A stretch of 64,000 nt of DNA, from positions 67,001-131,000 of the forward strand of contig QCOF01000003.1 in NCBI GenBank assembly GCA_003209915.1, in the 5' to 3' direction. Origin of the DNA: Pelagibacteraceae bacterium AG-430-E20 (GTDB lineage: Bacteria; Pseudomonadota; Alphaproteobacteria; Pelagibacterales; Pelagibacteraceae). The translations under genes and the position numbers were made by a program. Every line of letters begins with the position of its first letter. Within the stretch, counting starts at the first letter, position 1. The notes under the pieces were generated by a model. It was not told the DNA's origin and made no database searches. It was given only the letters and a program-made list of their open reading frames with translations. Below are positions 1-64,000 of this stretch, piece after piece.

Positions 1-2
1 AG

Positions 3-359
3 GATAAGGGTGAAGATTTTTTTAGAAAAGTTGAAGAGAAAGTAACACTAAAAAATTTAAAACTACACTCCTCTGTGATTTCTCTTGGTGGTGGAGCTTT
101 CATGAATGAAAATATTAGAAAAGAAGTTTTAAAGAGTCATATATCGTTTTGGCTAAACTGGGATAATAATATTTTATTGGGGAGGATAAAAAATAGTAAA
201 AAAAGACCTCTTGCGATAAACTCATCAGATGATCAAATAATTGGCTTAATTCAAGAACGCTCTACCGTTTATGAAAAAGCTTTGTTCGAAATTAAATGTG
301 ATAACTTAACTAAAAATGAAGTAGTTAATAAAATAATTAAAATTTATGAGTCAAATTAA
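3..359 (+). CDS. aroK: Shikimate kinase, C-terminal part (5' end outside window)
   Basis: The reading frame is open from the first bases of the window, so only the last ~118 residues are present. Shikimate kinase phosphorylates shikimate with ATP in the cytoplasmic chorismate pathway. Visible family features are the FRKVE helix segment, the substrate-binding SLGGGAF loop about 30 residues in, and the lid arginine in KKRPLA. A later R..VYEKA segment matches the usual C-terminal R..LY..A. The stop overlaps the start of aroB by 14 nt, the common aroK-aroB operon order, which strongly supports the call. An internal ATG near position 111 is not the start, because conserved sequence lies upstream of it. 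Confidence 0.9.
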   Translation, partial: DKGEDFFRKVEEKVTLKNLKLHSSVISLGGGAFMNENIRKEVLKSHISFWLNWDNNILLGRIKNSKKRPLAINSSDDQIIGLIQERSTVYEKALFEIKCDNLTKNEVVNKIIKIYESN

Positions 360-1452
360 ATTAAATATAGAAACAAAAACGCAAAAATATCCTATCTATA
401 TTGGAAAAAAATTATCTGCGAATATTTCTAAAATTACGAAATCCAACTCAATTAATTTTAACAAATGTCTTTTAGTTGTAGATAGTAATGTTCCTAAAAA
501 ATTTGTTTCAATTATTAAAAAATCTTTAAAAAATAAAATGAGTTATATTCATTATTTTAAAGCCAATGAATTAAATAAAAATTTGAATAGTATAAACAAG
601 ATTTTAGAAATTTTGTTAAATAAAAATTTTTCCAGGGATGACTGTTTGATATCTGTTGGAGGAGGAATTACAGGAGATATAAGTGGTTTTGCTGCAAGTC
701 TTTTTAAAAGGGGACTTAAGTTTATAAACATACCAACTACTCTTTTGTCCCAAGTTGACTCATCAATTGGTGGTAAGACCGGGGTAAATACTAAGTATGG
801 TAAAAATCTAGTTGGAAGTTTTTACCAGCCCAATCTTGTTATTTCTGATACTGAATTTTTAAAAACATTACCTAATAGAGAGATAGTTTGTGGATATGGA
901 GAAATTTTAAAACATTCAATTATTGGGAATAAAAAATTTTATAATTTTTTAAACAAACATAAAAACAAAATTTTAAATCTTACTTCTCCTTTTCTTGAAA
1001 AGGCTATTTATGAAAGTTGTAAGATTAAAAAGGCTGTAGTTGAAAAAGATGAGAAAGAAAAGGGTTTAAGAAAAATTTTAAATTTTGGTCATTCGTTTGC
1101 CCATGCTTATGAAGCGACATTAGGATTTAGCAAAAAGTTAAATCATGGAGAAGCTGTAATACTAGGAATGAAAACTGCACTAAATTTTAGTCTTAAGACA
1201 AAATTTATGAATATAAGAGAGTATTATTCCATCATAGATCATATCGATAATTCTGATTTACCATCTTCAGTAAGCAAATTTTTTGGTCCAAAAGATGTAA
1301 ACAAAATTTTAAGTTTTATGGCAAAAGATAAAAAAAATAAATCAAATAATATAAATTTGGTCTTACTCAAAAAAATTGGAGCTCCAATGATTAATAAAGA
1401 GTATTCTAAAAAAAAAATAGGTTTATTTTTAAAAATTTTTTTACAAAATTAA
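346..1452 (+). CDS. aroB: 3-dehydroquinate synthase
   Basis: This enzyme converts DAHP to 3-dehydroquinate, the second step of the shikimate pathway, using NAD+ and a divalent metal. The 368-residue length is normal. The nucleotide-binding stretch around residues 103-114 contains GGGITGD, followed by the PTTLLSQVDSSIGGKTGVN active-site segment at about 130-148. Likely metal ligands are Glu186 (GYGE), His249 (FGHSFAH) and His267 (NHGE). It is translationally coupled to aroK by a 14-nt overlap. At its 3' end it overlaps the convergent BolA-type gene by 12 nt, so no terminator separates the two. Confidence 0.97.
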   Translation: MSQIKLNIETKTQKYPIYIGKKLSANISKITKSNSINFNKCLLVVDSNVPKKFVSIIKKSLKNKMSYIHYFKANELNKNLNSINKILEILLNKNFSRDDCLISVGGGITGDISGFAASLFKRGLKFINIPTTLLSQVDSSIGGKTGVNTKYGKNLVGSFYQPNLVISDTEFLKTLPNREIVCGYGEILKHSIIGNKKFYNFLNKHKNKILNLTSPFLEKAIYESCKIKKAVVEKDEKEKGLRKILNFGHSFAHAYEATLGFSKKLNHGEAVILGMKTALNFSLKTKFMNIREYYSIIDHIDNSDLPSSVSKFFGPKDVNKILSFMAKDKKNKSNNINLVLLKKIGAPMINKEYSKKKIGLFLKIFLQN

Positions 1453-1701
1453 GATTTGTATTGAGTGAATAGATTCTTTTATCTCCTTATCTAAAATTTT
1501 ATAAATCTTCTTATTACTTTCAATCTTATTCATAGTCTTGAGTTCATTCGAAATTAAACTTATTTTCAAATGAAATTTACCTTCTTGATTACCAGCGTGA
1601 TTTTTATGAAGAAAAGATTTGTCCTCAATTTTAATATTTTCAATATTTATCTGATTTTGTAATTTTTTTTTTACAATTGCAATTAAGTCATTTATATCCA
1701 T
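1441..1701 (-). CDS. BolA family protein
   Basis: An 86-residue protein with the BolA layout: a short N-terminal helix, a FLHKNHAGNQEGKFHLKISLIS segment (given here only as its shape: His32, His35, then a beta strand with His44) and an IHSIQI terminus with His79. BolA proteins usually partner monothiol glutaredoxins in iron-sulfur or iron signalling. The usual conserved RHR..VY segment reads ESNKKIY here, so that family histidine is missing. The gene is convergent with aroB (12-nt overlap). It is divergent from the J-domain gene with only 21 nt between start codons, so promoters must be tiny or lie inside the neighbouring coding sequence. Confidence 0.82.
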   Translation of the reverse strand: MDINDLIAIVKKKLQNQINIENIKIEDKSFLHKNHAGNQEGKFHLKISLISNELKTMNKIESNKKIYKILDKEIKESIHSIQILIL

Positions 1702-1722
1702 AAATGTGATTTATTATATAGC

Positions 1723-2256
1723 ATGAAAAATATTTGTGACTGGAATAATTGTAATGAAATTGGTGAATATAAAGCGCCAGTTGAAAAAGATAATAGTAAA
1801 AAATTTAGAATGCTTTGTCTTGAGCATGTCAAGGAATTCAATAAGAATTGGAATTACTTTTCAGGTATGAATGATGACCAAGTAATGGATTTTTTAAAGT
1901 CTGACATGATATGGCATAAGCCTACTCAAAGTTTTAGCTCTTCAGATAATTTTTTTAAAGTTCTTTGGAATACAACTTTAAAAGATGAATTAGACAAGGA
2001 TAAAATAAATGGTGATTATGATCATATGCGTCAATTTAAATTTGATCATAAAGATATCAAAGCGTTTGGAATTCTTGGTATTTCCGTAGGCCTTAAGTGG
2101 AAGAAAATACAGGACAAATTCAAAGTGCTTGTGAAAAAATTCCACCCTGATATGAATTCTGGAAATAAAAAATTCGAGGAAAAACTAAAATTAATAACTT
2201 TAGCTTATACTCAGCTTAAAAATACATATAGAGATAAAATTGACTCCAAATCTTGA
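1723..2256 (+). CDS. J-domain (DnaJ-like) protein with N-terminal Cys/His cluster
   Basis: A 177-residue protein whose last third is a J domain: residues about 113-166 include the diagnostic HPD tripeptide at 141-143, followed by an amphipathic helix. J domains stimulate the ATPase of Hsp70. The N-terminus carries Cys5, Cys10, Cys32 and His35, spaced like a small zinc site. That part is an inference. It has no Gly/Phe region or classic DnaJ zinc finger, so it is a specialised co-chaperone rather than DnaJ itself. The gene overlaps cobS by 17 nt and is likely co-transcribed with cobS and cobT. Its client is unknown. Confidence 0.85.
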
Positions 2257-3214
2257 CATAAAACCAGACATCAAAGTTTCTTTGAAACAAACGTTTGGAA
2301 TAGATTCAGAGATGGAAGTTGAAGCTTTTTCAAAAAAAAATGATTACGTACCTGTAATTGATAAAAGTTATAAGTTTGATAGAGACACTACACTAGCAAT
2401 CATTTCTGGATTTTCATTTAATAAGAGGGTTTTAGTTCAAGGATATCACGGCACAGGTAAATCTACTCATATTGAACAGATAGCTGCTAGACTAAATTGG
2501 CCATGTATTCGTGTAAACCTAGATAGCCACGTTAGCCGAATAGATCTAATTGGAAAAGATGCAATTGTCTTAAAAGAAGGTAAACAAGTCACTCAATTTA
2601 ATGAAGGTATCTTACCATGGTCTATTCAAAATCCAGTTGCTCTTGTGTTTGATGAATACGATGCAGGTAGGCCTGATGTTATGTTTGTGATTCAGAGAGT
2701 TTTAGAAGCTGAAGGTAATTTTACGCTACTAGATAAAAATAAAGTAATAAGGCAAAATAAGTTTTTTAGATTATTTGCAACATCAAATACTGTAGGCTTG
2801 GGAGATACTAGTGGTCTTTATCATGGTACTCAGCAAATAAACCAAGGTCAAATGGACAGATGGAATATAGTAACTACGCTTAATTATCTTAGTCTTGATA
2901 GGGAAATGGATATTGTGTTAGCAAAAAACAAAAACTTAAATAATTCAAAAGGAAAAGAAGTAGTTTCCAACATGATTAAAGTAGCCTCTTTAACACGTAA
3001 AGGATTTATTGCAGGTGATATTTCGACAGTAATGAGTCCAAGAACCGTAATGCACTGGGCCGAAAATTCAGAGATCTTTAAAGATATTGGTTACGCCTTC
3101 AGAGTAACTTTTCTAAATAAATGTGACGATATAGAGAAAAATACTATTGCTGAGTACTATCAAAGATGTTTTGGTGAAGAATTACCTGAGTCATTGATAA
3201 ATATTCAAATTTAA
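2240..3214 (+). CDS. cobS: CobS-like AAA+ ATPase (cobaltochelatase subunit family)
   Basis: A 324-residue MoxR-type AAA+ ATPase of the CobS family, the motor subunit that with CobT drives aerobic CobN cobaltochelatase. Walker A is GYHGTGKST at residues 68-76, Walker B is LVFDEYDAG near 135-143, the sensor-1 asparagine is in ATSNT near 183, and an arginine sits at DRW (207). The start is TTG: family-conserved sequence ([19 protein letters not shown]) begins by residue 9, upstream of the first in-frame ATG at codon 25. The start lies inside the end of the J-domain gene. No cobN is in the window, so the substrate of this ATPase is uncertain. Confidence 0.9.
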
Positions 3215-5011
3215 ATGACTAGCAGAGAAAGCACCTTAAAAGAAAAATTCAGAATTGCATTAACGTCTACAGCAAAAGTTATCTCTGATGACTTTGATTT
3301 AAATAAAAAAGTTTCTGAAAAAAATAAGTCAATGGATAAAAGTCCAATAGAAATTGATAATATAAATAGTCCAAGTGATTTTATAAAATTAAGAGCAGAG
3401 ACAGACTCCTCCGCTTTAAAGAAAAAATTTTCTAATGATGCTATTTATCAAAAAAATTTACCAGGAAATAATTCTTCAAGATCACTTTACAATATTGCAG
3501 AAAAAATAAGGTATGAGGCTTTGGGTGGCCAAATGTTAAAAGGAATTGAAAAAAATTTTCATGAAAATTATTCTCAGATAATTAACAAAAAGCGTAGAGA
3601 TCAATTAAAAACTAGAGAAGATGTTAGTGTTACTGAAGCATTTGAACTCTACATGCTTAAAAATTTTCATAAAGTAAAACTTAATCCATTAACCTCAAAA
3701 ATGCTTGATTTTTGGGAAAAAGATTTTGAAAAATCTATAGAGAAACACAAAGAGTTTTTAATGGATAATCTTGAAGATCAAAATACTTATAGCTCTCGTT
3801 TTTCTCAAATTTTACAGGAGATGGATATTTTTCAAAGTGAAGAAGACCAAACTAATGAAGAAAATCAAGATCAAGGGCAAGACAATCCATCAAATGATGA
3901 CCAAAACAACGACAATGAAGATAGTAAAGATGAAAATAAAGATCAGGAAGCACAAGCTACTTTGGATGCAGATTATAATATTGATGAGTTTAATTTAGAT
4001 GAACAACTATCAGAATTAGAGTCAGAGGAACAAAGTACAGAACAAATTTTGAAAAAGAATATCGATAGTCTTGATCTTGATTATAAAATTTTTACTCCAC
4101 AATTTGATGAAATTGTTAAAGCAGAAAACTTAGAAAATGCAGATGAGGCAACTAAATTAAGAAAGAACTTGGACCAGCAACTAATAGGTTTTCAAGATGT
4201 TATTACGAAACTAGCCAATAAATTACAAAGACAGTTGCTAGCAAAACAAAACAGGGCGTGGGAATTTGATTTAGAGGAAGGATTGCTCGATAGTTCAAAA
4301 CTACCAAGAATAATAATGGATCCTTACAATTCTTTATCATTTAAAAAAGAAAAAGATTTAGATTTTAAAGATACGGTTGTCACCTTGTTAATAGACAACT
4401 CAGGTTCAATGAGAGGAAGACCTATTACAATAGCTGCTATATGTGCAGATATTTTATCAAGAACTCTTGAAAGATGTTCTGTTAAAGTCGAAATTTTAGG
4501 CTTTACCACTAAAAACTGGAAAGGTGGTCAGTCAAGAGAACTATGGGCTAAAAATTCAAAACCAAAAACTCCTGGAAGATTAAATGATTTAAGACATATA
4601 ATTTACAAAGGTGCAGATACTCACTGGAGGCAGGCAAAAAATAACTTGGGGCTGATGCTTAAAGAGGGTCTGTTAAAAGAAAATATTGATGGAGAAGCAA
4701 TAACTTGGGCATACAGTAGAATTAAAAAGAGAAAAGAAGAAAGAAAAATTTTAATGGTTATTTCAGATGGAGCTCCAGTTGATGACTCAACTCTTTCTGT
4801 TAACTCAGGTGATTTCCTTGAAAAACACCTAAAAAAAATAGTTAAATATATTGAAAATAAATCTGATATTGAAGTTTTAGCAATTGGAATAGGTCATGAT
4901 GTATCTAGATATTATGCTAAGGCAATTAAGATTACCGATGTTAATGAGTTAGGAGACGTAATGATTTCACAATTAAGTTCTCTTTTTGATAGCAAAAAAA
5001 AATATCACTAA
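3215..5011 (+). CDS. cobT: CobT-like VWA-domain protein (cobaltochelatase subunit family)
   Basis: A 598-residue partner of CobS. The C-terminal half is a von Willebrand factor A domain with an intact MIDAS motif, DNSGS at residues 394-398, and a later ISDGAPVDD loop. Between about residues 206 and 275 lies a strongly acidic Asp/Glu/Asn/Gln-rich linker, typical of CobT. The ATG directly follows the cobS stop with no spacer. The end overlaps regB by 4 nt on the opposite strand. CobS and CobT form stacked hexameric rings in vitamin B12 synthesis. Here the lack of visible B12 genes leaves room for another metal-insertion or protein-remodelling role. Confidence 0.9.
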
Positions 5012-6288
5012 ATATTAAATAAATCTGAATTTCGCCAACTAATTATAACTTCTGCTCCGCTTCTCGTTTTAGAATTTCTAAAATTTAATGAGGCAAAATT
5101 TTTTTCTAATAAAGTTTTACCAATAAATAATCCAAGTCCTAAACCTCTTTTAGATTTTTCTTCTGAATTACTTGTTTTTAAATAAGGCTCTCCAATTTTA
5201 GGCAGAATATCTTTAGGATATCCATCCCCATCATCTTCAATTGTTATTTCAGTTATTTCACTATTACTTTTCAAATTTATAAAAATTTTATCCCTTGAAA
5301 ACTTATTTGCATTTCCAATAAAATTTCTTAATCCATAAACAATTTCAATGGATTTGGTTATTTTTTTTGGATTAGAATCCTGATCAAAGTTAAACAAAAA
5401 GTGTTTATTACTTATTTCTCTAAAAGATGAAATAATTTCTGACAAATATTCTCTTAATGTTAAATCTTTATCTATAAAATCATCTTCCTCAACTGGGTTT
5501 AAGCTCAAACGCTTTAAAATTTCATTGCATCTCTCTACTTGGCTATTTAGTAATTCTATATCTTTTTTAAATTCTTCATTGTTTTCTAATTGTTTAGCTA
5601 AATCTTGAGAAATTATTTTGATTGTAGAAAGAGGAGTACCTAAAGAGTGTGCGGCTGCAGCAGCTTGACCACCTAATGACAATAATTCATGTTCTTTTGC
5701 CATTACTTCTTCCATTTTTGATAAAGCATCTTTTCTTAAACGAGATTGTGATCCAAATGTCATTGCAAAATAGTTTAGAAAAACTAAAGCAACAATTAAG
5801 GCAATAGGTATAGAAAAATAATAATAGGGTGACACATGATAATGCTCGCTTAAAGGTGAGGGCAAATCTTTAGAATAAAAAGTAAGAATTATAATGGCAA
5901 TACCAGTTAAACCTACTAGTAATGAATTAGTTTTAAAACTTAAGTTTGATGAAGAAAATACACTCGGAATTAATAAAAATATAACAAAAGGATTAACAAT
6001 ACCTCCCGTCAAATAAAGCAAAGTACTTAATTGAATTATATCAAGAAATAAAAAAACAAAAGCAGATCTATCTGATAGTTGGGTTTTTTTATAAACATAA
6101 ATTAAATAAAAATTACTAATAACACCAAAAATTATTATAAGATTTGATAATAAAAAATTAAATTTAAAATTTAAAATTAAATATACAAAGTTTACAGCTA
6201 TGAGTTGGCCAACAATTCCAATCCATCTTAAATTTATATAGGTAGATTTTTTAAAAGAGTATTGTTTTGAAGTTTCAAAAAACTCCAT
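5008..6288 (-). CDS. regB: RegB/PrrB-type redox-sensing histidine kinase
   Basis: A 426-residue membrane sensor kinase. About six hydrophobic segments fill residues 20-175. Between them is GGIVNPF (95-101), the heptad known in RegB as the ubiquinone-binding site. The H-box is [13 protein letters not shown] with His214, the RegB variant of the phospho-acceptor motif. Cys254 in VERCNEIL sits where RegB keeps its redox-active cysteine. ATP-binding boxes follow: [15 protein letters not shown] and GLGLGLF. RegB normally phosphorylates RegA to control respiration and energy genes by redox state. No regA is adjacent. The gene starts 2 nt after gyrB and shares its stop bases with cobT. Confidence 0.88.
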
Positions 6289-6290
6289 TT

Positions 6291-8462
<2,172 letters not shown>

Positions 8463-8552
8463 TGGCGGAGAGAATGGGATTCGAACCCATGAAAGGATTG
8501 CTCCTTTACACGCTTTCCAAGCGTGCGCCTTCAACCACTCGGCCACCTCTCC
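8463..8552 (-). tRNA. tRNA-Ser (anticodon GGA)
   Basis: On the minus strand the sequence folds as a class II tRNA: acceptor GGAGAGG pairing with TCTCTCC (one G-U), D-arm TGGCCGAGTGG, anticodon stem ACGC/GCGT with loop TTGGAAA giving GGA, a long variable arm with AAGGA/TCCTT, T-loop GTTCGAATC, discriminator G and encoded CCA. The 5' end lies only 2 nt after the lepA stop codon, so it is probably cut out of the lepA transcript by RNase P. Length is 90 nt including CCA. Confidence 0.97.
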
Positions 8553-8554
8553 AT

Positions 8555-10366
8555 TTACTTTTCTTTAGAAATTTTAAGAACACCAATAAAAGCCTCTTGG
8601 GGTATTTCAACTCGTCCAAATTGTTTTGATCGAGCCTTTCCCTTTTTTTGTTTTTCTAATAGTTTTCTTTTTCTATCTGTAGCACCACCGCCGTGAATTT
8701 TTGTCAAGACGTCTTTTTTAAAACCCTTAATAGTTTCTCTTGCAATAATTTTTCCACCAATTGCAGCTTGGACAGGGATCATAAAGTTATGTCTTGGTAT
8801 AAGATCCTTCAATTTTTCACAGACTTCCCTTCCAGTTCTTTGCGCAAAATCTTTATGTATCATCATTGCTAAAGCATCAACAGGCTCAGCATTTACTAAG
8901 ATACCTAATTTAACTAAATCACCTTCTCGATGTTCTATTATTTCATAATCAAAACTGGCATAACCACTAGTCATTGATTTAAGACGATCGTTAAAATCAA
9001 AAACTACCTCATTTAAAGGAAGCTCATAATTTACAACAGCTCTATTTCCTGAATAACTTAAATTTGTTTGTATTCCTCTTTTATCCTGACACATTTTGAT
9101 TATAGATCCTAAATACTGATCTGGAGTTATAATTGTAGCTTTAATCCAAGGTTCCTCGATTATTTTTATTAATGTTGGATCTGGCAAACTGGACGGATTT
9201 TGCAAATCTACTATAGTTCCATTATTAAGATAAACTTTGTAGACAACCCCAGGCGTAGTAGTTAATAAGTTTACATCGAATTCTCTCTCTAATCTTTCAG
9301 TCACTATTTCAAGATGTAGCAAGCCCAAAAAACCACACCTAAAACCTAAACCTAAAGCTGAAGATGACTCAGGTTCAAATGAAAAACTCGCATCATTTAA
9401 TTGAAGTTTAGCCAATCCATCTTTTAGTTTTTGATATTCTGAACTATCAACAGGAAACAAGCCACAAAATACGACTGGCTTGCTAGGTTTAAATCCTGGC
9501 AGAGCATCCTTTAAAGGTTTTGTTGCATCACAAATCGTATCACCAACTTTTGTTTCTGAGAGGACTTTAATCCCTGTTGTTATAAAGCCTATTTCACCTG
9601 TATTTAATTCGTTTATGTCTGTTGGTTTAGGTGTGAAAACCCCAACTTTTTCTACAATATATTCTTGGTTGGTTGACATCATTTTAATTTTCATATTTTT
9701 CGATAATTTTCCATCAATCACTCTAACTAAAATTACCACACCTAAGTAAGTGTCATACCAACTATCGACAAGTAAACATTTTAAATCTGATGTAGTTTCT
9801 CCCTTAGGTGCAGGCAAGGTAGTTATTATTTGCTCTAAAATGTCTTCAATACCTTCTCCAGTTTTACCAGAACATGGAATAGCATTTTCAGTATCGATAC
9901 CAATAACATCCTCGATTTGTTTTTTTGTTTTTTCTAAATCTGATGCAGGTAAATCAACCTTATTTAAAACTGGAACAATTTCATGGTTCGTATCTAAAGC
10001 TTGATAAACGTTTGCCAAGGTCTGCGCTTCAACACCTTGGGTACTATCGACAATAAGAATGGAACCCTCACATGCGTAAAGTGACCTACTTACCTCATAG
10101 CTGAAATCTACGTGACCAGGTGTGTCTATGATGTTTAAAATATATTCTTTACCATCTTTTGCTTTGTAATTTAATTTTACAGTTTGAGCCTTAATTGTAA
10201 TCCCTCTCTCTCTTTCAATATCCATTGAGTCAAGAACTTGGGCTTTCATTTCTCGTTCTGTTAATCCTCCACAACTATGAATTATTCGATCAGCAATAGT
10301 AGATTTTCCGTGATCAATATGTGCAATTATTGCAAAATTTCTTATATTATCAATTTCACTGGACAT
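8555..10366 (-). CDS. lepA: Elongation factor 4 (LepA)
   Basis: A ribosomal back-translocating GTPase, 603 residues (E. coli 599). GTP-binding motifs are AHIDHGKS at 15-22 (G1), the ERGITIK segment near 51-59 (G2), DTPGHVDF at 81-88 (G3) and NKVD at 135-138 (G4). The C-terminal basic region ([20 protein letters not shown]) is characteristic of LepA and separates it from EF-G. The gene follows pheT with no spacer and runs directly into tRNA-Ser, so it belongs to the minus-strand translation operon. The stop codon is 2 nt from the tRNA 5' end. Confidence 0.97.
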
Positions 10367-12775
10367 TTAGGACCTAATTTTTGCGCCTGATTTAGTCTCA
10401 ACAGTTGAAATTATAAGTTTATTAATTTTTTCAAGATCACTTTCTTCTAATGTTTTTTCTGAAGATTGAATAGTTACATTGAGGGCTATAGACTTTTTGT
10501 CTTTAGGAATATTTTCACCTTCATAGACATCAAAAATTTTAACTGATTTAATTAAACTTTCATCAATGGAAGATATTATATCTATTAAATCTTGAGCTTT
10601 AAAATGTTTATCAACTACAAATGCAAAGTCTCTGTCTGATTTTTGATAGTCTGAGAACTTAAATTGAGATTTTAAGTCTTTAAGTTTAATTTTTTTATCT
10701 TTTAGGTAATCCAGATAAATCTCAAAACCAACAAGTGCTTCAGTTTTTATATCAATTTTTTTTATGATATTTGGATGAATTTCTCCAAAATAAGCCACTG
10801 GATCAATATCATCTTTATTAAGATATACAGACCCAGATTTTCCTGGATGATAATAAGAAGGTGATTTTTCTCTAACAAATAAATTTTGCCTATCATATCC
10901 AGCTTCTACTAAAGTCTGGATTACATCTTTTTTCGCATCAAATAAGTCAACCGATCTATTTTCCTCATTCCAGTTTAACCTTGATATCTTCCCTGATTTT
11001 ATAGCTCCTATCACCGTTAATTGCTCGCCAGGTTTGTTATCCTTAAAAATCGGTCCTATTTCAAAAAGGGAAACGTCTTTAAAACCTCTATCTAAATTTT
11101 TCTTAAGATAGGATGTCAAATTAGAAAATATTGAATTTCTTAAAACATCTAAGTCTGAGCTTATTGGATTTACTATTTTAATTTCTTTATAATTTTCTTT
11201 AAAAAGACTATTAAATTTTGAATCTGTGAAAGACCAAGTTACAGTTTCAAAGTATCCTTTAGATGCCACAGAGCGCTGCAAAAAATGAAAAAGTTTTTGT
11301 TGTTTATTGAGTGTAGCTTTAAACCTTGTTTTATCTGGTTCCAAAGTTCTTATATTATTGAAACCTTTTATTCTTACTATCTCTTCAACTATATCTATAG
11401 GTTGAGTTATATCTGGTCTCCAAGAAGGAATTTTTAATTCTAATTCCAATTTTTTCTTAGAAACTTCAAAGCCTAAATCTATTAAGATTTTAATAATTTC
11501 TTTATCTTTTACCTTAAAGCCTGCAATTCTCTCAAATAAAGAAATCTTAAATTTAATTTTATTTTTTTTATCTTTTTTAATTTTTTGAACATCAAACTTG
11601 CTAACTTTACCTCCACAAATTTCAGTTATTAATTTGGATGCCTTTTTTAGACCCAGTTCAACCGATTGAGGATCAATGCCCCTTTCAAATCTAAATTTGG
11701 CATCCGTATCTATGTTCAATAGTTTTGAAGTTTTCCTAATAGATCTAGGCAAAAAATATGCAGATTCTAACAAAATATTTTTTGTATTAAGTTCAGTGCC
11801 TGAACGTGTGCCTCCTATTATTCCACCTAAACCTAATACCCCAGACTTATCAGAGATAACGCACATATCGTTATCTAATTTATATTCTTTATTATCAAGA
11901 GCTTCAAAAGTTTCATCTTTTACCGAATTTCTTACAATAATTTCCTTATCGATTTTGTCTGCATCGTATGCATGGAGCGGTCTGTTTAAATCTAACATTA
12001 CATAATTAGTTATATCTACAATGGCTGAAATAGGTTTTTGACCTAATGACTCAATTTTATCTTTTAGCCATTTTGGACTTTCTTTGTTTGCTACATCTTT
12101 AATTAGGCAACTACCAAAAATAGTGCAGCCTTGATTTTTTTCTTTTGTAATAGAAACTTTAATTTTTTGAGCACCGTTATTTTTAATTTTTATATTTGAA
12201 GTATGTTTTAATTTCCCAACTCCTGCTGCTGCAAGATCTCTCGCTACTCCTCTTACCCCCAAACAATCAGGTCGGTTAGGAGTAATTGATAAATCAATAA
12301 CTTTTTCAGTATTATTTTTAAAAAAAATTTTTCCTACTTTGTCTGAATATTTATTTGACTTTAGTTCTGTTATTCCGTCACTTTCATCAGATAAATTTAA
12401 CTCAGATTCTGAACATAACATCCCATATGAAGTTACGCCCCTTATTTTACTAACTGTTAGTTTCATGTTGTTTTTTGGAATTACTGATCCAGGACCAGCA
12501 TAAACAGTCAAAAGATCTTTCTTTGCATTGGGCGCTCCACAAACAACTTTGACAGTATCTTGTTCACCAATATCAACATCACATACTTTAAGCTTGTCTG
12601 CATTTGGATGTTGCTCGGCATTTATAATTTTTGCCACTTTAAAATTATCTAAGTCGGAACTGACCTTTTCAAAGCTCTCAACTTCAAGCCCAACATCAGT
12701 CAATTTCTCAATTATTTCGCTATCCTTGAATTTTGTATCAAGGTGTTCCTTAAGCCAGCCTATTGTAAATTTCAT
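10367..12775 (-). CDS. pheT: Phenylalanyl-tRNA synthetase beta subunit
   Basis: An 802-residue beta chain of the heterotetrameric PheRS that charges tRNA-Phe. The N-terminal EMAP-like tRNA-binding domain covers about residues 40-150 and includes [13 protein letters not shown]. The B3/B4 editing region follows, with GGIIGG near residue 320, then the catalytic-like core with KFRFERGID, and the C-terminal anticodon-binding fold starting around residue 710 with [10 protein letters not shown]. The start overlaps the pheS stop as ATGA, so translation is coupled. lepA begins 1 nt after its stop. Full length, nothing missing. Confidence 0.97.
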
Positions 12776-13839
12776 CTACTGAGACCTCTATAATTTGAAG
12801 GTACATCTAATGGATCAAAACCAAAATGATTTAGCCACCTATAGTCAGTCTCAAAAAAAGCTCTTAGATCGTTTATTCCATACTTAAGCATTGCCAACCT
12901 ATCTATACCAATCCCAAATGCATAGCCTTGATACTTATCTGGATTTATTTTTACATTTTTAAGTACATTTGGGTGCACCATTCCACAACCCAAAATTTCT
13001 AACCATTTATCTCCTTCTCCGATAACTATTTTACCATCCTTTAATTCATAACCAATATCAACCTCTGCTGACGGCTCTGTAAAAGGAAAGTGACTTGGTC
13101 TAAATCTCATTTTGATTTTATCTACTTCAAAAAAAGATTTTATAAAATAATCTAAGCAGCCTTTTAAATGTCCCATGTTTATATTTTTATCAATATGAAG
13201 TCCTTCTACTTGATGAAACATTGGGGCGTGAGTTTGATCACTATCAGACCTGTATGTTCTACCAGGAGCAATGATTTTAAATGGAGGTTTACCTTTTAAC
13301 ATTGTTCGTACTTGAACTGGAGATGTGTGAGTTCTTAAAAGTAATTCCTTTTTATCATCTAAATAAAAAGTATCGTGCATGTCTCTTGCTGGATGGTTAT
13401 CTGGTGTATTTAATGCTGTAAAATTATAATGCTCATTCTCTACATCTGGTCCTTCTTCAACGCTAAAACCAATTTCAGAAAAGATTGAGGATAATTCGTC
13501 TATAACTTGAGAAACAGGGTGTATCTTACCTTGTACAATATTTCTTTCAGGCAGTGTTACGTCTATCTTCTCATTCTCTAGCTTAGAATTTATTTCTTTA
13601 ATCTCTATTTCTTGAATTTTTTTATTAATTTTCTCTTGTAGCTCATCTTTTACAAAATTTAAATCTGATGCAAATTTTTTTCGTTCTTCGGCTGGTAAAG
13701 ATCCAAGATTTTTAAAAGAAGTTGAAATTTTACCATTTTTACCAAATAATTCTGATTTGATTTCATTAACGCTTTCAATGTTTAAATCCTCATTTAATCT
13801 TTCTAAAAATTCATCTTTAATTTTTTTAATATCAGACAT
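12772..13839 (-). CDS. pheS: Phenylalanyl-tRNA synthetase alpha subunit
   Basis: The 355-residue catalytic alpha chain of PheRS. After an N-terminal coiled-coil (residues ~1-90, rich in Lys and Glu) come the class II motifs: [12 protein letters not shown], the motif 2 loop [46 protein letters not shown] and motif 3 [18 protein letters not shown]. These bind ATP and phenylalanine. The gene ends in ATGA shared with pheT. It follows rplT after about 40 nt, keeping the common infC-rpmI-rplT-pheST order. Confidence 0.97.
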
Positions 13840-13882
13840 ATCGGTAGAATATTTGTTAACTTTAGAAAAACAACAATGAAAA

Positions 13883-14239
13883 TTAATTCAATGCTGATTG
13901 GGCTTTTTGTACAATTGTTTTGAACGCCTCTGGGCTATCATAGGCAATTTCAGCAAGAATTTTTCTGTCAATTGCTATACCACATTTACTTAATCCGTTT
14001 ACGAATTTAGAATATGTCATGCCTTCAGCTCTGACACCGGCATTGATTCTTTGTATCCATAATGATTTGAAGTCTCTTTTTTTGTTTCTTCTGTCTCTAT
14101 AAGCATATTGCATCGATTTTTCCATCGCCTGCTTTGCAACTCTTATAGTATTTTTTCTTCTGCCCCATTGACCTTTGACAGCTTTTAAAACTTTTTTATG
14201 CTTAGCTTTACTTGTTACTCCTCTTTTAACTCTTGCCAT
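13883..14239 (-). CDS. rplT: 50S ribosomal protein L20
   Basis: A 118-residue, very basic protein starting MARVKRGV, the standard L20 N-terminus, followed by the long basic helix ([20 protein letters not shown]) and the globular part with [15 protein letters not shown]20 binds 23S rRNA early in 50S assembly, and in other bacteria it represses its own operon. It lies 2 nt downstream of rpmI. I did not recognise a specific L20 binding structure in the short leader. Confidence 0.98.
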
Positions 14240-14241
14240 TA

Positions 14242-14448
14242 TTAACCTCTTAAACTGTAAGGCATATAGGATTTAACAATTTTTCCATCTTGCTTGGACA
14301 TTGTTGTTGTGCCTCTTAATTTTCTAATTTGAGAATTTGTTCTTTTAATCATGCCATGTCTTTTACCAGCTTGGGCAGTCATCACTTTACCTTTAGCTGA
14401 TATTTTAAATCTCTTTTTTGCTGAGCTTTTTGTTTTTAATTTTGGCAT
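14242..14448 (-). CDS. rpmI: 50S ribosomal protein L35
   Basis: A 68-residue basic protein with the L35 signature: [15 protein letters not shown] at the N-terminus, then AGKRHGM and the C-terminal SYMPYSLRG. It is a small 50S component and sits in the usual place between infC and rplT. The gap to infC is 53 nt and the gap to rplT 2 nt. Length is normal (family about 65). Confidence 0.98.
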
Positions 14449-14501
14449 AATTCTGCGGACTTATACAAAGAATGATATAATTTTACAACCTCTATTAAAC
14501 A

Positions 14502-15047
14502 CTATAAAGGTTGGATAACCATAATCATTTGCTTACCGTCAAATTTTGGATGGAGCTCAACCTTGCCAATATCTTTCATATCTTCTTTAATTTTACCCAT
14601 CAGTTCATTTCCTAGGTGGGAATGTTGTAATTCTCGACCCTTAAACCTTATAGTAAATTTTACTTTATCTCCTTTGGCAATAAATTTTTTTGCATTTTTA
14701 ACTTTAAAATCATAATCATGAGTTTCTGTTACGGGTCTCATTTTAATTTCTTTTAATAAAACAATTTTTTGTTTTTTTTTCGCAAGATTTGCTTTTTTTT
14801 GAGCATCATATTTATACTTGCCCATGTCCATGATTTTACAAACTGGAGGACTTGCGTTGGGTGCTATTTCAATTAAATCAAGTCCTTGATTTTTTGCCAT
14901 TGAAATAGCTTCATTAGTATTAAGTACACCAAGATTTTCACCATCACTTGCTATTACTTGAACATCTGGAGAGGAAATTCTATTATTAGATCTCGGTCCT
15001 CTGTCCTTAGTCCTTCGTTGAAAATAATTTTGTTTAAAATCTGCCAC
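14502..15047 (-). CDS. infC: Translation initiation factor IF-3 (GTG start)
   Basis: A 181-residue IF-3, which keeps the ribosomal subunits apart and checks start-codon pairing. The N-terminal domain covers about residues 20-90 (SPDVQVIASDGENLGVL, MDMGKYKYDAQKK). The C-terminal domain runs from about residue 95 (KEIKMRPVTETHDYDFK) to the end. The start codon is GTG, placed directly after the thrS stop with no spacer. Many bacteria begin infC with a rare codon that IF-3 itself discriminates against. GTG is a milder case, so autoregulation of that kind is only a possibility here. Confidence 0.97.
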   Translation of the reverse strand: MADFKQNYFQRRTKDRGPRSNNRISSPDVQVIASDGENLGVLNTNEAISMAKNQGLDLIEIAPNASPPVCKIMDMGKYKYDAQKKANLAKKKQKIVLLKEIKMRPVTETHDYDFKVKNAKKFIAKGDKVKFTIRFKGRELQHSHLGNELMGKIKEDMKDIGKVELHPKFDGKQMIMVIQPL

Positions 15048-16964
15048 TTAGTTTGAGGATGCTTTGTTTAAAGCAGAGAAAGTTTTTAAGAATGTGTCTA
15101 TGTCCATATTTTCTTGTTTATTAGAGTCTAATCTTCTAATCGTTACAGAATTGGAGTCAACTTCTTTTTTACCACAAATTAACAAAAGAGGTATTTTAGC
15201 TAACGAATGATCTCTTATTTTATAATTTAAATTTTGATTTTTTAAATCAACAGAAGAACTTATACCTACATTTTTAATTTTCTTAGATATTTCAATTGCA
15301 TAGTTATTAAATTCTTCTGAAATAGGAATTACCATTGTTTGCAAAGGTGATATCCAGAATGGAAATTTACCTGCATAATTTTCTATTAAGATTCCAATAA
15401 ATCTTTCTAAAGATCCAAATAGTGCTCTGTGCAACATTACAGGAATTTTCTTAGTTCCATCTTTATCAACATAAGAGGCTCCTAATCTTTCAGGTAAATT
15501 TAAATCAACTTGCAAAGTTCCACACTGCCAATCTCTACCAATTGCATCCCTTAGAACAAACTCAATTTTAGGACCATAGAATGCTCCTTCTCCCTTGTTA
15601 ATACTATATTCTAACTTTGATGCTTTCACTGCTTCAAGTAAGGATGCTTCTGCTTTGTCCCAAACTTCATCTTCACCAACTCTCACTTCGGGTCTATCTG
15701 CATATTTAAGAATTACATTTTCAAACCCAAGGTCTTTATAAATATCTAAAATTAAATTAGTGACAATTAAACACTCACTTGTAATTTGATCCTCAGAACA
15801 AAAAATATGTGCATCATCTTGAGTAAAAGCTCTAACTCTAAGTAGACCATGTAATGCTCCTGAAGGTTCATATCGATGAACTTTTCCAAATTCTGCATAT
15901 CGTAAAGGAAGATCTCGATAACTTTTTAGTCCTTGATTAAATACCTGAACATGTCCTGGGCAATTCATAGGCTTTATTGCAAACACCTTTTCATCCGGAG
16001 TTTCCGATGTATACATGTTGTCACCATATTTACCCCAATGACCTGATTTTTCCCATAATTGTCTATCTAATACCTCTGGCGTATTAATTTCTTTGTAACC
16101 AGCTGTATCCTGCCTATGTCTCATATAGTTAATTAAATTTTGAAATAACGCCCAGCCTCTTTCGTGCCAAAAAACAGATCCTGGACTTTCTTCTCTAAAA
16201 TGAAATAAATCCATTTCTCTTCCTAATTTTCTATGATCTCTTTTTTCTGCCTCCTCTATTCTTTTAAGATGTTCATCTAAATCTTTTTGGGTTGCCCAAC
16301 TAGTACCATATATTCTTTGAAGCATTTCATTTTTTGAGTCACCCCTCCAATAAGCACCCGAAACTTTTGTTAGTTTAAAATATTTTCCTATTTTACCTGT
16401 TGAGGATAAGTGGGGACCTCTACAAAGATCATGCCAATCACCATGAAAATAAATTGATACATCTTCTTTCTCTGGGATAGCTTTAATTAATTCAGATTTA
16501 TAAATTTCACCTTTTTTTTTGAAATGATCAATAGCTTTATTTCTCTCCCAAACTTCTCTCTTGGTAATTTCATCTCTATCAACAATTTCTTTCATTTTAT
16601 TTTCAATTTTTACTAAATCATCTTCAGTGAATGATTCTTTTCTAGCAAAGTCATAATAAAATCCATTTTCAATAACTGGACCAATTGTAACCTGAGTGCC
16701 TGGAAACAATTCCTGAACAGCCATTGCCAAAATATGAGCTGTGTCATGTCTAATTGTTTCCAACCCTTCTGGATTTTTTGAAGTAAAAATTTTTACTGAA
16801 CAATCTTTATCTATTAAATAATCTAAATCTTTAAGTTCACCATCAACGCTTATAACCATTGCTTGTTTAGCTAAAGACTTACTTATTTTCTCAGCTACCT
16901 CTACTCCAGTAACTTTTTTTGAAAAATTTATATTGTTTCCGTCTGGTAATGTTATTGTAGGCAT
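15048..16964 (-). CDS. thrS: Threonyl-tRNA synthetase
   Basis: A full-length 638-residue ThrRS. A TGS domain fills residues 1-62. The editing domain has HDTAH (His73, His77) and the LCRGPHL cysteine that clear mischarged Ser-tRNA. The class II catalytic core has the zinc ligand Cys in MNCPGH, the motif 2 region RYEPSGALHGLLRVR, DDAHIF, and motif 3 LHRALFGSLERF. The C-terminal ~100 residues form the anticodon-binding domain. It starts immediately after the glycosyltransferase stop and ends one base before the infC start, so all three probably share a transcript. Confidence 0.97.
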   Translation of the reverse strand: MPTITLPDGNNINFSKKVTGVEVAEKISKSLAKQAMVISVDGELKDLDYLIDKDCSVKIFTSKNPEGLETIRHDTAHILAMAVQELFPGTQVTIGPVIENGFYYDFARKESFTEDDLVKIENKMKEIVDRDEITKREVWERNKAIDHFKKKGEIYKSELIKAIPEKEDVSIYFHGDWHDLCRGPHLSSTGKIGKYFKLTKVSGAYWRGDSKNEMLQRIYGTSWATQKDLDEHLKRIEEAEKRDHRKLGREMDLFHFREESPGSVFWHERGWALFQNLINYMRHRQDTAGYKEINTPEVLDRQLWEKSGHWGKYGDNMYTSETPDEKVFAIKPMNCPGHVQVFNQGLKSYRDLPLRYAEFGKVHRYEPSGALHGLLRVRAFTQDDAHIFCSEDQITSECLIVTNLILDIYKDLGFENVILKYADRPEVRVGEDEVWDKAEASLLEAVKASKLEYSINKGEGAFYGPKIEFVLRDAIGRDWQCGTLQVDLNLPERLGASYVDKDGTKKIPVMLHRALFGSLERFIGILIENYAGKFPFWISPLQTMVIPISEEFNNYAIEISKKIKNVGISSSVDLKNQNLNYKIRDHSLAKIPLLLICGKKEVDSNSVTIRRLDSNKQENMDIDTFLKTFSALNKASSN

Positions 16965-18119
16965 TTAATTTAATAATCTTTTATACTCTGAATAAGTAGA
17001 AAAACACATTTTTTCAACATTAAATCTTTGAGTGGCATTTTTTCTTGCTTCAATTCCAATGGTTTTTAAAGATGTCTCATCCATATTAAGGACTCTCAAA
17101 ATCTGTTTACTTAAAGATTTGGCGTTATTTGACTCAAATAAAAAACCTGTTTTTTCATTAATGATCGTTTCATTAGAACCACCAATATTACTTGCTATTA
17201 TTGGTTTTCCCATTGATTGTGCCTCTACTGACACTCTTCCAAAAGCCTCTGGTTCATTGGAAGCTGAAACTATTATGTCTGAAACTTTGTAAGCCAAAGC
17301 CATATTTTTACAATTATCTATAAATCGTATTTGTTTTGACATTCTATATTGTTCAGAGAGTCTAATTAATTTTTTCTTATAAAGTTCACGACCCTGATCG
17401 CTTCCTAGAATAACTGCATAAAACGCTTCATATCCAATTTCTATATTAATCAAATTAATTGCTTCTATAAATACTTCCTGGCCTTTCCATGAAGTTAATC
17501 TTCCTGGCAAAAGTATTATTTTTTTATCTTTCTCAATATCCCATTGTTTTAATAATTTTTTTTCGTCACTTTCAAGAGTTGTAGATGAATCAAAATAATC
17601 AACATTAATACCTCTGAAGATTACTAAAAATTTTTTTTTATTATTTAAATATCTAGAATAATTTTCTTTGATATGAGAAAAAATAAAATTTGATCCTGCA
17701 ATAATCAAATCAGATCTTACCATCACAGAATTATAAAATTTTTTAAGATTGCTTTTAAAATTATAAGTTCCATGGAACGTGGTCACAAATTTTCTTCCAG
17801 TTAATTTAGATGCAAACAAACAAGACCACGCAGGTGCTCTACTTCGCGCATGAACTATTGAGATATTATTTAATAAAATAATTCCAATTAAAATGATTGA
17901 GTTAATAAAAATCAATAATGGATTTTTGCTTTGCACAGGGAGTTTAAAAATTTTTACTTTTTTTCTATCAACAAATTTCAGTAATTCACCTCCACTGGTC
18001 ACAATAAAGGACTTACAGTTGTTCTCGGGCAAATAATGTGCAATATCAAAGCAACCGGTCTCAGCACCCCCATAACCTAGTTTAGGGATTACCTGTAAAA
18101 CTTTTAAATTAGTTGCCAT
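16965..18119 (-). CDS. Family 4-type glycosyltransferase (GT-B fold)
   Basis: A 384-residue cytoplasmic or membrane-associated GT-B glycosyltransferase. The N-terminal Rossmann half has the GYGGAE acceptor-side loop (residues 15-20). The C-terminal half has the donor-binding segment LLPGRLTSWKGQ and the EPEAFGRVSVEAQSMG stretch, with the Glu-x7-Glu arrangement of GT4 enzymes. Such enzymes build lipopolysaccharide or other surface sugars. The sugar and acceptor cannot be told from sequence. It is the first gene of the minus-strand thrS-infC run. It diverges from an alpha/beta hydrolase across 41 nt holding a perfect 10-bp inverted repeat. Confidence 0.85.
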   Translation of the reverse strand: MATNLKVLQVIPKLGYGGAETGCFDIAHYLPENNCKSFIVTSGGELLKFVDRKKVKIFKLPVQSKNPLLIFINSIILIGIILLNNISIVHARSRAPAWSCLFASKLTGRKFVTTFHGTYNFKSNLKKFYNSVMVRSDLIIAGSNFIFSHIKENYSRYLNNKKKFLVIFRGINVDYFDSSTTLESDEKKLLKQWDIEKDKKIILLPGRLTSWKGQEVFIEAINLINIEIGYEAFYAVILGSDQGRELYKKKLIRLSEQYRMSKQIRFIDNCKNMALAYKVSDIIVSASNEPEAFGRVSVEAQSMGKPIIASNIGGSNETIINEKTGFLFESNNAKSLSKQILRVLNMDETSLKTIGIEARKNATQRFNVEKMCFSTYSEYKRLLN

Positions 18120-18126
18120 TTGATAA

Positions 18127-18157
18127 GTTTATATATTAATAGACAAAATATATAAAC
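18127..18157. promoter_or_regulatory. Perfect inverted repeat in a 41-nt divergent promoter region
   Basis: GTTTATATAT at 18127-18136 is exactly repeated in inverted form as ATATATAAAC at 18148-18157, with 11 nt between. It lies between the start codons of the minus-strand glycosyltransferase and the plus-strand hydrolase. Each arm resembles a -10 box reading outwards, so the element may be a symmetric bidirectional promoter or an operator serving both genes. The base complementarity is seen directly; the function is inferred. Confidence 0.5.
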
Positions 18158-18160
18158 GAA

Positions 18161-18904
18161 ATGGCAAGTTTCAGATATTATAAAATCACAAAAACAAAGA
18201 AAATTAGATATATTTCTAACATTTATAAAAATAGTTTGTGCATAGTTTTTCTCCACGGTTTTATGTCTGATCTTGAGGGAGAAAAACCTAGAGCATTATT
18301 AAATTTTGCAAAAAAAAATAAAGTAAGTTTCTTGGCACTAGAATATTCTGGACATGGTAAATCTTCAGAAAAATTTATAGAAGGAAATATCTCAAAATGG
18401 AGTGAACAAACTTCAAAATTAATTAGAAAAAAAACTAAAGGTAGCAATCTTATATTGGTAGGTTCAAGTATGGGGGCCTGGATTTCTTTAAAACAATTTG
18501 AAATCTTTAAAAATCGAATAATCGGTTTTTTAGGAATCGGTGCAGCTCCTGAATTTTTAGAGCATATTATGTGGAAAAAATTTTCAAAAAAAATGAAGAA
18601 AGAAATAATTAAAAAAGGAATTTATAATTTGAAACATGGAGATTATGAATACCCAATAACTTACCAATTAATAAAGGATGGAAGAAAAAATAAAGTTTTG
18701 AATAAAAAAATTAATTTAAAAATTAAAGTAACAATGGTTCATGGAGAAAAAGATGAAGCTGTTCCTGTCTCTTATTCTAGAAAAGTTTTAAGACTTTTCC
18801 CAAACGCTCACAAAAAAATAAATGTCATAAAGAATGGCAATCACAGTTTATCTAATAAAAGAGGGTTAAAAATTATTTTTAAAGAGCTAAAATTATTAAT
18901 CTAA
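18161..18904 (+). CDS. Alpha/beta hydrolase
   Basis: A 247-residue serine hydrolase. The oxyanion strand-loop is LHGFMSD near residues 31-37, and the nucleophile elbow GSSMG puts Ser103 at the active site. A later HGEKDEAVP supplies the acid and NGNHSLS the histidine. It has no signal peptide and is presumably cytoplasmic. The substrate is unknown. The fold resembles small esterases and peptidases of the YcfP/BD-FAE type. It diverges from the glycosyltransferase and shares its stop bases (4-nt overlap) with gltB on the other strand. Confidence 0.8.
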   Translation: MASFRYYKITKTKKIRYISNIYKNSLCIVFLHGFMSDLEGEKPRALLNFAKKNKVSFLALEYSGHGKSSEKFIEGNISKWSEQTSKLIRKKTKGSNLILVGSSMGAWISLKQFEIFKNRIIGFLGIGAAPEFLEHIMWKKFSKKMKKEIIKKGIYNLKHGDYEYPITYQLIKDGRKNKVLNKKINLKIKVTMVHGEKDEAVPVSYSRKVLRLFPNAHKKINVIKNGNHSLSNKRGLKIIFKELKLLI

Positions 18905-21900
18905 CTTACTTTTTTTATGCCTTTTAAAGTAATTGGGTTTTCTAATTTGTCTAACATTTCTTTGGGACAAACTTGAATAAAATGATTTAATTCTTCATTG
19001 AAATTTTTAATTATTTTTTTTGAAAATTCTGACTCAGTTTCTTTAAAATGATCTGATACTAAATTTCTTAACTTTTCTTTCCAATAGTCTGTTTCAACAG
19101 TTTGCCAAACGACAGACTCTGCATTCACTTTTTTTTCAAATTGCTGTGATTTATCATAAACGAAAGCCATTCCACCAGTCATCCCTGCTGCAAAATTATC
19201 TCCTACCTCTCCTAAAATTACTACCATACCGCCAGTCATGTATTCGCAACCATTTGAGTCACATCCCTCAATTACCGTTGTGGCTCCAGAATTTCTTACC
19301 GCAAACCTTTCTCCTGCTTGACCTGCTGCAAAAAGTTTGCCTGAAGTTGCTCCATACAGAACCGTATTTCCCAAAATAGTATTTTCGTTAGAAACTAAGT
19401 TGCTTTCTTCTGGTAACTTAATTGATATTGTGGCGCCTGACAGACCTTTCCCCACATAATCGTTAGCATCTCCTTTAAGAACCAATTTTAAACCTTTAGA
19501 AGAAAATGCACCAAAAGACTGTCCTGCAGAGCCTTTAAAATTTAAAGTTAAAAAGTCATCATTAAGTTTTTCATATCCATATTTTTTATAAAGATGATGA
19601 GAGATTCTTGTTCCAACAGCTCTATGCGTGTTTTGTATTGGATAAACCTTTTCAATTTTTTCTGAGTTATCTAAAGCCTTTTCTATTTCTGGCCAAATGT
19701 CTTGATCTAAAGTATCTGGCACACTATTTATCTCGGGGCTATCACAATATCTTTTATGATTACCAGAGTCTGCTTGAACAAAAAGTGGATTTAAATCTAA
19801 ATCATCCAGATTTGGAGAACCTTTACTAACTTGTCTCAAAAGGTCAGTTCTTCCAATAATATCATTTAAAGACTTAAATCCTAATTTAGCTAATATCTCT
19901 CTTACTTCAGTTGCAATAAATGTGAATAAATTTACAACTTTTTCAGGTGTTCCAGTAAATTTTTCTCTCAACTTTTCGTCCTGTGTGCAAACACCTACTG
20001 GACAGGTATTTGAATGACATTGTCTTACCATGATACAACCCATAGCAACTAGGGCTGTGGTTGCAACTCCATATTCTTCAGCACCCATCATCGCTGCAAT
20101 GACAACGTCTCTTCCAGTTTTAATTCCACCATCAGTCCTTAAAGTAACTTTATGTCTAAGATTATTTAGAGTTAAAACTTGATTAGCCTCAGTTAAACCC
20201 ATTTCCCAAGGAATTCCAACATATTTCACACTTGTTTGTGGAGTAGCACCTGTTCCACCATTATGACCTGATATTAAAATTATATCTGCTTTAGCTTTAG
20301 CAACACCGGCTGCAATTGTTCCAACCCCAGAGGATGCAACTAGCTTAACTCCTATCCTCGCTTTAGGGTTAATTTGTTTCAAGTCATAAATCAATTGTGC
20401 AAGATCTTCTATAGAATAGATATCATGATGCGGTGGTGGAGAGATTAATGTTACTCCAGGTGTTGAATGTCTAAGTCTCGCAATTTCTTCTGTAATTTTA
20501 AATCCTGGTAGCTGACCTCCTTCTCCGGGTTTAGCTCCTTGTGCAATTTTAATTTCAATTTCATTACAATTGTTCAAGTAGTTTACTGTTACTCCAAACC
20601 TTGCAGAGGCTATTTGTTTTACTCTTGAATTAGCACTGTCACCATTTTCTAAAACTTTAAATCTTTTTTCATCTTCTCCTCCTTCTCCACTGCAAGAAGC
20701 ACCTTTTATTCTATTCATTCCAGTAGCAAGTGTTTCATGAGCTTCTTTTGACAAAGCACCATGAGACATACTTCCACTTCCAAATCTTTTTAAAATATTT
20801 TCTATAGGTTCAACTTCAGAAATTTCTATAGACTTATTTAATTTTTTTGTTCTGAAATCAATTAAATCTCTCAGATTAATAGGTGGTAAATTATAAATTC
20901 CCTCTGCATACCTTTTATAAGCGTCATAAGAATTGGAACCTACAGCACTTTGAAGTAGGTGAATTAGTTTTCCTTGGTACTGATGAGTTTCTCCATTTTT
21001 TCTGTACCTATAAATTCCACCTATTGGGAGAATTGTATCACTACTTTCAAAAGCTTCTTTGTGTATCTGTCTGATTTTTTTTTCAATTCCTGTTAAACCA
21101 ATACCTGATATTTTTGATACAACTCCAGGGAAATAATCTGCAACAATTGTTCTACTTAAACCGACTGTTTCAAAATTACACCCACCTCTATAAGAGCTTA
21201 AAACCGAAATACCCATTTTCGACATTATCTTTAAAAGTCCCGCATTTACAGACTTGATGTATCTTTCAACACATTCATCAAAGCTGAATTTACCAAATAA
21301 TTTTTTTTCATGCCTTTGATACAAACTATCAAACGCTAGGTATGGATTTACAGTAGTTGCACCTACCCCAATTAATGTTGCAAAAGAATGAGTATCCATC
21401 GCTTCACCTGATTGAACATTAATAGAAACATAACCTCTTAATTTTGTTTCAATTAAAAACGAGTTAATTGCGCCAACTGCAAGCAGCATTGGAATTGGAA
21501 GTTTTAGGCTTGATAGCTCTTTATCACTCAAAATTAATTGGGTAACACCTTGTCTAACAGCGATTTCTGCGTCTTTTTGAATTCTTCTTATCGATTCATG
21601 CAAATTTTCACTATCTGAAAAAGTGCAATCAATTACTGAGGAATTATTTCCAAAAAAATTAATAAATTTCTCAAATTGAGAATTTGATAAGACTGGACTG
21701 TTTAAAACATAAATATTTTGTTTAGTAAGATTGTCAAAATCTAAGATATTTCCAAGATTTCCAAACCTAGTTTTTAAACTCATTACTTTATTTTCTCTCA
21801 AAGAATCTATTGGTGGATTTGTTACTTGACTAAAGTTCTGTCTAAAAAAGTGATATAAAGGTCTGTATTTATCTGACAATACTGCAAGAGGAGTGTCATC

Positions 21901-23403
21901 GCCCATTGATCCAATGGCCTCTTTAGCGTCCTCCGCCATAGGGTGTAATATAAGTTCTAAATCCTCTAAACTAATTCCAAAGGCATATTGTCGTCTTCTT
22001 AGCTCATCTCCAGAGTAAGAATTCTTCTCATCTGTAACTGTCAATTTTTCATCTAAATCAATAATTTGAGAATTAAAATGTTTATACTCTTTCGCTAAAT
22101 AGTCCTTAATTTGCTTATTTTTAAAAACTTTTCCTTTTTCAATTCTAACTCCAATAATTTCACCTGGTCCTAATCTTCCTTTAGATAATATTCTTTTTTC
22201 ATTAAGTTCTATCATTCCCGTTTCAGAGCCTGCAAATAATAAATTATCTTTAGTGATTGCATATCTTAAAGGTCTTAATCCATTTCTATCATTAGCAGCG
22301 ATAACCCATTCATTATCTGTTCCTGCAATAGCTGCAGGACCATCCCAAGGTTCCATGGTACTATTTAAAAAATTGAATAATTGTTGATGATCTTTAGGTA
22401 ATGTTTCGTTTTTCTTAGACCATGCGTCTGGAACCAACATAAGTTTAGCTAAGGGTGCTGGTTGACCAGATATATTTAATAATTCAAACACATTATCTAA
22501 TGCAGCAGAATCAGAAGTGCCTTGTTGAATTACTGGTTTTAAGTTTTCTATATTTTCAAAAAGACTACTATTCATTTCTTGCTCATGAACTTTCATCCAA
22601 TTTTTATTTCCTCTAAAGGTATTTATTTCTCCGTTGTGAGCTATTGCTCTAAATGGTTGTGCCAAATTCCAACTTGGAGCAGTATTAGTGGAGAATCTTT
22701 GATGGAAAATTGCAAATCGTGAAATAAATCTCTCGTCCTTTAAATCTAAATAAAAATCTGAAATTGCTTCTGCTAAGAACATTCCTTTATAAATAATTGA
22801 TTTTGAGCTTAAAGAACAAATATAGAAATGATTTAAAGATTTTTTAAAAGCTTCATTTTCTATTTTTCTTCTGGTTTCGTATATTTTTCTTTCTAAATCT
22901 TTGTTTGTAAGTTCAGGGTTGTGTGATTTGAATAAGACTTGGATGATTTCAGGCATTGTTTGTAATGCCTTTTCTCCTAAAACATTTGGATTAATTGGAA
23001 CTTGTCTCCATCCGTAAATACTAAAATCATTTTTTGTAAGTTCGCTCTCTACAATTGTCTTACAACTCTCTTGTGCTTCATAATCATTTCTAGGTAAGAA
23101 AATCATTCCAACACCTATCTCTGAATTGTCATGTGTATGGCCAGTAACCTCAATTTTTTCTACAAAAAAATCCTTAGGTATTTCAACATGTATTCCTGCA
23201 CCATCTCCAGTTTTTCCATCAGCATCTACCGCACCTCGATGCCAAACTGCTTTTAAAGCTTCTATCCCATACTCAACAACCTTGCGGGATTTTTTACCTT
23301 CTGTTGAAGCAATGATTCCAACTCCACATGCATCGTGTTCCATATCTTCTGAATAAACATGATTTTTTTTCAATAGCTGTTTATTCTTAAGGTATTTATT
23401 CAC
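18901..23403 (-). CDS. gltB: Glutamate synthase (NADPH) large subunit
   Basis: A 1500-residue GOGAT alpha chain, which moves the amide nitrogen of glutamine to 2-oxoglutarate. The N-terminal class II amidotransferase has its nucleophile in HDACGVG (Cys26), exposed after removal of a 25-residue propeptide. The FMN and 2-oxoglutarate barrel includes GEGGQLPG and SGHNGGTGATP. The 3Fe-4S cysteines stand in CIMVRQCHSNTC. The C-terminal beta-helix is glycine-rich. The start is GTG, overlapping the TAG stop of gltD by one base (TAGTG), so the two subunits are translationally coupled. It ends in a 4-nt overlap with the convergent hydrolase. Confidence 0.97.
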   Translation of the reverse strand: MNKYLKNKQLLKKNHVYSEDMEHDACGVGIIASTEGKKSRKVVEYGIEALKAVWHRGAVDADGKTGDGAGIHVEIPKDFFVEKIEVTGHTHDNSEIGVGMIFLPRNDYEAQESCKTIVESELTKNDFSIYGWRQVPINPNVLGEKALQTMPEIIQVLFKSHNPELTNKDLERKIYETRRKIENEAFKKSLNHFYICSLSSKSIIYKGMFLAEAISDFYLDLKDERFISRFAIFHQRFSTNTAPSWNLAQPFRAIAHNGEINTFRGNKNWMKVHEQEMNSSLFENIENLKPVIQQGTSDSAALDNVFELLNISGQPAPLAKLMLVPDAWSKKNETLPKDHQQLFNFLNSTMEPWDGPAAIAGTDNEWVIAANDRNGLRPLRYAITKDNLLFAGSETGMIELNEKRILSKGRLGPGEIIGVRIEKGKVFKNKQIKDYLAKEYKHFNSQIIDLDEKLTVTDEKNSYSGDELRRRQYAFGISLEDLELILHPMAEDAKEAIGSMGDDTPLAVLSDKYRPLYHFFRQNFSQVTNPPIDSLRENKVMSLKTRFGNLGNILDFDNLTKQNIYVLNSPVLSNSQFEKFINFFGNNSSVIDCTFSDSENLHESIRRIQKDAEIAVRQGVTQLILSDKELSSLKLPIPMLLAVGAINSFLIETKLRGYVSINVQSGEAMDTHSFATLIGVGATTVNPYLAFDSLYQRHEKKLFGKFSFDECVERYIKSVNAGLLKIMSKMGISVLSSYRGGCNFETVGLSRTIVADYFPGVVSKISGIGLTGIEKKIRQIHKEAFESSDTILPIGGIYRYRKNGETHQYQGKLIHLLQSAVGSNSYDAYKRYAEGIYNLPPINLRDLIDFRTKKLNKSIEISEVEPIENILKRFGSGSMSHGALSKEAHETLATGMNRIKGASCSGEGGEDEKRFKVLENGDSANSRVKQIASARFGVTVNYLNNCNEIEIKIAQGAKPGEGGQLPGFKITEEIARLRHSTPGVTLISPPPHHDIYSIEDLAQLIYDLKQINPKARIGVKLVASSGVGTIAAGVAKAKADIILISGHNGGTGATPQTSVKYVGIPWEMGLTEANQVLTLNNLRHKVTLRTDGGIKTGRDVVIAAMMGAEEYGVATTALVAMGCIMVRQCHSNTCPVGVCTQDEKLREKFTGTPEKVVNLFTFIATEVREILAKLGFKSLNDIIGRTDLLRQVSKGSPNLDDLDLNPLFVQADSGNHKRYCDSPEINSVPDTLDQDIWPEIEKALDNSEKIEKVYPIQNTHRAVGTRISHHLYKKYGYEKLNDDFLTLNFKGSAGQSFGAFSSKGLKLVLKGDANDYVGKGLSGATISIKLPEESNLVSNENTILGNTVLYGATSGKLFAAGQAGERFAVRNSGATTVIEGCDSNGCEYMTGGMVVILGEVGDNFAAGMTGGMAFVYDKSQQFEKKVNAESVVWQTVETDYWKEKLRNLVSDHFKETESEFSKKIIKNFNEELNHFIQVCPKEMLDKLENPITLKGIKKVS

Positions 23404-24842
23404 TATGCTACTTTTCTCTCTTTTAAAGATTTATTTTCTAAATAATTTTTAATTGATATAGCTGCATCTCTTCCATCTTTAATTGCCCACACTACTAAAG
23501 ATGCACCTCTAATTATGTCTCCTGCAGCAAATACCCCTCCTATGTTAGTCTCCATGGTATCAAAGTCAGCTTTAATGGTTCCCCATTTTGTTACTTGTAA
23601 CTCATTGGCATCAAACATTTTTGGTAAATCTTCAGGATCAAAACCTAAAGCCTTGATCACCATGTCTGCGTTAATTTCATAACTTGAGCCTTCTTGAACT
23701 TGAGGTTTTCTTCTGCCACTTTCATCAGGTTCACCTAATTTAATCTGATCAACAACTAGCTTTTCAATTTTATTTGTACCTTTAAATTCTTTTGGACTTG
23801 ATAGCCAAACAAATTGTACACCTTCCTCTTCAGCGTTGGCAACTTCTCTTGCTGATCCAGGCATATTTTCTTTGTCTCTTCTATATAAACATTTTACTGA
23901 TTTTGCTTTTTGCCTTATTGAAGTTCTCACACAATCCATTGCTGTATCACCACCACCAATTACAACAACATCTTTGCCTTCTGCATTTAAAATTCCTTTA
24001 TCAAATAATTCTACTTCGTCGCCTAAACCTTTTTTATTTGATGCAGTTAAAAAATCCATTGCTGGAAAAATGTTATCTAAGTCATTTCCTTTTAGTTCAA
24101 CTTCTCTTGCTTTATAAACGCCTGTTGCAATTAGCATTGCATCATGCTTTTTACGTAATTGATCTAAAGTTGCATCCTTTCCAACCTCAAAGTTTTGAAT
24201 AAACTCTATACCACCGTCTTTTAAAAGTTTTGTTCTTCTTTCAACAATCTCTTTTTCTAATTTAAAATTTGGAATACCATAAATTAACAAGCCACCAGCT
24301 CGGTCGTATCGATCGTAAACTGTGATTTTGTACCCATTTTTTCTTAATTGTTCAGCTGCAGCTAAACCTGCTGGACCTGCACCTATAATGCCAACGCTTT
24401 GATTTTTTTCTTGATTAACTTTAATAGGTTTGACCCAACCTTGTTCCCAGGCATTATCAGTAATATATTTTTCTACTGAACCAATGGTTACGGTTCCATG
24501 TCCAGATTGTTCAATTACACAATTTCCCTCACACAATCTATCTTGAGGGCATATTCTTCCACAAACCTCTGGCATATTATTTGTACTTTGGGATAATTCG
24601 TAGGCCTCTTTAAGTCTTCCCTCGGCAGTGAGTTTTAGCCAATCAGGGATATTATTACTTAGTGGGCAGTGTACTTGACAAAAAGGAACTCCACATTGAG
24701 AGCATCTGCTAGACTGTTCCTTAGCCTTTTCGTTAATATACTCATCATAAATCTCTTTAAAGTCTTGCTTTCTTGAACCCACCTCCCTTTTAGGTGGTGT
24801 TTGCTGACCTATTTTTACGAATTTAAGCATTTTATCAGACAT
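23403..24842 (-). CDS. gltD: Glutamate synthase (NADPH) small subunit
   Basis: The 479-residue GOGAT beta chain, which passes electrons from NADPH through FAD and Fe-S clusters to GltB. The N-terminal cysteine clusters are CSQCGVPFCQVHC and CGRICPQDRLCEGNC. The FAD site is GIIGAGPAGLAAAEQL near residues 150-165, and the NADPH site contains VVIGGGDTAMDCVR. The length matches the bacterial family (~470-490). It is the promoter-proximal gene of the pair. The leader region upstream contains a 12-bp hairpin between this gene and uppP. Confidence 0.96.
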   Translation of the reverse strand: MSDKMLKFVKIGQQTPPKREVGSRKQDFKEIYDEYINEKAKEQSSRCSQCGVPFCQVHCPLSNNIPDWLKLTAEGRLKEAYELSQSTNNMPEVCGRICPQDRLCEGNCVIEQSGHGTVTIGSVEKYITDNAWEQGWVKPIKVNQEKNQSVGIIGAGPAGLAAAEQLRKNGYKITVYDRYDRAGGLLIYGIPNFKLEKEIVERRTKLLKDGGIEFIQNFEVGKDATLDQLRKKHDAMLIATGVYKAREVELKGNDLDNIFPAMDFLTASNKKGLGDEVELFDKGILNAEGKDVVVIGGGDTAMDCVRTSIRQKAKSVKCLYRRDKENMPGSAREVANAEEEGVQFVWLSSPKEFKGTNKIEKLVVDQIKLGEPDESGRRKPQVQEGSSYEINADMVIKALGFDPEDLPKMFDANELQVTKWGTIKADFDTMETNIGGVFAAGDIIRGASLVVWAIKDGRDAAISIKNYLENKSLKERKVA

Positions 24843-24892
24843 AATAATTTTTTTTTAAGGAAGTTATACTTTGAAAATATTAAATAAAGGAT

Positions 24893-24922
24893 AAAATAGG
24901 TCATACATCATGACCTTATTTT
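24893..24922. promoter_or_regulatory. Inverted repeat between gltD and uppP
   Basis: AAAATAGGTCAT (24893-24904) pairs with ATGACCTTATTTT (24910-24922), leaving one bulged base and a 5-nt loop. It sits in the 181-nt gap between the divergent gltBD operon and uppP. The symmetric GGTCAT/ATGACC core could be a regulator binding site, or an RNA hairpin in the gltD leader. No riboswitch family is recognised. The rest of the gap shows no gene. Confidence 0.4.
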
Positions 24923-25023
24923 GTTAACTTCTAGCTAATTAAAACAACTTTCTAAGAAATGCATAGCTAATATGATCAAATCGAATTGTTTTAAATAAAT
25001 ATTTTATAAGCTACGAAGAAACA

Positions 25024-25788
25024 ATGTTTCAAAATATTATAGAAATTATAATCCTTTCAGCTATTCAAGGAATATCAGAATTTCTACCAATTAGCTCCTC
25101 CGCACACTTAATTTTAGTTTCAAGTTTATATGAGTTTAAATCCAATTCTTTATTGATAGATATAAGCCTACATCTTGGATCCTTATTAGCAATAATTTAT
25201 TTTTTTAGAAATGAATTACTGGACACAAAAAATAATAAAAGATTATTAGGTCTAATTATTCTTGGTTCTATTCCATTAATAATTGTTGGATATATTTTGT
25301 ATTCAACAAATTTTATATACGCATTGAGAGATGTAAAAGTTATAGCATGGACAACTCTTATATTTGGAATAGTTTTATATATCGCAGATAAAAATAGATT
25401 TGATAAAAAAATTTCTACTAATTTAAACTTTCAATCAATTTTATTTATTGGACTTTTTCAAATATTATCTTTAGTTCCAGGTGTAAGTAGGGCTGGAATC
25501 ACTATAACTGCTGCAAGAATTTTAAAATTTAATAGATTAGACTCAAGTAAAATATCATTTTTACTTTCTATTCCTGCACTAAGTGGTGCGAGCTTTTTAG
25601 GTTTAAAAGATGTTTTAAATCAACCTCTAGATCTAAACTACTTAGTTTTAATTGCTATAATCTCATCATTTATATTTTCTTTTTTGACGGTGAAGTTTTT
25701 TTTAATTTACATTAATAAATTTTCTATGAATGCATTTGTGATTTATCGGGTTGTAATAGCTTTAATTTTATTTAGCTTAATTTATTAA
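25024..25788 (+). CDS. uppP: Undecaprenyl-diphosphate phosphatase
   Basis: A 254-residue polytopic membrane protein of the UppP/BacA family, which recycles undecaprenyl pyrophosphate, the lipid carrier for peptidoglycan. The two diagnostic motifs are present: QGISEFLPISSSAHL near residues 14-28 and PGVSRAGITITAARIL near 155-170, carrying the catalytic Glu, Ser and Arg residues. Several hydrophobic helices fill the rest. It stands alone on the plus strand, convergent with the EamA exporter gene (4-nt overlap), and diverges from gltD. Slightly shorter than E. coli UppP (273). Confidence 0.95.
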   Translation: MFQNIIEIIILSAIQGISEFLPISSSAHLILVSSLYEFKSNSLLIDISLHLGSLLAIIYFFRNELLDTKNNKRLLGLIILGSIPLIIVGYILYSTNFIYALRDVKVIAWTTLIFGIVLYIADKNRFDKKISTNLNFQSILFIGLFQILSLVPGVSRAGITITAARILKFNRLDSSKISFLLSIPALSGASFLGLKDVLNQPLDLNYLVLIAIISSFIFSFLTVKFFLIYINKFSMNAFVIYRVVIALILFSLIY

Positions 25789-26678
25789 ATATATCTTCTT
25801 TTTACTAAAGGAAGTAATTGAGACAACAAAACTCCACACAAAATAAAAATACATCCAAGTATATTATTAAAATCTAAAATCTGACTCAAAAGAAACCAAG
25901 CTGATATTGTTGCAAACACACCCTCGAGTGAAAAGATGATAGCTGCTGGTGCAGGAGAAATATTTTTCTGCGCATAAATCTGTAGGACAAATGCTAGACC
26001 TCCAGACAAAATTCCTGCATACAAAATAGAGTCTAATTCTTTTAATATATTTATTAAAACAAATTCCTCATAGACTAATCCTACCAAAAATGAAAATACA
26101 GAAACTATTAATGTCTGCACAGCTCCTATAGTCAATGGAAGATTATATTTTTTTACTATAATTCCAACAAAGATAATATGAGTACTCCAAAATAATGCTC
26201 CTAGAATAACTAATCCATCCCCCAGTCGAATCGTAGCATCATAAAAGTTTGTTAGTAAGTATCCTCCAACTAAACACAGAAGAACAGATGGCCATATGCT
26301 CCAATGTATTGAAATTTTTCCAAATAAAAAAATTATAATTGGCACCATAGGAACATAAAAAATTGTGAAAAAAGCAGCATTAGCTACGTCTGTATAGAGT
26401 AACGCAACTTGCTGCAAACCAGAGCCCAAAAAAAGAGAGGAGCCTATTAAAAAAGAAAAAATTGCGAAAGTTTTAAAATCAAACTCAAATTCAGACTTCA
26501 TTTTTTTCACTTCAAATACAAATACAAAAGGAATAATGGCTAAAAAACCAATAAAAAACCTTGCAGCATTAAATGTAAAAGGGCCTATATTATCCATTCC
26601 AGTATCTTGTGCAATAAAAGTTGTGCCCCAAATAAAAGTGCACAGCAAAGCGCTGAGTAATGAAATTGATTTTGTCAT
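25785..26678 (-). CDS. EamA/DMT family membrane transporter
   Basis: A 297-residue protein with about ten hydrophobic helices in two EamA repeats, starting with TFIWGTTFIAQDTG, a common DMT opening (W-G-T/S-x-F). The second repeat begins around residue 155 with GALFWSTHIIFVG. Family members export amino acids, metabolites or drugs. The substrate cannot be inferred. It begins 6 nt before aceF reads in (aceF starts upstream on the same strand and ends at 26685), so it probably rides on the pyruvate dehydrogenase transcript. It ends sharing 4 nt with uppP. Confidence 0.87.
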   Translation of the reverse strand: MTKSISLLSALLCTFIWGTTFIAQDTGMDNIGPFTFNAARFFIGFLAIIPFVFVFEVKKMKSEFEFDFKTFAIFSFLIGSSLFLGSGLQQVALLYTDVANAAFFTIFYVPMVPIIIFLFGKISIHWSIWPSVLLCLVGGYLLTNFYDATIRLGDGLVILGALFWSTHIIFVGIIVKKYNLPLTIGAVQTLIVSVFSFLVGLVYEEFVLINILKELDSILYAGILSGGLAFVLQIYAQKNISPAPAAIIFSLEGVFATISAWFLLSQILDFNNILGCIFILCGVLLSQLLPLVKRRYI

Positions 26679-26684
26679 AAAAAA

Positions 26685-27941
26685 TTATACAGCTAACTTG
26701 TAAGCAAAATTTTTTCCTAGATTTTCTTTTAAATCGTTATTAAACCTAGCAGCTTCAGCTCCATCGATAATTCTATGATCATATGATAGTGAAAGTGGCA
26801 ACATTGTTCTGACTTGAAACTTACCATTTAAGAAAACTTGTTTTTTTTCCGATCTTCCAATACCTAAAATAGCTACTTCAGGGTAGTTTATTATTGGCGT
26901 AAAAAAAGACCCACCTATTCCTCCTAGGCTTGTAATTGTCATTGATCCACCAAATAATTCCTTCTTATCTATTTTTAAATTTCTACAAAGTTCACTAACT
27001 TCTCTTAGTTCTTTGCTAATTAACAAAATTTTTTTATTATTTGCATTTCTGATTTTTGGAACCATTAATCCATTGGGTGTGTCAACAGCAATTCCTATAT
27101 GATAATATTTTTTTACAATCATTTTTCCAGTTTCAATTTCATCTATTGATGAGTTAAAGCTTGGAAATTTTTTTAAAGAAGCTACAAGCGCTTTTATGAT
27201 AAAAGCCAAAGGTGTAATTTTAATTTTTTCTCCAGTATAAATATCAGTTAAAGAGCTTCTAAAGCCCTCCATTTCAGTTATATCTGCTTCATCATGATTG
27301 GTCACATGTGGAATGGTTGTCCAAGAGTTGGTTAAATAAGTTGAGGCTAGTTTCTTTACTCGTGGTATATCTTTAATCTCTATTTTTCCAAATTCTGCAT
27401 GTTCATATTCATTCTTGATTTTGCTAGGTTTAATTTCTTTAATTTCTTTATTGTGTACTGACTTTAAAGAAACAAATTTTTTAATATCATCCTCGACAAC
27501 TCTACCATCTTTTTCACTACCTAATACTTCATTAATATTTACACCTAACTCCCTTGCAAATTTTCTAGCTTTTGGACTTGCAGAAGAGACTCCTGTAACT
27601 TGTTTTGGGTACACAGGTACTTGTTCTAACTCTGATTTTGTTTCTATAATTGGTTCAGATTGTTTTTCAATTTTTGGCTCTTCTTTAATCTCATTTTTAT
27701 TTGATGAACTTTCTAAAATTAAAATTAAATCACCTTCTGAAACTTTGTCTCCAACTTTTAATTTTAAAGATTTAATTTTTCCCTCAAAATTTGATGGTAT
27801 TTCAACGCTAGATTTATCACTCTCAATTGTTATTAATGGATCATTTTTTCCAATCATTTGCCCTTGATTGACTAACACTTCAATCACCTCAACGTCTGTA
27901 AAATCACCGATATTTGGAACTTTAATCTCTATTTCTTTCAT
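26685..27941 (-). CDS. aceF: Pyruvate dehydrogenase E2, dihydrolipoyl acetyltransferase
   Basis: The 418-residue E2 core of pyruvate dehydrogenase, transferring acetyl from lipoamide to CoA. There is one N-terminal lipoyl domain (residues 1-78) with lipoyl-lysine Lys43 in ESDKSSVE. A hinge and peripheral subunit-binding domain (around 118-155, SPKARKFARELGVN) follow, then the catalytic domain ending with SYDHRIIDGAEAARF, which has the active His and Asp. I chose the ATG at 27941, where lipoyl homology begins and which lies 1 nt after the aceE stop. A frame 12 codons longer overlaps aceE and adds nothing conserved. No E3 gene is adjacent. Confidence 0.95.
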   Translation of the reverse strand: MKEIEIKVPNIGDFTDVEVIEVLVNQGQMIGKNDPLITIESDKSSVEIPSNFEGKIKSLKLKVGDKVSEGDLILILESSSNKNEIKEEPKIEKQSEPIIETKSELEQVPVYPKQVTGVSSASPKARKFARELGVNINEVLGSEKDGRVVEDDIKKFVSLKSVHNKEIKEIKPSKIKNEYEHAEFGKIEIKDIPRVKKLASTYLTNSWTTIPHVTNHDEADITEMEGFRSSLTDIYTGEKIKITPLAFIIKALVASLKKFPSFNSSIDEIETGKMIVKKYYHIGIAVDTPNGLMVPKIRNANNKKILLISKELREVSELCRNLKIDKKELFGGSMTITSLGGIGGSFFTPIINYPEVAILGIGRSEKKQVFLNGKFQVRTMLPLSLSYDHRIIDGAEAARFNNDLKENLGKNFAYKLAV

Positions 27942-27942
27942 T

Positions 27943-30900
27943 TTATAATTTAGTAGGTATTGGCTTATCGCTATCAATATTGTACTTCTTCATCGCCTCT
28001 TTTGCATGTTTTGATGCAATAAGTTGCTCTTTTGCCAAAATACTTAGTCCATAAGCTACCAAATGTTCTTTATCTACTTCAAAAAATTTTCTAAGATTTT
28101 TTCTTGTATCACTTCTTCCAAAACCATCGGCTCCTAATGAGTAAAAACTTTTATTTGTATATGGTCTAATCTGATCTGAATTCATTCTCATGTAATCTGA
28201 TGCTGCCATGATTGGACCTTCGGTTTTACCTAAACATTGTTCCACAAAAGATATTTTCGCCTCTTTATCTGGATTTAATAAATTATATCTTTCTACTTCC
28301 ATTCCATCTTTTCTAAGCTCGTTAAAACTAGTGACACTCCAAACTTCACTGTCAACTTGATACTCTTTTTGTAAAATTTCAGCAGCTGAGATCATTTCTC
28401 TGAGTATTGTGCCTGATCCAAGAAGTTGAATTTTAGTTTTTTTATGTTTGTTAAAATCCTTAATTTTGTACATTCCTTTAAGAATTCCCTCTTCTATATT
28501 TTTATCTTTAGGTATTTCTGGATGAGAATAATTTTCATTCATTGTTGTAATATAATAAAAAACATTTTCTTTCTTCTCGTGCATTCGTCTCAAACCTTCT
28601 CTAAAAATTACTGCTAGTTCGTAATGGAATGTTGGGTCATAAGTTACACAATTTGGAATTGTAGATGCAATTAAGTGGCTATGACCATCTTGATGTTGTA
28701 AACCTTCTCCAGCTAATGTTGTCCTTCCTGCCGTAGCACCAATTAAAAATCCTCTAGCTTGACTATCCCCAGCAGCCCACGCCAGATCTCCTATTCTTTG
28801 AAAACCAAACATAGAATAAAAAGTATAAATAGGGATCATTTCGATATCATGATTAGTATATGCTGTTGCAGCAGCAATCCATGAAGACATTGCACCTGCC
28901 TCATTAATTCCTTCCTCTAAAACTTGTCCACTTTTTTCCTCCCTATATGAGCTTAATTGAGCAGAGTCTTCTGGTTCATATTTTTGACCTTCATGCGCGT
29001 AAATTCCGATTTTTTGAAAAAAACCCTCCATACCAAATGTTCTTGCTTCATCTGGAATGATGGGCACTAATCTTGGAGAGATATTTTTATCTCTCATTAA
29101 ACTAGTCAGCATTCTGACAAGAGCCATTGTTGTAGACATTTCTTTTTCACCAGTTGATACTTTCATAAAGTCAAAAATATCCTTTGAGGGTGCTTTAATA
29201 GGTTTCGCAAAGGTTGATCTTTCTGGTAAAAATCCACCTAATTTAATTCTTCTCTCTTTTAAATATTTAATCTCCTGAGATTTTTCATCTGGTCTAAAGT
29301 ATTCAATGTTTCTTACCTGCTCGTCAGTCAACGGCACATCAAATCGATCTCTATAGTACATTAAGTCATCAACATCTAATTTTTTTGTTTGATGAGTTGT
29401 ATTTACACTTTCTCCAGATTTTCCCATACCATACCCTTTAATAGTTTTAGCAATGATGACTGTGGGACTTCCTTGATTCTTAGTTGCTCGATCATATGCG
29501 GCATAAACTTTATGAGGATCATGCCCTCCTCTGTTCAATCTCCAAATGTCTTTATCAGAAAGACTGGATACTAATTCTGAAGTTTCAGCGTATTTTCCAA
29601 AAAATTTTTCTCTTACATACGCACCATCTCTTGCTTTAGCTGCCTGATACTCTCCATCAACTGTCTCATTCATAAGTTTTACTAAATGACCTGTTTTATC
29701 ATTAGCAAGTAGCGAGTCCCAATAAGAACCCCAAATGACTTTTATCACATTCCAACCAGACCCTCTAAAACTACCTTCCAGTTCTTGAATTATTTTTCCA
29801 TTACCCCTTACAGGTCCATCTAGCCTCTGAAGATTACAATTTATAACAAAAATTAAATTATCTAATTTTTCTCTAGCGGCTAAACCAATTGCCCCCATTG
29901 ACTCAGGTTCATCCATTTCTCCATCACCTAGAAAAGCCCATACTTTTCTTCCCTCATCTTTAATCAATCCTCGATTTATTAAGTATTTCATATACCTGGC
30001 TTGATAAATTGCCAACATAGGACCAAGGCCCATAGACACAGTTGGAAATTGCCAAAACTTTGGCATTAACCATGGGTGTGGATAAGAGGAAAGTCCTCCA
30101 GGTTTGACCTCTTGTCTAAAACTATCTAATTGCTTCTCATTTAATCTTCCCTCTAAATATGCTCTTGCATACATTCCTGGGGCACTGTGGCCTTGGAAAT
30201 AAATTAAATCTCCACCAAATTTATTATTTTTTGCTCTCCAAAAATGATTCATTCCTACATCATACAAAGTTGCTGCCGATGCAAATGTACCTATATGACC
30301 TCCTAGCTCAGGAAATTTTTTGTTAGCCCTTACCACCATGGCTGCTGAATTCCACCGAATTAGCGACCTTATCCTTCTCTCTATGTTTTGGTCGCCATTT
30401 GATTTTACCTCTGCTTCCGGAGGGATTGTATTAATATAAGGTGTATTTTGCGTATAAGGAATATTTGCTCCCTCTCGGTAAGCTTTGTTTATTAGCTCTT
30501 TAATTAAGAAGTGGGCTCTCTGATTTCCATCTTTTGAGATTACTGCTGATAAAGATTCTAACCAATCTTTTGTTTCAAGAGGGTCTAAATCTGCACCATT
30601 ACTTACTTGAATAGTAGATTGTTTTTTTTGAGGAATTATATTTTTTACCTCTTCTTCCTTTTGAGAAGTAATTGCTTCCTCTGCTTGTTTAATTATACTT
30701 TCAGTATCCTTTGGAATTTTTTCTAAATTTGCAGTTTTTGATGAAGACAAATAATTTAATATTAAGTCTCCTTTTGAAACTTTATCGCCAACTTTAAGTT
30801 CAATACTTTCAATTTTTCCATCTACTGTTGAGGGAATTTCAACACTGGATTTGTCACTTTCGATTGTTATAAGAGGATCATTTTTTTTTATTTGTTCACC

Positions 30901-30975
30901 AGATTTTACAAGAATTTCAATTACTTCAACGTTCTCAAATTCACCAATATCAGGGACAAGTAATTTTTCGTTCAT
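27943..30975 (-). CDS. aceE: Pyruvate dehydrogenase E1 (homodimeric type) with fused N-terminal lipoyl domain
   Basis: This is the thiamine-diphosphate decarboxylase of pyruvate dehydrogenase, 1010 residues against 887 in E. coli. The extra ~125 residues are a complete lipoyl domain (1-76, lipoyl-lysine Lys42 in ESDKSSVE) plus a charged linker. The AceE body follows: GGHIGTFASAATLYDVG, the TPP motif GDGEMDEPESMG ... NCNLQRLDGPV, and later AGEGLQHQDGHSH. The fused domain is very like that of aceF just downstream (NDPLITIESDKSSVEIPS in both), suggesting duplication. E1 could thus carry its own swinging arm. Translation of E2 follows after 1 nt. Confidence 0.95.
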   Translation of the reverse strand: MNEKLLVPDIGEFENVEVIEILVKSGEQIKKNDPLITIESDKSSVEIPSTVDGKIESIELKVGDKVSKGDLILNYLSSSKTANLEKIPKDTESIIKQAEEAITSQKEEEVKNIIPQKKQSTIQVSNGADLDPLETKDWLESLSAVISKDGNQRAHFLIKELINKAYREGANIPYTQNTPYINTIPPEAEVKSNGDQNIERRIRSLIRWNSAAMVVRANKKFPELGGHIGTFASAATLYDVGMNHFWRAKNNKFGGDLIYFQGHSAPGMYARAYLEGRLNEKQLDSFRQEVKPGGLSSYPHPWLMPKFWQFPTVSMGLGPMLAIYQARYMKYLINRGLIKDEGRKVWAFLGDGEMDEPESMGAIGLAAREKLDNLIFVINCNLQRLDGPVRGNGKIIQELEGSFRGSGWNVIKVIWGSYWDSLLANDKTGHLVKLMNETVDGEYQAAKARDGAYVREKFFGKYAETSELVSSLSDKDIWRLNRGGHDPHKVYAAYDRATKNQGSPTVIIAKTIKGYGMGKSGESVNTTHQTKKLDVDDLMYYRDRFDVPLTDEQVRNIEYFRPDEKSQEIKYLKERRIKLGGFLPERSTFAKPIKAPSKDIFDFMKVSTGEKEMSTTMALVRMLTSLMRDKNISPRLVPIIPDEARTFGMEGFFQKIGIYAHEGQKYEPEDSAQLSSYREEKSGQVLEEGINEAGAMSSWIAAATAYTNHDIEMIPIYTFYSMFGFQRIGDLAWAAGDSQARGFLIGATAGRTTLAGEGLQHQDGHSHLIASTIPNCVTYDPTFHYELAVIFREGLRRMHEKKENVFYYITTMNENYSHPEIPKDKNIEEGILKGMYKIKDFNKHKKTKIQLLGSGTILREMISAAEILQKEYQVDSEVWSVTSFNELRKDGMEVERYNLLNPDKEAKISFVEQCLGKTEGPIMAASDYMRMNSDQIRPYTNKSFYSLGADGFGRSDTRKNLRKFFEVDKEHLVAYGLSILAKEQLIASKHAKEAMKKYNIDSDKPIPTKL

Positions 30976-31102
30976 TATTTTAATTGCTTTATATACTTTA
31001 AAAAACTTTATTAAATTTTATTTTTATCACATTAATGAGTATTTTGTTAATGTTGTGCTTATATTGAACAAAATAAATAAGAAAAAAGCTAAATGTTATA
31101 TG
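30976..31102. other. Intergenic region upstream of aceE
   Basis: These 127 AT-rich bases separate the thiolase stop from the aceE start, both on the minus strand. They probably hold the promoter for aceE-aceF-eamA. I see no clear boxes or hairpins in them. Confidence 0.3.
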
Positions 31103-32290
31103 TTAATTTCTCTCCACACACATAGCTATACCCATGCCTCCACCAATGCAGAGTGCCGCACAACCTTTCTTTTTTCCTTGTCTTTTAAGTTCATGAATTA
31201 GCGTTGCAACTATTCTTGATCCTGAAGCACCTATTGGATGACCTAGAGCTATTGCTCCACCATTTACGTTAACCTTTTCCTCTGGAATTTTGAGTTCTTT
31301 TATAACTGCTAAAGTTTGTGCTGCAAAAGCCTCATTTATTTCAAATAAATCTATGTCCTCCATTTGCCATTGAGCTTTAATAAGAGCTTCTTTAATAGAA
31401 GGTATTGGTCCAAGCCCCATTAGAGAAGGTTCTACTCCTGATGATGACCAAGACACAATGCTTGCAAGAATTTCTAAAGATTTTAGCTCGGCTTTTTCTC
31501 TCGTCATTAAAACTAATGCAGCAGCACCATCATTTAATCCAGATGAATTTCCAGGAGTAACAGTTCCGTTTTCTTTAAACACCGTATTTAATTTTTCTAA
31601 ATCATCTAAAGTTATGTTATTTCTTAGATATTCGTCATGTTCAAAAATAAATTTTTCATTATTACTTTGAATTTGCAATTTTATTAATTCGTCATTAAAC
31701 TTTTTTTCCTCATAAGCCTTTTTGGCTTTTTTTTGAGAACTTATGGAAAAAGTATCCTGCTCTCGTCGGGTTATATGATATTTTTCTGCAATATTTTCTG
31801 CTGTAACACCCATATGATAATTATTAAAAGAATCCGTAAGTCCATCTTTAATCATCGTATCTATCAAATTATCCTCAATAAATTTTTTATCATCTCTTAA
31901 GAATATCGCATGTGTTGCTCTAGACATATTTTCTTGACCACCTGCAACAACAATCTCATTTTGCTCTAACTTTATTGATTGGTAGGCAGATATGATTGAT
32001 CTCAAACCAGAACCACATACTTGGTTTACTATATGAGCTGGTTTTGAAACAGGAACGCCTGCGTGAATCGAAGCTTGTCTTGCTGGATTTTGACCAAGAC
32101 CTGCTGTGAGAACATGTCCCATAATAACTTCATCTACATCTTCTCCTTTAAGGCTTGATTTGAAAATTGCCTCTTTAATAACCAACGCACCAAGCTTATC
32201 TGCACTGATGTTCTTGAGAGATCCTTTGTATTTACCTATTGGTGTTCTTAATGCAGAGGTAATAACAACGTCTTTAGGAATTTTACTCAT
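31103..32290 (-). CDS. Acetyl-CoA acetyltransferase (thiolase)
   Basis: A 395-residue class II thiolase that joins or splits acetyl-CoA units. The acylated cysteine is Cys92 in [10 protein letters not shown]. The second active region [17 protein letters not shown] gives the His, and the C-terminal [11 protein letters not shown] gives the proton-shuttling Cys. Length and motifs fit biosynthetic AtoB/PhbA enzymes. No phaB, phaC or ketone-body genes accompany it, so it may serve short-chain acyl or leucine breakdown. It stands alone, upstream of aceE on the same strand. tRNA-Arg starts 73 nt away on the opposite strand. Confidence 0.93.
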
Positions 32291-32363
32291 TAAATTGTCA
32301 ACATATTATTTTATAAGTTAAATTACATCAAAAACTTTGATATATGAAATATATAACTAATAA

Positions 32364-32440
32364 GGACCGCTGGCCAAATTGGATAAGGCGCTCGGCTACG
32401 AACCGGGAGATTCCAGATTCGAGTTCTGGGCGGTCCACCA
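32364..32440 (+). tRNA. tRNA-Arg (anticodon ACG)
   Basis: A 77-nt cloverleaf: acceptor GGACCGC/GCGGTCC, D-arm with GGCCAAATTGGATAAGGC, anticodon stem CTCGG/CCGGG with loop CTACGAA giving ACG (read as ICG after deamination), T-arm CCAGATTCGAGTTCTGG, discriminator A and encoded CCA. A small membrane-peptide reading frame begins 13 nt after the CCA, so the two are likely co-transcribed. Confidence 0.97.
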
Positions 32441-32453
32441 AAAAGGAATTAAA

Positions 32454-32552
32454 ATGTTTGATTGGCTTATAAAAGCTTCTTTACAAAAATCAGTTGTATA
32501 TTTTTTTATTATTATTGTGATAATTTTATTAATTTTAACTTACATTTTATAA
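32454..32552 (+). CDS. Putative 32-residue single-span membrane peptide
   Basis: A short frame starting MFDWLIKASLQKS, then about 18 hydrophobic residues (VVYFFIIIVIILLILTYIL) and a stop. It would be a one-helix membrane peptide with its N-terminus in the cytoplasm. It is preceded by GGAATTAAA, a fair ribosome-binding site 4-9 nt upstream of the ATG. It sits snugly between tRNA-Arg and the thioesterase gene, with 2 nt to the next ATG. That spacing favours a real gene in this tightly packed genome, but AT-rich sequence yields hydrophobic frames by chance, so the call is tentative. Confidence 0.45.
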   Translation: MFDWLIKASLQKSVVYFFIIIVIILLILTYIL

Positions 32553-32554
32553 AA

Positions 32555-32953
32555 ATGACTAAAGAATTTGAACAAATAAGTATCAAACCTGGGTTTATGA
32601 AACATAACGGTGGTGTTTTGTTTAGAACAATATCTGAAACGGAATATGAATTTAAATCTGTAATAAATAAAAATCATTTAAATGCTATAAGCATAACACA
32701 CGGTGGATATTTGTCGGCTTTGATTGACTCTGGAGCTGGAACTGCTGCTCATCGAGCTGCTGGTAATGTTCCCTGTGTAACAATTTCTCTAGACATAAAG
32801 TTTATTGGGTCCTCAAAAGAAGGTGACGAAATAGTTGGGCACACTAGAATTTTAAAAAGAACTAAAACACTTGTTTTTCTCTTTTGTGAACTCAGCTGTG
32901 ATAAAAAAATTATTACCTCCGCTTCAGGTATTTGGAAAATTTTAAAAAAATAA
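32555..32953 (+). CDS. PaaI-type hotdog thioesterase
   Basis: A 132-residue single hotdog-fold protein. The diagnostic region is NAISITHGGYLSALIDSGAGTAAH, with HGG starting the core helix and Asp as probable catalytic residue. A beta strand with TISLDIKFIGSSKEGDEI follows, as in PaaI/YbgC-like thioesterases. These hydrolyse acyl-CoA thioesters, and the specific acyl group is unknown. I chose the ATG at 32555; a longer frame from 32462 runs through the small membrane-peptide gene in another frame and adds only low-complexity residues. It probably shares a transcript with tRNA-Arg. Confidence 0.85.
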   Translation: MTKEFEQISIKPGFMKHNGGVLFRTISETEYEFKSVINKNHLNAISITHGGYLSALIDSGAGTAAHRAAGNVPCVTISLDIKFIGSSKEGDEIVGHTRILKRTKTLVFLFCELSCDKKIITSASGIWKILKK

Positions 32954-33058
32954 AATGAGAACTTTTTGCGCTCCGATTCGGTCATGTTTTAGTCTATTTT
33001 TGTTCTATAACTGCAACAATATCTGGTAGGTAAAAAAAAAATTATACCAAACATTGAA

Positions 33059-35539
33059 ATGAAAAAAAATAAAATTACTGCTGTTCTGGGGCCTACAAAC
33101 ACAGGAAAAACCCATCTCGCAATAGAAACTATGCTCTCATTTGAAACTGGAATGATTGGTTTTCCTCTAAGATTGTTAGCAAGAGAAGTATATGACAAAG
33201 TAATAAAAAAAATTAGCACTGACAAAGTTGCTTTAATCACTGGAGAAGAAAAAATTATTCCATCAAATGCAAAATATTTCTTATGCACAGTTGAGTCTAT
33301 GCCAATAGACAAATATTTAGAATTTGTTGCAGTAGATGAAATACAAATGTGCGCAGATCATGAAAGAGGTCATATTTTTACAGATAGACTTTTAAATATG
33401 AGGGGTGAAAAACTTACAATGTTAATGGGATCTAATACTATAAAGAATATTATTACTAAGTTAGATGGCGATATAGAGTTTATAAATAGAGATAGACTGT
33501 CAAAACTTACCTATTCAGGTCATAAAAAAATTTCTAGAATAAATAGAAAAACGGCAATTATAGCATTTTCTGCAGAAGAAGTTTATGCAATAGCTGAGCT
33601 AATAAGAAGACAAAAGGGTGGGGCAGCTATAGTAATGGGTTCGCTTAGTCCTAAAACAAGAAATGCTCAAGTGGAATTATATCAGTCAGGAGATGTGGAT
33701 TTTTTAGTTGCAACTGATGCTATTGGAATGGGTATTAATATGGATTTAGAGCATGTTTATTTTTCTAATCTTAAAAAATTTGATGGAAAAAAATTAAGGA
33801 GACTTAATCTTTCTGAAATAGGTCAAATAGCTGGAAGAGCTGGAAGATATTTAAATGATGGAAGTTTTGGTATAACTGGAGAATGTAAAGAAATAACAGC
33901 TGAAGATGTAGATCTCTTAGAGAGTCATAAATTTGAGGAAATAAGAACTTTATTTTGGAGGAATTCAAATTTAAATTTTAATAACTCTTCTAGTTTAATT
34001 AAAAGTTTAGATGAAAAACCTCACATGGAATGGTTGAGAAAGATACATGAATGTGAAGATGAAAAAGCTCTTAAATATTTTTTAAAAGATACTAATTTTA
34101 ATAATTTAAAATTTGATGAGATAACTCTAAGTCTACTATGGGAGTGCTGTCAAATTCCTGATTTTGTAAAAAAAACTTATGGTAACCATTATCAGGTTAT
34201 TGGTAGTGTATTTAAATTTTTAAGTAGTGATAAAAGAGTGATTTCCAACGATTATATGAGATTACAGCTATTGAAACTTGACAAATTAGATGGAAATGTT
34301 GACTCTTTATCAAATAGAATTGCAAATGTTAGGACTTGGTCATATGTTTCAAATAAAAATAATTGGGTAGAAAATCAAGATTATTGGATCGAGAAAACTA
34401 AACATTTAGAAGATAGACTTTCAGATAGACTTCATGAAGAACTTACTAAAACCTTTATTGATAAAAGAGCAAGTGTTCTTGCAAGAGGATTAAAACAAGA
34501 CATGGAATTTAAAACAGAAATCTTGGAAAACAACGATGTAATGATCGATGAACAATTTATTGGAAAAATCAATGGGTTAAAATTAGAATTAGACCTGAAA
34601 AAAGGTGCTCTAGAGACAGATATCAAATCCTTAAAAAAAGCAGCAAGACAGACTATTGGCCCAGAACTTGAGAGAAGAATTCAGTCAATTATTGATACAG
34701 GTTTAATTCAACTCGGTGAAGATTTCAAAATTTATTGGAACAAATTTCCCATTGCAAAACTTTCTCCAGGTATCGATTATCTAAATCCTAATTTTACTTT
34801 ATTAATAGATGACATAATTGATCAGGGTCCTAAACAAAAATTAAATGAATATATTTACGGGTGGATTCAAACCAAAATTAATGAGGTATTAAAAAGTCTT
34901 ATTGACCTAAAAAATATTAAAGAAAATAACTCATCGATAAAAGCTTTAGCCTATCAGCTTTATGAAAATAATGGTGTCTTAAAGAGAGATCAGGTATCTG
35001 AATATTTAAAAAATTTAGGTCAAAATGAGAGAAAAATTCTTAGAGAATTAGGTGTAAAATTTGGACGGTATCATGTGTTTCTGCATCAATTAATTAAGCC
35101 TGAAGCTGTTTCTTTAAGGACTCTATTGTGGAAAAATTTTCATCAAAAATTTTATAATTTAAAACCCCCCACATTTGGTCTTAACTTTGTAGACAATAAA
35201 GACTTAAAAAATCAAAATTTCATGCTTTTATGTGGATTTGAAAAATTTGACGCATTCTTTGTTAGGATAGATATTCTAGAAAGGCTATTTATGTTAATCA
35301 TTAATTTAAGTTCAAAAAAAAAAAGCGACATTAAAGTAGTTCCTGAAATGTTGAATTTATTAGGATGCAGTAAAGAAAACTTTAAAAAACTTTTAATGAA
35401 AATGAATTATAAAGTATTTGAAAAAGAAAAAGAAATATATTTTAAATACAATCCAATTAAAAAATTCAAAAAAGCTCCAGTTAAAAAAGTTTCAAAAGAA
35501 AATCCATTTGAAGTTTTAAAAAATTTAAACCTTAGATAG
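33059..35539 (+). CDS. SUV3-like superfamily 2 RNA/DNA helicase
   Basis: An 826-residue helicase resembling the mitochondrial SUV3 degradosome helicase and its alphaproteobacterial relatives. Walker A is GPTNTGKTHL (residues 11-20), the DExH-type motif is DEIQM (93-97), and the second RecA fold carries ATDAIGMGINM and the arginine-finger motif QIAGRAGRY. A helical C-terminal half follows, ending in a lysine-rich tail. SUV3 unwinds RNA for 3'-5' decay with PNPase. A pnp gene lies far away at the window end, so partnership is only a family-based idea. The upstream 105 nt hold no gene. A TerB-like gene starts 5 nt later. Confidence 0.88.
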   Translation: MKKNKITAVLGPTNTGKTHLAIETMLSFETGMIGFPLRLLAREVYDKVIKKISTDKVALITGEEKIIPSNAKYFLCTVESMPIDKYLEFVAVDEIQMCADHERGHIFTDRLLNMRGEKLTMLMGSNTIKNIITKLDGDIEFINRDRLSKLTYSGHKKISRINRKTAIIAFSAEEVYAIAELIRRQKGGAAIVMGSLSPKTRNAQVELYQSGDVDFLVATDAIGMGINMDLEHVYFSNLKKFDGKKLRRLNLSEIGQIAGRAGRYLNDGSFGITGECKEITAEDVDLLESHKFEEIRTLFWRNSNLNFNNSSSLIKSLDEKPHMEWLRKIHECEDEKALKYFLKDTNFNNLKFDEITLSLLWECCQIPDFVKKTYGNHYQVIGSVFKFLSSDKRVISNDYMRLQLLKLDKLDGNVDSLSNRIANVRTWSYVSNKNNWVENQDYWIEKTKHLEDRLSDRLHEELTKTFIDKRASVLARGLKQDMEFKTEILENNDVMIDEQFIGKINGLKLELDLKKGALETDIKSLKKAARQTIGPELERRIQSIIDTGLIQLGEDFKIYWNKFPIAKLSPGIDYLNPNFTLLIDDIIDQGPKQKLNEYIYGWIQTKINEVLKSLIDLKNIKENNSSIKALAYQLYENNGVLKRDQVSEYLKNLGQNERKILRELGVKFGRYHVFLHQLIKPEAVSLRTLLWKNFHQKFYNLKPPTFGLNFVDNKDLKNQNFMLLCGFEKFDAFFVRIDILERLFMLIINLSSKKKSDIKVVPEMLNLLGCSKENFKKLLMKMNYKVFEKEKEIYFKYNPIKKFKKAPVKKVSKENPFEVLKNLNLR

Positions 35540-35544
35540 TCATT

Positions 35545-35961
35545 ATGTTTTTTAAGAAAGATGATAAAAAAATTGAAGATAGCTTTCTAATTAAAGTCGG
35601 TGCTTTGTTAATCCATACAGCTAAAATTGATGAAAATTATACTGAAAATGAAGAGGAAATAATTAAAAAAACGCTCTTAGAATTGGGAGTTAAAAATGAA
35701 AATATTTCTTCCACAATTAAAGAAGCAAAAATTATTGAGGAAAATTCAAATCAAATCCTTGAATTTACTAGAGAAGTGAAAAATTTATCTGAGAATGAAA
35801 AAATAAAAATAATAGAGGCACTCTGGGCTATAATATATTCAAATAAAGATGCTGATTTATACGAGACTAATTTAATGAGACGACTTGCTGGGCTTCTTTA
35901 TATAGATAGCAAAGTAATGGGAGATATTAAAAACAAAATTAAAGATGAAAATTTGAAATGA
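35545..35961 (+). CDS. TerB-like helical protein
   Basis: A 138-residue, mostly helical protein. The segment from about residue 15 on has regularly spaced acidic pairs ([13 protein letters not shown] near 34-46 and LYIDSKV near 122), as in TerB/DUF533-type proteins that may bind divalent metal. Function in the cell is unknown, and despite the family name nothing here points to tellurite resistance. It is linked with the helicase (5-nt gap) and overlaps fdxA by 4 nt (ATGA), a conserved-looking cluster in this group. Confidence 0.65.
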
Positions 35962-36284
35962 CATATCTTGTTAATGATAATTGCATTAAATGTAAATTAA
36001 CTGACTGCGTTGATGTATGTCCGGTAGATTGCTTTTATGAAGGGAAAAATATGCTTGTAATTAAACCGGATGAGTGTATAGATTGTGGCGTTTGCGAGCC
36101 AGAGTGTCCAGTTGACGCCATTAAAGCTGATACCGAACCTGGAAGTGAAAGATGGCTAGAGATTAATACCAAATATTCTGAGATCTGGCCAAACATAAGT
36201 GAAAAAAAAGATCCTCCACTGGATCATGAAAAATTTAAGGATGAGCAAAATAAGTACGAAAAATATTTTAAAGAAAATCTTTAA
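35958..36284 (+). CDS. fdxA: 7Fe ferredoxin
   Basis: A 108-residue FdxA-type ferredoxin with a 3Fe-4S and a 4Fe-4S cluster. Cysteines lie at 9, 12, 17, 21 and 25, and at 40, 43, 46 and 50 ([11 protein letters not shown]), each set ending in CPVD. The ~50-residue C-terminal extension is typical of proteobacterial FdxA. It is an electron carrier in the cytoplasm with unknown partners. The start overlaps the TerB-like stop, and the last 44 nt overlap the start of the CarD gene in another frame. The fdxA-CarD pairing is also seen in other Alphaproteobacteria. Confidence 0.93.
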
Positions 36285-37143
36285 CAGAAAAGCCGAAAAA
36301 AAAGTGAAAAGAAAAGTTACTAAAAAAAAGGTTACTAAAAAAAAGGTTGCTAAAATTAAGCAAAAAAAAACAAAAAAAATAATTACCAAAAAAATTAAAA
36401 AAGTTTCAAAAAAAGTTCCTACAAAATCTATAAAACCAAAAACAAATAAAAAAACAGTTTCTACTCCAGCAGAAACAAAGGTTGACAACCTAAGAATCTC
36501 TAAAACTAATGAGGTAAAACCAGAGATAAAGAAAGTTAAAAAACAAGAAACTGAAAAAAGAGAATTCAAAATCAAAGATTATGTTGTTTATCCTAAACAT
36601 GGTGTTGGACAAATTACAGAGTTTAAAAAAATCAATATAGGTGGAATAGACGTTGAGACTTATGTTATAAAATTTGAAAAGGATAAAGCTAATGGAATGG
36701 TGCCAGTTAATAAGCAGTCTCATTTAAGACCCTTAGCAACTATTAATCAGGTCAATAAATGTATTTCAATTCTTAAAAGTAAGCCAAAAATAAAAAGATC
36801 AATGTGGAGTAGACGGGCACAAGAATATGAGGCAAAAATTTCTTCTGGAAAAATTTATGAATTAGCAGAAGTAGTCAGAGATTTGAATAAAGGTGATGAT
36901 CTGATGGTTGATCAATCTTATAGTGAAAGACAACTCTTTGAAAAAGCTTATGAAAGAATTTTATCTGAGTTTCAGATTATTTTGAATTTATCACTAGAGG
37001 ACACTCAAAAAAAATTAGATAAAGCCTTAAAAAGAAACATGGGTAGTCAAGCACAAACTGCACCTATAGCATCTAAAGCAACTTCAACAGAACTACCAGT
37101 AGACGAACCAATTTCAGATACAGACGAACCTATTGAGGAGTAA
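36241..37143 (+). CDS. carD: CarD/CdnL-family transcription regulator with long lysine-rich N-terminal tail
   Basis: About 300 residues. The C-terminal part (from about residue 109) is a CarD/CdnL domain: [19 protein letters not shown] begins the RNA polymerase-interacting Tudor-like fold, then the helical DNA-contacting part with [16 protein letters not shown] and [15 protein letters not shown]. CarD stabilises open promoter complexes. The first ~105 residues are disordered-looking and about half lysine, with [15 protein letters not shown] repeats like histone H1 tails. I prefer the ATG at 36241 over 36199 because the extra 14 codons lie inside fdxA, but either overlaps it. A strong bidirectional terminator follows. 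Confidence 0.85.
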
Positions 37144-37148
37144 AAAAA

Positions 37149-37190
37149 AACGCCTCTCACACAAATTGTAATGAGAAGCGTTTTTTGTAA
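37149..37190. terminator. Bidirectional intrinsic terminator between carD and the Lys-rich peptide gene
   Basis: AACGCCTCTCA (37149-37159) pairs with TGAGAAGCGTT (37172-37182) with one internal mismatch (C/A). T6 lies downstream on the plus strand and, reading the minus strand, a run of T9 follows the same stem. It thus fits termination of carD and of the convergent 29-residue peptide gene. It is one of the few classical terminators in the window. Confidence 0.85.
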
Positions 37191-37204
37191 AGAATACTAA
37201 GTTA

Positions 37205-37294
37205 CTATCTTCTTCTTTTTTTTGCTTTTTTCTTAGCTTTTTTCTTAGCTTTTTTCTTAGTTTTCTTTGCCGCTTTTTTTCTTTTCTTAGGCAT
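37205..37294 (-). CDS. Lysine-repeat micropeptide, 29 residues
   Basis: A 30-codon frame starting MPKKRKKAAKK, continuing with three tandem KKKA units and ending in KKRRR. Seventeen or more residues are lysine and there are no acidic residues. The ATG is preceded by GGGAGCTAAAG, a clear Shine-Dalgarno about 6 nt upstream, and the gene ends just before the bidirectional terminator, so it looks like a genuine transcription unit. It could be a nucleic-acid or ribosome-bound peptide, comparable to small basic ribosome-associated proteins, but I recognise no family. The DNA repeat AAGAAAAAAGCT occurs in tandem. Confidence 0.6.
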   Translation of the reverse strand: MPKKRKKAAKKTKKKAKKKAKKKAKKRRR

Positions 37295-37495
37295 CTTTAG
37301 CTCCCTGTTTTAGTTAAACGAATCAAAATGATTCGCTATTACTATATTTTTATTTTTTTCTATAAGTTATGTCAAACCTTTAATTAAAACCTAAAATTTA
37401 AAAAATTATTTTTTATTTCTTGTTTTTTTTTTAAATTTTAATCTATTAATTAAGTTAATGTTTATGCGGTTAATAAACCATATTATAAAAATAAA
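37295..37495. other. AT-rich region upstream of the Lys-rich peptide gene
   Basis: About 200 non-coding bases between the micropeptide start and the acyl-CoA synthetase stop, both minus strand. A palindrome CGAATCA-AAA-TGATTCG at 37319-37335 lies 25 nt upstream of the micropeptide ATG, either an operator or a leader hairpin. Another partial inverted repeat (ATGTTTAT ... ATAAACCAT, about 37457-37480) sits just beyond the synthetase stop. The rest is poly-A/T with no frame. Confidence 0.45.
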
Positions 37496-39193
37496 TTAAT
37501 AAAGATTTTCTAAATGATTTTTATATTTCTGAATAATTTTATATCTTTTTAATTTTAATGTTGGAGTTACCAGTCCATTTTCAATTGTAAATTGATCTTT
37601 AATGACAATAAATTTTTTTATTTTTTCTATTTTTGATAAATTTTTATTTACTATTTCTAATTCTTTTAAAATTATCTCATCAGTTATGTTGGGTTTTTCT
37701 TTATTAAAAACTAATAACGCAACCAAATAAGGTTTATTATCACCATACACTAAAGTTTGCTCAACAAAATCAATTTTTAATAAATCATTTTCAATTTTTA
37801 TTGGTGAAATATTTTCTCCCCCAGGTGTAATTAGAATATCTTTTTTTCTATCTGTAATTTTTAAGTATTTGTTTTCAAAATGACCTACATCACCAGTAGA
37901 TAACCATCCATCATTTAAAACTTTTTTAGTTTCTTCCTCATTATTCCAATAGCCTAACATTACATTTTCGCCCTTAACCAAGATCTCACCATCATCTGCT
38001 ATTTTAACCTCATTTGCAGCAAAAGCAGGTCCAACAGTATCAATTCTTATATGATCTTTTGGATTACAACTAACCACTGGAGAGGTTTCTGTTAAGCCAT
38101 ATCCTTGTAATGTCGGTAATCCTATTGCATTTAAAAATACCCCCACATCTTTATCTAAAGCACCACCTCCAGAAATAAATAATTTCAGAGAACCGCCAAA
38201 TTGTGCTTTAATTTTTTTTCTAACTAATTTTTCACAAATAAAATTTTGAACTTTTTCTAAATTAGACAATTTATTTTTAAAGAAAGCTTTTTCTCCAAGA
38301 GAAAGCATTTTGTTGATAAGATATTTTTTTAAGCCATTTGTTTTATTAAAAGATGCATTTATCTTTTGATATAAATTTTGATAAAATCTTGGGACAGCGG
38401 TCATTATATCAGGATTACATTCAACCATATTTTTTATCAGTTTTTCTATGCTTTCAGCATAAAACACCTTGGCCCCCAATGCTATCTGAACAAATTGAAC
38501 AGTATGCTCATACGAGTGTGACAATGGTAACCAGGTTAAAAACCTGGCTTTTTTTGAAGTAAAATCTTTGAGTAAAAATAAAGCTCCTTCACAATTACTT
38601 AATATTCCTCCATGACTTAACATTACACCTTTGGGGTTTCCTTGTGTGCCTGAGGTATAAATTATACAAGCAATATCTTTTCTAGAAATATCTAAATTAA
38701 GAAAATTTTTTTCCTGATATTTTTTTTTTTCAAAAATATTTTTGATGCACATAATATCATTTGCGTCTTTTATCTGTTCAAAAGATAATATTTTTTTTAT
38801 GAAAGGTTTAGATTTAATTATTTTTTTAATTTTATCATATTGTATAGCATCTGAAACAATTACAACTGATGGGTTGCAATCATTAATTAAATATTCGTAA
38901 TCTCTTTCTACATAGGTCGTATAAGCTGGAACAGTGATACCTTTTGATAACATTATTGCTAAATCAGAGATCATCCATTCAGGTCTATTCTCTGAAATTA
39001 ACAAACAACGGTCTTTATTTTCTATAAATGAACTTAACTCTTGAGACAGTTTTAAAATATTTAAATACGTTTCTTTCCATGTGAATTCATTTTCAAAATT
39101 TTTTAATGATTTCAAAAAAATTTGATCAGGCTTTTCTTTTAAGTACTGTTGATAAAAAAGTTCTAAAAGATTATTTTGTTTCTTTATTTCCAT
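37496..39193 (-). CDS. Long-chain acyl-CoA synthetase-like AMP-binding enzyme
   Basis: A 565-residue ANL-superfamily adenylate-forming enzyme. The phosphate loop is YTSGTQGNPKG (residues 179-189). GYGLTETSPVVS gives the A5 motif, and WLSTGDVG and TDRKKDILITPGGENISP give A7 and A8. It resembles FadD/FAA1-type ligases that activate fatty acids with ATP and CoA. The exact chain length is unknown. I chose the ATG at 39193: the longer frame from 39229 would translate the 3' end of tRNA-Leu. The tRNA's CCA ends 6 nt upstream, so the mRNA left after tRNA processing would be almost leaderless. Confidence 0.9.
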   Translation of the reverse strand: MEIKKQNNLLELFYQQYLKEKPDQIFLKSLKNFENEFTWKETYLNILKLSQELSSFIENKDRCLLISENRPEWMISDLAIMLSKGITVPAYTTYVERDYEYLINDCNPSVVIVSDAIQYDKIKKIIKSKPFIKKILSFEQIKDANDIMCIKNIFEKKKYQEKNFLNLDISRKDIACIIYTSGTQGNPKGVMLSHGGILSNCEGALFLLKDFTSKKARFLTWLPLSHSYEHTVQFVQIALGAKVFYAESIEKLIKNMVECNPDIMTAVPRFYQNLYQKINASFNKTNGLKKYLINKMLSLGEKAFFKNKLSNLEKVQNFICEKLVRKKIKAQFGGSLKLFISGGGALDKDVGVFLNAIGLPTLQGYGLTETSPVVSCNPKDHIRIDTVGPAFAANEVKIADDGEILVKGENVMLGYWNNEEETKKVLNDGWLSTGDVGHFENKYLKITDRKKDILITPGGENISPIKIENDLLKIDFVEQTLVYGDNKPYLVALLVFNKEKPNITDEIILKELEIVNKNLSKIEKIKKFIVIKDQFTIENGLVTPTLKLKRYKIIQKYKNHLENLY

Positions 39194-39199
39194 ATCTTT

Positions 39200-39284
39200 T
39201 GGTGGGCGAAGAGAGAATCGAACTCTCACTTCTTGCGAAACACGATTTTGAGTCGTGCGCGTCTACCAGTTCCGCCATTCGCCC
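39200..39284 (-). tRNA. tRNA-Leu (anticodon CAA)
   Basis: An 85-nt class II tRNA on the minus strand: acceptor GGGCGAA/TTCGCCC, D-arm TGGCGGAACTGGTAGACGC, anticodon stem CACGA/TCGTG with loop CTCAAAA giving CAA, variable arm TTTCGCAAGAAG, T-arm GAGAGTTCGATTCTCTC, discriminator A and encoded CCA. The acyl-CoA synthetase ATG follows 6 nt after the CCA on the same strand. Confidence 0.97.
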
Positions 39285-39346
39285 GCTAATTTGAATTAAA
39301 TTATATTTAAATAGTATAAGAACTAAAATTATATTAAAACCAAAAA

Positions 39347-39952
39347 ATGTTTCAAACTCTTTACAGGAAATGTTTAGATTTAGCATCACATAAGAGCTCA
39401 AACTTTTATTTGGGATTAGTTTCGTTTATTGAAAGTTCATTTTTTCCCATACCTCCAGACGTAATGATTGTACCTATGGTCATTGCAAAGAAAAAAAATT
39501 ACATAAAAATATTTTTGATAGCATCCATTTTTTCAGTTTTAGGAGGGGTTTTTGGGTACTTCTTGGGATCATTTTTTTATGATCTATCTTTTAGTGTGAT
39601 CGAGTTTTATGGATATGAAAATAAAGTTGAAAAATTAAAATATAATCTATCTATTGGAGAGGGATTTCTAGCTTGGCTAAGTATACTCTTTTTAGCAGGT
39701 TTTACTCCTTTGCCTTATAAAGCTTTCACAATTGCTAGCGGACTAATTGGTTTTAATCTATTCATATTTATTCTTGTAAGTCTAATCTCTAGAAGCCTAA
39801 GGTTTTTTATTATTTCTTACTTGTCCTATAAATTTGGACATTTATTTACTGATTTTATGAACAAGCATGGATCAAAATGGTTTACCATTTTGGGGATATT
39901 GCTTGTTATTATATTCTTAATAATATTTTTATTTTATAAATTTAATGTTTAA
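39347..39952 (+). CDS. YqaA/DedA family membrane protein
   Basis: A 201-residue integral membrane protein with about five hydrophobic segments. It has the DedA/SNARE-associated core: ESSFFPIPPDVMIVPM near residues 29-44, GGVFGYFLGSFF near 66-77, and a FTPLPYKAFTIASGL segment near 122-136. DedA-type proteins are linked to lipid scrambling and membrane homeostasis. The shorter YqaA branch fits this length. It is the first of three overlapping genes (8-nt overlap with dsbB), which suggests joint expression. It diverges from tRNA-Leu across ~60 nt. Confidence 0.85.
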   Translation: MFQTLYRKCLDLASHKSSNFYLGLVSFIESSFFPIPPDVMIVPMVIAKKKNYIKIFLIASIFSVLGGVFGYFLGSFFYDLSFSVIEFYGYENKVEKLKYNLSIGEGFLAWLSILFLAGFTPLPYKAFTIASGLIGFNLFIFILVSLISRSLRFFIISYLSYKFGHLFTDFMNKHGSKWFTILGILLVIIFLIIFLFYKFNV

Positions 39953-40430
39953 CCTCAGCAAAAAAAATTTATTTACAGTTATATTTTTAATAAGCTTTAT
40001 TGCTTTAGTATCAGCATATTTTATAGAATACATTCTTGGTCATCAGCCTTGTAATCTTTGTCTATATGAAAGGATTCCATATTTTTTGGCAATCTTAATT
40101 GTATTAATAAATTATAAATACAATAAACAAGAAAAGTATATAATTCTCTCATTGGCTATAATTTTTTTGATAGCAACAATATTGTCTTTATATCACTTAG
40201 GAATTGAACAAGGTTTTATACAAGAGTCTTTACTTTGCGATCTTGAAAAGGGAGCAAATATTCTTGATAAGGACGAAATATTAAAGCAATTACAACAAAA
40301 AAATATAAGTTGCAAAGATGTAACATTTAAAATTTTTGGATTATCGCTTACAAGCTACAATATAATAATTTCTATATTATTAACTATTACTTTAATAAGA
40401 TTTTACTTTGGATATGAAAACAGTAGATAA
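39945..40430 (+). CDS. dsbB: Disulfide bond formation protein B family
   Basis: A 161-residue membrane protein with four predicted helices. The first periplasmic loop has GHQPCNLCLYERIPY with redox Cys36 and Cys39. The second loop contains Cys98 (LLCDLEKG) and Cys123 (NISCKDV), standing for the DsbB second pair. DsbB reoxidises DsbA and passes electrons to ubiquinone, which fits its placing next to coq7, a ubiquinone biosynthesis gene. It overlaps both neighbours (8 nt upstream, 23 nt downstream). No dsbA is in the window. Confidence 0.92.
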   Translation: MFNLSKKNLFTVIFLISFIALVSAYFIEYILGHQPCNLCLYERIPYFLAILIVLINYKYNKQEKYIILSLAIIFLIATILSLYHLGIEQGFIQESLLCDLEKGANILDKDEILKQLQQKNISCKDVTFKIFGLSLTSYNIIISILLTITLIRFYFGYENSR

Positions 40431-40947
40431 AAAAAGAATTGAGGAGTTTATAAGGGTTGATCACGCTGGAGAAAGAGGTGCTGTTAAAATTTACGAAGGC
40501 CAATTACTTGCTTTAAATACATTTGTTAAAAATGACAAACTAAAGAAAACTATTGAGGAAATGAAAGTTCATGAAAAAGAACATCGTGATTTTTTTGAAA
40601 AAGAAATAAAAAAAAGAAATATAGCTCCAACGAAATTTTTGCCTCTATGGGATTTGTTAGGTGTAGGTTTGGGCTTTGGGTCTACTTTGTTAGGTAAAAA
40701 AGCTGCCATGCTTTGCACTGCTTCTGTTGAAGAAGTTATTGATGAACATTACTTAAGTCAAATTAAACAACTTGATAATAGTGAAAAAATCTTGAAGAAA
40801 AAAATTATAAAATTTAGAGAAGATGAGTTAAATCATAAAGATATAGCTTATGAAAAAGGTGCAACCAAAAAAGGACCATACTCGATTTTAGATAAGTTAA
40901 TAAAAACTGGTTCTAAAATTGCAATAAATATATCCGAAAAAATCTAA
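40408..40947 (+). CDS. coq7: Demethoxyubiquinone hydroxylase (Coq7)
   Basis: A 179-residue di-iron monooxygenase for the C6 (DMQ to hydroxy-quinol) step of ubiquinone synthesis. The ligand set is complete: Glu22 in VDHAGERGA, E56-x2-H59 in EKEH, Glu109 in SVEEVIDEHY, and E140-x2-H143 in DELNH. The start overlaps dsbB by 23 nt. An ATG two codons later (40414) is equally possible. It ends sharing 4 nt with the convergent HNH gene. The oxygen-dependent enzyme indicates aerobic respiration with ubiquinone. Confidence 0.96.
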   Translation: MDMKTVDKKRIEEFIRVDHAGERGAVKIYEGQLLALNTFVKNDKLKKTIEEMKVHEKEHRDFFEKEIKKRNIAPTKFLPLWDLLGVGLGFGSTLLGKKAAMLCTASVEEVIDEHYLSQIKQLDNSEKILKKKIIKFREDELNHKDIAYEKGATKKGPYSILDKLIKTGSKIAINISEKI

Positions 40948-41513
40948 GCCTCTAATTCAACGTCCCAATATAAATAGTCCATCCAACTTTTGTGAAGAAA
41001 GTTTGGAGGAAAATTTTTTCCGTTTTTATGTAGATCTTCTGTTGAGGGTCTATAAGGATATTGGTGCAACTTCATCCCTGAATTTTTTAATAATTTTCCA
41101 CCTTTTTTTACATTACATGCTGAACAGGCGGTAACTACATTATCCCAGTTTGTTTCTCCTCCTTTTGATCTAGGTAACAAATGATCAAATGTTAGTTCAT
41201 CAGCACTACCACAATACTGGCAGGAAAATTTATCTCTTAAGAATACATTAAATCTTGTAAAGCTAGGTTTTGAAAGTGGTACAATATAATCTTTTAAGGC
41301 AATAACACTTGGTAATTGCATGTTAAAGGAAGGACTTCTAATAACTCTATCATAGTTACTTACTATGATCACTCTATCTAAAAAAACAGATTTAACTGTG
41401 TCTTGCCATGACCACAATGATAAAGGGTAATAACTTAATGGTCTATAATCGGCATTTAAGACTAATGCTGGGCATTTTTCTAATGAAACATCTTGTTCAA
41501 TAAAATTATTCAT
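40944..41513 (-). CDS. HNH endonuclease domain protein
   Basis: A 189-residue protein with a zinc-type HNH nuclease motif: Cys98/Cys101 in CQYCG, Asp110-His111 in TFDHLLPRSKGG, an Asn in WDN near 125, and Cys130/Cys133 in CSAC. Such HNH proteins are common single genes in Alphaproteobacteria and Cyanobacteria. Their role (repair, phage defence or RNA processing) is not settled. The first 90 residues resemble the conserved N-terminal part of this group (LVLNADYRPLSYYPLSLWSW). Its stop shares bases with coq7. It has no adjacent methylase. Confidence 0.88.
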   Translation of the reverse strand: MNNFIEQDVSLEKCPALVLNADYRPLSYYPLSLWSWQDTVKSVFLDRVIIVSNYDRVIRSPSFNMQLPSVIALKDYIVPLSKPSFTRFNVFLRDKFSCQYCGSADELTFDHLLPRSKGGETNWDNVVTACSACNVKKGGKLLKNSGMKLHQYPYRPSTEDLHKNGKNFPPNFLHKSWMDYLYWDVELEA

Positions 41514-41560
41514 TAACTATTTTTAACTTAGTTAATCTACTTTATCAACATTAAGAGATA

Positions 41561-42211
41561 TTAAAGTTTCTTTAAGATATAATTAAGTGCTGTACTAGAA
41601 GCTTGTATAGGAATGTGATGATCACAATTTTTAATTAAAAGTGTATCAACTTTTACATCGTTTCTAATTAAAAAGTCTTTTGCTTCTAGTAAATTGATTG
41701 ATGGGACAATTTGATCCGTATCACCGTGGATAAGTAAAGTATCAGTTTTATTTTTGATTCTATTTTTTAAATTATCTTGATCAATAATTTTTCCAGAAAA
41801 ACCAACAATACAAGAAAATCTCTCTTCTAATGTCAGACCAACATTTAAAGACATCATACAGCCTTGACTGAAACCAGATAAACATATTTGTTTATTTGAT
41901 AAATTAAATTCTAATTTAATCTCCTCAATAAATTTTTTAATTATATTTTCTGCCTTAACTGATTGCTCTAAAATATAAATTGGATCATCTTTACTCAGAT
42001 CAAACCATTGATATCCAGACGGATTCATGGCACATGGTTCGTGCCCATTCGGGCAAATAAAAACTGTATTTGGCATATGTCTTTTCCAATTTAATGAGAG
42101 CATGCTAATGTCTTTTCCATCACCACCATATCCATGCAGTAAAATAATTGCATTTTTTATTTCGCTTTCATTTTCAGGTCTGATAATTATAGAGTTAAGG
42201 CAAAATGTCAT
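41561..42211 (-). CDS. Carboxylesterase/phospholipase-type alpha/beta hydrolase
   Basis: A 216-residue cytosolic serine hydrolase of the carboxylesterase/acyl-protein thioesterase type. The oxyanion loop is LHGYGGDGKD near residues 25-34, the nucleophile is Ser115 in GFSQG, and HGDTDQIVP and CDHHIP provide Asp and His. Members cleave short acyl esters or lysophospholipids. The physiological substrate is unknown. The gene diverges from the HIG1-like gene across 49 nt and follows the HNH gene upstream on the same strand by 47 nt. Confidence 0.87.
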   Translation of the reverse strand: MTFCLNSIIIRPENESEIKNAIILLHGYGGDGKDISMLSLNWKRHMPNTVFICPNGHEPCAMNPSGYQWFDLSKDDPIYILEQSVKAENIIKKFIEEIKLEFNLSNKQICLSGFSQGCMMSLNVGLTLEERFSCIVGFSGKIIDQDNLKNRIKNKTDTLLIHGDTDQIVPSINLLEAKDFLIRNDVKVDTLLIKNCDHHIPIQASSTALNYILKKL

Positions 42212-42260
42212 AGTTAATTTATTAAGTGTTTTATTTCTAAAAACAATCTACAATATAAAC

Positions 42261-42464
42261 ATGTTATCAGGAATAATAGTTAAAGTTTTATCCATTGCAC
42301 TTTTAATTGCTGTGGGTATCGTCTTAATTTTAGGCATAGGTACTCTTTTCAAGGGTGGAGAAACAAGTAAAAAATATTCAAATAAGTTAATGCAAATGAG
42401 AGTCATTTTACAATTTATTGCTATAATTGCTTTGGTAGGTTTTGCTTATTTTTTTAAAGATTAA
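42261..42464 (+). CDS. HIG1-like twin-transmembrane protein
   Basis: A 67-residue inner membrane protein with two hydrophobic helices (residues ~4-27 and ~46-64) joined by a basic loop, GGETSKKYSNKLMQMRV. The RxxxQ-like pattern in the loop matches the HIG1 (hypoxia-induced protein) family. In Alphaproteobacteria and mitochondria members associate with cytochrome oxidase. I chose the ATG at 42261 because the longer frame runs through the divergent esterase promoter. Its stop shares 4 nt with the tlpA-like gene. Confidence 0.75.
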   Translation: MLSGIIVKVLSIALLIAVGIVLILGIGTLFKGGETSKKYSNKLMQMRVILQFIAIIALVGFAYFFKD

Positions 42465-42970
42465 CTAAAATTTTTTAACCAGTTAATAAAGTTTTCATCA
42501 TCAAAATTTATTGAACCAATAATTCTTGCAAACTCTTCCCCTTTGGAATTTAAAAGTATAGTTGTTGGAAGTCCTCTTAAAGAAAAAGTTTTTGCTAGAG
42601 TTGAAGGATGATCAAAATACGGTTCTAAATTATCTATACCTAATTCAGCAAAAAAACTATTAACCTTATCTAGTCTTTCTTTGCCAATATTAATTGGGTA
42701 TATTTTCAAATTCTTTAGCTTTTTATTTACTTGCAGCCTATCTAGAGAAGGCATTTCCTCTCTGCAAGGTGCACACCAAGTTGCCCAAAAATTTAACATT
42801 ATTAGCTGACTGTCTAAGTTTTGAATATTAATTTCTTTGTCTGCATTATCTAAAAAAATAACATTACTGTATGTTTTGGGGTTTTTATGAATTACAAGAT
42901 TTTTAAGATCCGGCAATTCATTTGCAAAAGTACTAGTGATGAAAAAGGTAAATAATATTAAAATTCTCAT
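42461..42970 (-). CDS. TlpA/ResA-like periplasmic thiol-disulfide oxidoreductase
   Basis: A 169-residue thioredoxin-fold protein with a short signal peptide (residues 1-16, cleavage after STFA). The active site is WATWCAPCREEM with Cys66 and Cys69, and a cis-Pro segment GLPTTILL comes later. Such proteins reduce periplasmic disulfides in cytochrome c or oxidase copper-site assembly. There is no accessory TlpA-type membrane anchor after cleavage. It diverges from argH across only 24 nt and ends in a 4-nt overlap with the HIG1-like gene. Confidence 0.9.
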   Translation of the reverse strand: MRILILFTFFITSTFANELPDLKNLVIHKNPKTYSNVIFLDNADKEINIQNLDSQLIMLNFWATWCAPCREEMPSLDRLQVNKKLKNLKIYPINIGKERLDKVNSFFAELGIDNLEPYFDHPSTLAKTFSLRGLPTTILLNSKGEEFARIIGSINFDDENFINWLKNFS

Positions 42971-42994
42971 ATTAAATAGGTATAATTAAATATC

Positions 42995-44386
42995 ATGGCA
43001 AAAAATAAAAACAACCAGGCAATTTGGAACACGCGCATTAAAAAAAATTCATCAAGTTTATTTCAAAAAGTTGGTAATTCCTTAGATGTCGACAAAAAAC
43101 TTTATAAAGAAGATATCAAAGGATCCATTGCTCATGTTGAGATGCTTTTTAAGCAAAAAATAATCTCATTCAAAATTAAAAATAAAATTATTTATGGTCT
43201 GAATAAAATAGAAAGAGAAATTTCTAGTAAAAAATTTGAATTTAATAAAAAATATGAAGATATTCATATGAATATTGAAAAAAGACTTTTTCAAATTATT
43301 GGTGAAGAGGCAGGGTATGTCCATACAGCAAGATCAAGAAATGACCAAGTAATCACTGATTTTAAATTATGGTTAAAATCTGCAACTAATGAGATAAACA
43401 ACAATTTAGATAAGGTCATTAAAACTTCAATAAAATTAGCTGAAAAAAATATTCAAACTATCATGCCTGGTTTTACTCATTTAAAAAATGCCCAAGCAAT
43501 TTCTTTCGCACATTATCTAATGTCTTATGTTGAAATTTTTAATCGAGATAAAAAAAGATTTTCTAATAATCTAGAAAGTTTAAATGAAAATCCACTTGGT
43601 GTTGCTGCTTTATCCGGTACCTCATTCAATATAGACAGAAATTATACAACCAAAAAACTTGGTTTTAAAAAACCTACAAACAATTCTATTGATACAGTTT
43701 CAGATAGAGATTTTGTAATTGATTTTCTTTATAGCGTATCAGTATGCTCTATGCATATTTCAAGAATAGCAGAAGAGTTAATTATATGGAATTCAGATGG
43801 ATTTAATTTAATTAACTTGTCTGATAAAGTTGTAACTGGATCTTCGATAATGCCTCAAAAAAAAAATCCTGATCTTCTAGAATATTTAAGAGGCAAATCT
43901 GGAAGTACCTATGGAAATCTATTTTCTATGCTTACTATCTTAAAAGGTTTACCACTTTCTTATTTTAAAGATCTTCAAGATGACAAAGAGATTGTTTTTA
44001 ATTCAAATGATACACTTGTAAATTGTCTAAAAATTTTTGATGAGGTGTTAAAAAATTGTAGTCCTAATAAAAAAAAAATGCTTGAGCTTGCAAATAAAGG
44101 ATACATTACTGCAACAGACTTAGCTGACTATCTTGTAAAAAATCATTCAATGTCATTTAGAAAAGCTTATCAAAAAACCTCCGCTATAGTTAATTTAGCA
44201 GAAAAAACAAAAAAAAACTTAAACGAACTATCTTTGTATCAACTTAAAAAAATTGAACATAAACTTACTGGAGATGTTTTAAAAGTGTTTGATTTAAACA
44301 ATTCTGTCAATTCAAAAAAATCTTTTGGAGGAACATCTTTTGATAATATTAAAAAGATGATAGTGAAATATAAAAAAGAAATATGA
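42995..44386 (+). CDS. argH: Argininosuccinate lyase
   Basis: A 463-residue member of the fumarase/aspartase superfamily that splits argininosuccinate into arginine and fumarate. The diagnostic signature is GSSIMPQKKNPD near residues 285-296. Earlier conserved regions are GYVHTARSRNDQ (~109-120) and PGFTHLKNAQAISFAHY. Length is standard. It is the first gene of an arginine-lipoprotein-lysine run: its TGA overlaps the next ATG (ATGA). It diverges from the tlpA-like gene with 24 nt between start codons. Confidence 0.96.
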   Translation: MAKNKNNQAIWNTRIKKNSSSLFQKVGNSLDVDKKLYKEDIKGSIAHVEMLFKQKIISFKIKNKIIYGLNKIEREISSKKFEFNKKYEDIHMNIEKRLFQIIGEEAGYVHTARSRNDQVITDFKLWLKSATNEINNNLDKVIKTSIKLAEKNIQTIMPGFTHLKNAQAISFAHYLMSYVEIFNRDKKRFSNNLESLNENPLGVAALSGTSFNIDRNYTTKKLGFKKPTNNSIDTVSDRDFVIDFLYSVSVCSMHISRIAEELIIWNSDGFNLINLSDKVVTGSSIMPQKKNPDLLEYLRGKSGSTYGNLFSMLTILKGLPLSYFKDLQDDKEIVFNSNDTLVNCLKIFDEVLKNCSPNKKKMLELANKGYITATDLADYLVKNHSMSFRKAYQKTSAIVNLAEKTKKNLNELSLYQLKKIEHKLTGDVLKVFDLNNSVNSKKSFGGTSFDNIKKMIVKYKKEI

Positions 44387-44505
44387 TTAAAAAATTAATG
44401 ATAATAGTCTTATTTTCAATCTTATTAGTATCCTGTGGAAAAAAAGGATGTCCAAAATATTCGGGTTCAGATAATGAGAAATGTGACCCAATATTTAAAA
44501 ATTAA
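44383..44505 (+). CDS. LptM-like small lipoprotein, 40 residues
   Basis: Forty codons start MIKKLMIIVLFSILLVSCGKKG: two lysines, a hydrophobic core and the lipobox LVSC with Cys18, so it should be cleaved and lipidated by signal peptidase II. The mature protein is only ~23 residues, with two further cysteines (23 and 34). LptM (YifL) of enterics and the lipoproteins next to lysA in other Proteobacteria share CGxKGPL. This copy reads CGKKGCPK, so the Pro-Leu part differs. It is coupled to both neighbours: ATGA with argH upstream and TAATG with lysA downstream. Confidence 0.7.
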   Translation: MIKKLMIIVLFSILLVSCGKKGCPKYSGSDNEKCDPIFKN

Positions 44506-45719
44506 TGAAATATAGTAAAAATAAACTTTTTATTGAGAAAGTGAGTGTTCTTAATATTGCTAATAAATTTCAAACTCCAGCCTATTGTTACTCATACTCT
44601 AAATTAAAAGAAAATATAAATAATTTTAAAAAAAATTTTAAATCTTTTTCTCCATTGGTCTGTTTTTCAGTAAAATCAAATACTAATGTAAATATAATTA
44701 AAGAAATTAAGAGATTTGGTTTAGGAGCTGACGTTGTCTCAAAAGGAGAACTTATGTTGGCTTTAAAAGCAGGGGTAGATCCAAACAAAATCGTTTTTTC
44801 AGGAGTTGGTAAAACTAATGAGGAAATTAATTTTGCGATCGAAAAAAAAATACTGCTTATTAATGCTGAGTCGAAAAGTGAAATTCGAGAAATTGATAAA
44901 ATTGCAAAACGAAAAAAAAAAATAGTGCAAGTTGGGATAAGACTAAACCCAAATACTGATGCAAAAACGCTTAAACAGATTTCTACTGGTAAGAGCGAAA
45001 ATAAATTTGGGGTAAATAGCAAAACTTTTTACGAACTTGTACACTACTGTAAAAACTCAAAAAATATCAATCTACAGTGTTTAAGTGTTCATATAGGTAG
45101 TCAAATATTAGACCACAAGCCATATGAAAGAATGCTCAAAGCTGTAAGTAATATAATTATTAAAACAAAACACAAATTTAAATTTGTCGATTTAGGTGGA
45201 GGAATGGGAATTTCTTACAGTGATAAAATTAAAAAGCTTAATTATAAAAAGTACAACTTAGCAATTAAAAATTTTTTAAAAAAGCATGATACAAAAATTA
45301 TTTTTGAACCAGGTAGATCAATAATTGGTAATACAGGAACTTTAGTGTCTAAAATAATTTATATTAAAGATGGTGGGGTTAAAAAATTTATTATTTTAGA
45401 TGCTGCAATGAATGATCTTATGAGACCGGCTTTATATGGAGCAGTTCATAAAATCTTACCCGTTGATAAATCTAACAGTGTTTCAACAAATGCTTATGAA
45501 TTTGTAGGTCCTATTTGTGAGAGCACAGATAAATTTGTAACTTTAAAAAAATTTCAAAAACTAAAAGAAAAAGATTTGGTAGCTATATGTGATGTTGGTG
45601 CCTACGGTATGTCTCTAAGCTCTAATTATAACCTTAGGCCAAAAGCTGTTGAATTACTGATAAAAGGAAGAAAAATTAAAATTATTAAAAATAGGCAAAA
45701 GCATACAGATTTAATTTAG
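44505..45719 (+). CDS. lysA: Diaminopimelate decarboxylase
   Basis: A 404-residue PLP enzyme making L-lysine from meso-diaminopimelate. The Schiff-base lysine is Lys57 in CFSVKSNTN. HIGSQI, GGGMGISY and EPGRSIIGNTG form the phosphate and substrate sites. The C-terminal beta domain has CESTDKF and DVGAYGMSLSSNYN. The ATG overlaps the lipoprotein stop (TAATG). plsC follows after ~12 nt. The set argH-lipoprotein-lysA links the last steps of arginine and lysine synthesis with an outer membrane lipoprotein. Confidence 0.97.
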   Translation: MKYSKNKLFIEKVSVLNIANKFQTPAYCYSYSKLKENINNFKKNFKSFSPLVCFSVKSNTNVNIIKEIKRFGLGADVVSKGELMLALKAGVDPNKIVFSGVGKTNEEINFAIEKKILLINAESKSEIREIDKIAKRKKKIVQVGIRLNPNTDAKTLKQISTGKSENKFGVNSKTFYELVHYCKNSKNINLQCLSVHIGSQILDHKPYERMLKAVSNIIIKTKHKFKFVDLGGGMGISYSDKIKKLNYKKYNLAIKNFLKKHDTKIIFEPGRSIIGNTGTLVSKIIYIKDGGVKKFIILDAAMNDLMRPALYGAVHKILPVDKSNSVSTNAYEFVGPICESTDKFVTLKKFQKLKEKDLVAICDVGAYGMSLSSNYNLRPKAVELLIKGRKIKIIKNRQKHTDLI

Positions 45720-45731
45720 CTTTTGATAAAA

Positions 45732-46433
45732 ATGATCAGAAATGCACTATTCTCAATATTTTTTTTTGTAGGAATAATTATTATTTCAATAATGTTTTTA
45801 CCTGCATTACTTTTGCCAAGGAAAATTACCTTGCTTGGGGGAAAATTGATGGGTCATTGGGCTGGGTTTTGTTTAAGAGTTTTTCTATCGGTAAAAATTA
45901 GTATTAAAGGTAAAGAAAACATTATCACTGACCAAAAATTTTTTATTGCTGTCTCCCACCAGTCTATGTTTGAAACATTTTACCTACAAACTGTTTTCAA
46001 TTCACCAGTATTTATTTTAAAAAAAGAGTTGCTACGAATTCCAATCTTTGGATGGTACTTAAAAAAAATTGGATCTATCTCTATAAATAGAAACAAGGTA
46101 AGTAGAGACAATTTAGGATTTTTTGAGGATATTTTAAGAACAGTAAATAATAGCGATAGACCATTGATAATTTTTCCTCAAGGAACACGAGTTTTACCTG
46201 AAGAACGTCCTTCCTTTAAGAAAGGAGCAACCAGAATTTATCAGGAACTAAATATAGCCTGCCAACCCGTCGCTGTTAATTCTGGTTATGTATGGCCAAA
46301 AAAGGGTAAAAAAAATAGTCATAAAACAATAACTGTTTCTATTTTAACACCTATTAATGCTGGAATGGATAAAGAAAATTTTTTACAGATTTTAGAAAAT
46401 AAAATTTATAATGAACTCAACTTATTAAGTTAG
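45732..46433 (+). CDS. plsC: 1-acyl-sn-glycerol-3-phosphate acyltransferase family
   Basis: A 233-residue membrane-associated acyltransferase for phosphatidic acid synthesis. An N-terminal hydrophobic span (residues ~8-28) precedes the catalytic motif SHQSMFET, a His-x4-Glu form (His76, Glu81) of the usual H-x4-D, as seen in alphaproteobacterial relatives. The second motif is FPQGTR at 148-153, and KKELLRIPIFGWYL lies between. I chose the ATG at 45732. A TTG three codons upstream (45723) is possible. It ends sharing TTAG with dnaN on the other strand. Confidence 0.9.
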   Translation: MIRNALFSIFFFVGIIIISIMFLPALLLPRKITLLGGKLMGHWAGFCLRVFLSVKISIKGKENIITDQKFFIAVSHQSMFETFYLQTVFNSPVFILKKELLRIPIFGWYLKKIGSISINRNKVSRDNLGFFEDILRTVNNSDRPLIIFPQGTRVLPEERPSFKKGATRIYQELNIACQPVAVNSGYVWPKKGKKNSHKTITVSILTPINAGMDKENFLQILENKIYNELNLLS

Positions 46434-47542
46434 CCTTTCATTGGCATAACAACATAAATACTATCAAAATCCCCTGGATCTTTTATTAAAGCTGGAGAAC
46501 CTGTATCGTTAAAAAATATCTCTATTTTTTCCCCATTTAATTGAGAAGCTACATCTATTAAATATCTAGAGTTAAAACTAATTTCTAAGTCGTGATCAAA
46601 TTTTGCGTTCAAGGTCTCTTTACCATCACCACTGTTAGCATTATTAACTGATAAATCTAATGTATCTTTAGATAAACTAAATTTTACTCCATCTTTTTTA
46701 TCTAACGAAACTGATGCTACCCTATCAACAGAATTTAAAAATAATTTTAAATCTATTTCTAATTTTTTTTGATTATTTTTAGGAATTACCTGAATATAAT
46801 TAGGAAATTTACCATCTATCAGTTTTGATATTAATATACTGTTATTTAATTCAAACTTAATTTTAGATTTGACATTTGAAACCTTTACATCACCATCATA
46901 GCTATCCAAAAGAGAACATAACTGAAATATTGTTTTTTTTGGTAATATTATTGGATCAAAATCAATTTTTTCATCTAATCTAATTTTAGAAATAGACATC
47001 CGATGACTGTCCGTTGCTACAGCTGTAAGATAATTTTTATCTTCTACTTCTGTTTGGTGAAAATAAATTCCACTCAAGTAATGTCTTGTTTCGTCATTAG
47101 AAACTGAAAATTTACATTTATTTAGTAATTTCAAAAGTTGTTTAGATTTAATAATAAATTCGTTTTGATTAAAGTTTTCATCTGTAAGAGGGAACTCTGA
47201 TGGACTCAGACAATTTAAGTTAAAAATAGATTTCTCAGACTCTAAATGAAGTTTATTTGTTTCATTCAAAGTTAAATTAATTTTTTTCCCAGAAGATAAC
47301 TTTCTGACAATATCATATATGGTTGATGATACAGTTGTAGTTTTTCCCTCCTCTAATATCTCCACATTATTTATTTTGTGTATAAAAATTAAATCCAGAT
47401 CTGTTGCAGTTATTATTAAGTTTGAATTGTTCGCGTCTATTAAAATGTTAGATAAAATTGGTAAAGTACTTCTCTTTTCTATAACTCCCTGACAATAGTT
47501 GAGTGCTTGCTGAAGGTCTTGTTGATTAACGTTAAATTTCAT
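46430..47542 (-). CDS. dnaN: DNA polymerase III beta subunit (sliding clamp)
   Basis: The 370-residue beta clamp, which forms a dimeric ring that holds polymerase III on DNA. It shows the three-fold repeated clamp domains and ends in the family-typical GSPALIKDPGD ... YVVMPMKG. N-terminal conserved parts are QQDLQQALNYCQGVIEKRSTLPILSN, and the middle has TDSHRMS. Its start overlaps the dnaA stop by 11 nt, so initiator and clamp are translationally coupled. It ends in a 4-nt overlap with plsC. Confidence 0.97.
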   Translation of the reverse strand: MKFNVNQQDLQQALNYCQGVIEKRSTLPILSNILIDANNSNLIITATDLDLIFIHKINNVEILEEGKTTTVSSTIYDIVRKLSSGKKINLTLNETNKLHLESEKSIFNLNCLSPSEFPLTDENFNQNEFIIKSKQLLKLLNKCKFSVSNDETRHYLSGIYFHQTEVEDKNYLTAVATDSHRMSISKIRLDEKIDFDPIILPKKTIFQLCSLLDSYDGDVKVSNVKSKIKFELNNSILISKLIDGKFPNYIQVIPKNNQKKLEIDLKLFLNSVDRVASVSLDKKDGVKFSLSKDTLDLSVNNANSGDGKETLNAKFDHDLEISFNSRYLIDVASQLNGEKIEIFFNDTGSPALIKDPGDFDSIYVVMPMKG

Positions 47543-48947
47543 TATCTTTATTGTTATATAATATTTGATTTTTTAATTTATTAATATTATCAACCATCTC
47601 AGGATCTTTTTCTTTAATTTTTTCAATAGTTTTAACAGAATGTATTATTGTTGTGTGGTCTCTATTTGAAAATTCTCTTCCAATTTCAGGTAATGATTTT
47701 GAAGTAAGAATTTTGGTTAAATATATTGCTGTTTGTCTAGGCCTAACTAGATACCTTGATCTTCTAGAAGACAACATCTCATTCTTACTTATCTTGAAAA
47801 ACTTACACACCACTGTTTGAATTAAATCAATAGTAACCTTGTTTTCAGATAGATTTAATAAATCCTTCAGGACTACTTTTGTTTCAGATAAATTTGGGAC
47901 TTTTTCGTAAATTCTTGAGAAAGAAACCACCCTATTTATTGCGCCAACTAGCTCTCTTATACTTCCTTTGATTTCTGAGCTTATGAAATCTTGTATGTCT
48001 TTTGAAATCTGTAATTGGTCGGAATATATACTATTTAGTTCTTCTGTTTTTTTTTGAACAATTTTTTTTCTTAATTCTAAATCTGGTTTTTGAATGTCAA
48101 CTACTAGTCCACCTGAAAATCTAGATTTAATTCTTTCTTGAATTCTTGATAATTTATTAGGAGGTCTATCAGCAGAGACGATTATCTGTGAACCTTTATC
48201 CAATAGAGCATTAAAGGTATGAAAAAATTCTTCTTGCATGGCCTCTTTACCACTTATGAATTGAATATCATCAATTAACAATATGTCAGTGTTTCTAAAG
48301 TATTCTTTGAATTTTACCATATCATTTGATTTGATTGATTTTACAAATTGATACATAAATCGTTCTGCTGAAATAAACATAACTTTGTTATTTTTTTTTA
48401 ACTCATAACCAATCGAATTTAACAAGTGTGTTTTGCCCATTCCAACACCACCATAAATATAAAGTGGGTTGTAATGCGAAATATTTTCTGAAACCTTTAG
48501 TGATGCCTCATAAGCCAGCTTATTACTTGATCCCGTGATAAAATTATCAAATCTTTTATTAGGATCAATTCGATTATATTGTAAATAAGAGTCTTTAATA
48601 AAGGAAACGTTCTCTTTTAAATCAACTTCTTCTAAAGCATCATTAGTTTTTCCAGAATGATCTGGTTCAACTATTCTAAATTCAATTCTGACAATATCTT
48701 TTTTATAAGTTTTTATAATTTGTAATATTTGATCTAAATATCTTGATGTTATCCAATCTCTAATAAATCTAGTTGGCACAGATAACAATATATAATTATT
48801 AAATTCTTCTATGAATGAAATTTTTTTTAACCAACTTTCATAAACTTCAGATCCTAATTTATCTTTCATATCAGCTTGAACCACTCTCCAGTCAAAGCTG
48901 TTCGACTTAAAATTATCTATATTTTGATTGTTTGTAAGTTTATTCAT
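47532..48947 (-). CDS. dnaA: Chromosomal replication initiator DnaA
   Basis: A 471-residue DnaA. Domain I is at residues ~20-85. The AAA+ domain III has Walker A GGVGMGKTH (166-174) and Walker B ILLIDDIQF. The C-terminal domain IV has the DNA-binding signature RDHTTIIHSVKTI and the upstream RSRYLVRPRQTAIYL. It binds DnaA boxes and melts oriC. The order mutM-rpsT-(gap)-dnaA-dnaN is as in several Alphaproteobacteria. The 309-nt region upstream holds its promoter and perhaps one weak DnaA box. Confidence 0.97.
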   Translation of the reverse strand: MNKLTNNQNIDNFKSNSFDWRVVQADMKDKLGSEVYESWLKKISFIEEFNNYILLSVPTRFIRDWITSRYLDQILQIIKTYKKDIVRIEFRIVEPDHSGKTNDALEEVDLKENVSFIKDSYLQYNRIDPNKRFDNFITGSSNKLAYEASLKVSENISHYNPLYIYGGVGMGKTHLLNSIGYELKKNNKVMFISAERFMYQFVKSIKSNDMVKFKEYFRNTDILLIDDIQFISGKEAMQEEFFHTFNALLDKGSQIIVSADRPPNKLSRIQERIKSRFSGGLVVDIQKPDLELRKKIVQKKTEELNSIYSDQLQISKDIQDFISSEIKGSIRELVGAINRVVSFSRIYEKVPNLSETKVVLKDLLNLSENKVTIDLIQTVVCKFFKISKNEMLSSRRSRYLVRPRQTAIYLTKILTSKSLPEIGREFSNRDHTTIIHSVKTIEKIKEKDPEMVDNINKLKNQILYNNKDNEI

Positions 48948-49256
48948 AAGTTTGGAAGAGACCTAGTTAGAACTGATTTAAAATAATTTGCAACAAGTTA
49001 ATAAAAAATTTAAAAAAAAAATAAAATCTAGGATTGTGGATTTAAATGTCACAGAGTTAAAGTTGAATTTTATTTTTATTTCAAACAATTAAAAATTGAA
49101 ATTTTAAATTGAATCAAACCATGATTAAATCGAATGTAGATTGAATTTATATAAGGTAAAAATTTACTAAATCTAAATATAGTGAAACAAGATGATATTT
49201 AAATAGATTATGTACTTACTAAGAGTTGTTTAATTAAATAAGATTTTTTTTAACGC
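48948..49256. other. Non-coding AT-rich region upstream of dnaA
   Basis: This 309-nt stretch between rpsT and dnaA, both minus strand, has no reading frame worth calling. It contains repeated TTGAATTT/AAATTGAA words (about 49060-49150). It has one sequence close to a DnaA box: TGTGGATTT at 49035-49043, i.e. AAATCCACA on the other strand, 7 of 9 matches to TTATCCACA. A single near-match is too little to call an origin. The region most likely holds the dnaA promoter, possibly with autoregulation by DnaA. Confidence 0.4.
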
Positions 49257-49517
49257 TTAGATTGTAGAAATCTTCTTTGTGATCCTAGAAACATTTCTAG
49301 AAGCGTTTTGTTTCTTGATAATTCCCGTCTTAGCAATCTTCATTAGCTCTGAATTGAGCTTGGGCAAAAATTTTAAAGCTTCATCTTTCTTTTTTTCATC
49401 AATTAAAAGGTTCATTTTTTTTAAAGCGTTACGAAATCTACTTTTTCTAGCCTTATTGACTACTGTTTGCTTAGAAATTCTTCGGATTCTCTTAATTGCT
49501 GATTTTGTGTTTGCCAT
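49257..49517 (-). CDS. rpsT: 30S ribosomal protein S20
   Basis: An 86-residue basic helical protein beginning MANTKSAIKRIRRISKQTVVNKARKS, the standard S20 N-terminus, and ending with the lysine-rich VSRITKKIS. S20 binds 16S rRNA in early 30S assembly. It lies between mutM and dnaA, a common alphaproteobacterial arrangement. A candidate promoter (TTGACC, 17 nt, TATACC) ends only ~9 nt before its ATG, so its leader would be very short. Confidence 0.97.
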   Translation of the reverse strand: MANTKSAIKRIRRISKQTVVNKARKSRFRNALKKMNLLIDEKKKDEALKFLPKLNSELMKIAKTGIIKKQNASRNVSRITKKISTI

Positions 49518-49526
49518 CTGCGCAGG

Positions 49527-49555
49527 GGTATAACTTGAGAATTTATAGTGGTCAA
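49527..49555 (-). promoter_or_regulatory. Candidate sigma70 promoter for rpsT
   Basis: Reading the minus strand: -35 TTGACC (49555-49550), a 17-nt spacer, and -10 TATACC (49532-49527). Transcription would start near 49520, only a few bases before the rpsT ATG at 49517. The -10 box is imperfect, and a TATAAA just inside the spacer offers an alternative with a different -35. The assignment is tentative. Confidence 0.4.
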
Positions 49556-49567
49556 CAAAATATTTTA

Positions 49568-50431
49568 CTATATTTGGCAGGAATCACAAAAAAAAGTTGA
49601 TCTATTTGATGCAATTTTTTTTTTTATAATACCTAAACATCCAATTGCTTTGCATCTGTTTCCTTCTTGCTGATAAACCTTAAACTCTTTTTGATACCCT
49701 CCCAATGTTCCAGATATATCTTGAAAATTTCTAATACTTGATCCTCCTTTAATTATTGCTCTATTTAAAACTTTTTTAGAATTCAAAACAATTTTTTTAC
49801 ATTCGTTTTTAGTTAATAATTTTGCCTGTTTAAATGGATCAATTTTGGATAAAAATAATATTTCACTAGCATATATGTTACCTATTCCCGAAACAAATCT
49901 TTGATCTAATAAAAAACTTTTAATATCTTTATTTTTATCTTTAAAAAAACCTATCACATAATTTAAATTAAATTTTTTATCAAATGGTTCTGGGCCCAAA
50001 TGTTTAAGTCTTTCATTTAACGCACTTTTATTTTTAAATAATTGAAAAAAACCAAAACGTCTTGGATCATTATAAATTACATTAAAATTATCAAATTCAA
50101 ATACAACATGATTATGTTTTTTGGGAAGTGTTGGTGAGTGATAAAAACTAGTGTTTGTAAATTTTGATATTTTAAATCTATCAACAATATGGATTGTTCC
50201 TGACATACCTAGATGAACTAAACAATAATCCCCTTCTAAAAAATGTATTATTAAATATTTTGAAAATCGATCTACTTTAATTATTTTTTTATTTTTAATA
50301 TAACTTTTAAAATTATTTGGTATTAAAAATCTTAAATTTCTATTTCTTATTATTACTTTTTTCACCCTTTTTTGATTAATTTTTTTGTTTAAGGATTGTC
50401 TAACAATTTCTACTTCTGGTAATTCTGGCAT
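49568..50431 (-). CDS. mutM: Formamidopyrimidine-DNA glycosylase
   Basis: A 287-residue Fpg/MutM that removes 8-oxoguanine and nicks the abasic site. The N-terminus MPELPEVEIVRQSL gives the catalytic Pro and Glu after Met removal. The helix-two-turn-helix region has QRFVSGIGNIYASEILF, with the conserved Asn. GGSSIRNFQDISGTLGGYQKEFKVY follows, and the C-terminal zinc finger has Cys pairs in CKAIGC and CDSC. The gene diverges from ubiE across 29 nt containing TATATAAT-like sequence. Confidence 0.96.
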   Translation of the reverse strand: MPELPEVEIVRQSLNKKINQKRVKKVIIRNRNLRFLIPNNFKSYIKNKKIIKVDRFSKYLIIHFLEGDYCLVHLGMSGTIHIVDRFKISKFTNTSFYHSPTLPKKHNHVVFEFDNFNVIYNDPRRFGFFQLFKNKSALNERLKHLGPEPFDKKFNLNYVIGFFKDKNKDIKSFLLDQRFVSGIGNIYASEILFLSKIDPFKQAKLLTKNECKKIVLNSKKVLNRAIIKGGSSIRNFQDISGTLGGYQKEFKVYQQEGNRCKAIGCLGIIKKKIASNRSTFFCDSCQI

Positions 50432-50460
50432 TACACACTATATTCAATATATAATTTTTT

Positions 50461-51165
50461 ATGCAACAATATCTTCAAAATAAAAAAGGACTAGTAGAGG
50501 GTGTATTCGACCAAGTCTATGACCGTTATGATTTGATGAATGACTTTATGTCACTTGGCATACATAGACTTTGGAAAAAAAGTTTGATTAACATGATGAA
50601 CCCGTCTAATAACAAAAAATTAGTGGATGTTGCTTGTGGCACTGGTGATATTGGTAAACTTTTTTTAGACAAAACTCATAAAAAATCTAACGTAACATCT
50701 GTAGATCCTAACAAAAAAATGATTAGTCAAGGGAGAAGTAAACTATCTGAATATGAAAATATTGAGTGGATTACAGCTCCAGCTGAGGAATTGCCATTAG
50801 CTGATAACTCTTTTGACTACTATACAATCAGTTTTGGTTTGAGAAATACAAAAAATTTAGATCTGGCACTTTCTGAAGCTTATAGAGTTTTAAGGCCTGG
50901 TGGCCGGTATCTTTGCTTAGAATTCTCTAAAATCCAAAACACAAATCTGGATTTAATTTACAAAAATTACTCAAAGTTAATCCCTATAATTGGTCAATTT
51001 ATAGTAGGAGAAAAAGAGCCCTATGAATATTTAGTAAAAAGTATTGAACAGTTTATTAATCAAGAAGAACTAATCGATTTGATGCAAAAACACAAATTTC
51101 AAAAATGCTCTTATAGGAATTTTTCTAACGGTATTGTTTCAATTCATAGCGGGTGGAAAGTTTAA
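50461..51165 (+). CDS. ubiE: Ubiquinone/menaquinone methyltransferase UbiE
   Basis: A 234-residue class I SAM-dependent C-methyltransferase of ubiquinone synthesis. SAM motif I is VDVACGTGDIG at residues 55-65. The family signature YDLMNDFMSLGIHRLWK is at ~23-39, and later SFGLRNTKNLDLALSEAYRVLRPGG. With only ubiquinone enzymes around (ubiB next, coq7 at 40.4 kb), the C2 step of ubiquinone is the likely job. The stop overlaps the ubiB start (TAATG). It diverges from mutM. Confidence 0.96.
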   Translation: MQQYLQNKKGLVEGVFDQVYDRYDLMNDFMSLGIHRLWKKSLINMMNPSNNKKLVDVACGTGDIGKLFLDKTHKKSNVTSVDPNKKMISQGRSKLSEYENIEWITAPAEELPLADNSFDYYTISFGLRNTKNLDLALSEAYRVLRPGGRYLCLEFSKIQNTNLDLIYKNYSKLIPIIGQFIVGEKEPYEYLVKSIEQFINQEELIDLMQKHKFQKCSYRNFSNGIVSIHSGWKV

Positions 51166-52733
51166 TGATAAAAAAGTTAATTACCTTGTTTAAATTAGGA
51201 AGAAAAATTGCAAAATCAGACATACTTTCAATTGCATCAAAATTTAAAAAACCTCCTCTGGCTTTAATTATTCTATTCAAAATATTATCTTTTTCATTTC
51301 AAAAAAAAGAGGGGCGTGATTTGGATAAAGATGAAGGACAAAGACTCTCTAGATCCCTAGAGACAATGGGTACTACTTTTATAAAACTAGGACAATTTCT
51401 AGCCACTAGACCTGATATTATTGGTGAAGAGCTATCACAAAAACTTGAGAATCTTCAAGATCGTTTACCACCATTTTCTATAAATGAAGCAAAAAAAATT
51501 ATTAAAAGTGATCTTGGAGAAGAAACTTTTAATTCTATAATAGATTTAAGTGAGCCAGTTGCAGCAGCATCAATCGCTCAAGTACATAAAGCAAAAATTA
51601 ATGACAACGGAACAATTAAAGATGTTGCCATAAAGATTTTAAGACCAGATATAAAAAAAATATTTAATGAAGAAATTGATGCAATGATGTTATTTGCATT
51701 CATTGTTGAGTCATTCGTAAAAAAAACAAAACGATTAAAACTGATAGAAGTTGTTTTTTTATTAAAAGAAATAACAAATCTTGAGATGGATTTAAGGTTT
51801 GAGGCTGCAGCTGCTAATGAATATGCAGAGAATACAAAGAATGATGCCGGATTTAAAGTTCCTGAAATTTATTGGAATTTTACCAGTGAAAATGTAATGA
51901 CTCTAGATTGGATCGATGGTGTTTCAATAAGAGAAACTGAAGAATTAAAAAGGAGAAATTTAGACACTCGTAAATTAGCAGAGGATATTATTCAGCATTT
52001 TTTAAGACATGCTGTAAGAGACGGTTTTTTTCATGCAGATATGCATCAAGGTAATATTTTCATTGATAATAGTGGTCAAATCGCACCTATCGATTTTGGT
52101 ATAATGGGTAGACTAGATAAAGTAAGTAAGAGATTTCTGGCAGAAATTTTATTTGGTTTTATTCAAAGGGATTACCGTAAGGTTGCTGAAGTACACTTAA
52201 CGGCTGGGTTAGTTCCAAAAGATGTTCCAATAGATGACTTAGCTCAAGCTTTAAGATCAATAGGAGAACCAATTTTTGGTCAAGAAGTAAAAGACATCTC
52301 AGGTGGAAGATTATTAAAACAACTCTTTGATGTTACAGAAAAATTCAATATGCAAACCCAACCACAGTTATTAATGTTACAAAAAACAATGGTGGTTGTT
52401 GAGGGGGTTGCAAGAAAATTAAATCCAAATACAAATATATGGACCACATCTAAGCCGGTGCTAGAAGGTTGGTTAAGAGAAACAAAAGATCCAATAACCA
52501 ATTTAAATGAAACTTTAAAAAGTACTTCTGAAGTAATTAAACGACTGCCAGAATTTCCTGAAATTATGGACAAAGCAAATCAAGCTTTAACTTTTTTAGC
52601 TAGTGGACAAATTCCTCAGAATTCAAACTCCTATACAGCTTTAAATGATAAAAAAGCAGAAATGAACACTTTTAAAAACCAATCTATTATTAGTTTATTA
52701 CTTCTTGTAATTTTTGGACTTATAGTATTTTAA
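51165..52733 (+). CDS. ubiB: UbiB family atypical kinase/ATPase for ubiquinone synthesis
   Basis: A 522-residue UbiB. The N-terminal signature KLGQFLATRPDIIGEELSQ sits near residue 75. The alanine-rich nucleotide loop reads AAASIAQVHKAK, the catalytic-like segment is DGFFHADMHQGNIFI, and the metal site is PIDFGIMG. One C-terminal hydrophobic helix (last ~18 residues) anchors it in the membrane. UbiB helps late ubiquinone intermediates reach membrane enzymes. I use the ATG at 51165, overlapping the ubiE stop. A GTG four codons earlier is less likely. Confidence 0.95.
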   Translation: MIKKLITLFKLGRKIAKSDILSIASKFKKPPLALIILFKILSFSFQKKEGRDLDKDEGQRLSRSLETMGTTFIKLGQFLATRPDIIGEELSQKLENLQDRLPPFSINEAKKIIKSDLGEETFNSIIDLSEPVAAASIAQVHKAKINDNGTIKDVAIKILRPDIKKIFNEEIDAMMLFAFIVESFVKKTKRLKLIEVVFLLKEITNLEMDLRFEAAAANEYAENTKNDAGFKVPEIYWNFTSENVMTLDWIDGVSIRETEELKRRNLDTRKLAEDIIQHFLRHAVRDGFFHADMHQGNIFIDNSGQIAPIDFGIMGRLDKVSKRFLAEILFGFIQRDYRKVAEVHLTAGLVPKDVPIDDLAQALRSIGEPIFGQEVKDISGGRLLKQLFDVTEKFNMQTQPQLLMLQKTMVVVEGVARKLNPNTNIWTTSKPVLEGWLRETKDPITNLNETLKSTSEVIKRLPEFPEIMDKANQALTFLASGQIPQNSNSYTALNDKKAEMNTFKNQSIISLLLLVIFGLIVF

Positions 52734-52741
52734 TTCTGCAA

Positions 52742-53947
52742 ATGAAAAATCTGTTAAATAAAAAAGTTTTGTTCATTATATGTGGTGGAATATCTGCATA
52801 TAAAAGTCTTGAAACAATCAGACTTTTCAAAAAAAGTGGCGTCGAAATTAAAACTATACTGACCTCTAGCGCTAAGGAATTTGTAACACCTCTCTCAATT
52901 ACTGCACTATCGCAAGGTAAAGTTTACAGTGAATTGTTCAGTGTTGAAAATGAAAATGAAATGGATCATATTTCACTTTCAAGATGGGCTGATGTTGTTG
53001 TTATTGCTCCTGCAACAGCAAATACTATTTCAAAGCTGGCTCAGGGCACTACAGATGATCTAGCATCGACAGTTGTTCTCGCTTCAGATAAAAGTATTTA
53101 TTTAGCTCCAGCAATGAACGTGAGGATGTGGGAACATCAAACTACCAAAGCAAATTTAAAAAAATTGAGAGATTGTGGTTATAAATTCATTGGTCCTGAA
53201 ATTGGGGATATGGCTTGTGGAGAATATGGTGAGGGTAAAATGTCTGATCCAAGAAAAATTGCTGAAGAAATTGATCAATTTTTTTTAAATAAGAAAAAAA
53301 ATAAAAATTTAAAAGCTTTGGTTACAGCAGGACCTACTAATGAATATATTGATCCTGTAAGGTTTATAACTAATAAGTCTAGTGGCAAACAAGGTTATGA
53401 GATTGCAAAATCTCTCTCTAAAAAAGGTTTTGATACAACGCTCATTTCTGGTCCCACCAACTTAGAAATTGATGATGATATTAATCTAGTTAAGGTTGAA
53501 ACTGCAGAAGAAATGTTTCTTGCAACTCAAAAAAGTTTACCAACTGATGTTGCAATTTTTGCAGCAGCTGTAGCTGATTTTAAGTTACAGAAAAAATATA
53601 CAAATAAAATTAAAAAACAAGAGACATTAAATTTAAATCTTGAAAAAAACATCGATATCTTAAATTATGTCTCTAATCATAATTCAATGAGGCCAAATCT
53701 TGTTATTGGTTTTGCAGCTGAAACTGATAACCACGAAAAAAATGCAGAAGAAAAGTTAAATAAAAAAAATTGTGACTGGATAATTTCAAACGATATTGCA
53801 AATAAAAATATAGGATTTAATTCTGATTTTAATGAAGTAACTATTCACTACAAAAATAAAAAAATAAATAACGAAAAACTCTTTTATAAAAAAAAGTCTG
53901 AAATATCTGATGAAATAGTTGATAGAATTATTGATCAATTAAATTAA
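52742..53947 (+). CDS. coaBC: Bifunctional phosphopantothenoylcysteine decarboxylase/synthetase
   Basis: A 401-residue Dfp/CoaBC carrying out two consecutive steps of coenzyme A synthesis. The N-terminal flavoprotein CoaC half has GGISAYKSLE, the SRWADVVVIAPATANTISK region, PAMNVRMWEH, and the active Cys in DMACGEYGEGKM. The CoaB half begins near residue 190 with VTAGPTNEYIDPVRFITN and SSGKQG. It begins 8 nt after ubiB and its stop overlaps the dut ATG by one base (TAATG), so it belongs to the ubiE-to-SH3 operon. Confidence 0.96.
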   Translation: MKNLLNKKVLFIICGGISAYKSLETIRLFKKSGVEIKTILTSSAKEFVTPLSITALSQGKVYSELFSVENENEMDHISLSRWADVVVIAPATANTISKLAQGTTDDLASTVVLASDKSIYLAPAMNVRMWEHQTTKANLKKLRDCGYKFIGPEIGDMACGEYGEGKMSDPRKIAEEIDQFFLNKKKNKNLKALVTAGPTNEYIDPVRFITNKSSGKQGYEIAKSLSKKGFDTTLISGPTNLEIDDDINLVKVETAEEMFLATQKSLPTDVAIFAAAVADFKLQKKYTNKIKKQETLNLNLEKNIDILNYVSNHNSMRPNLVIGFAAETDNHEKNAEEKLNKKNCDWIISNDIANKNIGFNSDFNEVTIHYKNKKINNEKLFYKKKSEISDEIVDRIIDQLN

Positions 53948-54384
53948 TGGCAAAAGTTCTAATCAAAAAGTTAGCTTCATCTGTTCAATTACCTACTTAT
54001 AAAACTAGTGGAGCTTCAGGCATGGATTTGATGGCTTTTATTTCTGAACCAATAATTCTTAAACCTCAATCTTCTTGTTTAATACCAACTGGTATTTCTG
54101 TTGCATTTTCAGAGGAATTCGAAATACAAATAAGACCAAGATCTGGTTTGGCAGCTAAAAATAATATTAATGTATTAAATACGCCTGGCACAATTGATAG
54201 TGATTATAGGGGTGAAATAAAAGTTATTCTCTTTAACCATGGAAATAAAGAATTTATAATCAATAATAATGATAGAATAGCACAAATGATTTTGACACCA
54301 GTTGTTAAAATGGAATTAGAAGAAACAGAAACTTTGCCAGAAACAATTCGAGGAGAGGGTGGATTTGGCTCAACAGGAAAATGA
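53947..54384 (+). CDS. dut: dUTP diphosphatase
   Basis: A 145-residue trimeric dUTPase that removes dUTP and supplies dUMP. The five family motifs can be followed: SGASGMDLMA (1), RPRSGLAAKNNI (2), NTPGTIDSDYRGEIKV (3), DRIAQMIL (4) and the glycine-rich C-terminal RGEGGFGSTG (5) that closes over the site. The gene overlaps coaBC by one base and the next gene by 4 nt (ATGA). The coaBC-dut pair is common in Proteobacteria. Confidence 0.97.
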   Translation: MAKVLIKKLASSVQLPTYKTSGASGMDLMAFISEPIILKPQSSCLIPTGISVAFSEEFEIQIRPRSGLAAKNNINVLNTPGTIDSDYRGEIKVILFNHGNKEFIINNNDRIAQMILTPVVKMELEETETLPETIRGEGGFGSTGK

Positions 54385-55121
54385 GCACAAAATTAAATAA
54401 AAGAGAAATAGAAAAGTTTTCTCGTCAAATTATTTTAAAAAATATCGGTGCACTAGGACAAAGAAAAATACGAGAAGCAAAAGTTCTAATTATTGGAATG
54501 GGTGGTTTAGGGTGCCCTGCTGCTGAATTTTTAACACGCTCAGGAATTGGAACATTAGGTATTGTAGATCACGATAAGGTTAGTTTGTCAAATATCCACA
54601 GACAAACTTTGTATACCGAGAAAAATGTTAATAAATCAAAAGTTAAAATTGCAAAGAAAAAATTGAATGAAATTAATCCAAAAACCAAAATAAATATTTT
54701 TAACTATAAATTAAATAAAATCAAATTTAATAAAATCATTAAAAATTATGATTACATCATTGATGGTACAGACAACTTTGAGAGTAAATTTTTAATTAAT
54801 GATATTAGTTTAGATTATAAAAAATTTCTTGTAGTTGGTGCTATAAGTAAATTTGATGGTCACATTTTTAGCTTTGATTTTAAAAATAAAAATAGTCCTA
54901 GTTTGAGAGACTTTTACCAAGAAGAGGTTGTTACTGATGAGGTTTTAAATTGTGAGTATGATGGTATTTTAGGAACGGTAGCAGGAATTGTTGGTACAAT
55001 ACAAGCAAACGAAATTCTAAAAAAAATTCTTAATATTGGCGAAAATTTAAATGGATTTATTTTAATTCTAAATTTATTAAATTTAAATATAAGAAAAATA
55101 AAATTAAAAAAAAGAAAATAG
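54381..55121 (+). CDS. ThiF/MoeB/HesA-family adenylyltransferase
   Basis: A 246-residue E1-like enzyme that adenylates the C-terminus of a ubiquitin-fold sulfur carrier. The ATP-binding loop is IGMGGLGCPAAEFLTRSG near residues 38-55, and the acidic strand VDHDKVSLSNIHRQTLY and DGTDNFESKF complete the fold. The two CxxC zinc pairs of typical MoeB/ThiF are absent. The region instead reads PSLRDFYQEEV and NCEYDGILG. There is no carrier gene next door, so thiamine or molybdopterin assignment is open. It overlaps dut (ATGA) and the SH3 gene (TAGTG). Confidence 0.82.
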   Translation: MSTKLNKREIEKFSRQIILKNIGALGQRKIREAKVLIIGMGGLGCPAAEFLTRSGIGTLGIVDHDKVSLSNIHRQTLYTEKNVNKSKVKIAKKKLNEINPKTKINIFNYKLNKIKFNKIIKNYDYIIDGTDNFESKFLINDISLDYKKFLVVGAISKFDGHIFSFDFKNKNSPSLRDFYQEEVVTDEVLNCEYDGILGTVAGIVGTIQANEILKKILNIGENLNGFILILNLLNLNIRKIKLKKRK

Positions 55122-55579
55122 TGCTTTTCAAAATAAAAATTAAAGAAATTTTTATATTGTTTTATTTATTATTTTTTTGCACAATAAGTTCTGCGAATGA
55201 AATTTTTGTCTCTTTGAAAAAAAATAAAGTTAATGTTCGTTATGGTCCAAGTTTCGAATCTGATATCAAGTATGTTTATAAAAAAATAAATCTTCCAATA
55301 AAACAAATAGATAAAAAAGAGAACTTTAGACGAATAATTGATCTAAAAAATAATAGTGGATGGATACATGTTTCACAGTTAAAAAAAAGTAATTCAGTAA
55401 TTGCTATTGAAGATAAAGTTTTATTTAAAAAACCAACATCATTTGCTCAACCTATTGCATTAATTAAAAAAGGTAGATTACTCATTGTTCAAAAATGTGA
55501 AAAACAATGGTGTGAAATAGAAACTGATAATCTAAGTGGATGGATAAAAACTGGAAATCTTTGGGGCTCTATTAACTAA
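55121..55579 (+). CDS. Exported SH3-domain protein
   Basis: A 152-residue protein with a GTG start overlapping the previous stop (TAGTG). Residues ~7-24 are a signal peptide (IFILFYLLFFCTISSANE), so it is periplasmic. Two bacterial SH3 units follow: KNKVNVRYGPSFESDIKYVY to GWIHVSQL, and KPTSFAQPIALIKKGRLLIVQK to GWIKTGNLWG. Such SH3b repeats often bind peptidoglycan or stem peptides. This kind of protein recurs in Alphaproteobacteria at the end of operons. It is convergent with DUF3501, overlapping by 8 nt. Confidence 0.82.
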   Translation: MLFKIKIKEIFILFYLLFFCTISSANEIFVSLKKNKVNVRYGPSFESDIKYVYKKINLPIKQIDKKENFRRIIDLKNNSGWIHVSQLKKSNSVIAIEDKVLFKKPTSFAQPIALIKKGRLLIVQKCEKQWCEIETDNLSGWIKTGNLWGSIN

Positions 55580-56171
55580 AATCTGCCGATAAGGAAGCTA
55601 TATTTTCTTTACTTAGTTTTGTAGTATGTGAATATTCTTTATGATCCATTCCCAATTCAACGTCAATCGCGTTTGATTTAAATTTCTGGATTTGTTCGTC
55701 CGTAAAATTAAAATGCACAAATTGAACTGAAGAAGCTTTACCTTCAGTAGATGTTCTATCAACATCTTCCTCTGGCACAGCTTTAATTGTTTCACCATTT
55801 AATTTCATAAAAACCATTTGTTCAATTCCACCAACTTTACTTAAAAATGCTGCTCTAGATACCGGATTGTCTATTTCAAACATTAAAGTTGCAGTTAATT
55901 CTTTTCCATTTGGAATTAGCGGGTTGTATGCTACTAGTTCATCTTTTAATTGTTCATCTCCACCTTTTTCGATGTAAAGCATTTCTTGAACTTGAGCTAG
56001 CATAGTTTCGTAACTTTCAAAATAGAATGTTGCGTAAGGTCCTAGTGCAATTCTTCTATCTTTTTTAAAACTTACAATACTTTTTCTTAACTCTTTTCTG
56101 TTTTTAATATAAGTCTCTAATGGCATTATATCAGATTTTTGTATCTCTCTTTTTTCTTTAGGCATGATCAT
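55572..56171 (-). CDS. DUF3501 family protein
   Basis: A 199-residue soluble protein matching DUF3501 in its pattern: ENRKELRK-like start (here YIKNRKELRKSIVSFKKDRRIALGP begins near residue 19; only its first part is quoted), FYFESYETMLAQVQEML, then AYNPLIPNGKELTATLMFEID. Its function is not established. It is almost always found beside a cysteine-rich Fe-S oxidoreductase and rubrerythrin, as here, which suggests a role in oxidative stress. It overlaps the Fe-S gene by 4 nt. Confidence 0.83.
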   Translation of the reverse strand: MIMPKEKREIQKSDIMPLETYIKNRKELRKSIVSFKKDRRIALGPYATFYFESYETMLAQVQEMLYIEKGGDEQLKDELVAYNPLIPNGKELTATLMFEIDNPVSRAAFLSKVGGIEQMVFMKLNGETIKAVPEEDVDRTSTEGKASSVQFVHFNFTDEQIQKFKSNAIDVELGMDHKEYSHTTKLSKENIASLSADFS

Positions 56172-57499
56172 AACTTATAACTTTTTGCCATAAGTTCTAT
56201 AGGGTGTAGTGCCTCATCATTAGAAATATTTGTATCTACTTCTAATTGTTTTAAATGCTTTCCAGCTAAAGGACAATCAGATGCCATGTATTTATTATTT
56301 TTATTTTTTATTTGCCTTGCGGTTGGTCTCCCAACTTTATTTGCTAGATCATGTGTTTCCTTCATCACTCCGAAGGTTCCACCATGTCCTGCACATCTTT
56401 CGACAACATCAATTTTAACTTTTGGAATGTGTTTTAGCATGTCTCTAGCTTTTATTCCCATGTTCTGAGCTCTTGCATGACAAGCATGGTGAACAGTTAC
56501 TCCACCATCTATTTCTTCTAGACCTTCGGCTAAACCTTCGTTATTAGCTATGTCAACAACATACTCATCAATATCCATAACGTTTGAAGATAATTTTTTT
56601 ATATTTTCATCTGCAGGTAATAATAATGGCCATTCAAATTTTAACATTAGTCCACAACTAGCTGTTAAGGTTATAACTTTATAACCTTTATCAATCCACT
56701 TAATCAAGTCACTTGATACTTTTTTGGCTTGTTCTACGACTTTTGGAAGATCTGCTTGTTCTAAGAATGGCATACCACAACAGCCTGGATAAGCCTCTTG
56801 AACTTCAACACCATTTTTTTTTAAAACTTTTAAAGCTGCTACACCTGTATTTTTTTTATTAAAGTTCACAAAACAAGTAGAATAAATAACAACTTTTCTA
56901 TCTTTTGTGATCGTGTCGTATTTAATTTTATCGTTATTATTTTTAAAAAAATTAGAAAACGTCTCTGAATTGTATTTTGGTAGCTGAACCCTTTTATCTA
57001 TTCCAGATATAAATTCTAAAATTTTTCTTATAAATTTATTTTTTATATTTGATGCCCAATTTATAAATTTAGAAAACATCACACCAATTTTAGCGTTTCG
57101 GTCAATCTTTGCTAATTGTGTTGGTACACCTGGTAATTTTCCTAACTTTTTTTGTGCTGTTCTATATCTCAACATCAAGTGAGGGAAATCTAGGTCAAAA
57201 TCATGAGGAGGTACATACGGACATTTGGTCATAAAACACATATCACATAAAGTACAAGCATCTACCACAGGAGCAAATTGATCACTGGATAAACTTTCAA
57301 CATCCTCATTTTTAGACTCATCAATCATATCGAATAATTTTGGAAATGAGTCACAAAGATTAAAACATCTTCTGCAACCATGACAAATATCGAATACTCT
57401 TCTCATTTCTGAGTCTAATTTTTCAGGATTTAAAAAATCAGGGTGCTCAAAATCAATTGGGTGCCTTGTTGGGGCGTCTAGACTGCCTTCTTTACTCAT
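56168..57499 (-). CDS. Fe-S oxidoreductase (GlpC/heterodisulfide-reductase-like)
   Basis: A 443-residue cytosolic or membrane-peripheral Fe-S protein. Two 4Fe-4S ferredoxin-type clusters: Cys39, 42, 45 and 49, and Cys82, 85, 88 and 93. The C-terminal half has two CCG-type units, YPGCCGMPFLEQ and VHHACHAR ... ERCAGHGGTFG, as in GlpC and HdrB. It lacks a flavin subunit nearby, so the electron route is unknown. With DUF3501 and rubrerythrin on the same strand, it plausibly passes electrons for peroxide reduction. That is inference from context. Confidence 0.85.
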   Translation of the reverse strand: MSKEGSLDAPTRHPIDFEHPDFLNPEKLDSEMRRVFDICHGCRRCFNLCDSFPKLFDMIDESKNEDVESLSSDQFAPVVDACTLCDMCFMTKCPYVPPHDFDLDFPHLMLRYRTAQKKLGKLPGVPTQLAKIDRNAKIGVMFSKFINWASNIKNKFIRKILEFISGIDKRVQLPKYNSETFSNFFKNNNDKIKYDTITKDRKVVIYSTCFVNFNKKNTGVAALKVLKKNGVEVQEAYPGCCGMPFLEQADLPKVVEQAKKVSSDLIKWIDKGYKVITLTASCGLMLKFEWPLLLPADENIKKLSSNVMDIDEYVVDIANNEGLAEGLEEIDGGVTVHHACHARAQNMGIKARDMLKHIPKVKIDVVERCAGHGGTFGVMKETHDLANKVGRPTARQIKNKNNKYMASDCPLAGKHLKQLEVDTNISNDEALHPIELMAKSYKL

Positions 57500-57523
57500 A
57501 TAAATTTGAAATTTTATTGGATG

Positions 57524-57553
57524 TTTTAGTGGGCAATTTAATGCCCACTAAAA
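57524..57553. other. 12-bp perfect hairpin between rubrerythrin and the Fe-S gene
   Basis: TTTTAGTGGGCA (57524-57535) and TGCCCACTAAAA (57542-57553) are exact inverted complements around the loop ATTTAA. On the minus-strand transcript this lies after the rubrerythrin stop and before the Fe-S start. A U-run precedes the stem rather than following it, so it is not a classic terminator. It could protect the rubrerythrin mRNA 3' end, or attenuate, lowering expression of downstream genes. Confidence 0.55.
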
Positions 57554-57562
57554 AAAAATGTA

Positions 57563-57979
57563 TTAGCTGATCGATTCTAAAGTTTTTTGAAATTTACCAG
57601 CATGAGATTTTTCAGCTTTCGCTAAAGTTTCAAACCAGTCAGCAATTTCTTCAAAACCTTCTTCTCTAGCTGTTTTGGCCATACCTGGGTACATATCAGT
57701 GTACTCATGTGTTTCACCTTGAACAGCTGATGCTAAATTTGCTTTAGTTTCACCAATCGGCATACCAGTTCCAGGATCTCCAACTTCCTCTAAATACTCT
57801 AGATGACCATGTGCGTGACCTGTCTCACCTTCGGCAGTTGATCTAAAAACTGTAGCTACATCATTGTATCCTTCGATGTCAGCCTTTTGTGCGAAGTAAA
57901 GATATCTTCTGTTTGCTTGACTTTCACCAGCAAATGCTTCTTTTAGGTTTTCTTCTGTTTTACTTCCTTTTAATGACAT
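57563..57979 (-). CDS. Rubrerythrin (single di-iron domain)
   Basis: A 138-residue four-helix di-iron protein. Ligands can be followed in two helix pairs: Glu19 ([12 protein letters not shown]), Glu52/His55 ([10 protein letters not shown]), Glu89 and Glu92 (GETHEY), and Glu123/His126 (AEKSH). It lacks the rubredoxin tail of classical rubrerythrin, so it needs another electron donor; the Fe-S oxidoreductase downstream is a candidate. Rubrerythrins reduce hydrogen peroxide. It has an unusually good promoter (TTGACA) and Shine-Dalgarno (AAGGAG), pointing to high expression. Confidence 0.92.
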
Positions 57980-58009
57980 TATGTTCTCCTTAATTTAATG
58001 ATTGCTAAC

Positions 58010-58048
58010 CATATAATGGTTTTAAATTGATTGTCAACAGTTTAGAAT
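58010..58048 (-). promoter_or_regulatory. Strong promoter of rubrerythrin with adjoining regulator motif
   Basis: On the minus strand: ATTCTAAACT (58048-58039) is immediately followed by a consensus -35 TTGACA (58037-58032, sharing bases with the motif edge), a 16-nt spacer and -10 TATATG (58015-58010). The start codon comes about 30 nt later, after AAGGAG. The same ATTCTAAACT word occurs upstream of the Irr-like gene, so a Fur/Irr-type repressor may act here. The motif and boxes are seen; the regulation is inferred. Confidence 0.6.
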
Positions 58049-58086
58049 AATTATAATATATAATTTAAGTTATTGATAATATTAAA

Positions 58087-58515
58087 TTAATTTTGATTTT
58101 GATTATCACTCGCAACTCTAACCAGAACTTCCACTGAATTAATTTTTTTTCCAGTTATATTTTTTTTAACATTGACTGTTTCTATCTCGTTTTCATCGCA
58201 GTCAATTAATTGGTGAGTATCTTCATCGTAAAAATGGTGATGCACAGAAGTATTTGTATCAAAATAACTTTTATCAGAGTTGATTGATATTTCTTTCAAA
58301 TATCCCTTTTTTCGTAACGCATGAACAGTGTTATAAACTGTTGCAAGAGATATTTTTTCGTTTAACTCTTCAGATATTTTTTTTGCAAGATCATTAATTG
58401 TAAAATGAAATGTTTTTTCTCTATTAAACAAAATCTCACAGATTTTAACTCTTTGCTTTGTAGGCCTAAGCCCAGTTTCTCGCAGTTTTTCAATTAAATT
58501 CATGGTTTTTAACAT
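58087..58515 (-). CDS. irr: Fur-family regulator, probably Irr
   Basis: A 142-residue Fur-superfamily repressor. The winged-helix DNA-binding half has LRPTKQRVKICEILF and the recognition helix SLATVYNTVHALRKKGYLKE. The dimerisation half has a His cluster HHH at 92-94, in VHHHFYDEDT. The CxxC zinc pairs of classical Fur/PerR are absent, as in Irr, the haem- and iron-responsive regulator of Alphaproteobacteria. The next genes are fabA-fabB-fabI, the neighbours of irr in rhizobia. A second ATG four codons in is equally likely as start. Confidence 0.8.
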   Translation of the reverse strand: MLKTMNLIEKLRETGLRPTKQRVKICEILFNREKTFHFTINDLAKKISEELNEKISLATVYNTVHALRKKGYLKEISINSDKSYFDTNTSVHHHFYDEDTHQLIDCDENEIETVNVKKNITGKKINSVEVLVRVASDNQNQN

Positions 58516-58530
58516 AGCTTTTTATAACAA

Positions 58531-58544
58531 TTCTAAACTAAGAA
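58531..58544. promoter_or_regulatory. Candidate Irr/Fur operator between irr and fabA
   Basis: TTCTAAACTAAGAA has outer TTCT/AGAA arms (imperfect palindrome, 6-nt centre) in the 93-nt divergent gap between the Irr-like gene and fabA. It shares ATTCTAAACT with the rubrerythrin promoter region. A site here could autoregulate irr and affect fabA. The similarity is visible; the binding protein is an inference. Confidence 0.45.
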
Positions 58545-58608
58545 CAATATATACTGTTTTATTATATTATATTATCATTAAATCAAGTAATAAGGGAATT
58601 CAATTTTT

Positions 58609-59109
58609 ATGAAAAAAAACTCCTATAGCTACGATGACCTAATTACTTGTGGAAATGGTGAACTTTTTGGACCTGGTAATGCTAAATTACCCCTTCCTCC
58701 AATGTTAATGTTTGATAGAATAACTGAGATTAACGACAATAATGGGACTTTTAATAAGGGATCCTTAAAAGCTGAATTAGATATTAAAGACAATCTTTGG
58801 TTCTTTGATTGTCACTTTAAATCAGATCCTGTTATGCCTGGTTGTTTGGGGTTAGACGCCATGTGGCAGTTGGTCGGTTTTTACCTGGGTTGGCTTGGTA
58901 ACCCTGGCAAGGGTAGAGCACTAGGAGTTGGAACTGTAAAATTCACAGGCGAAGTGTTGAAAAATGTTAATTTAGTAACGTATAAGATTGATATGAAGAA
59001 AATTATGTCACCAGGGGGAACAACTGTAGGACTTGCAAATGGTTTCGTTTTCGCAGATGATAAAAAAATATATTCAGCAGATAGCTTAAAAGTAGGATTA
59101 TTTAAATAA
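58609..59109 (+). CDS. fabA: 3-hydroxydecanoyl-ACP dehydratase/isomerase
   Basis: A 166-residue hotdog dehydratase that also isomerises trans-2- to cis-3-decenoyl-ACP, the branch point to unsaturated fatty acids. The active site is His69 in [14 protein letters not shown] and Asp83 in CLGLDAMWQ, both FabA-type. The [11 protein letters not shown] opening is typical. It starts the fabA-fabB-fabI operon. Its stop overlaps the fabB ATG (TAATG). The presence of FabA and FabB implies oxygen-independent synthesis of unsaturated lipids. Confidence 0.97.
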
Positions 59110-60320
59110 TGAGAAGAGTAGTTATTACAGGTTTAGGAGTTGTTTCGTGTTTAGGTAATAATCAAGAAGAAGTACATCAATCTTTAGTAAATTCGAAATC
59201 AGGAATTTCTTATGCAAAAGAATATAAAGAACATAATCTTAAATGCCATGTTCACGGAAAACCAAATATAAAACTTGAAGATCATATTGATCGAAAAACA
59301 ATTAGGTTTATGGGTTCAGGCTCAGCTTATAACTATATAGCAATGAAAGAGGCAATAAAAGACTCTGGATTGGAAGAAAGTGAAGTAAGTAATTTTAAAA
59401 CTGGGATAGTGATGGGTTCTGGTGGACCCTCAATTGAAAACGTTATCTTAGCAGCTGATAAAACTAGAGCCAAAACTCCAAAATTAATGGGACCGTTTAT
59501 TGTTCCAAGAACAATGGCCAGTACAGCTTCAGCTACTCTTGCCGTTCCGTTTAAAATTAAAGGTACTAATTACACAATGAGTTCGGCTTGTTCAACAAGT
59601 GGACACTGTATTGGAAACTCGATGGAACTAATTCAAATGGGTAAGCAAGATATTGTTTTTGCAGGTGGTAGTGAAGAGGTTCACTGGGCAATGACTGCAA
59701 TGTTTGATGCCATGACTGCTTTAACATCAAAATATAATGATACCCCAGAGACCGCATCAAGAGCTTATGACAAAACTAGAGATGGTTTTGTAATTGCAGG
59801 TGGTGGTGGGGTGTTAGTGCTTGAAGAATACGAACATGCTAAAGCAAGAGGGGCTAAAATATATGCGGAATTAAGTGGTTATGGAGCAACTTCAGATGGA
59901 TACGATATGGTAGCTCCATCAGGAGAAGGGGCGGTCAGATGTATGAAGATGGCTATGGCAACTTCTAAAAATAAAATTGATTATATTAATACTCATGGAA
60001 CTTCTACTCCAGTTGGAGATATCACAGAGCTAAATGCAATTAAAAATACTTTTGGAGATGATATTCCAAAAATTAGTTCAACCAAATCACTATCAGGACA
60101 TCCTTTAGGAGCTGCATCAGTTCATGAAGCGATCTATTGTTTGATTATGATGAAAAATAATTTCATAGCAGGTTCTGCTAACATTAGTGAAATGGATGAA
60201 GAGGCTAAAAAGTTTCCTATAGTTGCTAAAAATGAGACAGGAGCAACTTTAAATACAGTGATGTCTAATAGTTTTGGTTTCGGTGGAACTAATGCTGCTC
60301 TAATTTTTGAGAAAGTATAA
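59109..60320 (+). CDS. fabB: Beta-ketoacyl-ACP synthase I
   Basis: A 403-residue condensing enzyme that elongates cis-3-decenoyl-ACP with malonyl-ACP. The catalytic Cys161 is in [13 protein letters not shown], the first His is in [12 protein letters not shown] (near 297), and the second in [12 protein letters not shown], the Cys-His-His triad. C-terminal [17 protein letters not shown] is standard. It overlaps fabA by one base and precedes fabI by 2 nt. Pairing with FabA identifies it as FabB rather than FabF. Confidence 0.97.
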
Positions 60321-60322
60321 TC

Positions 60323-61108
60323 ATGAGTTTGATGAAAGGAAAAAAAGGATTGGTGATGGGAGTTGCCAATGAAAGATCTATTGCTTGGGGTATTTCACAA
60401 AAACTAGCAGAAGCTGGTGCAGAGCTTGCATTTACTTATTTAGGTGATGCTCTAAAAAAAAGAGTAATTCCACTAGCTGAAAAATTAAATTCAAAAGTTA
60501 CATTTAGCTGTGATGTAGAAAGAAAAGAAGATGTAACAAAGTTATTTGAAGATATTAAATCGCAATGGGGGGAAATTGATTTTGTAGTTCATGCAATTGC
60601 ATTTTCTGATAAATCAGAATTGTCTGGTGAATATTTAAATACGACTAGAGAAAACTTTTTAAGAAGTATGTTAATTTCATGTTTTTCATTTACGGAAGTT
60701 GCAAAAGAGGCAACTAAAGTAATGAAGGAGGGTGGAAGCTTAATCACATTAAGTTATGAGGCGAATAAAGCTATTCCAAATTATAATGTAATGGGTGTTT
60801 GCAAAGCTGCACTAGAATCTAGTGTTAAGTATTTAGCAAGAGATTTAGGTGCTAAAGGCATGAGAGTTAATGCAATAAGTGCAGGACCTATTAAAACTTT
60901 AGCAGCTTCAGCCATTGGAGATGCAAAATTCTTATATAAATGGAATGAAGACCATTCTTTCCTTAAAAGAAATGTAGATATTCATGATGTTGGAAATTCA
61001 GCACTATATCTACTAAGTGATCTTGCAAACGGTGTCACTGGTGAAATTCACTATGTAGATGCTGGATATAACAAGGTTGGGATGCCAGATCCTAAGAATA
61101 TTAGCTAA
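60323..61108 (+). CDS. fabI: Enoyl-ACP reductase (NADH), FabI
   Basis: A 261-residue short-chain-dehydrogenase-type reductase completing each fatty acid elongation cycle. The NAD site is GVANERSIAWGIS (residues 13-25). The catalytic pair is Tyr154 and Lys161 in PNYNVMGVCKAAL, with Tyr145 before it, the FabI spacing. The last 425 nt (60684-61108) are repeated at 61496-61920. The final 171 nt before the last codons are identical to that copy, while the preceding 242 nt differ at about 26 sites, nearly all synonymous. A hairpin with a downstream T-run follows. Confidence 0.97.
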   Translation: MSLMKGKKGLVMGVANERSIAWGISQKLAEAGAELAFTYLGDALKKRVIPLAEKLNSKVTFSCDVERKEDVTKLFEDIKSQWGEIDFVVHAIAFSDKSELSGEYLNTTRENFLRSMLISCFSFTEVAKEATKVMKEGGSLITLSYEANKAIPNYNVMGVCKAALESSVKYLARDLGAKGMRVNAISAGPIKTLAASAIGDAKFLYKWNEDHSFLKRNVDIHDVGNSALYLLSDLANGVTGEIHYVDAGYNKVGMPDPKNIS

Positions 61109-61137
61109 AATATAGTTAAATTTAGTTAAAAATATTA

Positions 61138-61174
61138 GGGGCGTTCTGATGCCAGGTGCCCCTTAATTCTTTTT
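61138..61174 (+). terminator. Hairpin A after fabI, probable terminator
   Basis: GGGGC at 61138-61142 pairs with GCCCC at 61158-61162, extended by G-U and flanking A-T pairs (TTA/TAA), and TTAATTCTTTTTT follows. It would end the fabABI transcript and lies 15 nt before the convergent small-protein stop. The 25-nt core GGGGCGTTCTG...TGCCCC is closely repeated as hairpin B at 61451-61475 on the other side of that gene. Confidence 0.65.
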
Positions 61175-61176
61175 TA

Positions 61177-61383
61177 TTAACTTTTAATTAACTCTAAAGC
61201 TTTATTCAATAATTCTTCAGATTTTGCATGATCTCCAGCTTCATGAGCCTTCATTCCCGCATCTCGCATTTTTTGAATTTCTTCGATTTTGCTATCCAAA
61301 TTTTTGACCATCATTGGACATGAACCAGCATATGCTGAGTTAGAAAAAAGTATTAACATTGATAAAATTAAAAATTTTTTCAT
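61177..61383 (-). CDS. Small exported helical protein
   Basis: A 68-residue protein with a clear signal peptide (MKKFLILSMLILFSNSAYA, cleavage before Gly20), leaving ~49 residues that start GSCPMM and form charged helices (MRDAGMKAHEAGDHAKSEE), like half of a helical hairpin repeat. Function unknown. I chose the ATG at 61383 because the signal peptide starts there; the 22 extra upstream codons look random. It lies inside the unusual insertion between fabI and its displaced 3' copy, framed by hairpins A and B, and carries AAGGAAAA upstream as ribosome-binding site. Confidence 0.7.
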   Translation of the reverse strand: MKKFLILSMLILFSNSAYAGSCPMMVKNLDSKIEEIQKMRDAGMKAHEAGDHAKSEELLNKALELIKS

Positions 61384-61450
61384 ATTTTTCCTTTTGTTGT
61401 AATTATGATTAGCACTCTCTGAAAAATTAAACTTATAAATGATTGTCACA

Positions 61451-61475
61451 GAGGCGTTCTGTTACCGAATGCCCC
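61451..61475. repeat. Hairpin B, homologous to hairpin A
   Basis: GAGGCGTTCTGTTACCGAATGCCCC at 61451-61475 (quoted in part: GAGGCGTTCTG ... TGCCCC) matches the core of hairpin A at 18 or so of 25 positions. Its stem GGCGTTC/GAATGCC has seven pairs including one G-U, with A8 and C5 after it. It lies upstream of the small exported gene and just before the fabI remnant. It could be the duplicated fabI terminator displaced with the copy, or a small mobile repeat. Confidence 0.5.
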
Positions 61476-61495
61476 ATAAAAAAAACCCCCAGAAC

Positions 61496-61920
61496 TTTCA
61501 TTCACAGAAGTTGCAAAAGAGGCGTCTAAAGTAATGAAAGAAGGTGGTAGCTTAATCACTTTAAGTTATGAAGCGAATAAAGCTATTCCAAATTATAATG
61601 TAATGGGTGTGTGTAAGGCAGCTTTAGAATCTAGTGTTAAGTATTTGGCAAGAGATTTAGGTGCTAAAGGTATGAGAGTAAACGCCATAAGTGCAGGACC
61701 AATTAAAACATTAGCGGCTTCTGCTATTGGAGATGCCAAATTCTTATATAAATGGAATGAAGACCATTCTTTCCTTAAAAGAAATGTAGATATTCATGAT
61801 GTTGGAAATTCAGCACTATATCTACTAAGTGATCTTGCAAACGGTGTCACTGGTGAAATTCACTATGTAGATGCTGGATATAACAAGGTTGGGATGCCAG
61901 ATCCTAAGCATATCACCTAA
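61496..61920 (+). pseudogene. fabI: Displaced 3' remnant of fabI
   Basis: This 425-nt segment aligns without gaps to 60684-61108, i.e. FabI residues ~121-261. It lacks the NAD-binding half, and the frame is closed by a TAA about 20 nt upstream, so a full FabI cannot be made; an internal ATG at 61534 would give 128 residues. By my count the first 242 nt carry ~26 differences (one amino acid change, Thr to Ser), the next 171 nt none, and the last 12 three (Asn to His, Ser to Thr). It looks like the old 3' end of fabI left behind after a related allele was recombined in. Confidence 0.85.
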
Positions 61921-61951
61921 GTTAAAAATAATTAATTACCAAAAATTTAAC

Positions 61952-61980
61952 TTGACACTTTTCTTAAAACAAAATTTACT
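61952..61980 (+). promoter_or_regulatory. Candidate promoter for a leaderless GIY-YIG gene
   Basis: TTGACA at 61952-61957 is a consensus -35 box. After exactly 17 nt comes TTTACT (61975-61980), matching four of six -10 positions. Transcription would begin at about the ATG at 61987, giving a leaderless mRNA. No Shine-Dalgarno precedes the ATG, in agreement with this. It indicates the gene is transcribed separately from the fabI remnant. Confidence 0.5.
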
Positions 61981-61986
61981 AATTTT

Positions 61987-62649
61987 ATGTCAATGAAACT
62001 TTATGTGTCACCATCTTATTCAGAATTAGATGAATACATTACAATATCAAAGAGTGGTTTTTTTTTCTCTGCAGATTTTATGGAAAAAAACAAGCTTACA
62101 CAAAATAACTATTGTCAGTTTTTTACTTCTTCGGATGAAGAATATAAATTCGGTGTTTCTTTCTCAAAAGATAAGTTAGAAGGTTCATTTGCAATCATAA
62201 ATACCTTAAGAGGAAAATATAAAGAAAAGTCAATGGCGAGAAGCACAACTGCTACTGCTTTTTTTAACAGCACTCCTATATTTAAAGAATTAGTTAAAAC
62301 TGGCTACAAGCAAAGGTTTGGTCTTAAATTTGAAAAAAATAGTAATTGTTATATTTTTAAAGTTATTCCATGCTTTGAAATTTCAAAAAAACCAGATGAT
62401 ATTCCAGATGATATTACTGGAATTTATAGATGTTTAGATAAAGACAAACATATTTTGTATATTGGAAAAGGAAATATTAAAAGCAGAGTAAAAGAGCATG
62501 ATAATAAAGGATGGGGCATTTCAAAAGTTGAATACTCAGTAATTAAAGATAATGAGTCAATGTCCAAGTATGAAAGTTATCATCTTGATCAGTATAAAAA
62601 AGAAAATGGTGCATTTCCCCCACAAAATATGGTAGGTGGAAAAAGATAA
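61987..62649 (+). CDS. GIY-YIG domain protein with novel N-terminal region
   Basis: A 220-residue protein. The C-terminal ~75 residues form a GIY-YIG nuclease fold: GIY at 145-147, YIG at 158-160 (HILYIGKGN), the catalytic Arg167 in SRVKEH, Glu196 in YESYHLDQY and a terminal Asn at 214. All key residues are present, so activity is plausible. Residues 1-140 match no family I recognise: aromatic and polar, with no Cys pairs or helix-turn-helix apparent. It lies directly behind the fabI remnant, an accessory position. It could be a homing-type or defence nuclease, or a housekeeping gene. Confidence 0.72.
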   Translation: MSMKLYVSPSYSELDEYITISKSGFFFSADFMEKNKLTQNNYCQFFTSSDEEYKFGVSFSKDKLEGSFAIINTLRGKYKEKSMARSTTATAFFNSTPIFKELVKTGYKQRFGLKFEKNSNCYIFKVIPCFEISKKPDDIPDDITGIYRCLDKDKHILYIGKGNIKSRVKEHDNKGWGISKVEYSVIKDNESMSKYESYHLDQYKKENGAFPPQNMVGGKR

Positions 62650-62695
62650 TCCCTAGAATTTTTACCCTAAGGATTAAAGACTTTATTTTAAAATA
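62650..62695. other. Short convergent gap between the GIY-YIG gene and pnp
   Basis: A 46-nt spacer with a weak inverted repeat, AATCC (62648-62652) and GGATT (62671-62675), plus partial pairing inside. It may act as a poor terminator for either gene. I see no T-run good enough to be sure. Confidence 0.3.
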
Positions 62696-64000
62696 TTATT
62701 CAGCAGCTTGTTTCACAGAAAGTTTAACTTTACCTCTATCAAAACCAATTACTTTAACTTTTACTTCGTCACCTTCTTTGACAACGTCAGTAACTTTTGC
62801 AACTCTTTTATCTGCTAGTTCTGAAATATGAACAAGTCCATCTTGTTTTCCTAAGAAATTAACAAATGCACCAAACTCCATGATTTTCATAACTTTTCCT
62901 GAATAAATTTTATTCATTTCAGCTTTTGCAGTAATATCTTTGATCATTTGCATAGCGATGTTTCTAGAATCTTCATCAGGAGCAGCAACCGTTACAACTC
63001 CTTCATCATTTACATCTACTTTTGCACCTGATTTTTCAACGATCTCTCTAATAGTTGCTCCGCCTTTTCCAATTACAGCAGCAATGTCTTTTTTATCAAC
63101 AGTTACTTGTTCCATTTTTGGAGTGTGCTTTCCAACATCAGATCTAGATTCGCCTAAGGCTTTATTCATCTCACCTAAAATATGAATTCTTCCATCTTTA
63201 GCCTGCTTTAAAGCCTGCTCCATGATTTCAAAAGTGATCCCGGTAATTTTGATATCCATTTGAAGTGAAGTAATTCCATCTTTAGTTCCAGCAACTTTAA
63301 AGTCCATATCCCCTAAGTGATCTTCATCACCTAAAATATCTGATAAGACACTAAAATCATCTCCTTCTTTAATTAAACCCATTGCAATACCTGCAACTGG
63401 TTCTTTTATCGGAACACCTGCATCCATTAATGCTAAAGATGCTCCACAAACAGTAGCCATTGAAGAAGAACCATTAGATTCTGTAATCTCTGATACTATT
63501 CTAAAAGTATATGGAAAAGCCTCTTTTGAAGGTAATGAAGAATTGATTGCTCTCCAAGCAAGTTTGCCGTGACCAATTTCACGTCTACCAGTTCCAATTC
63601 TTCCAGTTTCACCGACTGAAAAAGGAGGAAAATTATAGTGAAGCATAAATCGTTCTCTTTGAAGACCATCTAAACTTTCAATCCTTTGTTCATCATCAGA
63701 TGTACCTAAAGTGGTTACAACAATTGCTTGTGTTTCTCCTCTAGTAAACAAAGCAGAACCGTGAGTTCTTGGTAAAACACCAACTTCACATTCGATAGGT
63801 CTTACATCAGATAATCCTCGACCATCAATTCTGTTTTTATTTTTAAGAATATCAGTTCTAACAATTTTCTTCTCTAGATTTTTAAGCTGTGAGTTAACAT
63901 CAAGATCAGAATAATTTTCATTTTCTTCAAATAGCTTTTTAGCTTTATCAGTGATTTCTGAAATCTGATTTGATCTATCTTGTTTGTCCCTGGTTGCAAA
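62696..64000 (-). CDS. pnp: Polyribonucleotide nucleotidyltransferase, C-terminal part (start outside window)
   Basis: The frame is open to the window edge, giving 434 residues of PNPase, the phosphorolytic 3'-5' exoribonuclease. The second RNase PH core has [19 protein letters not shown] and [13 protein letters not shown], and the active-site segment is [10 protein letters not shown]...[20 protein letters not shown] ([19 protein letters not shown]) and S1 ([17 protein letters not shown]) RNA-binding domains follow, ending in QAAE. The length of this part is normal. An internal ATG at 63751 is not the start, because conserved sequence continues upstream. Confidence 0.96.

Follow-up and report, generated by a model that had tools for sequence, protein, structure and literature searches.

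A two-domain GIY-YIG endonuclease gene that may spread as a homing-like element in SAR11 bacteria

A gene predicted to encode a two-part enzyme, with a DNA-cutting half behind an unrecognised front half, lies between fabI and pnp in a 64,000-nucleotide stretch of the genome of Pelagibacteraceae bacterium AG-430-E20 (hereafter, the window). Our preferred reading, tentative as it is (probability of roughly 0.45), is that the gene is a minimal mobile element of its own, resembling most the free-standing (Seg-type) GIY-YIG homing endonuclease genes. What is observed are the conserved catalytic residues, the constraint acting on both halves of the protein, the insertions of one gene at a time at unrelated places in one clade and a fabI fragment bordered by two types of junction; binding of DNA by the N-terminal domain, cleavage, the target, the gene order of the donor and cutting as the cause of the insertions are inferences. 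SAR11 are the commonest bacteria of the surface ocean and have streamlined genomes, and a nuclease travelling by itself as one gene, or flagging a locus where genes are swapped, would be a concrete handle on the turnover of their variable genes. The features of the locus are as follows:

60323-61108, + strand: intact fabI
61177-61383, - strand: ORF of 68 aa (90 aa from GTG), present in the nuclease-free allele too
61496-61503, + strand: left junction, 8-nt microhomology TTTCATTC
61496-61920, + strand: 425-bp duplicate of the fabI 3' part, in open frame and lacking the 5' half, with 93% identity to the intact gene
61952-61980, + strand: possible promoter, TTGACA-N17-TTTACT, 7 nt upstream of the ATG, found by eye and absent from the list of the scanning tool
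61987-62649, + strand: nuclease ORF, 220 aa, N-terminal domain plus GIY-YIG domain, open and intact
61987-62400, + strand: N-terminal domain, residues 1-138, predicted mostly strands with short helices, belonging to no sequence family
62416-62646, + strand: GIY-YIG catalytic domain, residues 144-220, with R167, E196 and N214 (from Pfam, fold and alignment)
62647-62676, - strand: terminator-like pnp hairpin abutting the nuclease stop codon (1 found, 0.7 expected in shuffles)
62696-64000, - strand: pnp, extending past the end of the window, named from its translation

An earlier, sequence-only reading of this DNA had described a clean frame, a complete nuclease part and, in front of it, an unrecognised region of some 140 residues at 62000-62410, and had proposed that they belong to a small nuclease family. 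All of this has been borne out. The + strand is open over 220 aa, the unrecognised region is real and takes in nearly all of residues 1-138, the nuclease part carries the invariant GIY-YIG residues and adopts the corresponding fold when modelled, and full-length relatives have been found in 25 distinct Pelagibacteraceae genomes (19 of 397 genomes at the level of the family combined with 9 of 399 at that of the genus). The fabI fragment beside the gene was absent from that reading. The mobility of the gene and the cassettes of its relatives become visible only through other genomes.

The assignment to the GIY-YIG superfamily relies on conserved residues and on fold. The Pfam GIY-YIG score of the window protein is 14.2 bits, under the curated cut-off, which one relative passes (E 3.9e-8). 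The first part of the motif reads GIYRC, not GIYxY. Residues Y147, G160, R167, E196 and N214 are invariant in all 17 aligned members, and the Arg, Glu and Asn correspond to the residues conserved in motifs B, D and E of GIY-YIG proteins as set out in part of PMC2988022, giving the protein both the GIY...YIG motif and the conserved trio by which the superfamily is recognised in sequence. The GIY-YIG part of the structural model, where pLDDT ranges from 73 to 94 across residues 141-220 (blocks of ten), matches 2lwf (Z 10.9), UvrC (9.0), T4 EndoII (7.5), I-TevI (6.8) and Eco29kI (6.6), and hence has the superfamily fold as well. To judge from the catalytic residues and the fold, the window protein would cleave DNA.

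Membership of the family was defined by an open frame of 228-275 aa, and genomes with UvrC-sized, short or stop-ridden matches were excluded from the counts (36 of 55 in the family search and 14 of 23 in that of the genus). Full-length relatives turned up in Pelagibacteraceae only, and six of them are records of uncultured Pelagibacteraceae (AG-447-P19 among others; three labelled MAG). At E up to 1e-6, a threshold that could miss a more distant N-terminal domain, 289 genomes of the class and 150 of the phylum yielded a full-length match in the window's own genome alone; the remaining 22 and 9 matches, respectively, lie mainly over the GIY-YIG part, and all but one of them are in UvrC-sized frames of 603-680 aa. 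Viral contigs held no relative of the window protein, A2, L002, L003 or the L093 gene B used as queries, and a tblastn search of phage records with the window protein gave no match up to E 1. Among the papers listed on GIY-YIG or homing endonucleases in SAR11, and on GIY-YIG together with B3, none appears to describe the nuclease family.

The nearest relative of the window protein is that of genome G152, with 73% identity. Between the two genes dN is 0.19 and dS 1.05 (NG86), the latter close to saturation; the N-terminal domain alone gives 0.19 and 1.03, and the nuclease part alone 0.17 and 1.09. Since dN lies well under dS in each part, both halves of the protein are constrained, and this difference, together with the existence of full-length relatives, makes the ORF more than a chance frame. 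In a midpoint-rooted tree of 25 sequences, the window, G152 and G338 members cluster together (100/99), separate from the other 22, with a long branch leading to G338 and a warning of uncertainty from the tree program.

The surroundings of the window gene record how it may have arrived. In genome G216 (locus L108) a nuclease-free allele is found, with the order fabI, 68-aa ORF, pnp (431 bp). The L108-like sequence of the window reaches position 61503 and the partial fabI copy begins at 61496, the overlap TTTCATTC being common to both; this octamer is present in the pnp terminator region of the nuclease-free allele and in the fabI copy. The duplicate ends 66 bp upstream of the nuclease gene, and the right flank, starting at the nuclease stop codon, agrees with L107 and L110 on their pnp side. 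The fabI fragment and the nuclease gene are in this way enclosed by one homologous and one microhomology junction. In the simplest history, a donor fragment of the order fabI-nuclease-pnp would have recombined via homology in pnp and microhomology in the pnp terminator; none of 155 relatives holds such a donor allele. Ordinary recombination could leave an identical scar at these junctions. The spacing between fabI and pnp is 40 bp at its shortest and 1,154 bp at its longest in 25 of 30 SAR11 loci (L107-L135, and the window at 61108-62696), the other five having no pnp in reach, and 15 of the 25 hold another ORF of at least 40 aa or the 68-aa ORF, the ORFs differing between genomes.

The three members of the window clade occupy three unrelated places: the fabI/pnp interval, the nurA-herA operon (G152) and the end of the tmRNA gene (G338). 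In G152 the nuclease gene sits exactly between nurA (Pfam E 5e-6) and herA (1.6e-28). In all seven related operons (L171-L177) nurA overlaps herA with no gene between them, these seven being the near relatives examined after a nurA search that matched 10 of 221 genomes, with the distant G212 and G452 left out. Because of this overlap, G152 has most simply gained exactly one gene. Both here and in the window (against L108), a solitary ORF lies between conserved genes for which gene-free alleles exist. The wider row in G152 (L031:2202-10242) resembles a defence locus, with genes for an AAA ATPase, three unknown proteins, NurA, the GIY-YIG nuclease and HerA.

In G338, the nuclease gene follows the tmRNA gene, and behind it comes a 25-bp stretch that repeats the tmRNA end with 2 mismatches. 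Small ORFs, including a 68-aa ORF, are bordered in the manner of gene cassettes by 25-bp repeats that equal or closely resemble the alphaproteobacterial tmRNA end: such repeats are found in the window at 61138-61162 and, weaker, at 61450-61479, in L142 at 1150, 1500 and 2265, and in L138 at 785 and 1499. A 22-mer of the tmRNA end (up to 2 mismatches) occurs in 97 of 99 genomes and at least twice in 43 of them, while a control with the reversed pattern gave 0. Insertion at tmRNA ends was rejected as the source of the window nuclease, because its two repeats lie on either side of the 68-aa ORF and occur in the nuclease-free L108 as well. SAR11 genomes gain genes at variable sites in any case, as the fabI/pnp interval varies without the nuclease and tmRNA-end repeats flank the 68-aa ORF.

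Apparent movement as a single gene suggests either a selfish or a defensive nuclease. The homing-like element is favoured here because solitary one-gene insertions coexist with gene-free alleles and with an intact nuclease. According to this model, the barrel-like N-terminal domain would bind a DNA site in or near a conserved neighbouring gene of a chromosome lacking the nuclease, the GIY-YIG domain would cut that chromosome, and repair off the donor copy would install the nuclease gene plus some flanking DNA. The fabI fragment and the microhomology junction fit such a co-conversion of flanks, with the reservation that ordinary recombination leaves the same scar. In T4-like phages, free-standing GIY-YIG genes sit between conserved genes, and their homing can proceed by one-sided illegitimate repair with microhomology junctions (PMC2988022, in part). 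Against homing stand the observations that no target shared by the three neighbour loci was identified, that no donor allele turned up among 155 relatives and that SAR11 genomes gain genes at such variable sites without this nuclease.

The main rival, and a real possibility, is that the protein is an anti-phage nuclease acting alone, as a restriction-like enzyme or an effector; its N-terminal domain would sense foreign DNA, and its gene would be gained and lost via variable spots. The window copy fits this poorly, as it is alone beside housekeeping genes, neither it nor L002 has a PADLOC match, and no methyltransferase or self-protection gene was noticed on reading the ORFs of 58-64 kb. On the other hand, its nearest relative is part of a nurA-herA operon and is preceded by a gene for an AAA ATPase that PADLOC and Pfam both match, and weak PADLOC matches of relatives, UzuA and PDC-S14, fall in the GIY-YIG part; a single-gene GIY-YIG defence enzyme is already known in CMoRE/PD-T4-3 (PMC12923530, in part). 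What favours the anti-phage nuclease is this nurA-herA context together with the swapping of a partner gene in the sister group.

In 20 of the 22 sister-group members, a gene of 103-124 aa (gene B) lies directly upstream of the nuclease, and 19 of these 20 also have a gene A, which measures 279-489 aa except where it is short and in many cases begins with an HTH-like segment; the two members near rmuC have neither. Their junctions read as mnmE/mnmG, recA, argG, photolyase and fabI/pnp, most neighbour names being read from translations without a search. In five pairs (L048/L095, L035/L091, L036/L039, L037/L038 and L093/L094, a count that omits pairs involving L033, L047 and L090, whose gene A is short, and L092, where none was found) the nucleases are 76-100% identical and the A proteins 21-24%, the level of most other pairs compared; gene B identity is 81-97% in three of them and 19-24% in two. 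The opposite case is L039/L040, with 80% for gene A and 53% for the nuclease. At the recA site, identity between L037 and L038 is 95.0% in the 5.8 kb upstream and 99.3% in the 8.1 kb that start 21 bp before the nuclease, and the A-B segment between is unmatched. No Pfam match of genes A and B passed a cut-off, three A/B genes had no match in PHROGs, and gene B gave a weak row for the PrlF antitoxin (E 0.055).

The position of the sister-group nuclease after two further genes is in keeping with a role in the host or in defence and counts against homing, and the wholesale replacement of the upstream gene is what would be expected of a sensor in conflict. An unlikely further reading is that this is a SAR11-specific nuclease family that, by cutting, promotes the exchange of genes at set places in the chromosome, the sister group swapping A and sometimes B and the window clade being an escaped solitary homing form. 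Nuclease genes at exchange boundaries have been reported in phages (PMC10448857, in part), and, if true, nuclease-driven exchange would mean that these streamlined ocean bacteria possess a system for swapping chromosomal genes.

The N-terminal domain has no recognised sequence relatives outside the family. All Pfam rows of the window protein at E up to 1 fall at residue 139 or later, no NCBIfam row at E up to 0.1 has its centre within residues 1-138, and the single PHROGs row for this region has an E of 0.56. The stretch ARSTTATAFFNSTPIFKELV (residues 84-103), which the sequence-only reading had put forward as a possible core motif, is none, because it ranks only 69th of 124 twenty-residue windows of the N-terminal region by conservation. 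The same reading had suggested a DNA-targeting module. Residues 15-130 of the window model (built from a 6-sequence alignment, mean pLDDT 73.8, with 50-85 in blocks of ten over residues 11-140) are closest to the B3 domain of TEM1 (7et6; Z 5.0, 91 aligned, rmsd 3.4), the remaining rows having Z of 3.0 or less. In a second model, of the relative L103 (pLDDT 79-92 by blocks over residues 21-130, with two of its five models poor at mean pLDDT 39.3 and 38.5), MraZ comes first (9r4j; Z 4.6, 99 aligned, rmsd 5.6), followed by another MraZ match (Z 4.3, rmsd 5.8) and a next row at 2.6. The two models disagree, B3 being unlisted for L103 and MraZ for the window, and all Z values of this domain for solved folds are under 8, where the tool warns that matches may reflect only a common arrangement.

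A Pfam B3 row was obtained for L003 only (E 0.056), no better than the chance-like DUF4998 (0.058) and Replitron_HUH (0.07) rows of other members; the comparison of the domain profile with MraZ by hhalign was not significant (E 0.61 over 19 columns); and a search for a two-fold internal repeat gave E 0.34, within the 0.29-0.64 obtained from three shuffles of the columns. EcoRII-N and BfiI are not among the fold matches listed, which excludes nothing. Foldseek of the L103 domain against the PDB returned nothing convincing (best E 0.31). Against BFVD it returned ten tailed-phage proteins (probability 0.89-1.00, TM 0.38-0.46 by query, one of the ten at E <0.001), the probability dropping to 0.06 at rank 11 and rising again, to 0.41, in only one row further down. 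The clearest structural similarity of the domain is hence to tailed-phage proteins of uncharacterised function, so that a GIY-YIG nuclease would here gain an unstudied domain of similar predicted fold. The top neighbour is probably an uncharacterised protein, 300 aa long, of the Salmonella phage PhiSH19 (L168:26464-27366, - strand), the CDS AER70223 (300 aa) probably being BFVD entry G8GDL7, as judged by length and phage only. The domain profile reached at best E 0.45 against 150 of the 157.8 kb of PhiSH19 and 50 of the 157.3 kb of Menlow.

In sum, a small DNA-binding barrel that targets the nuclease is plausible from the modelled B3 and MraZ likenesses, and the structural check did place DNA-binding folds on top for both models, but weakly (Z 5.0 and 4.6) and not the same one. 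It is rather unlikely, in our view, that the domain instead mediates protein-protein contacts or regulation, which would be compatible with both proposed roles of the nuclease. The weakness of its matches to solved structures, their disagreement between the two models and the unknown function of the phage proteins that are its clearest neighbours speak for this, but in each model the best-matching solved structure belongs to a DNA-binding protein. Also unlikely is a passive nuclease with another role, such as DNA repair, placed by ordinary recombination at variable junctions, for which the variable fabI-pnp interval and the neighbours of relatives (read as recA, mnmE/mnmG, argG, sbcB/rmuC and photolyase) speak, but a one-gene insertion between overlapping operon genes and so patchy a presence (19 of 397) are unlike a housekeeping gene.

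The homing-like element can finally be set beside known systems. The GIY-YIG fold is shared with the N-terminal domain of UvrC, T4 EndoII, I-TevI and Eco29kI (Z 6.5-9.0), which have other accessory domains and roles. The logic of a barrel-like DNA reader joined to a nuclease is that of R.CglI (PMC5737866, in part), although there a PLD nuclease is combined with a B3-like domain, and B3 likeness here amounts to a Z of 5.0 and a chance-level Pfam row. CMoRE/PD-T4-3 (9u75) is likewise a single-gene two-domain GIY-YIG protein and matches the GIY-YIG part at Z 5.7; in this type IV restriction enzyme, as described in part of PMC12923530, the nuclease with its GIYxY motif is N-terminal and the sensor C-terminal, whereas the window protein has a C-terminal nuclease with GIYRC and so lies outside that type. 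The closest parallel is with the Seg genes of T4, which are also solitary GIY-YIG genes between conserved genes, couple the nuclease to an extra domain and show signs of transfer with their flanks (PMC2988022, in part); unlike them, the window gene resides in a cellular SAR11 host, and its extra domain is N-terminal and of another kind.
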